A stretch of DNA of 30,501 nucleotides, taken from a virus. The notes under the pieces are model-generated. The model saw only the letters and a list, made by a program, of their open reading frames with translations. It was not told the origin of the DNA and searched no databases. The stretch lies in IMG/VR virus record IMGVR_UViG_3300021957_006103, positions 1-30,501 of that record. One strand, written 5' to 3'. Shown one piece after another: positions 1-30,501 of the stretch (its first letter is position 1; every line of letters starts with the position of its first letter). The position numbers were made by a program, and so were the translations under genes.

Positions 1-637
1 ATTTATGCAGAAGATTACCAGCAGAATCTTTAATGTCTAAGGTAATGCTAAACATATCTTTACAATCTGATTGATATGATGTTGAACTGCATAGAGGGAC
101 TTGAAGATTTGAACTATCTGCATGCACATGAGCACCATATGTAATATCAAACCCCTGATTGATTTCACTCTGTGTCATTTGATTGAATAAATCAACAGTC
201 TGTTTTGCAGTACCGCCGCCTGTAGATTGATTGCCCGTCTCTAAACAATTACCGCCACCAGGTCCACACGTATCACCTATAAATGTGCTTCCACTCGTGC
301 TCCAGTTTGGTGCAGTGGTTGTATTCGTGCTTCCTTCAAACCCAGGATTAGATAGATAATTTTTTGAAGTTACGGTAGATGTTGATTCAGATGTGACCTC
401 TTCTATAGTCGTTGTGGTATGAACTTCTAGTCCACCACCCAGACTCTCGACCGTCGTTTCTTCTGATACAATCGTTCCGCCGTTTGGCCCAACCTCCTGT
501 GCATTAGAATAAGAAGGGTATACCAAAACAAGTAGGAACACCAAAGAAGCAACCAGCACCGAGCAAACCAACGCCCAAGATGGTAAGTGGTGTTCTGTAG
601 TCTTCGTATTCGTGCTCATCAGAGTCAACGTAATCAT
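1..637 (-). CDS. Secreted, Thr/Ser/Gly-rich protein, C-terminus off the left edge
   Basis: The frame is open from an ATG at 637 to the window edge, so at least 212 residues are present and the C-terminus is missing. The start directly follows the stop of the upstream gene at 638; a second in-frame ATG lies at 619. After a polar stretch there is a hydrophobic segment (about residues 23-44) ending in an Ala-Gln-like cleavage site, which looks like a signal peptide or N-terminal anchor. The rest is rich in Thr, Ser, Gly and Asn. It contains a segment beginning NYLSNPGFEG and followed by a W-S-T-S-G stretch, reminiscent of beta-sandwich carbohydrate-binding modules. It is last in the lysis-cassette transcript. 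A surface or adhesion role is inference; no family was identified. Confidence 0.75.
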   Translation of the reverse strand, partial: MITLTLMSTNTKTTEHHLPSWALVCSVLVASLVFLLVLVYPSYSNAQEVGPNGGTIVSEETTVESLGGGLEVHTTTTIEEVTSESTSTVTSKNYLSNPGFEGSTNTTTAPNWSTSGSTFIGDTCGPGGGNCLETGNQSTGGGTAKQTVDLFNQMTQSEINQGFDITYGAHVHADSSNLQVPLCSSTSYQSDCKDMFSITLDIKDSAGNLLHK

Positions 638-1150
638 CTACTGGTTGCTCTCTTGTGGAAAAGGGTCATCGTTATTTGGCACCTCCGAGCCTTTCCTGCT
701 TGAGACCATTAGCTTTGCCCCAGACGGAATATCTTGTGGGTTCTTTTTCCATTCTGCAAGTGCCTTGTCTCCAATTGCCCCTTTATATGGACATGGTGTA
801 CCAGCCATAATCATAGCGTCAAACACTCTTGCATCTTGACACATAGTTGATACTGCAGCGACCTTCATTCCCATACCATATAAAGAGCGAGCGAGTTTTA
901 ACCTTTCACAGTTCTCATCCGTAACAGTGATACCAGAAGCAATTCCAAGGATTTGAGTTTGAACTCCCGCGCTATAGGCTGTTTTACATACATCTGAATT
1001 GTTTATTACAATAGATGGTGCTGATGCGGTCGGTGGAGTTTTATCTACAGTAACAGTGCCGCTAGATACGGTAGATACTGTGTTAGTTTGTGCTAAAGCA
1101 GAAGTGCTAATAATTAAAGTAAGAAAAAGAATCGTAAACAGTCGAAGCAT
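638..1150 (-). CDS. Secreted small protein of unknown function
   Basis: This 170-residue protein has a clear signal peptide: MLRLF, a hydrophobic core, then ALAQ with likely cleavage before TNT. The mature part starts with a Thr/Val/Ser-rich stretch (about residues 21-45) containing the phrase TPPTASAPS. It continues with a compact region with four cysteines (near 55, 81, 104 and 120) that could form disulphides in the periplasm. It ends in a polar tail. It sits between the o-spanin-like lipoprotein, one base upstream, and the secreted protein at 1-637, so all belong to one transcript. I think similar proteins occur in marine phages, but no function can be assigned. Export and position suggest a role at the cell envelope or virion surface. 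Confidence 0.75.
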   Translation of the reverse strand: MLRLFTILFLTLIISTSALAQTNTVSTVSSGTVTVDKTPPTASAPSIVINNSDVCKTAYSAGVQTQILGIASGITVTDENCERLKLARSLYGMGMKVAAVSTMCQDARVFDAMIMAGTPCPYKGAIGDKALAEWKKNPQDIPSGAKLMVSSRKGSEVPNNDDPFPQESNQ

Positions 1151-1552
1151 CTACTTCTCCTTGCTATTTTGATTCCCCTCCTGTGTAGATTCAGTTGCCT
1201 TTTTATAAAAAATTATAATCTCTTTTTGTTGTAATATAAATCTTTTAATTTCTTGCATATTTAATGCAAGCATTTCGTAAGTTTTTGGCGTTATAGCATA
1301 AAAAACAAATTCCTCATTATTTTGTTCTTTCTGTATTTGTGTCAAAAACTTTTGTAAATTATCCTTATTTACAACGTCAAAATGAAGTTTATCTAATAAT
1401 AGAGGTTTAGGATCGGAGGGGGCGATAATCTTATTCTCTACGGGTTTAGAAAAAACATCTAATTTTTTTACAGTATCACAAGCAGTCAGTAATAATACTA
1501 CACTACTTACTAGGAGTAGGTTTTTTAGCACCAGAAATCTCCTCAAGTTCAT
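1151..1552 (-). CDS. Lipoprotein, probable o-spanin
   Basis: The N-terminus carries a short basic region (NLRR), a hydrophobic stretch and the lipobox LLTAC (cysteine about residue 25), so the 133-residue precursor should be lipidated and sent to the outer membrane. The gene begins 50 bases inside the i-spanin-like gene in another frame, the overlapping arrangement common for spanin pairs. The mature domain (about residues 50-130) is helical and charged and ends in a Gln/Asn/Lys tail; it lacks the proline-rich sequence of lambda Rz1. The call rests on lipobox, size and overlap, not on sequence similarity. In the spanin model it would meet the inner-membrane partner across the periplasm and fuse the membranes after the endolysin has acted. 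Confidence 0.65.
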   Translation of the reverse strand: MNLRRFLVLKNLLLVSSVVLLLTACDTVKKLDVFSKPVENKIIAPSDPKPLLLDKLHFDVVNKDNLQKFLTQIQKEQNNEEFVFYAITPKTYEMLALNMQEIKRFILQQKEIIIFYKKATESTQEGNQNSKEK

Positions 1553-1898
1553 TAATCAAATTAGTAGTTCCTTGATTTATTTTTTTCTCCATCAAGGCGG
1601 GTTTTGCTCTACTTAATTCTTCTAAGTCATGTCTACGAAGTTTTGAAGAAAGTTTTTTATATCCATCCTCTGCTTCACTTAATTTATTTTGTAGATTACC
1701 TACTAATTGTGCTTGTTTTTGGAAGTTTTCTTCCATAGATTTAATTGCTTCTTTTTGTGAAGAAACAGCTGTCTCAAGCTTTGCGTTGTTTTCATACAAA
1801 GCAGCAATCTTAGCCTGAGAATCTTTGTAATATAAAATAAAGCCCCCTGCCATTACTGCCATAACAACAAAAGACATAATTGCTAATTTAAATCCCAT
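1503..1898 (-). CDS. Inner-membrane coiled-coil protein, probable i-spanin
   Basis: This 131-residue protein has one N-terminal transmembrane segment (about residues 4-24) followed by a long charged heptad-like helix (about 26-100) and a short Pro/Lys tail. That is the plan of class I i-spanins (Rz type): signal anchor in the inner membrane with a periplasmic coiled coil. The lipoprotein gene overlaps its 3' end. It lies 43 bases after the Na+/Pi-like gene and in the same direction as the endolysin, so the lysis genes form one transcript. No good Shine-Dalgarno sequence precedes the ATG at 1898. The start codon lies inside a strong hairpin (see 1887-1921), so its translation may be controlled or delayed. 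Confidence 0.7.
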   Translation of the reverse strand: MGFKLAIMSFVVMAVMAGGFILYYKDSQAKIAALYENNAKLETAVSSQKEAIKSMEENFQKQAQLVGNLQNKLSEAEDGYKKLSSKLRRHDLEELSRAKPALMEKKINQGTTNLINELEEISGAKKPTPSK

Positions 1899-1921
1899 AG
1901 AGTAATTCTATAGGATTTAAA
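1887..1921 (-). promoter_or_regulatory. Hairpin covering the i-spanin start codon
   Basis: TTTAAATCC (1887-1895) pairs perfectly with GGATTTAAA (1913-1921). After one mismatch ATAGA (1897-1901) pairs with TCTAT (1907-1911), closing on a five-base loop: 14 pairs in 35 bases. In the minus-strand transcript the ATG of the i-spanin-like gene (1898-1896) lies in the 3' arm, at the mismatch. No U-run follows, so it does not look like an intrinsic terminator. A start-codon-masking element is the simplest reading; function is inference. Confidence 0.5.
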
Positions 1922-1941
1922 CTTCGCCGTCAAATTTTTTA

Positions 1942-2418
1942 TTAAAATCTTCCAAGAAACCTTGCAATAGGGTGTACAAAAGGAAGTAAGGATACCGCCA
2001 TAAGTAAGTTCATACCGGTATGTGCTATTGCTATTCTTAGCGTATCGCCCTTAGGCATTCCGTCTGATACAAACAGACCGGCTAACCATATCGTTCCTGT
2101 TGTGCCAATATTTGCACCTAATACAGCTGCAATAGCAGCAGGTAATGGTACTGCTCCTGAAGCTACAAGCGCAATAATAGCTGTTGTACTTAAAGAAGAT
2201 GATTGCCATAGCAAAGTCATTATGATACCGCCGAGGAACATCCAATAGGGGTTATGAATAAAATAATTTAGATGTTCTAAATTACCCATTGATTTCATAC
2301 CACCCGAAAACATTTTTAGTCCAATGTAAAAAACTACCAAACCCACAAGAGCTGTGATTACTGGGTTACCTAATTCCATTTTTTTAACCTTTTTAATTAA
2401 TTTTTTTGTGTGTTCCAT
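1942..2418 (-). CDS. Single-repeat Na+/Pi-cotransporter-like membrane protein in the lysis cassette
   Basis: The 158-residue protein carries the signature of one Na_Pi_cotrans repeat (NptA/SLC34 type): QSSS at residues 72-75 and GANIGTT at 101-107, with about four hydrophobic segments (near 18-38, 58-88, 92-116 and 132-156). Full transporters contain two such repeats in inverted arrangement, so this is half a transporter, or works as a dimer. The ATG shares a base with the endolysin stop (TAATG), giving tight coupling. The gene lies between endolysin and spanins, where a holin would be expected, and no other holin candidate is seen among the genes here. It may be a phosphate-uptake auxiliary gene or a transporter fold reused as a membrane-permeabilising protein; the sequence cannot decide. 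Confidence 0.8.
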   Translation of the reverse strand: MEHTKKLIKKVKKMELGNPVITALVGLVVFYIGLKMFSGGMKSMGNLEHLNYFIHNPYWMFLGGIIMTLLWQSSSLSTTAIIALVASGAVPLPAAIAAVLGANIGTTGTIWLAGLFVSDGMPKGDTLRIAIAHTGMNLLMAVSLLPFVHPIARFLGRF

Positions 2419-2861
2419 TATGAGATATTTCTCATCCTCTCCACAAGTCTTTCAGCTCTTGCACCAACTTGGCGATACCATTGACTATCCACCATTTCAT
2501 CGGCAGCTTCATTCCAGTTTCTGGAATCCACTCCCCGTTTCATTCCTACAAACTTGGAGAGCCTTGGTCGACCAAGATTGAACATCATATTAGCAATTAT
2601 TTGCTGAGCTTCTTCTGGCAGAGTGTCAAAGTCTGAGTAAAGGATGTTGCAGTCTCGCAAGACTGTTTCGATATCCGATTCGAAGGCTTCAGCGCATCTG
2701 TCAGCATCAACGGGGGTCCCCACTGCAAGTCCGTGTTCTGGGTCTGATTCCGTAACCAGATGACCGATACCAAAAGTAGGATAACCAAGGTGGTCAAGAT
2801 AAATCTCATAAACCACTCCTTCATCAATTTCTAATTGTTTTCTTAAATTATCAATATTCAT
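2418..2861 (-). CDS. Endolysin, T4-type lysozyme (GH24 muramidase)
   Basis: The protein hydrolyses the MurNAc-GlcNAc bond of peptidoglycan. The catalytic triad of T4 lysozyme is present with identical spacing: E14 in DEGVVY, D23 in YLDHLG and T29 in PTFGIGH. The C-terminal half keeps family features such as MMFNLGRPRLSKF and WYRQVGARAERL. I chose the ATG at 2861 (147 residues) because it aligns with the usual N-terminus and follows the upstream stop by one base; a longer reading frame would run 20 residues into the upstream gene. It is slightly shorter than the 164 residues of T4 lysozyme. No signal peptide is seen, so it needs a holin-like protein to reach the periplasm, possibly the membrane protein encoded immediately downstream. 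Confidence 0.93.
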   Translation of the reverse strand: MNIDNLRKQLEIDEGVVYEIYLDHLGYPTFGIGHLVTESDPEHGLAVGTPVDADRCAEAFESDIETVLRDCNILYSDFDTLPEEAQQIIANMMFNLGRPRLSKFVGMKRGVDSRNWNEAADEMVDSQWYRQVGARAERLVERMRNIS

Positions 2862-2862
2862 A

Positions 2863-3573
2863 TTAATTATATACCTTTTTTTTCCAAAGTTTTCTTCTAT
2901 AATAATCTTCTCTATCTTCAAACATTTCTTCTCTTTGCTTTTTAGTATCTGATAAAACCCGTGAGTCGTATAAAGTAGTTTTCTCTTTCCAATTATCTCT
3001 TTTAATAGGTATAACTTGAACTATTGGAGTACCTTTTTCTAAAAGTATTTCAGAGTTTGGAAGTAAAGAAGGGATAACAAAAGGAAAATTTACTACATTT
3101 TTATACCTATCCGTATCAACTAAACCAACTAAAGGCATAATCATTGTATCAAATCTATTAGCACAAGGCAAAAATAGAGTAGAATAATTAGGAGGTGTTT
3201 CAATTCTCCAAGGATTCATAAATTTTATGATTGGTAAATCTTCAAAAGGAACTCCTGGAACTTGGGTTTTTGGGTGGATTTCAATAGGCTTTATTTTATC
3301 TAAAAGACTTTTATGAGAATCATTTAGATATCTTAAAGTTATCTTATTATCAGAATCTCTTTTAATAATTAAATCTATATGTAATAAAAAAGTGTATCCT
3401 GCTGTCATTGCATCAACAAAAGGAATGCACTTTTTTATTGTCTGTACATTATCCTCTCCATAACCAGGAAGATTCTTAAACCAGGAAGGCATAAGTTTAG
3501 AGCTTGGAATAGGAGGTAAAATATAATCATTAGGTAATTCTTTTACCAAATGAAATTTTATTGATTTGTCCAT
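2863..3573 (-). CDS. Conserved phage-type protein of unknown function (DUF6065-like?)
   Basis: This is a 236-residue soluble protein. Visible features are an N-terminal PPIPSSKLMPSWFKNLP segment, KKCIPFVDAMTAGY (about residues 47-60), a HIDL segment, a central GVPFED...KFMNPW region, and a charged C-terminus with many Arg, Lys and Glu that looks helical. The alternating short beta-like strands with PW and GT turns suggest a cupin-like or beta-sandwich fold. I recall similar proteins in phages and marine bacteria, perhaps those called DUF6065, but cannot verify this. Its start overlaps the cysteine-rich microgene at 3558-3713 by 16 bases and its stop is next to the endolysin start, so it is co-transcribed with lysis genes. 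No function is proposed. Confidence 0.7.
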   Translation of the reverse strand: MDKSIKFHLVKELPNDYILPPIPSSKLMPSWFKNLPGYGEDNVQTIKKCIPFVDAMTAGYTFLLHIDLIIKRDSDNKITLRYLNDSHKSLLDKIKPIEIHPKTQVPGVPFEDLPIIKFMNPWRIETPPNYSTLFLPCANRFDTMIMPLVGLVDTDRYKNVVNFPFVIPSLLPNSEILLEKGTPIVQVIPIKRDNWKEKTTLYDSRVLSDTKKQREEMFEDREDYYRRKLWKKKVYN

Positions 3574-3713
3574 TCCTTTTCACACTCGCATTTTTTACAC
3601 AAACAGGGTTGAGTTTTATCTGTCATACCAACTCCAACTTCTTTAGTACAAAAAGAGCCATAACAGTGACATTTATGCCCACAAGTCGCACAATATCTTT
3701 CTTCACCTCTCAT
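3558..3713 (-). CDS. Cysteine-rich 51-residue protein, probable zinc-binding
   Basis: The ATG is at 3713 and the frame reads MRGEERYCATCGHKCHCYGS, then a linker, then a second cluster CLCKKCEC, ending at 3558. It holds nine cysteines (residues 8, 11, 15, 17, 22, 37, 39, 42 and 44) plus histidines at 13 and 16, enough for one or two zinc sites. A GAGGTGAAG-like purine stretch overlaps the start rather than preceding it. The gene fits exactly between its neighbours, overlapping the next gene's start by 16 bases, which supports coding. The pattern resembles the neighbouring 45-residue protein at 3733-3870, and the two may be diverged duplicates. Phage proteins of this size often bind host enzymes; that is inference. 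Confidence 0.65.
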   Translation of the reverse strand: MRGEERYCATCGHKCHCYGSFCTKEVGVGMTDKTQPCLCKKCECEKEWTNQ

Positions 3714-3732
3714 AACAATATTCCTTCTACAA

Positions 3733-3870
3733 TTATTTAGTACATAATTCGCATAAACAATGCTTACACACTACAATTTCTCCTAGTCGTTTATCCCAGG
3801 CATTATTTACTTCTTTTTTTAAAGAATTACCGCAATGAGACTCGTGTCCGCAGTTTTGGCATCTAGTCAT
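3733..3870 (-). CDS. Cysteine-rich 45-residue protein, probable zinc ribbon
   Basis: The frame starts MTRCQNCGHESHCG and ends VCKHCLCELCTK. A first CxxC (residues 4 and 7) with H9, H12 and C13 and a second CxxCxCxxC (35, 38, 40, 43) make a typical small zinc-ribbon or knuckle. The start codon overlaps the stop of the upstream DUF6321-like gene (ATGA), so it is probably translated by re-initiation. It shares the layout 'CxxCGH...C' and a C-terminal Cys cluster with the 51-residue neighbour 19 bases downstream. No catalytic residues are apparent. A protein- or nucleic-acid-binding role is likely but not shown. Confidence 0.65.
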   Translation of the reverse strand: MTRCQNCGHESHCGNSLKKEVNNAWDKRLGEIVVCKHCLCELCTK

Positions 3871-4229
3871 CTACGCTTAATACCTCTAACATAAGATTGA
3901 GATTTGGGAGGAGATTTTTTTGAACCTTTTGGTCCTGCCCAATAAACTTTATCAGCCCAGTAAGCAGCGCTCATTTTTCCTTTTGCAATGTTTTTTGCAT
4001 GACGAGCTTTAAAAGACTTGCGTGCTTCGGGAGAATAATTATGACCCATAGAAGAATCACCAAAATGAATTAACTTTATATTATCACCTTCTTTTGCTAA
4101 AACCATGCCTTTTTTCTTGGGACGATTGCTTCTGCGAGGTTTATTAAAGCCATCAAAGGTAGTACCTCTATACCTGATTTTTCCACTAGGAGTTCTTTCT
4201 ACTCCGGGATATTTAGTTTTTGCCATCAC
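3867..4229 (-). CDS. Basic phage protein, probable DUF6321 family
   Basis: This 120-residue, strongly basic protein contains KKGMVLAKEGDNIKLIHFGD, then MGHNYSPEARKSFKARHAKN and SAAYWADKVYW. I recognise this as a widespread phage protein family (DUF6321, as I recall), which normally has the same GDxxM-x-HNxS...ARxSF.ARH core. The function is unknown; the charge suggests nucleic-acid contact or a virion role. The N-terminus has two adjacent ATGs (4229 and 4226). The start overlaps the end of the upstream gene by 17 bases and the stop overlaps the zinc-ribbon gene downstream, so it is part of the tightly packed minus-strand operon. Confidence 0.8.
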   Translation of the reverse strand: MMAKTKYPGVERTPSGKIRYRGTTFDGFNKPRRSNRPKKKGMVLAKEGDNIKLIHFGDSSMGHNYSPEARKSFKARHAKNIAKGKMSAAYWADKVYWAGPKGSKKSPPKSQSYVRGIKRR

Positions 4230-4401
4230 TCGGCTCCTTATAACGAGATTTTATTTCTTGTACAATTTTCCACTGTTTTTGTGTTAACTGTGGATAAGAT
4301 TGCTGTGCTTTTATACATCCAAGTATAAACTCTCGTTCTTTATCCGTCAATTCTTTTTCCTGAAAAAATCGTTGTAATTCTAATTTAATTCTTCTTGTCA
4401 T
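4213..4401 (-). CDS. Small helical phage protein, unknown function
   Basis: From the ATG at 4401 the protein has 62 residues: a basic N-terminus (MTRRIKLEL), then ELTDKEREFILGC and LTQKQWKIVQEIKSRY. This is a two-helix pattern with an aromatic W near residue 44, common in small phage proteins. An upstream TTG at 4434 would extend it, but it lies inside the 36-residue gene next door and lacks a better ribosome site. It overlaps both neighbours by 17 bases, which supports coding. No family was identified. Confidence 0.55.
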   Translation of the reverse strand: MTRRIKLELQRFFQEKELTDKEREFILGCIKAQQSYPQLTQKQWKIVQEIKSRYKEPSDGKN

Positions 4402-4495
4402 CGTTCGTAGGCATTTGGTAAATAAAAGGATCAAGTTTTTTAAGTTTTCTCATTTTAAACCAAAATTTAATATTAAAAATAAACTCTTTAAACAT
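4385..4495 (-). CDS. 36-residue basic microprotein with a KKLDPFIY motif
   Basis: The ATG is at 4495 and the frame reads MFKEFIFNIKFWFKMRKLKK, then LDPFIYQMPTNDDKKN. The first half is an amphipathic, aromatic and basic helix; the (K/R)-x-x-DPFIY phrase is one I associate with very short proteins of marine T4-like phages. It overlaps the upstream 2OG oxygenase gene by 8 bases and the downstream 62-residue gene by 17, filling what would otherwise be the only gap in this operon. An internal ATG at residue 15 (MRKLKK) is an alternative start. Function unknown. Confidence 0.5.
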   Translation of the reverse strand: MFKEFIFNIKFWFKMRKLKKLDPFIYQMPTNDDKKN

Positions 4496-4982
4496 ATATA
4501 TTTTCCTCTGGGGTTACACATAAAGTAACTCTATGTAAATTAGATAAATTTAATACTCTATGTTCTTGACTTGTATTAAGAGCATAACTATAACCATTTT
4601 TATAAATATACTTACGCCGATCTTTAAACTCTATAAAACTTTCTTGTGTTCTTATAGACGTTATAAACGATTTATTAAATGTATCATGATTATCATCTAC
4701 ATGCCAAGGAATAGAACACTTTGCTTCTAAGATAGAAATATAACAGTGCTGAATATTTTTAATTCCAGTGTGTTTATGGATAGTATCAAACCAAGATGCA
4801 ACCTCTGGAAACTGAGTCATTATTGGAGAAGCTTTTCCTTCGACATAAATATCAAAACTTTTCCATTTAGGAGATAATTGATATCGAGTATTAAAAAAAT
4901 TTTCAGAATTAGAATAAATAAAATCTATTTTTTCTGGATTTACTGATAATACTGGAAGCGGTAGTTGTTTACACTGCTGCAT
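4488..4982 (-). CDS. Fe(II)/2-oxoglutarate oxygenase, Asp/Asn beta-hydroxylase type
   Basis: The 164-residue protein shows the double-stranded beta-helix facial triad: H94 and D96 in IPWHVDD and H141 in SQEHRVLN, with R151 in LHRVTL as the likely 2-oxoglutarate anchor. The spacing and the 'W-H-x-D...EHRV.N' pattern fit the aspartyl/asparaginyl beta-hydroxylase family, which hydroxylates protein side chains or small molecules. It needs iron, oxygen and 2-oxoglutarate and acts in the cytoplasm. The start overlaps the exonuclease gene by 14 bases. It is one of four such oxygenases in the window. The substrate is unknown; protein, glycan or nucleotide precursor are all possible. Confidence 0.75.
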   Translation of the reverse strand: MQQCKQLPLPVLSVNPEKIDFIYSNSENFFNTRYQLSPKWKSFDIYVEGKASPIMTQFPEVASWFDTIHKHTGIKNIQHCYISILEAKCSIPWHVDDNHDTFNKSFITSIRTQESFIEFKDRRKYIYKNGYSYALNTSQEHRVLNLSNLHRVTLCVTPEENIYV

Positions 4983-5655
4983 ATTGTTGTAACCGTAGTT
5001 TTAAATCTGATAAAAAAGGTACAGCAGTAGTTTCAAAACATTGAGGTTCTTTACCATCAACAGTAATTAATACAACTATATTTTTAATACCTGTTCCATA
5101 AAGTTCATTATGAGCTACAGCATAAGCGCAACACTGAATAAAGTAATCTTTAATTTGTTTTACATATTTTATTTTTTTAGAGGTTTTAAAATCAATAATA
5201 GAGGGAGTGCCATTCCATAAACCTACCATATCACAACGCCCAGCATATTGATATTTATTGCTCCATAAAACTTGTTCTTGCCCCCAGATCTCAGTAACTC
5301 CCGACTCAGTAATCTTAATTAGATCTCTTGACATCTGAATTACATCAGAAGATTCCTTTTTTAAATCAGATAAAATATCTTCTCCATTAAAATATCGTTC
5401 TGCGTATTCGTGTACTAAAGTTCCCCTATCTGTAGCTTCTTTAGAAATACGAGCAGCTTCTTCTTCTCCTACTCTATCTTTCCAAGCTTGTAACCAAGCA
5501 TTATTAGCTGTTTTTCCTAAAACAGTAGTAATACTTGGATAGTCTCCATCAGGAGTAAAATAGGTTCTACCAGTAGGTAGAGTATCTACACGCATATCAT
5601 AAGTATATTCATATTTTTTATTATGCAGATTTAATATGTTAAAGTTTGATTTCAT
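4969..5655 (-). CDS. PD-(D/E)XK exonuclease, RecB/Cas4 type
   Basis: The 228-residue protein has the core of phage RecB-like nucleases: a helix with GTLVHEYAERYF (residues 78-89, H82), D142 in AGRCDMVG, then D155 and K157 in SIIDFKTSK, and the downstream Q in FIQCCAYA. Together these give the metal site of the PD-(D/E)XK fold. Phage members degrade DNA 5' to 3' for recombination, or break down host DNA to supply nucleotides. The start overlaps the carbamoyltransferase gene by 17 bases and the end overlaps the 2OG oxygenase by 14. No single-strand annealing protein gene lies next to it. It is placed oddly between modification genes, which may only reflect packing. Confidence 0.82.
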   Translation of the reverse strand: MKSNFNILNLHNKKYEYTYDMRVDTLPTGRTYFTPDGDYPSITTVLGKTANNAWLQAWKDRVGEEEAARISKEATDRGTLVHEYAERYFNGEDILSDLKKESSDVIQMSRDLIKITESGVTEIWGQEQVLWSNKYQYAGRCDMVGLWNGTPSIIDFKTSKKIKYVKQIKDYFIQCCAYAVAHNELYGTGIKNIVVLITVDGKEPQCFETTAVPFLSDLKLRLQQYAAV

Positions 5656-7012
5656 TTTTAAAGTGCTCTACCGTATTAACAATAGGTTTTCCTTTTGCAT
5701 TTAAACTAGTATTAATTAATATAGGATGCCCAAGCTTAGTAGTAAAATCTAAAATTTTAGCAAGAAAAGCATTTTTAGTTTTATTAACTAACTGAAGTCT
5801 TGCAGTTTCATCGTGTGTTTTAAAAGGGCTATTTGGTTCGTTATAGGCGACATATAACATTTCGTAAGAAGGATAGTAAATATCAAAGTACTCTTCTGCT
5901 ACTTCTTCTAAACACACAGGAGCATACGGTCTCCAAGAGTCATTTACTCTTCCTTTTAAATTATCTAATTTACTAACACAAAGAGGAGTAGGTAATGCTA
6001 GTAAACTTCTATTTCCTAAAGCACGAGGACCAAACTCAGCTGGACCATTAATAACAGGCACTATTTCTCCTCTAAGTAGTCTTTGTGCTATATCTTCTGG
6101 GTTTTGATTTAAAGAATCTTCATATCCTAAATATGCATTTTCCCAAATAGGTCTATCTAAAAGCCCCGCGGCTCCTAAAGCGCATCCCGCATCTCCAGCA
6201 GCTGGTTGAATTGCAATATGATCAAAATTAGAATACCTAATTAAATTAGTATTTGCTACACAATTTAAAGCTACTCCGCCGGCATAAGCAAGCTTGTTAC
6301 AGGCTGTCTCTTTAAATAACCAATTAGCTAAATTAATTAAACAATCTTGTAATAGTTCTTGAGCGCTTGCAGCTATATCCCAATCAAGTACACCTTTACC
6401 AACACCCCTACGTAGATCTTGTTTTAAGGTATAATTTCCAAATTCTGTTTCTAAAAACTTTTCTTTCATATAATTTTTCCACTTTGGCTCTCCATAAGCT
6501 GCTGCGGACATTATTTTACATTCATCAGATAGAGGGACAAACCCTAATAAATTTGTTATAGTAGAATAAAACAAACCTAAACTTTCTGGATATTCAAATC
6601 TTTTTATCCAAGTAATTTCATTATTTTCGTACATACCTAAACTAGTAGAGTAGTTACCTCCAACAGAATCTACTACCAATACTGCACATCTATCCCAATC
6701 AGTTGTTAAAATAGAACTCATAGCATGACATTTATGATGATCCATAAATTCAATAGGATATTTTCCTGGTATTGCTTTTTTTATTTCTCTTTTAATATTT
6801 TGTCTTTCTAATAACCCAGGTCTTTCATAGTATGCAACTCCATCAACTTTTTCAATATGATGCCGCATCCAACGAATAGAATTAGAAGGAAAAGAATTAT
6901 CAAATTTTTTACGAGTAAAACGTTCTTCATGGGAAGCACGCCTTACAAAGCCATTTTGCAATAACGCAGCGGCAGAATCATGATGATATGCGCTAATTCC
7001 GAATATTGTCAT
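5639..7012 (-). CDS. Carbamoyltransferase, NodU/CmcH/TobZ family, short C-terminus
   Basis: This family transfers a carbamoyl group from carbamoyl phosphate, via carbamoyl-AMP, to hydroxyls of sugars or antibiotics. Seen here: the N-terminal ASKHA-type signature ISAYHHDSAAAL (HDS 11-13), metal-site DHHKCHA (91-97), the VVDSVGG turn (114-119), YAGGVALNCVANT and PAAGDAGCALGAA, and the NGPAEFGPRALGNRS segment. The C-terminal YrdC-like part keeps VNDSWRPYAP and ILINTSLNAKGKPIVNT. It then stops about 12 residues later, whereas relatives continue with another strand-helix unit. With 457 residues it is about 100 short of typical members. The end overlaps the exonuclease start. It likely carbamoylates a sugar of the phage-encoded glycan; target unknown. 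Confidence 0.88.
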   Translation of the reverse strand: MTIFGISAYHHDSAAALLQNGFVRRASHEERFTRKKFDNSFPSNSIRWMRHHIEKVDGVAYYERPGLLERQNIKREIKKAIPGKYPIEFMDHHKCHAMSSILTTDWDRCAVLVVDSVGGNYSTSLGMYENNEITWIKRFEYPESLGLFYSTITNLLGFVPLSDECKIMSAAAYGEPKWKNYMKEKFLETEFGNYTLKQDLRRGVGKGVLDWDIAASAQELLQDCLINLANWLFKETACNKLAYAGGVALNCVANTNLIRYSNFDHIAIQPAAGDAGCALGAAGLLDRPIWENAYLGYEDSLNQNPEDIAQRLLRGEIVPVINGPAEFGPRALGNRSLLALPTPLCVSKLDNLKGRVNDSWRPYAPVCLEEVAEEYFDIYYPSYEMLYVAYNEPNSPFKTHDETARLQLVNKTKNAFLAKILDFTTKLGHPILINTSLNAKGKPIVNTVEHFKNEIKL

Positions 7013-7550
7013 TAAAATACCTTTTATAAATACTTGTTAGTTGTTTTTTATTTACTGTAGTATAATTAGGTTTATCAATAAAGCTTACAAAAGCCCATCT
7101 ATTTTTTTTAACTAGTGGCTGTATTCTATGAACCATAAAACAAGGAAATATAACTGTCTTACCTGGAATAGGATAAATTCTAGCTATAATCTCTGTAGGT
7201 TCTGGAGCACTAAACTCTGTTTGTTCTACTCTTACTCCTTTTGGATTCCAGTTGCCTATCTCAAAAGGTTGCCCATCAGTTAAATAAATTAAATGACTCC
7301 AAAATCTAGAAGGTCTAGGACAAGAAAGAATACCATTAGTATAGTCCATGTTATCAAAATGCCATTCATAGCATTCTCCTGGTTTTAATAAAATAGCTGT
7401 TTGTCCTGCAAAATTACATACCCATTGATGTCCGTACCAGTAATAATTTTTTTCACAGTGCTCAACTATTTTATAGGCTTTTTTAGCTATCTCCCCACTA
7501 AAACCTATGTGTATAGAATCTACCCATCTATCGTCAATGAAATCTTCCAA
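6993..7550 (-). CDS. Fe(II)/2-oxoglutarate oxygenase, prolyl-4-hydroxylase type
   Basis: The iron ligands H64 and D66 lie in CYEWHFDNMD. The distal H141 is in PCFMVHRIQP and R151 follows in KKNRWAFVSF, matching the P4H/PKHD pattern. The strand SHLIYLTDGQPFEIGNW between them is typical of the double-stranded beta-helix. No ATG exists in the N-terminal half; the likely start is a TTG at 7550, preceded by GAGGAG about 11 bases upstream inside the SGNH gene, which it overlaps by 31 bases. The stop overlaps the carbamoyltransferase start by 20 bases. The neighbours suggest the product of hydroxylation may be acyl- or carbamoyl-modified, but this is inference. Confidence 0.8.
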   Translation of the reverse strand: MEDFIDDRWVDSIHIGFSGEIAKKAYKIVEHCEKNYYWYGHQWVCNFAGQTAILLKPGECYEWHFDNMDYTNGILSCPRPSRFWSHLIYLTDGQPFEIGNWNPKGVRVEQTEFSAPEPTEIIARIYPIPGKTVIFPCFMVHRIQPLVKKNRWAFVSFIDKPNYTTVNKKQLTSIYKRYFNDNIRN

Positions 7551-8110
7551 CGATTTTCAATCTCCTCTCGAAGTTTCATAGCAAAAATCAAATGTCCTTT
7601 TTGATTAGTGTGTCCCCTTCCATCAGGATGATCTTTTGCTAAGTCTCGCATATATTCCCACCAGATACAAGGATTATTTTCTAATATATCATGTTCTAAT
7701 ATGTTGGGTCGATAAATAGGAATTAACATTAAATTTTCTGGAGTAGCTTTTGCTGCAACTGCTTGTACAAATAAAGCGTTGATTCTCCAATACCACGGCA
7801 TTTTAGTTAGTTTTTTAAACCATAAATCACGAGTTATTTTACTCCAAATATTTTCTTGTCCCCAATCGTATGGGATAAGATAGTGACCATCTCCGTAAGG
7901 ATCTACTCGATGATGATGTCCTACTAACCAAATAACTTTAAAATGATTGACAAGATTATTTTTTATGATATACTCAGATTGGGCATCTAAAGTAATTCCT
8001 GGCTCTTCCCAGCGATTTTTTAAGTTAAGTAAATCAAAACACGGTTTAGGTGCTTCAAGACTTGGTATAGACCAAGAATTACCTATAACAAAAATATTAG
8101 AAATGCTCAT
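7520..8110 (-). CDS. SGNH-hydrolase-like protein
   Basis: The 196-residue protein begins with a beta strand and the block I motif GNSWS (residues 10-14, nucleophile Ser) and ends with a block V-like DGRGHTNQKGH (Asp and His of the triad). VIWLVGHHHR fits the strand before the oxyanion region. SGNH enzymes remove or transfer acyl groups on sugars and lipids. Its start codon (8110-8108) overlaps the divergent start codon region of the plus-strand SGNH gene at 8103; the two genes share eight bases. It is the first gene of the modification block running leftward. Activity is not certain because the Gly (block II) and Asn (block III) are not obvious. Confidence 0.65.
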   Translation of the reverse strand: MSISNIFVIGNSWSIPSLEAPKPCFDLLNLKNRWEEPGITLDAQSEYIIKNNLVNHFKVIWLVGHHHRVDPYGDGHYLIPYDWGQENIWSKITRDLWFKKLTKMPWYWRINALFVQAVAAKATPENLMLIPIYRPNILEHDILENNPCIWWEYMRDLAKDHPDGRGHTNQKGHLIFAMKLREEIENRWKISLTIDG

Positions 8111-8759
8111 AATTGCTTGCGGAGATTCATATACTGCTGGAGAAGGTCTTGCATCACAAGATCAAATTTATGCACATCTTATTGCTAGAGCTTTTAAATC
8201 TGAAATTAAAAACCTAGCTCAAAGCGGTGCTTCTGAATATCTTATTTTAAATCAAGTTGAAGAGGCTGTCAAGTTAAAACCTGATTTAATTCTTATTGGA
8301 CATACTAGTGAATATCGTTGGCAAGTATGGGATGTTAGACGAAATCATTATCAAGGTTTTTTAGTAGCTAATCATATACTAGAAAATGAAAAATACTATC
8401 GTAATTGGATTTTATCTGAACAACTTTTAGGAAATCGTAGACAAGAAGATAAACGACACCAAGCTGCTTGGCACGCAGCAGGAATGTTATATTTTGAAAA
8501 CGAAAGCGTAGTGCAAAATTTATGGGCGAGCGCTGTAGCTAAACAAATACTACTTTGTGAACGAGCTGGTATAAAACATGTTCATATGTGTTGTTTTCCT
8601 CATCTATACCCAAAACTATGTGAACTAACAGATAATCATATAGATTTACATTTAGATTTGATGAAACATAAAGACCCCGCTGAGGATAGATCTCATGCAG
8701 GGCCTTTATCTCATTTACAAGTTGCGGAGGCTATCCACAAACGTCTACTAAAGATTTAA
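8103..8759 (+). CDS. SGNH-hydrolase-like protein, lone plus-strand gene
   Basis: From the ATG at 8103 the protein has 218 residues, opening with IIACGDSYTAGEGL (block I GDS, residues 7-9), followed by NLAQSGAS (block II-like Gly), LILIGHTSE (block III position) and EDRSHAGPLSH near the C-terminus (D195, H198, H204). This is a more complete SGNH set than in its divergent neighbour. A longer frame exists from 7947 but would run entirely antisense to the neighbour and lacks the motif at its start. The gene is the only plus-strand gene left of 10321 and overlaps opposite-strand genes at both ends (8 and 29 bases). No promoter is evident upstream, so one must lie inside the opposite gene. Confidence 0.75.
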   Translation: MLIIACGDSYTAGEGLASQDQIYAHLIARAFKSEIKNLAQSGASEYLILNQVEEAVKLKPDLILIGHTSEYRWQVWDVRRNHYQGFLVANHILENEKYYRNWILSEQLLGNRRQEDKRHQAAWHAAGMLYFENESVVQNLWASAVAKQILLCERAGIKHVHMCCFPHLYPKLCELTDNHIDLHLDLMKHKDPAEDRSHAGPLSHLQVAEAIHKRLLKI

Positions 8760-8973
8760 AATCTTCCCATTTTTCTTCTTCTTCCATCATATTATTTTTA
8801 TATAAAGTATTAGCTACACGGCGAGCTACTGTAGATGGAATTTCATATTGGTCTTTTATATCTTTTAAAATTGAAGAAATAGATTCTTGTCCAGATTTAA
8901 CTTGAACCATTAAATCTACAATTCTTTGGATTTCAGCTCTCAATTCCTTCTGTTCTTCGTCTGTCAGTTTCAT
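8731..8973 (-). CDS. Small helical protein, possibly DsbA/GapR-like DNA-binding
   Basis: The 80 residues are almost all charged helix: an N-terminal coiled-coil half (residues 4-35), then ISSILKDIKDQYEIPSTVAR and RVANTLYKNN, then an acidic EEEEKWEDF tail. The 'IKDI-K-YxIxxxxxRxxxxLYKNN' pattern resembles small double-strand DNA-binding proteins, such as the T4-like late-transcription accessory DsbA. The similarity is weak and by memory. It overlaps the end of the gene at 8933 by 41 bases and converges with the plus-strand SGNH gene, sharing 29 bases. Confidence 0.5.
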   Translation of the reverse strand: MKLTDEEQKELRAEIQRIVDLMVQVKSGQESISSILKDIKDQYEIPSTVARRVANTLYKNNMMEEEEKWEDFKSLVDVCG

Positions 8974-9334
8974 TACTAATCACCTTAAAATTTTCTCTAA
9001 GTGAGGTTGGGGTTTTACGAATTATTCGTTCTTTTTCTAGTTGTTCCATTATTTCTTTAAATAACTCTAAAGAACGATACTCAATTGTTTCATCAAAGTC
9101 TTCTTTTGATAATTCTGAAATTAACATCTTTTGATGTAATAAGTTAAAGGCTGAAATTAAATTAGCAGCACCAATTTCTCGTGACCCAGCGCAGTCGCCC
9201 TCCGGGCGAGGGTCAAAGAGTTCCCAGGTACAAGCTTCCCAAACTTCTCCTGTATCCTCATCCCATACATCAATTGGCATAGAGGTAACTACTTTTCTTA
9301 TCAACTTATAAGCGCTTTGATATGAAACAGCCAT
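8933..9334 (-). CDS. Hypothetical phage protein
   Basis: This 133-residue acidic protein is mostly helical, with an aromatic stretch (VWEACTWELFDPR) about residues 31-43 and a C-terminal Arg/Glu-rich tail. No family was recognised. It starts two bases after the stop of the gene at 9337 and overlaps the next gene by 41 bases, so it belongs to the minus-strand transcript that probably starts at the promoter at 9744-9772. Within the gene, 9180-9220 is locally GC-rich compared with the surroundings. Confidence 0.6.
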   Translation of the reverse strand: MAVSYQSAYKLIRKVVTSMPIDVWDEDTGEVWEACTWELFDPRPEGDCAGSREIGAANLISAFNLLHQKMLISELSKEDFDETIEYRSLELFKEIMEQLEKERIIRKTPTSLRENFKVISNETDRRRTEGIES

Positions 9335-9336
9335 GT

Positions 9337-9729
9337 TTATTCCTTTCTCAAATCAACTACCCAATCATCTAGATAATCGTTAGAATAAAACCACCCTAAA
9401 GCTACAGACACACTTCTGACAATTTCGCAAAAATTGTCGTTGGTTAGCGCGTGTTCAAACTCTCGTTTGAAGCGAAGCCAAGGGTTAGACAAATTCTTAA
9501 CAGGTCTAATAGATTCAAAATCACTTTGATTCCAATGAATACAACGCTTGGAATAAGCTGGTTGAGCATTTAAATAATATTCATTTTCTTTTAGAGACTC
9601 ACGCAACTCAGTATATAGTTCTTTAAACAGAAGAGCCTTATCTTCATTAGAATAATCAGAAATAAGTATTCTTCTTGCGTTGCGTACTAAATTGCGAAAA
9701 GGATTTTTTCTATTCATTTTTAGAAACAT
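9337..9729 (-). CDS. Hypothetical phage protein, first gene after a promoter
   Basis: A 130-residue protein with a basic N-terminus (KMNRKNPFRNLVRNARRIL) and scattered aromatic residues (WNQSDF, NPWLRF, LGWFYSNDYLDDWV). No family was recognised. A promoter with perfect 17-base spacing ends 15 bases upstream. With initiation about seven bases past the -10 box, the leader for the ATG at 9729 would be under ten bases. The second ATG at 9717 (MNRKNP) leaves about 20 bases and is an alternative start. Confidence 0.6.
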   Translation of the reverse strand: MFLKMNRKNPFRNLVRNARRILISDYSNEDKALLFKELYTELRESLKENEYYLNAQPAYSKRCIHWNQSDFESIRPVKNLSNPWLRFKREFEHALTNDNFCEIVRSVSVALGWFYSNDYLDDWVVDLRKE

Positions 9730-9743
9730 TTTCTTGAACTTTC

Positions 9744-9772
9744 ATAATAGCAGAAAAATTGTAACTTAGCAA
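9744..9772 (-). promoter_or_regulatory. Sigma70-like phage promoter, TTGCTA-17-TATTAT
   Basis: On the minus strand TTGCTA (9772-9767) is followed by 17 bases ending TCTGC and then TATTAT (9749-9744). The same -35 word, spacing and TCTGC-TAtTAT junction recur at 27560-27588 and, with one change, at 14081-14109. It lies in the only gap of this region, directly before the gene at 9337-9729. Confidence 0.7.
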
Positions 9773-9780
9773 GTATAATT

Positions 9781-10101
9781 TTATAAAGATACGACATCAT
9801 CGTCGTCAGAAACCATTTTAGTTAGCATTTTAGGACGCATACCTTGCCAAAACTCTTTTTCTTTATAAAAACGCATACGAGTAAGCATACGCCACCAAGC
9901 ATTAATTTCTTCAACAGCGGCATCATGATACTCTATTAACCGATACTGATCAATACCTATAATTTGATAAGAAGCTTCGCGCATCCACTCGTGAGCTATC
10001 CAAGGATTCCATCTTGCGACATTTTTTGACTCATCAACTAACTTTTTAACTGACCAATCACTATAGTTGTTAAGACTACTGTAAGTGTGTTTCTTTGTCA
10101 T
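9781..10101 (-). CDS. Hypothetical phage protein
   Basis: The 106-residue protein is rich in Trp (residues 16, 31, 34, 39, 69, 70 and 84) and ends in an acidic DDDD stretch. Segments such as WNPWIAHEWMREASYQIIG and EEINAWWRMLTRMRFY look helical. It overlaps the upstream gene by 26 bases. No family or function was recognised. Its stop is just before the -35 box of the next promoter. Confidence 0.6.
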   Translation of the reverse strand: MTKKHTYSSLNNYSDWSVKKLVDESKNVARWNPWIAHEWMREASYQIIGIDQYRLIEYHDAAVEEINAWWRMLTRMRFYKEKEFWQGMRPKMLTKMVSDDDDVVSL

Positions 10102-10282
10102 AACTATTTAGCTCCTGTTGTACTTCTTCGTAAACTTCCATAATAAAACGTGCAGCAATAAACTCACCTGAGTCTTCTTGCATATTTGTATATTCTTGAA
10201 TTAGTTCTTTTGCTTCTTCCACTCCCTGGTTAGCTAAAGATTGAAAATATGTAATAACATAGGGTAGTCGTGGTCGTGACAT
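10076..10282 (-). CDS. Hypothetical phage protein, first gene of the minus-strand block
   Basis: A 68-residue helical protein (SRPRLPYVITYFQSL..., then an acidic GVEEAKELIQEY stretch). AGAGGA lies about 11 bases before the ATG. The 73-base gap to the divergent plus-strand gene should contain its promoter; TTGTCA and TATAAC are present there but with only 13 bases between them, so I do not call one. It overlaps the next gene by 26 bases. Confidence 0.55.
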   Translation of the reverse strand: MSRPRLPYVITYFQSLANQGVEEAKELIQEYTNMQEDSGEFIAARFIMEVYEEVQQELNSYDKETHLQ

Positions 10283-10320
10283 AAAATGGATATCCTCTTT
10301 TTGTTATAGTTAGTTTTTTA

Positions 10321-10349
10321 TTGACAACCCTTATATTTTTTGACATACT
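10321..10349 (+). promoter_or_regulatory. Sigma70-like promoter for the plus-strand block, possibly leaderless
   Basis: TTGACA (10321-10326) is followed after 17 bases by CATACT (10344-10349), a perfect -35 and a 4/6 -10. Initiation seven bases on would fall at about 10356, the A of the next gene's ATG, so the first message may be leaderless. A second TTGACA at 10340-10345 has no suitable -10. Confidence 0.5.
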
Positions 10350-10355
10350 AATATC

Positions 10356-10544
10356 ATGTATGCCACAGAAAAATATGTCAGACAAGAAGCAAAAGAGCTT
10401 CATGCTCAAGTTAGAGAGGTTGCCACCGATTTAGGTGGAGATTTACGATATCTTGCATCCGAATTACAAGAAATGCGTGCGAGAATCGAAATACTTGAGT
10501 CAAACATAAAAGAACTGAGAGAAATCATAGATGACCACTCATAA
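10356..10544 (+). CDS. Small coiled-coil protein
   Basis: This 62-residue protein is nearly one continuous helix with heptad-like spacing of hydrophobics (ELHAQVREVATDL..., then LASELQEMRARIEILESNIK) and probably forms a coiled-coil oligomer. No Shine-Dalgarno sequence precedes the ATG, in line with a leaderless start. The end overlaps the next gene by 14 bases. No family was recognised. Confidence 0.6.
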   Translation: MYATEKYVRQEAKELHAQVREVATDLGGDLRYLASELQEMRARIEILESNIKELREIIDDHS

Positions 10545-10803
10545 AATAGTTGGGTTCGCGTTTTCCGATTCAACAAACTTATCATACATCAAAAATCAGT
10601 TAGAAGCAATAAAAAAAGAACATCCTGACGTAGATACAGAGTGGGCTACTGAAAATGATTCTCGACTGTCTCGTCTACCTACTGATCATCGTAATCGTCT
10701 TCCTGTTTTAATTTATTATAAAAATAATATTTATGGCAATTACCTTCTCGGAAAACATTCTTATGAGCAGGTTCAACAATGGTATAACTCTCTAGGTATT
10801 TAG
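10531..10803 (+). CDS. Small protein with a thioredoxin/glutaredoxin-like layout
   Basis: The 90 residues read like a minimal thioredoxin fold: a first strand (IVGFAFSDS), a helix (SYIKNQLEAIKKEHPDV), a DTEWAT strand, a cis-Pro-like RLPVLIYYKNN segment and a C-terminal helix (SYEQVQQWYNSLG). No cysteine is present, so it cannot be a redox enzyme of the usual kind. The 'LPV-x-(I/F)-YK' phrase is typical before the third strand of glutaredoxins. It overlaps the upstream gene and abuts the aminotransferase. The fold assignment is inference. Confidence 0.5.
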   Translation: MTTHKIVGFAFSDSTNLSYIKNQLEAIKKEHPDVDTEWATENDSRLSRLPTDHRNRLPVLIYYKNNIYGNYLLGKHSYEQVQQWYNSLGI

Positions 10804-11904
10804 TTGAAATCTATAGCGTTTATTCCCCATCGACAACGTATAAAAAAACATAAGCTTGATTATCTTCGTGCTATCTCAGATGCTATGGACTATCCGTACC
10901 AAGCAGAAGATGGTCGTGATTTAGCGCCTATACAAAGAGAACTAGCAGATAAATGCGCTGAGCTATCTGATCTTCCTTTTTGGAATTTTACAAATTGCGG
11001 CACCGACTCTTTACAAATAGCTGTTCACGCTTTAACAAAAGAGGGCGATACTATTTTAGTTCCTGCATATGGCTGGAGAGGAGTAGCAAACGCTGTTAGG
11101 TTTATGAATAGACGTTTAAAGTTTATTGATATAGATGAAACTGGTAATATTTCTGTTGAAGCATTAGAAAACTGGGCGAAAATAAAAAATAACTATGCAA
11201 ATGCGCTTATAATTATACATAATTTTGGCACAATGGCAAATGTACCAGAACTATGTAAAGTAGTTAAAAAATATCTTCCTGCAATAAAAATAATTGAAGA
11301 TGCAGCTCCTGCATTTTATATGGGAGCACCTATATCTTATAAACCTGGACAATTATCTGATTTAGTATGTTACTCTTTCGATTTTACAAAAGGACCGGGC
11401 ACGTTAGGTTCTGGTGGAGGAATTGCAACTCGTCATGCTGATATTCATGAGCGTATTTATGAAATTCAAGCGCACGGAACTTCAAAACAAAAACAAATAG
11501 TAGGTTATGGCACTAAGAGTTTTTTAGATAATACCTCTTGTGCCGTTCTTTTAAAAGAAATTCAGCTGTATGAGCAATTCGAGTATCGAGAGCGTCGAAA
11601 TCAGATTGCTACTTGGTATAATGACAATCTTCCCTTCAAATCTATACCCGGAGAAAATTATATTTGGGAAAGATTCTCAATGTTTGTTCCTTCAGAGCAA
11701 GTTGCTTCTGTATTAGAAAGGCTTCACTCAGTCAATTGTTTAGCAAGAACTATGTTCAAAGAACCAATGTCTTCTTTTCCTTTTTTTGAAGCTCAAGAAG
11801 AACTTCAAGGAGTAAAATATTTTACTGAGAATTTAATTCATTTACCCTCTCATCATTACCTAGAACAAGAAGACTTAAATGTGATTAAAAAATGTCTAGA
11901 ATAG
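10804..11904 (+). CDS. DegT/DnrJ/EryC1-type PLP aminotransferase (1)
   Basis: The family transfers an amino group from glutamate or glutamine to keto-sugars of nucleotide-sugar pathways. Seen: NCGTDSLQI (64-72, the GTSAL-like cofactor loop), PAYGWRG (87-93), E165-D166 in IIEDAAPAF (Asp holds the PLP ring nitrogen) and SFDFTKGPGTLGSGGG with K196 as the Schiff-base lysine. At 366 residues the length is normal. The start is a TTG at 10804 right after the upstream stop; the next ATG (residue 28) would cut into the N-terminal helix. It opens the sugar-pathway block, overlapping the PP-loop gene by 13 bases. The sugar substrate cannot be read from sequence. Confidence 0.85.
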   Translation: MKSIAFIPHRQRIKKHKLDYLRAISDAMDYPYQAEDGRDLAPIQRELADKCAELSDLPFWNFTNCGTDSLQIAVHALTKEGDTILVPAYGWRGVANAVRFMNRRLKFIDIDETGNISVEALENWAKIKNNYANALIIIHNFGTMANVPELCKVVKKYLPAIKIIEDAAPAFYMGAPISYKPGQLSDLVCYSFDFTKGPGTLGSGGGIATRHADIHERIYEIQAHGTSKQKQIVGYGTKSFLDNTSCAVLLKEIQLYEQFEYRERRNQIATWYNDNLPFKSIPGENYIWERFSMFVPSEQVASVLERLHSVNCLARTMFKEPMSSFPFFEAQEELQGVKYFTENLIHLPSHHYLEQEDLNVIKKCLE

Positions 11905-12917
11905 GTTGGTATTTAAATAATAAATATTATAGTAATAAATGGTCTTGTATAACTGAAAATAATTATTCAACTAAGAATGTAACATTTTATTTTTTTGAAG
12001 ATGCTTTTGACAAACTAAACTGGGAAGTTGAGCCGTCTTTATCATATGATTATCTTTTAGAACAAAGAGCTAAACAATTAAGAGACTCTTATGACTATTT
12101 AAGACTTTGGTATACTAGTGGATCAGATTCTGAAACTATATTACAAACTTTTTTAAAACATAATATTTATATTGATGAAATTGCAGTTGCTAAAAACCCA
12201 TTTACAGAATCAGATAGAGAACTTAATAAAAGAGCTATTCCAAGGCTAAAACTATTACAAGATAAATTTCCTAATACCTTTATAAATATATTTCAAACAT
12301 CTGCACAACAATACTTAAATATATTAGAAAGTCAAGATTATGATAAAATTGCTTCAGATATTACATTAAGAAGTATGAGTTATTTATCTTCTTGTTACTA
12401 TACACACTCAAAATTATTAGAAGCACCTCATAATAAATTTAGTAAAGTTGCTAATGTTATAGGACATATAAAACCTAAAATAGAAAAACGAGATAATAAA
12501 TTTTTTACTTATGAATGGGATTCTGTGGTTAGCACATTTTCGTTAACTCCAAATTTAGAGATGTTTTATACTAGTCCAAATTTTCCCGAACTTCATTTAA
12601 AACAGTGTCATATAGTAAAAAATTACATTAAATATAAATATCCGCAAATAGGCAATCAAATTTTTGCTGAAAATAATCAATATAGAAATGATATTGAGTA
12701 TGCTATAAGAGTTCCTATTGATAATACATATACATTTGCTAAAGAAGGTACTTTAAGAAATTTAACTCCTAAAGCAAAGCTTGCACTTCAAGAAGCATAT
12801 AAAGTAGCACCTGATGTATATCACGCATTTAAAAACATATCTAAAGATTATACATTTATGTTTAAAAAATGGAATAAATTAGGAATTAAATCAACAGAAT
12901 ATTGCTTAGGAAAATAA
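11892..12917 (+). CDS. PP-loop ATPase, asparagine-synthase-like domain
   Basis: The 341-residue protein has the PP-loop YTSGSDSET (SGSDS at 76-80), which binds ATP in N-type ATP pyrophosphatases. Such enzymes adenylate a carbonyl or carboxylate and replace it with nitrogen or sulfur. No glutaminase domain is present, so ammonia or an amine must come from another protein. The N-terminal 70 residues (YLNNKYYSNKWSC...) resemble the strand-rich lead of asparagine-synthase-like proteins. Its place between a DegT aminotransferase and an SDR recalls sugar-amidine enzymes (WbpG type) of surface glycan clusters, but a ligase acting on another substrate is also possible. The rest has no motif I recognise. 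It is AT-rich, like its neighbours. Confidence 0.65.
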   Translation: MSRIGWYLNNKYYSNKWSCITENNYSTKNVTFYFFEDAFDKLNWEVEPSLSYDYLLEQRAKQLRDSYDYLRLWYTSGSDSETILQTFLKHNIYIDEIAVAKNPFTESDRELNKRAIPRLKLLQDKFPNTFINIFQTSAQQYLNILESQDYDKIASDITLRSMSYLSSCYYTHSKLLEAPHNKFSKVANVIGHIKPKIEKRDNKFFTYEWDSVVSTFSLTPNLEMFYTSPNFPELHLKQCHIVKNYIKYKYPQIGNQIFAENNQYRNDIEYAIRVPIDNTYTFAKEGTLRNLTPKAKLALQEAYKVAPDVYHAFKNISKDYTFMFKKWNKLGIKSTEYCLGK

Positions 12918-13841
12918 ATGAAAATATTAATTACAGGTGGATTAGGTTTTATAGGCGCTCATTTAGCAAACGCACTAAGTAATCATGATATTACTATACT
13001 AGATAAATATGATCTTAATTATATAGGATTTGCAAAAATATATAGAGGACAGGTAGAAGGTATTGTTCCTATATCAGAAATAGAAGAAAAACACCGAAAA
13101 TTAAATGTACAATATAGAATATCATTAATTAAAAATATTAATATTATTAGAAAATGGTCTTTTGAGTATTTACCTACAGATTCTTTTGATTTAATAATAA
13201 ATTGTGGTGGTTTATCTGAAGCTGTTTTATCTAAGTTTTTTGGAGAGTTTTGTTATAATTCTATTGTAGAAGGTTATAAAAATATTAAAGCTACATATTC
13301 TTGTCCTACTATTCATATAAGTTCTTCAATGGTTTATGGTTCTTGGAAAGGAAAAATTACAGAACTAAATACATTAAACCCAGTTGATTACTATGGAATA
13401 TGTAAAGCAAAAGCAGAAGGATTTATAGATGAAAATGATATTGTATTACGTCCTATTCACGTATATGGTATTGGAGACGCTAAATTTCCAATCTGGATGA
13501 ATATTGAAAGACAAATAAATAAAAATCAACCTGTAAATGTAGAGGCAGCAGATTGTATTTATATTGATGACTTTGTCCAAATCGTCAAAAATATTCTTGA
13601 CTCTTGGAAACCAGGTATATATAATATAAGTTCTAATTACATTAGAAACGGAAAAGATTTACAAAAAGTGTATCCAAAACATTTTAAAATAAAAGAAAAG
13701 TTAGGGCCTACTGGAAAACCGAGAGGTTCTTTAAATAGTTCAAAATTATTTGAAACTTTTAATGTAAAACTTCAGTATAATAACTACTTAGAAACAATAC
13801 AGGATTATTATAATAAATATGAAAATTTATGTAAGAAATAA
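12918..13841 (+). CDS. NAD-dependent epimerase/dehydratase (extended SDR) (1)
   Basis: The Rossmann glycine motif is TGGLGFIGAHL (6-16), the catalytic Ser lies in HISSSMVYG (133-141), and Y159-x-x-x-K163 follows in DYYGICKAKAEG. VLRPIHVYGIGD fits the substrate-binding loop of nucleotide-sugar epimerases or dehydratases. At 307 residues it is a little short. It starts directly after the upstream stop and overlaps the bS21 gene by 23 bases. Whether it epimerises, dehydrates or reduces cannot be judged. Confidence 0.82.
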   Translation: MKILITGGLGFIGAHLANALSNHDITILDKYDLNYIGFAKIYRGQVEGIVPISEIEEKHRKLNVQYRISLIKNINIIRKWSFEYLPTDSFDLIINCGGLSEAVLSKFFGEFCYNSIVEGYKNIKATYSCPTIHISSSMVYGSWKGKITELNTLNPVDYYGICKAKAEGFIDENDIVLRPIHVYGIGDAKFPIWMNIERQINKNQPVNVEAADCIYIDDFVQIVKNILDSWKPGIYNISSNYIRNGKDLQKVYPKHFKIKEKLGPTGKPRGSLNSSKLFETFNVKLQYNNYLETIQDYYNKYENLCKK

Positions 13842-14073
13842 TAATGTAACTAAAGCGTGGTCTATACTTAAAAAGAAGTTACACGAAGATGGAACTTTTA
13901 AAAAAGTAAGAGATCAAGCTTATTACATTAGTAAGGGAGAAAAACGTCGTTTAGCCAAAAAAGCTGGAGTGGCTCGTTGGAAAAAGAAAAAAATACAATT
14001 AGACGAACAGTTTGAACGAAACGAGCGTTATCAATTTAAAAACCGTAAAAAGCATATCAGTAAAAAATCTTAA
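13819..14073 (+). CDS. rpsU: Ribosomal protein bS21 homologue
   Basis: The 84-residue basic protein matches bS21: IYVRNNNVTKAWSILKKKL aligns with the alphaproteobacterial start pattern V-V-R-(D/N)-N-N-V-x-x-A-x-x-x-L-K-K-K-L. GTFKKVRDQAYY corresponds to the V/F-x-x-(V/M)-(R/K)-x-x-x-x-Y-E segment, and the Lys/Arg-rich tail follows. bS21 sits near the mRNA exit and the anti-Shine-Dalgarno of the small subunit and affects start-site choice; phage copies are known to occur. The gene begins inside the SDR gene and is separated by a promoter from the SH3-type protein and tmRNA. A role in biasing host ribosomes toward phage mRNAs is the usual idea; here it is inference. The symbol is by homology. 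Confidence 0.85.
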   Translation: MKIYVRNNNVTKAWSILKKKLHEDGTFKKVRDQAYYISKGEKRRLAKKAGVARWKKKKIQLDEQFERNERYQFKNRKKHISKKS

Positions 14074-14080
14074 TGTAATC

Positions 14081-14109
14081 TTGCTTGTTGCTATTTTTTC
14101 TGCTACTAT
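14081..14109 (+). promoter_or_regulatory. Sigma70-like phage promoter, TTGCTT-17-TACTAT
   Basis: TTGCTT (14081-14086), 17 bases ending TCTGC, then TACTAT (14104-14109). It fills most of the 63-base gap after bS21 and should drive the SH3-type gene and the tmRNA. It shares -35, spacing and TCTGC with the elements at 9744-9772 and 27560-27588. Confidence 0.7.
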
Positions 14110-14136
14110 TTATTTAACGGAAAAATGGAGATTACA

Positions 14137-14388
14137 ATGAAAGCTTATAAGGGAATTTTTAAAAAGAAAAACGGTGAGTCAAGAACAATGGTTTTTTCTA
14201 GAATTAGTGATTTACCTTCTTCTTTTGTTGCTTCTAAAATTTCAGGGGCGGGATCTGAACAACGATATCCTGAGGGTATGGAGCTTGTTTGGGATTTAGA
14301 AGCAGATAACTTTAGAATATTTAATTGGAAAGCTGTAGAAAGTATGCCTTCACAATTTGATATTGATGAAGATTTATTTAATATTTAG
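14137..14388 (+). CDS. Small SH3-like beta-barrel phage protein
   Basis: I take the ATG at 14137, which has GGAG six bases upstream, over an ATG at 14125 that overlaps that site. The 83 residues read AYKGIFKKKNGESRTMVFSR, ISDLPSSFV, PEGMELVWDLEADNFRIFNW. The pattern 'G-x-x-K-x-(D/N)-G-x-x-R-T-M-x-F...DLP...EGMELVWD-x-x-x-x-x-F-R-x-F-N' is one I know from small phage proteins annotated as SH3 beta-barrel fold-containing. Their function is unknown. It sits directly upstream of the tmRNA acceptor piece and probably shares its transcript. Confidence 0.65.
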   Translation: MKAYKGIFKKKNGESRTMVFSRISDLPSSFVASKISGAGSEQRYPEGMELVWDLEADNFRIFNWKAVESMPSQFDIDEDLFNI

Positions 14389-14394
14389 TGCTTC

Positions 14395-14454
14395 GTTTGA
14401 GGAGAAGTAGAATAAACATACTGGACCCGGGGGCGGTACCCGGCGACTCCACCA
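14395..14454 (+). ncRNA. tmRNA acceptor piece
   Basis: It ends in the encoded ACCA at 14451-14454. CCGGG (14427-14431) and CCCGG (14439-14443) form the T-arm stem around GGCGGTA, the non-canonical T loop of permuted alphaproteobacterial tmRNAs. CGACTCC (14444-14450) is the 3' strand of the acceptor stem. The 5' end is not defined by sequence; I place it shortly after the upstream stop at 14388. Confidence 0.85.
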
Positions 14455-14551
14455 TAAGCACACTGCCTGAAAAGGGAAAGGCAGAGTTGAAACACACTCG
14501 GTAAGTCGAAAGACTGAAGTTGGGATCAGGTCCAACCAGTGTGCTTATGAT
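14455..14551 (+). ncRNA. Intervening segment of the permuted tmRNA, highly structured
   Basis: TAAGCACACTG (14455-14465) pairs perfectly with CAGTGTGCTTA (14537-14547). Inside are hairpins GCCT...AGGC, AGTC-GAAA-GACT and GTTGG...CCAAC, so the precursor forms a multi-arm junction stacked on the acceptor stem. With the partly pairing ACCA/TGAT bases, the combined stem is about 22 pairs. It must be cut out on both sides to free the CCA end and the 5' end of the coding piece. Confidence 0.75.
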
Positions 14552-14639
14552 GGGGTCGAAATAGGATCGACAGGTGTAGTAAAAACTAAACCGAGAAGCA
14601 GGTGCGCAAGCGACCTTGACCGCAAGAAACACTATAATT

Positions 14640-14687
14640 GCCAACGATAACTTCGTAGCAAATGAGGATTATGCTCTAGCAGCTTAA
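14640..14687 (+). other. tmRNA proteolysis-tag reading frame, ANDNFVANEDYALAA
   Basis: From the resume codon GCC at 14640 the frame encodes 15 residues ending in LAA, then TAA at 14685-14687. The ANDN start and ALAA end are typical of alphaproteobacterial tags recognised by ClpXP. It lies in the coding piece, which runs from 14552 to about 14731. Confidence 0.9.
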
Positions 14688-14747
14688 TTACTCGGGGTAA
14701 GGGTTCCACCTAGCAACAGAACGGGCCCACCAATTATAGAGGATTTA

Positions 14748-15386
14748 ATGCAAAATTTATATATTCTAGGAGACGGGGGTTTTTCATCTGAAGTATACGA
14801 TTGTCAAATACTTCAAGAAAGCTCTGTCTCACACTATAATTTTATTGATTTTTTAAGCTATACGCAAGATAAAAATAAACTTTTATATTCTTCTACTGGT
14901 TTTGATTTTGATTATCCAAGAAATGCTGCCTTCATTTTTGGTTTGACGAGTAGGAAATGGCGTGATATAATCAAAGAACATTTACAAGAAAGATATGTTT
15001 TTAATAATTATCATTTTCCAAACGCTATTTCTGCAAAAGCACACATATCAAAACTAAGCACAATAGGTATTGGTAATGTTATTCAGCCTTGGGTAATGAT
15101 TGCTGGTAATGCAGAAATTGGAGATTTTAACGAGTTTAACTGGTCAGCTTCAATTTCTCACGATTGTAAAATGGGTAATGATAATATCTTATCTCCTTAT
15201 GCGGGAATTATGGGTTTTGGTAAACTCAAAGATAGAAACTGGTTTGGTCCCTACGCTCTTATGGGTTCTTATACAGAAATGGGAAGTGAAAACCATTTAA
15301 GTGCTCACGAGTTTATTCTAGAAGGTAATCTAGGAAACCGCAAATTAGTTAAACAAGGACAAATTTTAGAAAAACCAAAAAGATGA
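14748..15386 (+). CDS. NeuD-like sugar O/N-acyltransferase (left-handed beta-helix)
   Basis: The 212-residue protein has an N-terminal nucleotide-fold segment (LYILGDGGFSSEVYD), then hexapeptide-repeat turns from about residue 95: ISAKAHISKLSTIGIGN, VIQPWVMIAGNAEIGD and WSASISHDCKMGNDN, with the likely catalytic His in SISHDC. This is the layout of NeuD/PglD acetyltransferases that acylate amino-sugars from acetyl-CoA, often the step after a DegT aminotransferase. GAGGA lies five bases before the ATG. It starts right after the tmRNA and overlaps the glycosyltransferase gene by four bases. The C-terminal half has fewer perfect hexapeptides than usual. Confidence 0.75.
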   Translation: MQNLYILGDGGFSSEVYDCQILQESSVSHYNFIDFLSYTQDKNKLLYSSTGFDFDYPRNAAFIFGLTSRKWRDIIKEHLQERYVFNNYHFPNAISAKAHISKLSTIGIGNVIQPWVMIAGNAEIGDFNEFNWSASISHDCKMGNDNILSPYAGIMGFGKLKDRNWFGPYALMGSYTEMGSENHLSAHEFILEGNLGNRKLVKQGQILEKPKR

Positions 15387-16165
15387 TAATTTTATTTAGA
15401 TGTTGTGAGGCGGCTACTTCAGCAGGAAGTATGGGAAGTGAAACACAAATAGTTCCTCGTTGGGAAGGTAAATATAAGAACGAAATTTTTAATGCTTGTT
15501 GGCACTCAATGCAACAAGGTATTGAAGAAACAGATAAAATTTATTTTATTTCTGATAGAACTTCACCAGAATCTCTTGCTAAATTATCAGAAACAACTAT
15601 AGCACAAACAGAAATTAGAGAGATTGTGCCTATGGTTGAAAAACAAAAAACACATCCATACCCAAAATATCATCCTGTAGTAGTTAATGATGCTTCAGAG
15701 TTTGCTACACAGCTAATTGATATTGCAGAAAAGAATCCTGATGAAATTATATATGCTTGCGAAGATGATTATTTACATCTTCCACATGCAATTCTTGCAA
15801 TGAAATGGTTATTTAATGCAACAGATCATCAGGGGTTTTATGTACCATATGATTATCCTGATAGATATTCTTTAGATTCCAGTAGACAATGTGAAGTATT
15901 TATTGGTGCTTATGGGCATCTAAGAACTATTCAAAGCTCTACTTTAACAATGGCTGCCAAAGGTAAAACTTTCTTACAGTATAAGTATGAAATTTTACAA
16001 GGAGGTGTTTTCGCACAAGACTCATGGACTTGGAAAGCTTTTAACCAAGTTAAATGTCTAGCTCCTATTCCTGGACATACTACACATCTACAAGACAGAT
16101 GTATAACACCCATTATTAACTGGAAACAGTATTTTGATTCCCTTCATCCAGAAAAAATCTTTTAA
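15383..16165 (+). CDS. Glycosyltransferase-like protein (GT-A type)
   Basis: The 260-residue protein carries ACEDDYLHLP (EDDY at 127-130), which fits the metal-binding acidic motif of GT-A enzymes, following a strand (EIIYAC). YFISDRTSPES (54-64) resembles the early nucleotide-sugar site. GVFAQDSWTWKAF (about 213-225) fits the region with the catalytic base. The start ATG overlaps the acyltransferase stop by four bases; the end overlaps the second aminotransferase. The donor and acceptor sugars are unknown, and the family assignment is from motifs only. Confidence 0.6.
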   Translation: MIILFRCCEAATSAGSMGSETQIVPRWEGKYKNEIFNACWHSMQQGIEETDKIYFISDRTSPESLAKLSETTIAQTEIREIVPMVEKQKTHPYPKYHPVVVNDASEFATQLIDIAEKNPDEIIYACEDDYLHLPHAILAMKWLFNATDHQGFYVPYDYPDRYSLDSSRQCEVFIGAYGHLRTIQSSTLTMAAKGKTFLQYKYEILQGGVFAQDSWTWKAFNQVKCLAPIPGHTTHLQDRCITPIINWKQYFDSLHPEKIF

Positions 16166-17138
16166 TTACGCAATCCTTTCTCACTATATAGACTCTGCTG
16201 TAAAAACTAATCAGTGGAGTAACTATGGTTGGGCAGTACAAGAGCTAGAAAAAGAAGCACGTAACTTATTAAAGATATCAGAGGAAAAAGCAGTAATCGC
16301 TGTTAATTCTGGTACTTCTGCAATTGATTGTATTATACATGGAATGCGTCGATTTGAAGAGCGTAATTTAAGAATTACAACCCAAGATTTTACTTTTCCT
16401 TCTAATGGAATAGGAGCAGCAGAAGGACCTATAGTAGTAGATTTTGATAATGACTTAAATATAAATTATAGAGATGACTATTTAGTTCATTACGGTGATA
16501 TTTTAATTGTCACTAATTGTTTTGGTCATTTACAACCAATAGAACAAATTGTAGATGCGTGTAATAAATTAAATAAGTTTGTTATTTTTGATAACGCAGC
16601 AACCCCATATTCCTTTATTAATGGTCAAAATAGTTGTAATTATGGAGTTGCTTCTTATATATCTTTACACCATACAAAACCTTTAGGGTTTGGTGAAGGG
16701 GGTTTAGTTATTATTGATAAAAAATATGAAGAAATGTGTAGACGAGCTACAAATTTTGGTAAGTTAACAGCTAAAGATTCTCACAGCGAATTTAGTGGTA
16801 ATTTCAAAATGAGCGACCTTTCTGCAGCAGGTATTTTACAGTGGTGGAAAGAACTTAATTTTGATATTGACTCTTTAAAAGATGCTTATTTAGAAAATTA
16901 CTATAAACTTCAATACAAATTTAGAAGAGAAATTAAAGGACAATCGTTTCCTAATATAGCAGATGAGTTTTTTCCTTTTTGTTTTCCTTGGATTGCAGAA
17001 GATCCTACCTATAATCCTTTTAGTAATGTAGAGTTTAGAAAATACTATAAGCCTTTAAGAGGTCTTCCTATTAGCCAAGAAGTATACAATCGTATACAAT
17101 GTTACCCTGTTCACAAGGACATAAAAGATTATGAATAA
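16134..17138 (+). CDS. DegT/DnrJ/EryC1-type PLP aminotransferase (2)
   Basis: Cofactor residues are VNSGTSAID (57-65), D153 in VIFDNAATP and K182 in YISLHHTKPLGFGEGG, the SHHxTK lysine motif. At 334 residues it is slightly short. The start is a TTG at 16134 (MIPFIQKK), 32 bases inside the upstream gene; no ATG lies near enough to keep the N-terminal arm. It diverges clearly from the first DegT protein (different lysine motif), so the two probably act on different keto-sugars. It overlaps the RmlB-like gene by eight bases; a 4,6-dehydratase plus aminotransferase plus NeuD-like acyltransferase would be the classic order for an acylamino-sugar. Confidence 0.85.
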   Translation: MIPFIQKKSFNYAILSHYIDSAVKTNQWSNYGWAVQELEKEARNLLKISEEKAVIAVNSGTSAIDCIIHGMRRFEERNLRITTQDFTFPSNGIGAAEGPIVVDFDNDLNINYRDDYLVHYGDILIVTNCFGHLQPIEQIVDACNKLNKFVIFDNAATPYSFINGQNSCNYGVASYISLHHTKPLGFGEGGLVIIDKKYEEMCRRATNFGKLTAKDSHSEFSGNFKMSDLSAAGILQWWKELNFDIDSLKDAYLENYYKLQYKFRREIKGQSFPNIADEFFPFCFPWIAEDPTYNPFSNVEFRKYYKPLRGLPISQEVYNRIQCYPVHKDIKDYE

Positions 17139-18105
17139 AACAGCAATTGTAACTGGTTGCGCTGGATTTATTGGTAATAATTTACTATTAAAACTATTAT
17201 CAGATGGTTGGTATGTTTATGGTATTGATAAAATAGATACTGTGTCAAGTACTGATGAATATGTATCTTATTATAATAATTATAAAAATCAATTTACTTT
17301 TATTGCAGAAGATGTGCTAAAACAAACTTGGCTTCCTACTGCTGATGTTATTTTTAATCTTGCAGCAGACAGTCATGTAGATAAAAGTATAATTGATTCT
17401 TCTTCTTTTGTTCGTAATAACATTGAAACAGTTAGACATTTGTTACAGTTAATTGAAAAAAGAGTAGCAATTAGTGTAGATCCTCCTTTATTTTTTCATT
17501 TTTCAACAGATGAAGTTTATGGAGATTTAGAAGTAGGTAGTTTTAACGAAAGCTCTCCTTTAAACCCAAGTAATCCTTACTCAGCAGCAAAAGCAGGAGC
17601 AGATTTATTACTAAGTTCTTGGGCTAGAACATATGGACTTAATTACATTATTGTTCGTCCATCTAATAATTTTGGAGATTTTCAATATCACGAAAAATTA
17701 ATTCCACTTGCTGTAAAAAAACTTCAGGCAAATAAAAAAATTCATTTGCACAATAGAGGAAAACCAGTTAGAACGTGGACTCACGTAAAAGATACTATTG
17801 ATGCCGTTCTTTTACTGTACGAAAAAGGAGAAAGAAATCGTATTTATAATATTTCTTCTGGATTCGAGCAACCAAATTTAGAAACAGCTAAGAAAGTTAT
17901 TAATTGTTTTTATATGGGAAAACCAAATGTTAATGTTCCAGATTTTCAAACTCATTTAGATTTTTCTTATGAAAGACCTGGGCAAGATGTGAGATATGCA
18001 ATAAATTGTATGCCTTTAAACGAACTTGGGTGGGAACCTAAAAAACATTTTGATACCTCTATTGCAAGTGTTGTAGATTTTTATAGAAATAGGTTTATTT
18101 GGTAA
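17131..18105 (+). CDS. Nucleotide-sugar 4,6-dehydratase-like SDR (RmlB type)
   Basis: Seen: VTGCAGFIGNNLL (7-19), NLAADSHVD (76-84), STDEVYGD (125-132), Y150-SAAK154 and VRPSNNFGDFQYHEKLIP. TDEVYG with SHVD and the 'R-x-W-T-H-V-K-D' segment is the pattern of dTDP-glucose 4,6-dehydratases and close relatives, which produce the 4-keto-6-deoxy sugar that DegT enzymes aminate. At 324 residues the length is normal. The stop shares a base with the next start (TAATG). The nucleotide carried by the sugar cannot be told. Confidence 0.85.
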   Translation: MNKTAIVTGCAGFIGNNLLLKLLSDGWYVYGIDKIDTVSSTDEYVSYYNNYKNQFTFIAEDVLKQTWLPTADVIFNLAADSHVDKSIIDSSSFVRNNIETVRHLLQLIEKRVAISVDPPLFFHFSTDEVYGDLEVGSFNESSPLNPSNPYSAAKAGADLLLSSWARTYGLNYIIVRPSNNFGDFQYHEKLIPLAVKKLQANKKIHLHNRGKPVRTWTHVKDTIDAVLLLYEKGERNRIYNISSGFEQPNLETAKKVINCFYMGKPNVNVPDFQTHLDFSYERPGQDVRYAINCMPLNELGWEPKKHFDTSIASVVDFYRNRFIW

Positions 18106-19112
18106 TGACAAAAGTATTTATTACAGGAATAGGGGGTCTTTTAGGTAGCACTCTTGCAAGAAAATTAATTACTGCTGGAGGCTATGATATTCATGGCTGT
18201 GATACTTTTATTGGTGGAATTCCTGACAATGTACCTTCTTCAGTAACTTTACACGAATTTGATATTTTAGAATTTGATAAACTTAAAGAAGCTACAAAGG
18301 AAAGTGATTGTATTTTTCACACAGCAGCTCTTCCATATGAGGGGCTTTCAGTATTTTCTCCTAAAATTACAGTAGAATCAATTGTGTCTGGAACTGTTTC
18401 TGTTGCCTCTGCTTGTTTAGCTAATAATATTAGATTATTAATTAATTGTTCTTCTATGGCACGATATGGAGCACAAACACCTCCTTTTACAGAAGATATG
18501 CCTCGTGCACCAGAAGATCCATACGGTTTAGCTAAAGCACAAGCAGAAGAACACTTAGAACTTTTGCATAAACTACACGGATTAAATTTTGTCACAGTAG
18601 TGCCACATAATGTTATTGGTCAAGGACAGAGATACTTTGACCCGTTTAGAAATGTAGTAGGCATTATGATTAATCGAGTACTACAAGGAAAAGAAATTAT
18701 AATTTACGGAGATGGAGAACAAAAACGTTCTTTTTCTAATGTAAGAGACTGTATTGACGCAGTTTATAAAATTATGATTTCTAAGAGAGATTTAGCAACG
18801 CAAGTATATAATATTGGTCCTGATGAAAATGAAATTAGTATCAAACAATTAGCTTATAAAATTGGTAATTTTTGCAATGTGTATCCAAAATTATTACATT
18901 TTCCTGATAGACCAGCAGAAGTAAAAAACGCTTTTTGTTCTAGTGATAAAATAAGAAAAGATTTTAATTACAATGCTGCTATATCTGTAGAAGACACTAT
19001 TAAAGAAATGGTTAATTGGATTCGACCAAGAGTCCAACCTTTTGAGTATCATCTAGATCTTGAATTTACTAGAGAATACACACCTAAAACCTGGACAGAA
19101 AAGATTATTTAA
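18105..19112 (+). CDS. NAD-dependent nucleotide-sugar epimerase (GalE-like SDR)
   Basis: From the ATG at 18105 (TAATG overlap with the previous stop) the protein has 335 residues. ITGIGGLLGSTL (6-17) binds NAD, FHTAALP (71-77) is the second nucleotide contact, INCSSMARYG (113-122) holds the Ser, and Y140-GLAK144 the catalytic pair. VVPHNVIGQGQRYFDP fits the sugar-binding loop of UDP-hexose 4-epimerases. The C-terminus is extended by about 25 residues (RPRVQPFEYHLDLEF...). It ends with another TAATG coupling to the glycosyltransferase gene. Confidence 0.82.
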   Translation: MTKVFITGIGGLLGSTLARKLITAGGYDIHGCDTFIGGIPDNVPSSVTLHEFDILEFDKLKEATKESDCIFHTAALPYEGLSVFSPKITVESIVSGTVSVASACLANNIRLLINCSSMARYGAQTPPFTEDMPRAPEDPYGLAKAQAEEHLELLHKLHGLNFVTVVPHNVIGQGQRYFDPFRNVVGIMINRVLQGKEIIIYGDGEQKRSFSNVRDCIDAVYKIMISKRDLATQVYNIGPDENEISIKQLAYKIGNFCNVYPKLLHFPDRPAEVKNAFCSSDKIRKDFNYNAAISVEDTIKEMVNWIRPRVQPFEYHLDLEFTREYTPKTWTEKII

Positions 19113-19870
19113 TGTCAGTAAAAATTATATGCCCTTATGTAAACGATATTGAAATTATAAACCACAAAAATCGTTTTTGGAACTTATCTGTTTATTATGA
19201 AAAAGATACTGCAATGATTGGTTCAGATATGATGTATCAAAAACTGTGGAATCAATTTCCAGAAGATGATATTTTTATCTTACATGCAGACATGTTTCCA
19301 GAAGAAACAGATGAATATAATAAATGGTTTGATAAACTACTTGAATATGTAGAAAAGTATCCTGAAGCAGGTATGTTTGGTTGTTTACTATTATATCCAG
19401 CAAAAGACAAAAATGGAAATTTTTTCGTACAATGTGCAGGTGGACGATTTACTAATGACATCCCAGATCATTTTGGAAGCGGACTATATCTAGAAACAGG
19501 CGGAACTTTTAAAGAAACGTTAGAAACAGACATTGGTCAATATAACAAAGTTCGTAGTGTTGCTTGGACAACTTTCGGAGGATTATATATTAGAAGAGAA
19601 GTTCTTAATAAGATTGGCAATTTTGATCCTAGATATGAATGGACCTATAATAGAGACGTAGATTATTGTTTAAGAACAAGAGAAGCAGGATTTAAAATTT
19701 ATCAAATTCCCGTTCGATTATTTCATCACGAAAGTCGGGATAATAAAATAATTAAAAACAATAATAATAATTTACTAAAAGCAGAAATGCGTAATCTAGA
19801 AACACTTAAAAATTTATGGAGTAATAGTAAGTTTTACAAAACACTTGACGAGGTAGTTTCTAATGAGTAA
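19112..19870 (+). CDS. Family-2-type glycosyltransferase
   Basis: The 252-residue protein carries FILHADMFPEE (H58-A-D60, the DxD-equivalent) and a C-terminal hallmark GGLYIRREVLNKIGNFDPRY, then DVDYCLRTREAGFKIYQIP and FHHES, the ED/acceptor region of GT2 enzymes (rhamnosyl- and galactosyltransferase-like). The N-terminal nucleotide-binding strand is only partly typical (KIICPYVND). It is coupled to the epimerase by TAATG and overlaps the membrane microprotein by eight bases. Confidence 0.82.
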   Translation: MSVKIICPYVNDIEIINHKNRFWNLSVYYEKDTAMIGSDMMYQKLWNQFPEDDIFILHADMFPEETDEYNKWFDKLLEYVEKYPEAGMFGCLLLYPAKDKNGNFFVQCAGGRFTNDIPDHFGSGLYLETGGTFKETLETDIGQYNKVRSVAWTTFGGLYIRREVLNKIGNFDPRYEWTYNRDVDYCLRTREAGFKIYQIPVRLFHHESRDNKIIKNNNNNLLKAEMRNLETLKNLWSNSKFYKTLDEVVSNE

Positions 19871-20090
19871 AATGTACATAACAAAAGAACAATTAAAGGA
19901 AATGTTTATGGATAGAAAAAGAAATTTTACAGGACCTTTTACTTATTTATATATTTTTTTAATATTATTAATATGTTTTATTCCTGTATTTGCTATTATA
20001 TTATTAATTAGCTTTCTTGCTATTTGTTATATACCTTTTTATGTTTTAGATGAATATGTTATTAGGAGACTATTAAATGCAAAAAATTAG
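19863..20090 (+). CDS. Small membrane protein
   Basis: The 75 residues comprise a basic cytoplasmic N-terminus (about 1-25, KEQLKEMFMDRKRNF), a long hydrophobic stretch (about 27-61) that could be one bent or two close membrane helices, and a short charged tail. A second ATG lies nine bases downstream. It is flanked by a glycosyltransferase and a methyltransferase and overlaps both, so it may anchor or assist glycan enzymes at the membrane, or act as a superinfection-type membrane peptide. Both ideas are inference. Confidence 0.6.
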   Translation: MSKMYITKEQLKEMFMDRKRNFTGPFTYLYIFLILLICFIPVFAIILLISFLAICYIPFYVLDEYVIRRLLNAKN

Positions 20091-20787
20091 TGAAGCTTTT
20101 GTAAAAGCTAGTTTAGAGTTAGCAGACGGAGAAAAAGGAAAACTTACAGATGTAGAAAGACAACTTTATGGTCAAGCATCTATTAAGTTAAAAACTTTTT
20201 TAAATAATGTTTGTTCTAAAGACAATACAAGATATTTAGAGCTTGGAGTATATAGAGGATCAACTCTTATGAGCGCTGCTTATGGTAATAAAACTTTAAC
20301 GGCTCTTGGTGTAGAAAACTTTAAGTACGACAAAACAGAACCTAAAAAATGGGCAGACGAGGGTTGGCCCAATATGAAGTCTAATTTATACGATACACTA
20401 ACTAAATACTCTTTTGACGATAGTGTTGATATGTCTAAGATAAAAATTATTGAAAGTGATTTTCAGGAAATATCTTGGGGCTCACAAGCAAAATTTGATG
20501 TAATTTACTTTGATATTGAACCTGTAACAGAAGAAATTTATGATGAATTTTTTAAAAAAGTATTTCAAGCTTTTTCTAGACAGTGTATTGTTATTTTTTC
20601 TCAATACTCAAAAGATGATAAAGCTACTATGTTAGAATCAAAAATTGAACAATATAGTGATAGATTGGTAACAGAATTTAAGTTCCAAAGAGTATCTAGC
20701 GGAACAGCAGATGCATTTGGTTATCATAGCGGAATCGCTGTGTATGGTTTTAGAAAGAAAGCATTTGCAAAAAATGACGAATCGTAG
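20077..20787 (+). CDS. Class I SAM-dependent methyltransferase-like protein
   Basis: The 236-residue protein has the motif I-like segment YLELGVYRGSTL (53-64) with the Gly-rich loop, followed by an acidic residue in LGVENF (77-82). FDVIYFDIEP (about 140-149) is the motif IV position and IVIFSQYS a further strand. These fit the Rossmann-like methyltransferases common in glycan clusters (FkbM or Methyltransf_24 type). The target, perhaps a sugar hydroxyl or amino group, is unknown. It overlaps both neighbours by 14 bases. Confidence 0.65.
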   Translation: MQKISEAFVKASLELADGEKGKLTDVERQLYGQASIKLKTFLNNVCSKDNTRYLELGVYRGSTLMSAAYGNKTLTALGVENFKYDKTEPKKWADEGWPNMKSNLYDTLTKYSFDDSVDMSKIKIIESDFQEISWGSQAKFDVIYFDIEPVTEEIYDEFFKKVFQAFSRQCIVIFSQYSKDDKATMLESKIEQYSDRLVTEFKFQRVSSGTADAFGYHSGIAVYGFRKKAFAKNDES

Positions 20788-21613
20788 TAAAAATAGTATT
20801 ATAAGTTTAATTTCTTATGATGCAGATTATTTACCTAAAAGTATTGAAAAATACTATGAATATGTTGATGAAATTATTTTAGGGCTAGACAAAGATAGAA
20901 TTTCTTGGAGTAATAACTCTTTTTCTTTTAATGAAAATAAACTTTGGAAAGAACTTGACGCATTAGATGGAGATTCTAAAATTTCTATTATCGAAGAAGA
21001 CTTTCATAAAAGCGAAGTAGCTATTGAAAATGATAATTATGAAAGAAATTTTTTAAAAGAACAATGCTCTAATAATATAATTATTAGTATTGATGCTGAC
21101 GAACAATTACTACAAGCTAAAGACTTTTTTTACAATTTTCTTCCTTTAACCTATTCTTACATAGAAAAATATGATATTTGTATGAATTGGGCTACTCCTT
21201 ACAAACAAATTGAAGATATGACTCTTGTTATTGCTGAAGATGATGATTCTCCTTTGCTTGCAGAAAATCAAAGTTTTATTACAAATAAAAACGCAACTTT
21301 TACTTATGCTCGCTGGACTAATAAAAGTGCGGGCGGACTAAATAGACTTTTAAGTCCTGCTATTATGCTTCATTATTCTTTATGTAGAGAAAAGGAAGCA
21401 TTACATACTAAAATTAATAACATCGGGCATTCTGATATTGTAAATGAAGATCCATTTTACGAAATTTGGTCACAGGTAACTATGGATAATTATCACGAAC
21501 TAAGAAATTTTAAAACATCAGGGCTTGGAGGAGTTCAGTGGCCTAAACTACGCGCAGTACCAACCGCAGAACTTGAAGCTTATTACTCTAGCTATTTTGA
21601 TAAGGTATACTAA
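20774..21613 (+). CDS. GT2-like glycosyltransferase
   Basis: I start at the ATG at 20774 (279 residues), since the longer frame from 20711 runs antisense in reading sense through the methyltransferase gene and has no motif. NIIISIDADEQLL has the DAD motif (107-109). SLISYDADYLPKSIEKY at the N-terminus is the usual first strand with its acidic residue. The middle contains WATPYKQIED and YARWTNKSAGGLNRLL. The architecture fits small GT-A enzymes related to family 2 that hold 'D-A-D-E'. It couples to the next gene by a one-base overlap (TAATG). Confidence 0.65.
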   Translation: MTNRSKNSIISLISYDADYLPKSIEKYYEYVDEIILGLDKDRISWSNNSFSFNENKLWKELDALDGDSKISIIEEDFHKSEVAIENDNYERNFLKEQCSNNIIISIDADEQLLQAKDFFYNFLPLTYSYIEKYDICMNWATPYKQIEDMTLVIAEDDDSPLLAENQSFITNKNATFTYARWTNKSAGGLNRLLSPAIMLHYSLCREKEALHTKINNIGHSDIVNEDPFYEIWSQVTMDNYHELRNFKTSGLGGVQWPKLRAVPTAELEAYYSSYFDKVY

Positions 21614-22764
21614 TGAAAGTAGAATTAGTTGGAAAGTTTTTTGATAATCACTCTTTGAGTATTATTAATAGAAACTTAGTAAAATATTTAAAAGATAAGT
21701 GTGATTTATTAGTTACACCTTTAGATTCTGTAACTACCGAATTTGGAGTAGATATAGATACAGTAAAAACGCTAAAAGACCTATCAAATAAAAATGCGAT
21801 TCCTGATATTCAAATTAGGCATACATACCCTCCAATTTGGAATTGGCCTACTAACTCAGATACAAAAGTGGTATTTATTCAACCTTGGGAATACACAAAA
21901 GTTCCTTTTGAGTGGCAATACAAGTTTGAAACTTTTGCAGATGCTTTATGCGTTCCAAGTAACTTTGAGAGAGATATATTTTTAAAAGGAGGTATTAATC
22001 CTGATAAAATATTTACTGTACCTAATGGATACGATGATAATGTATACAACAAAAAACCTGTAAAACCTTATAAAAATATTGATTCTAGTAAGTTTAACTT
22101 TGTATTTATCGGTAATGGACAATGGCGAAAAGGTGTTGATATTTTACTAAATCAGTGGAAAGATGCTTTTACTGCTTCTGATAATTGCAGACTAATCATT
22201 AAAGATAACTCTGCTATTTATGGACATAATAACTTATTAAATGAAGTTATTAAGATGCAGTATAAAACAGGCTGTGCTCCTATTGTGTATATTGATGAGC
22301 AACTAACTGATGAAGAAATGGCTGCTATTTATAAAAATTCAAAAGTACTGGTGCATCCTTATAGAGCAGAAGGGTTTGGTATGCATATCCAAGAAGCCTA
22401 TGCTTGTGGTTGTCTTCCAATTCTTCCAGATTTTGGCCCTCATCAAGATTTTATCCCAGAAGATCATTACCTAAAGATTCCAACTGAACAAAAGATGTTT
22501 AATATTTGTGATCCGTCTATATTTGCTACAAAGCCAGGAGATGCTACTACCTTAATGAGCACTCATTCTTTCTATAGAGAACCTATTGGACAAACACTCC
22601 AAAATGCATTAAAATATATTTATTTCCATCATAATAAAAAAGAATGGTATAATAAAATTAATGCAGCTGTTCCAGAAAATAATTGGAATCATGTAGTAAA
22701 TAAATATTGGGAGGTACTTGAAAATGTCGCAAACAGACAAGGAACTCAGCGAGCTAGACAATAA
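21613..22764 (+). CDS. GT4-type glycosyltransferase (GT-B fold)
   Basis: The 383-residue protein is a two-domain GT-B enzyme: N-terminal KVELVGKFFDNHSLS, linker IFTVPNGYDDNVYN (133-146), then the C-terminal donor domain with FVFIGNGQWRKGVDILLNQW (164-182) and EGFGMHIQEAYACGCLP, where E253 and E261 make the EX7E motif. It uses a nucleotide-sugar donor, retaining mechanism. It shares one base with the upstream GT gene, and its 3' end overlaps the Fe-S carrier gene by 41 bases, which contains that gene's ribosome site. Confidence 0.85.
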   Translation: MKVELVGKFFDNHSLSIINRNLVKYLKDKCDLLVTPLDSVTTEFGVDIDTVKTLKDLSNKNAIPDIQIRHTYPPIWNWPTNSDTKVVFIQPWEYTKVPFEWQYKFETFADALCVPSNFERDIFLKGGINPDKIFTVPNGYDDNVYNKKPVKPYKNIDSSKFNFVFIGNGQWRKGVDILLNQWKDAFTASDNCRLIIKDNSAIYGHNNLLNEVIKMQYKTGCAPIVYIDEQLTDEEMAAIYKNSKVLVHPYRAEGFGMHIQEAYACGCLPILPDFGPHQDFIPEDHYLKIPTEQKMFNICDPSIFATKPGDATTLMSTHSFYREPIGQTLQNALKYIYFHHNKKEWYNKINAAVPENNWNHVVNKYWEVLENVANRQGTQRARQ

Positions 22765-23152
22765 AATTTTAAGAGATTTTCATTTTAACGCTCCACAAAT
22801 TAACAATGAAGTACAAGGAACGCTACCTACAATTACAAATAAAGCAAAAATATTTATTGAATCTAATTTAACTCCTGGTTCTTTTTTTCGATTTGGAATT
22901 GCTGGTGGAGGATGCTCTGGGTTTAATTATCTACTAGATGAAGATACAGAACAATCAGAAGATGATATTGTTTTTTGTGATTTACCTAAAGCTGTTGTAG
23001 ATAGAGAAAGTTTAAAATATTTATACGGTTCTATAATTGAATTAGAAGAACAAGGATTCGGAAAAAATTTAGTTATAGAAAATCCCGGAGCAAAAAGCTC
23101 TTGCGGTTGTGGAAGTAGTTTTAATTTTGATTTTGACTTGTTAAATGACTAA
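22724..23152 (+). CDS. A-type Fe-S cluster carrier (IscA/ErpA/HesB family)
   Basis: The three conserved cysteines are present: C64 in AGGGCSGF, then C127 and C129 in SSCGCGSSF, an exact match to the HesB signature. The ATG at 22724 has GGAGGT eight bases upstream; the longer frame starts at a TTG six bases earlier and is less likely. The 142-residue protein has an N-terminal extension of about 35 residues relative to bacterial IscA. Such proteins receive and hand on Fe-S clusters. No Fe-S enzyme gene is evident nearby, so the client may be a host enzyme or may be encoded outside the window; it sits among iron-dependent oxygenases. Confidence 0.9.
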   Translation: MSQTDKELSELDNKILRDFHFNAPQINNEVQGTLPTITNKAKIFIESNLTPGSFFRFGIAGGGCSGFNYLLDEDTEQSEDDIVFCDLPKAVVDRESLKYLYGSIIELEEQGFGKNLVIENPGAKSSCGCGSSFNFDFDLLND

Positions 23153-23783
23153 TTATAATTGGATTATAAATGAAAGTAAACTTCCTTGGTTAAAACTAGA
23201 CATTGAGTTTCCGTATGAAAAAATGTTGGAAGAAGCTAAAGCACTTAAACCTAATTTTGTTAAACACCGTGCAGAAGATCAAATATCTGGATACGGACAC
23301 AAAGGCTGGTCTAGTTTATGTATTCATGGTATCTCCCCTAGTCATACTAATCATTTTGAGTCTTATGGATACAAATCCAATGATGAAACTCCCTACAGAT
23401 GGACTGATATATCATCTAAATGTTGCGAGACTACTAAATGGTTAACAGAAGTATATCCTTGTGATACGTATTATCGTGTACGTTTTATGTTATTAGAGCC
23501 TGGCGGTTTTATAGCTCCGCACAACGACATGAATAAGCATAGATTATCTCCTGTAAACATAGCTTTAAATCACCCAAAAGGGTGTATAATGAAAATGGCA
23601 CACTACGGAACAGTTCCGTTTAATGAAGGTGAAGCATATCTTCTTGACGTAGGTAATATTCATGCGTATTATAATAAAAGTAATGAAGATAGATATCATA
23701 TAATAATACATGGAAATTATAAATCTAACAAACAATGGAAAAAATTAGTTGAAAACAGCTACAAGAAAAATGGGATTAAATAA
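23145..23783 (+). CDS. Fe(II)/2-oxoglutarate oxygenase, Asp/Asn beta-hydroxylase family
   Basis: The 212-residue protein shows RVRFMLLEPGGFIAPHNDMN with H126 and D128, and VGNIHAYYNKSNEDRYHIIIHG with H173 and R183, the facial triad and 2-oxoglutarate arginine. The 'L-x-P-G-G-x-I-x-P-H-x-D' and 'H-x-x-x-N' patterns are those of the Asp_Arg_Hydrox family. It overlaps the Fe-S carrier by eight bases and the next gene slightly. Its substrate may be a protein or the glycan; unknown. Confidence 0.8.
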   Translation: MTNYNWIINESKLPWLKLDIEFPYEKMLEEAKALKPNFVKHRAEDQISGYGHKGWSSLCIHGISPSHTNHFESYGYKSNDETPYRWTDISSKCCETTKWLTEVYPCDTYYRVRFMLLEPGGFIAPHNDMNKHRLSPVNIALNHPKGCIMKMAHYGTVPFNEGEAYLLDVGNIHAYYNKSNEDRYHIIIHGNYKSNKQWKKLVENSYKKNGIK

Positions 23784-25143
23784 AAACTATATTGTTGGAT
23801 TATACGATGATAGTGATAGTATACCAAATCCTAACGCAGCACAAAGATCAAAAGAATTAACAGAATTTTTTACCAGATTTAAGTATTTTGGTCCTATAGT
23901 TTACGGGAAAACTGTTAATGAAGTACTAGATAAAGCATTAACTTACGAAGTTGATTATTGTATTGTTCAATGTGTTGGTCATATTATAAAAGAGTATGAG
24001 TTTTTTAGGCTTCTAGAGTCTTGGATGAATAAATATAATTTTTTTATTACAGGACATATAATGGATAAACAAAGTAAAAACTCGGCTCATCCAAAAGGAA
24101 ATGGGTATTATGGGTTACATAAGCAATGTTTGTTAGTTAATCTAAATTATTATAAAAAATTTGATCGCCCTGTTTATGGGAAAAAAGAAGATTCTGAAGA
24201 AACAATTGTTACAAAAGCTATTAGGCATGTAAGAGATATACATGATGACTATACTCCACTAGCTCTAAAACCAACAGAAGAAACTGTTGTATGTACACCT
24301 TTAGTAGATGGCTGGAATTTTATTAATAAAAGTTTAGAAAATGGTTTGCTTGTTTACAACTTTTTACCAAAAATTAGAGAAACAAAACAATATGTATATC
24401 CTAATAAAAGTGCGGAAGAACTAAATAAACAGCTTTCTTGGATTAGAGAAATAGTAGATTATGCCCCTACTTGTGTGTTTTTCTGGAATACAGAGGGGTA
24501 TTCGGATGTAAAATACGTAAAACTACAAAAACCAATAGATAAGCTATACTCCGTAGCTGCTGCTTTTAAACCTAATTTTTTACTTAATGTTTTTGGATTT
24601 CATGAAAATACTGAAGTTATCTATTATGATTATAGTAAACAAGCTCTTGCCTTTAAAAAATTATTACTTCAACACTGGGATGGAGAAAACTACCCAGAGT
24701 TTCTAAATTGGGCTAAAAATAAGTGGGCTATTAATGAAACAGCAGGTCAATCAACTGAAAATGAAACTTATCAAGATTTATGGCAAAACGAAATAAAATG
24801 GTGGAAGTCAGAACAAAATATTAAAGAACACTGGCAAGCATATAAAAAATTAAAACATACATTTATACATACCGACATTTGTAAAACACCTGAAAAAATA
24901 ACTTCTCAAATTACGGGAAAAGATACAGAATTAATATGGTGGAGTAATGTATTTCATACAGTAAATGCTCATTATGTTAGGGGTTTACAAGGGGTAAAAA
25001 ATTGCTATAATGAATGGTTAACACAAGTAAATAATAAAAACCCAAATATTTATATTATGGGAAAAGATTATTTAAATCGTCCTGTTGAGGGAGGGACTTT
25101 AAAGGAGTATATAGATGAACAAAGACCTTTTGAAAACATTTAA
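23770..25143 (+). CDS. Large hypothetical protein in the glycan block, possibly nucleotide-sugar-related
   Basis: From the ATG at 23770 it has 457 residues; a TTG at 23749 is the alternative. The first 120 residues read like an alpha/beta domain: NYIVGLYDDSDSIPNPNAAQ, VDYCIVQCVGHIIKEYEFF, YNFFITGHIMD, YYGLHKQCLLVNL. The position of FITGHIMD and the YYGL...VNL strand recall GT-A proteins, in which a strand ends at the metal site. The second half (SWIREIVDYAPTCVFFWNTEG, KFNFLLNVFGFHENT-like, WWSNVFHTVNAHY) has many Trp and no motif I know. It overlaps the 2OG gene upstream and the 68-residue gene downstream. No function is claimed. Confidence 0.55.
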   Translation: MGLNKNYIVGLYDDSDSIPNPNAAQRSKELTEFFTRFKYFGPIVYGKTVNEVLDKALTYEVDYCIVQCVGHIIKEYEFFRLLESWMNKYNFFITGHIMDKQSKNSAHPKGNGYYGLHKQCLLVNLNYYKKFDRPVYGKKEDSEETIVTKAIRHVRDIHDDYTPLALKPTEETVVCTPLVDGWNFINKSLENGLLVYNFLPKIRETKQYVYPNKSAEELNKQLSWIREIVDYAPTCVFFWNTEGYSDVKYVKLQKPIDKLYSVAAAFKPNFLLNVFGFHENTEVIYYDYSKQALAFKKLLLQHWDGENYPEFLNWAKNKWAINETAGQSTENETYQDLWQNEIKWWKSEQNIKEHWQAYKKLKHTFIHTDICKTPEKITSQITGKDTELIWWSNVFHTVNAHYVRGLQGVKNCYNEWLTQVNNKNPNIYIMGKDYLNRPVEGGTLKEYIDEQRPFENI

Positions 25144-25321
25144 GTCAGAAGAGGATTTAAGACACTATTTAAAAGTAAATGGAATGAGTGGAAAAGCCTT
25201 AGATAAGTGGGTTAATGAGTGGAAAAACCCCTCTCCTAAAGATTTTAGTACAAAAACTGTTAAAACAACTATGATCAGTACAAGTGAAGATGAAACTGTG
25301 GAAAGCAAAAACGAGAATTAA
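25115..25321 (+). CDS. Small charged hypothetical protein
   Basis: A 68-residue protein with a helical N-terminus (LLKTFKSEEDLRHYLKVNGM, SGKALDKWVNEW) and a Thr/Ser/Glu-rich, probably disordered tail. GGAG lies seven bases before the ATG. It overlaps the previous gene by 29 bases and the next by 32. No family recognised. Confidence 0.5.
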   Translation: MNKDLLKTFKSEEDLRHYLKVNGMSGKALDKWVNEWKNPSPKDFSTKTVKTTMISTSEDETVESKNEN

Positions 25322-25874
25322 AGGAGATTTTTCTTTTGTTAATTCTTTAATATATCGCGATCATACAGATTATGATTTAAAAGGTGTTGTCGATGCTATT
25401 TCTGTAAAAAGTGCTACAGGAAGTGTCTATGATTTTTATAGGGATAGTCTTTTAGAAAACCCAATAAATTTTAAATATACAAAATTGTATCATCAATTTA
25501 AGGTTAAAAAACTTATAGATTCTTTTGAATTAGAAAAAACTAGAATCAGAATACATCGACAACTTCCTACTTATCAAACAAAATTACATGTAGACGAGCA
25601 AAATACTAAAGTTAAAACTAAAGAAGACGTTAGGCTTAGAATCTTTACTGCTTTAACTTCTTCTAAAGATTTCATATATGAATTTAAATCTGGAAAAGAT
25701 TATTGCATACATAGTTTAAAACAGGGAGAGAGTCTTGTTTTTGACCCAGATGAAGTAGAGCACGGAACAAAAAATCTATCAGAAACAGAAATTAGATATT
25801 CTTTAGTACAGATAGTAAAACCAAATGATTGGTTAAAATCATTTATAAATAATAAACAAGAAATTATATTGTGA
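25290..25874 (+). CDS. Fe(II)/2-oxoglutarate oxygenase-like protein
   Basis: With the ATG at 25290 (194 residues; a GTG six bases upstream is the alternative) the iron triad would be H100 and D102 in TKLHVDEQN and H158 in EVEHGTKNLS, with R169 in EIRYSLVQIV as 2-oxoglutarate anchor. The strand-rich core and the 'G-E-S-L-V-F-D-P' turn before the distal His fit Asp/Asn hydroxylase-like proteins and resemble the product of 4488-4982. It overlaps the small gene upstream and is followed one base later by the PC4-like gene. Confidence 0.65.
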   Translation: MKLWKAKTRIKGDFSFVNSLIYRDHTDYDLKGVVDAISVKSATGSVYDFYRDSLLENPINFKYTKLYHQFKVKKLIDSFELEKTRIRIHRQLPTYQTKLHVDEQNTKVKTKEDVRLRIFTALTSSKDFIYEFKSGKDYCIHSLKQGESLVFDPDEVEHGTKNLSETEIRYSLVQIVKPNDWLKSFINNKQEIIL

Positions 25875-25875
25875 T

Positions 25876-26154
25876 ATGAATATAGATTTTGGAACAGCTT
25901 TTCATAAACCAAATGGAAATGCAACAAAAGTAACTTTAAATGAATTTAGAGATATTTTATATCTACATATAAGAGAATATTCTATGGATGGAGATACTGG
26001 ACACTGGTTTCCTACTAAAACAGGATATGCTTTTCCAGCTGACGAAATATCATCACTAATCTCTTTACTTGAAAAAGCAGAAGAGATTATTAATAATCGT
26101 TATAAACACTCCTATCAGTTAGAATTTAACTTTGGAGAAGAGTATGAGTATTAA
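25876..26154 (+). CDS. PC4/Sub1-like single-strand DNA-binding protein
   Basis: The 92-residue protein holds the PC4 (p15 coactivator) domain: KVTLNEFRDILYLHIREYSM followed by HWFPTKTGYAFPADEISSL and a C-terminal helix (ISLLEKAEEIINNRY). 'I-x-I-R-E-Y...G...P-x-K-x-G-x-x-x-x-x-x-E' is the family pattern. Such proteins bind single-stranded or melted DNA as dimers and act in replication, recombination or transcription; phage versions occur. The C-terminus is acidic. It begins one base after the 2OG gene and overlaps the HTH gene by 11 bases. Confidence 0.75.
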   Translation: MNIDFGTAFHKPNGNATKVTLNEFRDILYLHIREYSMDGDTGHWFPTKTGYAFPADEISSLISLLEKAEEIINNRYKHSYQLEFNFGEEYEY

Positions 26155-26458
26155 AGCCTGGAGCAATGAACAGGAAGATGAATTAATTTTATTATATACT
26201 ATTGAGGGTAAAAAAGATGTACATAATCTTGCCAACCACTTTGGAAAAGGGTATCGTAGTGTTATAAGTAAATTAGTTCAATTAAAAATTTACGAAAAAC
26301 CAGAATTAGAAGAAGAGAATAAAGGTCAAACAGTAAAAGTTATGTTAAGAGATCTTGAAGAACTTTTAGAAATTCAAATTCAAGGTACAAACCTTAATAA
26401 AAAAGAAAATTTAAACGCATTACTTAACGCAGTAAAGGTAAAAATTAATAATGCCTAA
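26144..26458 (+). CDS. Small HTH (SANT/Myb-like) protein with C-terminal helix
   Basis: From the ATG at 26144 (104 residues; GGAGAAG just upstream) the first half reads KAWSNEQEDELILLY, then LANHFGKGYRSVISKLVQL, the W-x-x-E-x-x-x-x-L...LA-x-x-x-x-x-x-x-S-(V/I)-x-x-(K)-L pattern of SANT/GcrA-like HTH units. The second half is a helical region (VMLRDLEELLEI..., LNALLNAVKVKI) likely for oligomerisation. It looks related in design to the repeat units of the protein at 29496-30185 and could bind the same kind of DNA site. Possible transcription regulator. Confidence 0.6.
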   Translation: MSIKAWSNEQEDELILLYTIEGKKDVHNLANHFGKGYRSVISKLVQLKIYEKPELEEENKGQTVKVMLRDLEELLEIQIQGTNLNKKENLNALLNAVKVKINNA

Positions 26459-26930
26459 GCATAATTATATGTATGGAAAAGAAGCGTTTGATTATGATAG
26501 AGAAAAAGAAGATTGGGATTCTTTTCTAGTAAGAAAAGAATCTGAAAGAAAAAGTATGAAAACCACTAATGAAGTTTATCCTGTCAGGGAAGACGTACCG
26601 GCTGATCTTTGGGGTAAACCCATAGCAAAATCAAAAGTGCAAGGTCCTATTGGAGCAGCCGCATTAAGCGAAAAATCTATCACACAGAGAGAACACTCAA
26701 GCACGGCAGATGCTGTAAATCACCCCCCACACTATAATAAAGGTATTGAAACTACAAAATACATAAAATCTTGGGATATGAATTGGAATCAAGCTAATGT
26801 AATTAAGTATGTTTCTCGTTACAATTTAAAAAATAAGCATGATGTAAATCTTCAAATACAAGATTTACAAAAAGCTCGTTGGTATTTAGAAGATTTAATT
26901 AAAGAGTTGGAAAAGCAAAATCCTTATTAG
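26451..26930 (+). CDS. DUF3310 protein (T7 gp1.7-related)
   Basis: The C-terminal domain (about residues 86-155) has DAVNHPPHYNKG (HPPHY at 91-95), WNQANVIKYVSRYNLKN and DLQKARWYLEDLI, the DUF3310 signature. Relatives include T7 gp1.7, described as a nucleotide kinase. The N-terminal 80 residues are polar and variable and include an RE-D-V-P-x-D-L-W-G segment. It overlaps the HTH gene by eight bases. The family is widespread in phages and fits DNA metabolism. Confidence 0.85.
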   Translation: MPKHNYMYGKEAFDYDREKEDWDSFLVRKESERKSMKTTNEVYPVREDVPADLWGKPIAKSKVQGPIGAAALSEKSITQREHSSTADAVNHPPHYNKGIETTKYIKSWDMNWNQANVIKYVSRYNLKNKHDVNLQIQDLQKARWYLEDLIKELEKQNPY

Positions 26931-26975
26931 AGTGTTTATGTGCTCAAGATATAAGAGCTACAAAAGAGAAAATCA

Positions 26976-27566
26976 TTGAAAAACAAACTTCTTATTAACT
27001 TTTGTGGAGATTCTTTTTGTAAAGATATTCAGGAACCTTCTTGGTGTAATTTAGTTGCCTCATCTTTAAATGCAAAAATAATAGGTACTGGTGAAGGAGG
27101 CACTGCTCACGAACACGCAATAAAAACTTTTAATGAAAAAGCAGATATAACTATATTTTGCTGGACTGAGTATAATAGAATATACCATAAAAAATATAGT
27201 TTTAACTTTGAAAGCGTCCAACATCATTTATTAGAAAATAAAGCAAAGTCTAACAGAGCGTTTTTAGCAGCTAATGCGTATTATCAATATTTACACGGTC
27301 AAAAACTTGCTATAGAAAGACAGATTAGAGATTTATTCTGGTTTGATCACTGCGTTTTAGAAAAAGTTAATAAAACATTTTTACATCTTTTTTGTTATGA
27401 AAATACCTATATTTTTAAAAACGGTATAAATACCCCTTTAATTCTTAAAAGAGACTTTGAAAGCACTGACAAAACAATTGATTCTCCTATTCATAATCAC
27501 TTAAACATTAATGAAAATAAAAAACTAGCTGAACAGGTTTTACATTTTTTAAAAAATTCTTGCTAA
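26976..27566 (+). CDS. SGNH-hydrolase-like protein (third copy)
   Basis: The 196-residue protein starts at a TTG (26976) and reads LLINFCGDSFCKDIQ (GDSF block I), IIGTGEGGTAHEHA (Gly block II position), ITIFCWTEYNR (block III) and ends DSPIHNHLNINENKKLAEQV (Asp and His). It resembles the other two SGNH proteins in plan but not closely in sequence. An upstream ATG in the 45-base gap is not in frame. Its last codons overlap the promoter at 27560-27588. The N/D...H block suggests activity, on unknown acyl groups. Confidence 0.6.
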   Translation: MKNKLLINFCGDSFCKDIQEPSWCNLVASSLNAKIIGTGEGGTAHEHAIKTFNEKADITIFCWTEYNRIYHKKYSFNFESVQHHLLENKAKSNRAFLAANAYYQYLHGQKLAIERQIRDLFWFDHCVLEKVNKTFLHLFCYENTYIFKNGINTPLILKRDFESTDKTIDSPIHNHLNINENKKLAEQVLHFLKNSC

Positions 27567-27588
27567 TGCCCTTCAAATCTGCTATTAT
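27560..27588 (+). promoter_or_regulatory. Sigma70-like phage promoter, TTGCTA-17-TATTAT
   Basis: TTGCTA (27560-27565), 17 bases ending TCTGC, then TATTAT (27583-27588). It sits at the end of the SGNH gene and 25 bases before the ligase ATG, giving a leader of about 19 bases with AGAGGG in it. It is the same module as 9744-9772. Confidence 0.75.
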
Positions 27589-27613
27589 TAAACTTCATTA
27601 AAGAGGGTTGATG

Positions 27614-29347
27614 ATGAACTACACCGAGCTGAAGAACTTCGTTCTTGAACATTCCCACAAATATTATGATTTATCAGCGCCAAGCATCTCCGATGCTGAG
27701 TGGGATAAGGCTTATGACAAGCTTGAAGCAATGGAACAAGCGCAAGGATGGAAAGACTCGGATTCCCCTACTTTAAAAGTAGGCGGAGCTTCTGGTAAGA
27801 TACGTCACCCGTATGCCCTTTATTCACTAAGAAAAGTATATGACAAAAGCGAAATTGAGGAGTGGATGGATGTTCGCACGCCAAAAATTGATGGAACTAA
27901 TCTTACTCTTATTTACAAGCGTGGAAAACTCCATTTGGCGCTCACTCGCGGGAATGGAGATCGAGGCGATGATGTTACCGCGCTCGCACAAGAAATCAGC
28001 AACATTCCAAAGCGAATCTCTACCGACCATTTGCGCGTAGTTATCAATGGCGAATGTGTTACAAATAATAAGGTTGAAAACTTTCGCAATTATGTTAGCG
28101 GCGCGCTAGGGCTAAAATCTCCTAAAGAATTTCGTGAAAGATCTATTCAGTTTATTGCTCACGATATTCTATCTTGGAATATGAGCTATCTCAACAAGAT
28201 AGAAATTCTTAAGAATATGAACTTTTTTACAGTATTAGATGACGAAGCGTGGGAATATCCTTGTGATGGCGTTGTCTATCGTTGTAACGATTGGCATCGT
28301 TGTAATGATTTAGGATATACTTCTAAATATCCTCGTTTTGCAGTAGCGCTTAAAACTCGGGAAATTCAAACAGCGATTACCACGCTACAAGAAGTTATTT
28401 GGACAGTTGGAAGAACCGGAACAGTTAATCCAACAGGAGTAGTCTCTCCTGTTATTCTTGACGACGCTACTATTTCTCGCGTCACACTACACAATATTGA
28501 ACAGATTGAAATGCACAATCTTGGGCTAGGAGACAGTATTGAGATTGAGCGGGCGGGTGGAGTTATTCCTAAATTTCTTCGCGTGATTGAGCACTCTGCA
28601 CACAATCTAAAAATTAATCAACGACACGCAGAATTGGCTATTAAAGAAGCAGTAGTACGTCATGGTCCCCGACTCAGGGTAAAGTCAGGGCAAGGCTCAT
28701 CACTAAAATTGCTTGAACATTTTATCGCAACTCTAAAAATTAAAGGGTTAGGTCCAGCATCTATCAAAAAGCTAGGACTAACCCATCCAATAGATCTATT
28801 TGAAGAACAACCGTGGCATAAACTTGGAGTAAACGGAGAAAAGATTGAAGAAGAGCTTGAACGAGCTAAGCTACAACCGTATTCTACAGTACTAGGCGCT
28901 CTAGGTATTCCAGGACTCGGAAGAACCGCTGCTAAACTAGTAGTGCAGCATATTCCCGAGTTTCGTTCTTTAAGAGATATTGACGTATTACCGATTAAGG
29001 GAATCGGACCTAAAACAATTGAATCAGTTTTAACCTGGCTAGATGATAACGAAGAATGGGTGATGCAACTCCCACTCCAACTAAAAGAAGAAATGTCAGT
29101 AACCGAAGTGTTACAAGACAACAAAAAAATCTGTATTACTGGTAAGATGGATATGACTCGTAATGAGTTAGCCGATCATCTTTATCAATATGGATTTAAG
29201 TTTACTTCATCAGTTACAAAAGATTGCTATGCTCTAATTGTATCGGATGATAACCAATCGTCAAAGTATAAAAAAGCACAACAGCTGGGAATAAAAATTG
29301 TCAACTACTGGCAAAATAAAAGTGCTGTACTAAATGGCGATTTTTAA
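27614..29347 (+). CDS. ligA: NAD+-dependent DNA ligase lacking the zinc-finger cysteines
   Basis: LigA seals nicks using NAD+. Seen: NMN-binding Ia region (HKYYDLSAPSISDAEWD, 15-31), the adenylation motif K91-IDG, DGVV (218-221), AVALKTRE (243-250), OB-fold DSIEIERAGGVIPK (307-320), helix-hairpin-helix units (IKGLGPASIKKLGL, GIPGLGRTA, IKGIGPKTIES) and a C-terminal BRCT domain (about 502-570). The four-cysteine zinc finger normally between OB and HhH is absent: residues 330-370 contain no cysteine. The length of 577 is below the usual 650-700. Of three candidate starts (TTG 27608, ATG 27611, ATG 27614) the last has AGAGGG at the best distance. The gene is visibly richer in G+C than the glycan block. 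Confidence 0.92.
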   Translation: MNYTELKNFVLEHSHKYYDLSAPSISDAEWDKAYDKLEAMEQAQGWKDSDSPTLKVGGASGKIRHPYALYSLRKVYDKSEIEEWMDVRTPKIDGTNLTLIYKRGKLHLALTRGNGDRGDDVTALAQEISNIPKRISTDHLRVVINGECVTNNKVENFRNYVSGALGLKSPKEFRERSIQFIAHDILSWNMSYLNKIEILKNMNFFTVLDDEAWEYPCDGVVYRCNDWHRCNDLGYTSKYPRFAVALKTREIQTAITTLQEVIWTVGRTGTVNPTGVVSPVILDDATISRVTLHNIEQIEMHNLGLGDSIEIERAGGVIPKFLRVIEHSAHNLKINQRHAELAIKEAVVRHGPRLRVKSGQGSSLKLLEHFIATLKIKGLGPASIKKLGLTHPIDLFEEQPWHKLGVNGEKIEEELERAKLQPYSTVLGALGIPGLGRTAAKLVVQHIPEFRSLRDIDVLPIKGIGPKTIESVLTWLDDNEEWVMQLPLQLKEEMSVTEVLQDNKKICITGKMDMTRNELADHLYQYGFKFTSSVTKDCYALIVSDDNQSSKYKKAQQLGIKIVNYWQNKSAVLNGDF

Positions 29348-29392
29348 TAGATTTTTTATAGAAGCAAAAACGTAAATACATTCATTTTAATC

Positions 29393-29421
29393 TTGCTTCT
29401 AATTAAAAAATCTCTTATAAT
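29393..29421 (+). promoter_or_regulatory. Sigma70-like promoter, TTGCTT-17-TATAAT
   Basis: TTGCTT (29393-29398), 17 bases, then a perfect TATAAT (29416-29421), in the 148-base gap before the repeated-HTH gene. The base pair preceding the -10 differs from the other TTGCT promoters (TCTCT instead of TCTGC). The long leader of about 67 bases contains no other feature I can see except AGGGA before the ATG. Confidence 0.8.
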
Positions 29422-29495
29422 CTAAACATAGTCAAGAAGACAACAACTTCTTGAATATCAACTTTAAATCTTAACTTTGTAATGAGGGAATATAA

Positions 29496-30185
29496 ATGAG
29501 TAAGTTTGAATACACAGAAGATATGGAAGCTCGTATGCATGATGTATGTGCTTCAGGCGTCACGGAAGAAATTGTCGAAGAGCTAATGAGCGAGTTCGAT
29601 TTTCCACGGCGCTCGGTTACTGCTAAGCTACGTAAGCTTGGCTTTGATGTTCCTAAGAAGCCTGGCGCTGCCCCAGTCTTCTCACAGGAAGAGACTGACG
29701 CTCTTGCAGACTATCTACAAGCCAATTCTGGCACGATGACTGCTGAAGAGATTGCTGCTGACTTTGCCGACGGTAAGTTTACAGCTCGTCAGATCAACGG
29801 TAAGGCTCTTTCCATGGAAATGACTTCACATGTAAAGCCTGCCGAGAAGAAGGTTACTCCACGTACCTACACCGCTGAAGAAGAGGCTCAGATTGAGTCA
29901 CTTGTCGACGAAGGTGCTTTCCTGGAGGATATTGCTGAGAAGGTTGGTAAGCCAGTTAACTCAGTTCGCGGTAAGCTTCTTTCTATGGGCCGTCTACAAG
30001 ACGTTCAACAGAAGAACAAGAAGTCCGCAAAGACAGATCCTTATGAGGGGATTGAGGATCTACTAGACCAAACTGTTGAAGAGCTTGCAGAGCACTTTGA
30101 CAAGACAGTTCGCGGTGTTAAGACCGTTCTAACTCGTCGTGGTCTTTCTTGTGCTGACTACACACCAAAGTCAGTGGCTGAGTAA
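29496..30185 (+). CDS. Protein made of about four tandem HTH units, probable DNA-binding
   Basis: The 229 residues divide into similar units: FEYTEDMEARMHDVC...RRSVTAKLRKLGF (4-50), PVFSQEETDALADYL...ARQINGKALSMEM (60-108), RTYTAEEEAQIESLV...VNSVRGKLLSMGRL (122-165) and YEGIEDLLDQTVEELAEHF...VRGVKTVLTRRGL (178-219). Each has an acidic first helix, an E-x-I/L-A-x-x-F/V step, then S/R-V-x-x-K/T-L as recognition helix, the SANT/GcrA-like plan. The gene has its own promoter and terminator and a base composition of about half G+C in the part I counted, with codons such as AAG, GGT and CGT favoured, unlike its AT-rich neighbours. This suggests high expression or separate origin. Probable transcription or genome-structuring protein. 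Confidence 0.7.
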   Translation: MSKFEYTEDMEARMHDVCASGVTEEIVEELMSEFDFPRRSVTAKLRKLGFDVPKKPGAAPVFSQEETDALADYLQANSGTMTAEEIAADFADGKFTARQINGKALSMEMTSHVKPAEKKVTPRTYTAEEEAQIESLVDEGAFLEDIAEKVGKPVNSVRGKLLSMGRLQDVQQKNKKSAKTDPYEGIEDLLDQTVEELAEHFDKTVRGVKTVLTRRGLSCADYTPKSVAE

Positions 30186-30207
30186 TCTCAGACCTTCTTA
30201 ACTAACT

Positions 30208-30235
30208 GGGGGACAATAGTGCGCTATTGTCCCCC
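30208..30235 (+). terminator. Strong hairpin terminator after the HTH-repeat gene
   Basis: GGGGGACAATAG (30208-30219) and CTATTGTCCCCC (30224-30235) form a perfect 12-pair stem with a TGCG loop, 23 bases after the stop at 30185. The following bases (tattggtattt) are only moderately T-rich, so termination may be partial. The hairpin would also act on the opposite strand. Confidence 0.75.
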
Positions 30236-30248
30236 TATTGGTATTTAA

Positions 30249-30501
30249 ATGGAATCTCTTAATCTATCAGAACTAGAAGATGAAACAATAGATTATATAC
30301 TAGGACTATCTCCTCCCGCCAGAGCCGCTTACTTTGCAAGTTTAGTAAAATCTTTTTATCCTAAAGTAGAAATACAGTCAATAGAATGGCAGCATCTTAT
30401 GGAAGCATATGCTGCTTCTTGGTATGCCGAAAAGATATATCGTTATAATCGGTTTTTTAATGAATCTTTTACTGCTGTTTATACAGAAACAGGACTAATT
30501 A
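30249..30501 (+). CDS. N-terminal part of a phage protein, C-terminus off the right edge
   Basis: The frame opens at an ATG at 30249 and runs to the window edge without a stop (84 residues seen). It begins MESLNLSELEDETIDYILGL, then PPARAAYFASLVKSFYP and WQHLMEAYAASWYAEKIYRY, all helical. No family was recognised from this part. It starts 13 bases after the terminator, so it depends on read-through or a promoter hidden near the hairpin. Confidence 0.55.
   Translation, partial: MESLNLSELEDETIDYILGLSPPARAAYFASLVKSFYPKVEIQSIEWQHLMEAYAASWYAEKIYRYNRFFNESFTAVYTETGLI

Follow-up and report, generated by a model that had tools for sequence, protein, structure and literature searches.

The gene at positions 1942-2418 (minus strand) of the window, by which we mean the whole analysed stretch of 30,501 nucleotides (a 30.5-kb fragment of an IMG/VR virus record), is real and widespread, and most likely it is a gene for phosphate uptake that has come to lie in a lysis operon, and not a new type of holin. 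With a probability of roughly 0.6, we regard it as an auxiliary phage gene for phosphate uptake, whose product would be a single-repeat member of the SLC34/NptA family that has to dimerise to rebuild a two-repeat transporter. Its presumed task would be the Na+-driven import of phosphate (Pi) during infection. In large parts of the ocean, phage production is thought to be limited by phosphate; a gene that is common among phages and possibly imports phosphate in a minimal form would offer a compact handle on this limitation. The original prediction had named a phosphate-scavenging auxiliary gene as one of two readings, and this one is supported by the many genome positions of the gene, by purifying selection, by the retention of its motifs and by its exchange for a PstS gene in an otherwise 98% identical phage. 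The auxiliary-gene idea for phage Na/Pi genes is not new, as PF02690 Na/Pi genes have already been reported in eight marine phage genomes of the HMO-2011 type, where they are read as phosphate uptake genes (PMC9038755). The interest of the present gene lies in its half size and its conserved inner start.

Identity of the gene and its lysis cassette

The gene, its motifs and its neighbours in the window are as follows.

1942-2418, minus strand: half-size Na+/Pi cotransporter gene (NaPi), 158 aa, ATG start, one PF02690 repeat
2194-2205, minus strand: QSSS motif, residues 72-75, invariant in 52 of 52 viral sequences (alignment A1)
2098-2118, minus strand: GANIGTT motif, residues 101-107; G, A, N, G, T and T invariant, Ile nearly so (A1, 52 sequences)
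2416-2418, minus strand: upstream ATG of the long form, in a TAATG overlap with the endolysin stop
2418-2861, minus strand: T4-type lysozyme (endolysin), 147 aa, PF00959 (E=2.3e-9), no N-terminal membrane segment
1503-1898, minus strand: Rz-like inner-membrane spanin (i-spanin), phrog_739 (4e-14)
1151-1552, minus strand: Rz1-like outer-membrane lipoprotein spanin, phrog_812 (4.8e-12), overlapping Rz

The protein matches PF02690 (Na_Pi_cotrans) in a single stretch with E=3.6e-16 and 59.9 bits, about twice the curated cut-off of 29.1, and scores marginally above the cut-off of the NCBIfam model Na_Pi_symport (52.4 vs 50). The residues of QSSS and GxNxGTT are conserved as expected of the Na+/Pi family; the two inverted repeats in one chain that are likewise expected of it are not present in the phage protein. 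The single Na_Pi_cotrans repeat with QSSS and GANIGTT that had been predicted from the DNA was thus borne out, and the gene, for which no strand had been named, lies on the minus strand. The four hydrophobic segments noted at the same time are only approximate: a hydropathy scan finds three, and the arrangement in the AlphaFold2 model is given below. A comparison with the repeats of SLC34, which are inverted relative to each other, had been suggested as a check, and the phage protein shows about equal similarity to either repeat of zebrafish SLC34A2 (E=6e-18). Judged by this match and by the size of the family, the resemblance is far above chance. The gene is under strong purifying selection, with a dN/dS of about 0.06 at saturated synonymous sites.

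A first structure model, made from 52 close relatives, reached a pLDDT of 70.6, which rose to 86 (pTM 0.74) when distant repeats were added. In this better AlphaFold2 model, TM1 (residues 19-42) comes first; QSSS forms the tip of the re-entrant-like pair that follows (57-71/74-86), and two long helices (92-117 and 125-156) complete the protein. Foldseek and VIA-align searches with the model gave nothing above Z 6.7, and 9z60 (SLC34A2) was absent among the results; this lack of a clear match counts against the preferred explanation. Chains of DASS/INDY were found with Z 4.8-5.4 and were left out of the evidence.

The gene order in the window is endolysin-TAATG-NaPi-Rz-Rz1, in agreement with the TAATG coupling to the endolysin and the directly following spanin-like genes of the original prediction (sequence; phrog_739, phrog_812). 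In this phage the NaPi gene has come to lie between the endolysin and the spanin genes, and TAATG coupling probably leads to its translation along with theirs.

Genomic context of the viral relatives

At least 583 relatives of the window's protein were found in IMG/VR, and 503 with a query from a second clade; 80 loci were retained from each of the two queries, which gives 160 viral loci. The relatives are metagenome contigs, mostly fragments, and many are short. Clade A proteins have 149-195 aa and are 80-100% identical to the window's protein, clade B proteins mostly have 164-166 aa, and no copy in the retained loci exceeds 199 aa. A tblastn search of 50,697 GenBank phages, a set from which very close records may be missing, gave no relative of the half-size protein, and no convincing model for it was found in PHROGs.

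A homologue of the window's endolysin, Rz or Rz1 lies within three genes of NaPi at 6 of the 160 loci and is lacking there at 154, a tally that used only homologues of these three genes and to which unrelated lysis genes near other copies are invisible. The six linked loci belong to the window's own lineage (L002-L005) and to a second one (L049, L051). Other neighbours of NaPi, as judged from their sequences, include DNA polymerase, recombination and structural genes; such a variable genome position is expected of an auxiliary gene. When 80 loci were fetched with a lysozyme query, NaPi was not nearby in most of them. In four of the related cassettes (L095, L096, L117 and L142) the lysozyme is directly followed by Rz and the slot between them is empty, and a distance of 44 kb separates the endolysin gene from NaPi in one 73-kb record. 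The original prediction had suggested looking at whether the gene always replaces a recognisable holin, but related cassettes without NaPi have nothing substituted in the slot. The late promoter (NATAAATA) was present in 8 of the 68 upstream regions scanned, which is not enough to conclude on the timing of expression.

Genes for Bmp/PnrA-like ABC substrate-binding proteins were also seen near NaPi, at 5880-7130 in L186 and at 2860-3927 in L051, in the latter case inside the lysis region; PF02608 was tested for L186 only, and the L051 gene was judged by its similar sequence.

Exchange with a PstS-like gene

Two sister phages differ by an exact swap at one site. L115 and L122 share one flank of 5,994 bases with 98.6% identity and another of 3,396 bases with 98.2% identity; between the flanks, L122 carries the half-size NaPi gene (6016-6477) and L115 a PstS-like gene (5995-7047). 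The L115 protein matches PF12849 well above the cut-off (E=8e-42) and TIGR02136 with E=1e-46 but below the curated cut-off. In seven contigs of this lineage, the slot is occupied by NaPi in four cases (L268, L270, L271, L109), by PstS in two (L269, L274) and in L273 by another small gene. Interchangeability with another phosphate gene is expected of a phosphate auxiliary gene and was observed here. As far as sequence data alone can show what a gene is for, the replacement of one phosphate gene by another at the same site is a strong indication.

One repeat in viruses, nearly always two in cells

Every NaPi-bearing viral record searched (up to 177 kb) contains exactly one PF02690 match, and a second match, which could represent a partner half, is absent from all of these records. 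Two-repeat genes of the bacterial type were not found in viral contigs with search patterns taken from one bacterial sequence. Among 190 alphaproteobacterial genomes, 52 contain the family, nearly always as two matches in one ORF of at least 400 aa. In the phylum of the Chloroflexi MAG mentioned below, 25 of 151 genomes match, with ORFs of at least 355 aa and often two matches per ORF, one viral-looking contig excepted. That true transporters have two repeats, as had been stated at the outset, therefore holds for cells in nearly all cases in the sampled genomes, and because cellular members have two repeats the viral single-repeat form is odd. This difference between viruses and cells is new to us.

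The closest cellular relatives are 28-40% identical and have two repeats where they were read. The sole "bacterial" match of 76% is contig PAAV01000031.1 (L082 / L264) of the Chloroflexi MAG NAT137. This contig has the gene order of L184 and other viral contigs and is probably a virus binned into the MAG. Duplication and fusion of half-size ancestors is the presumed origin of inverted-repeat transporters, and a half-size Na+/Pi protein, if functional, would allow a direct test of this origin for the SLC34 fold.

A probable inner start and its possible role in membrane topology

Two further features lie near the beginning of the gene.

2387-2394, minus strand: inner Shine-Dalgarno (SD) sequence AAAAAGGT, encoded by Lys9-Lys10-Val11
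2377-2379, minus strand: proposed second start Met14, giving a short form without the Lys-rich tail

In most copies a Met directly precedes the first membrane helix; in the protein of the window this is Met14. In clade A, an AAGGT ribosome-binding site is located about 7-8 bases upstream of this inner Met, and the codon of the Lys10 equivalent, four codons before the Met, is AAG in 52 of 56 sequences (92.9%) vs 23.7% in the background of Lys before G; background codon frequencies were drawn from the same contigs, and as the sequences are related, z-scores are not probabilities. The remaining Lys codons of the tail are AAG in 10-32%, and Lys-Val pairs elsewhere in 24-35%. Clade B has other amino acids at this site, yet AAGG, AGGA or GGAG is kept in 45 of 55 sequences, and an SD of at least 5 bases is found in 67% vs 20% expected. 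In six clade B members Thr replaces the inner Met, which means that the dual start is not universal. Judged by its codons, the N-tail itself is coded and conserved: Leu at M-7 (59/62) is encoded by several codons and Val at M-3 (60/62) by three. As the inner SD is conserved and the tail is coded, both starts are probably used. The conserved second ribosome-binding site before the inner Met in most copies is likewise new to us.

Most N-tails contain many Lys residues, and the core without the tail is near charge balance (about -1 to 0). A near-zero K+R bias is expected of dual topology; the bias is +5 in the window's long form, +3.9 towards N-in on average in 48 viral copies, and -1 to 0 in the tail-less members L109, L121 and L040, and these values are not sufficient by themselves to assign a topology. 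If the long form alone were made, its bias of +5 in the window would favour one topology, which argues against the dimer of the preferred explanation.

This dimer would have to be antiparallel because the two cellular repeats are oppositely oriented. With a partner gene unseen, the simplest answer would be a head-to-tail homodimer, for which both membrane orientations would be needed from one gene. The long form, with its Lys-rich tail and a bias of about +4, may insert N-in, and the short form, with the core bias of about -1 to 0, may insert N-out or both ways; the two forms would then have opposite topologies and could pair as an inverted dimer. We tentatively propose that one gene might in this manner provide both transporter halves, N-in from the long and N-out from the short form, of a head-to-tail phosphate importer. 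If true, the SLC34 fold would exist here in a living half-size form whose topology is set by the choice of start codon, a simple mechanism of which we found no report.

A candidate ORF inside the endolysin gene

One more reading frame was noticed in the lysis cassette.

2597-2809, minus strand: +1-frame ORF within the endolysin gene, 70 aa from the ATG at 2809, one N-terminal transmembrane segment, candidate holin- or antiholin-like

Stop codons in the +1 frame are depleted in codons 18-87 of 78 lysozyme homologues (51 vs 275 expected), with no depletion outside this stretch. In its membrane segment, the peptide of the alternative frame exceeds the expected hydrophobicity, whereas the part that follows is more polar than expected; past the ORF there is no such shift. 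In 55 sequences free of near-duplicates, the +1 frame is fully open in 53% vs 1.0% expected. When 1,570 windows from 24 families are compared by size and significance jointly, the ORF is conspicuous; a similar open fraction occurs in one small family of nine sequences. Evidence for its start is mixed: the ATG is found in 40 of 53 open copies, but an SD of at least 5 bases is no commoner than expected. Among more distant cultured relatives the embedded ORF is not clearly shared. We consider it a candidate for a holin or antiholin gene.

Alternative explanations

In the second reading of the original prediction, a transporter repurposed for lysis, the half transporter would be a new type of holin that forms or triggers the lysis pore, and its two starts, which differ by a Lys-rich tail, would give a holin and an antiholin, as those of lambda S do. 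This reading draws on the TAATG-coupled position between endolysin and spanins, on an endolysin that has no N-terminal membrane segment and hence needs a pore, and on the similarity of the conserved dual start to a motif that occurs in some holins. The position alone, however, does not make a membrane gene beside an endolysin a holin. A holin would be expected to be linked to lysis genes across relatives and to fill the holin slot in related cassettes, whereas homologues of the window's lysis genes are near the gene at 6 of 160 loci only, the slot is empty in the four cassettes named above, and one record has 44 kb between endolysin and NaPi. The swap for PstS, the retention of ligand motifs that a pore does not need, the lack of a match to any holin PHROG and the candidate membrane ORF within the endolysin itself speak against it as well. 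We have thus rejected a holin identity on the basis of context, PstS swap and motif conservation, and rate it as very improbable; we do not set it to zero because dual starts that differ in charge are known from some holins.

A half protein that does not transport, but inserts into a host transporter, blocks or re-tunes it, or signals the phosphate state, would account for the missing partner half in the phage records searched, and a lone single repeat cannot be a canonical transporter. We nevertheless consider this unlikely, as the residues of the substrate motifs are invariant and the PstS swap suggests uptake; furthermore, the family occurs in only 52 of the 190 sampled alphaproteobacterial genomes, which makes a fixed host partner doubtful. 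The half-size protein could also be a transporter with one start, the inner SD being either an element that sets the translation rate or the true start, and a single dual-topology form would then dimerise. The existence of tail-less members with a bias near zero (L109, L121, L040) fits this version, but the coded and conserved tail, with Leu at M-7 and Val at M-3 in nearly all sequences, does not, and we regard it as doubtful.

Comparison with known systems

With SLC34 (NaPi-II) and bacterial NptA/YjbB (PF02690), the phage protein shares the repeat with QSSS and GANIGTT, and it matches both repeats of SLC34A2 (9z60); it differs in being half-size, with one repeat instead of two, in having no PhoU-like domain, and in the inner start of most copies. 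Lambda S is a dual-start holin/antiholin pair whose starts differ by positive charge, and dual-start motifs occur in some holins. Like lambda S, the phage gene has two starts that differ in N-terminal positive charge and encodes a membrane protein beside the endolysin, but it is a conserved transporter repeat that is mostly found away from homologues of the window's lysis genes and is swapped for PstS. Phage PstS auxiliary genes occupy the same slot in sister phages and presumably serve the same purpose, phosphate for the infected cell; PstS feeds the ABC transporter of the host, whereas the half-size Na/Pi protein would itself be the carrier.

The Na/Pi gene of HMO-2011-type phages belongs to the same Pfam family, is also found in marine phages and is also read as a phosphate uptake gene; half size, inner start and PstS swap are not mentioned in the excerpt of that paper (PMC9038755). 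The dual-topology dimers EmrE and Fluc, as described in excerpts of PMC3755343 and PMC4560821, are likewise small and half of an inverted-repeat architecture, and their head-to-tail pairing is what we would expect here. There is no recognised kinship with the phage protein, in which the two orientations may stem from two translation starts.

Elsewhere in the window, a small membrane protein of 75 aa that has no convincing family match is encoded at 19863-20090 (plus strand). Apparent sugar-nucleotide epimerases, aminotransferases and glycosyltransferases at about 10804-22764 (plus strand) look, from their sequences, like a glycan-building cluster.
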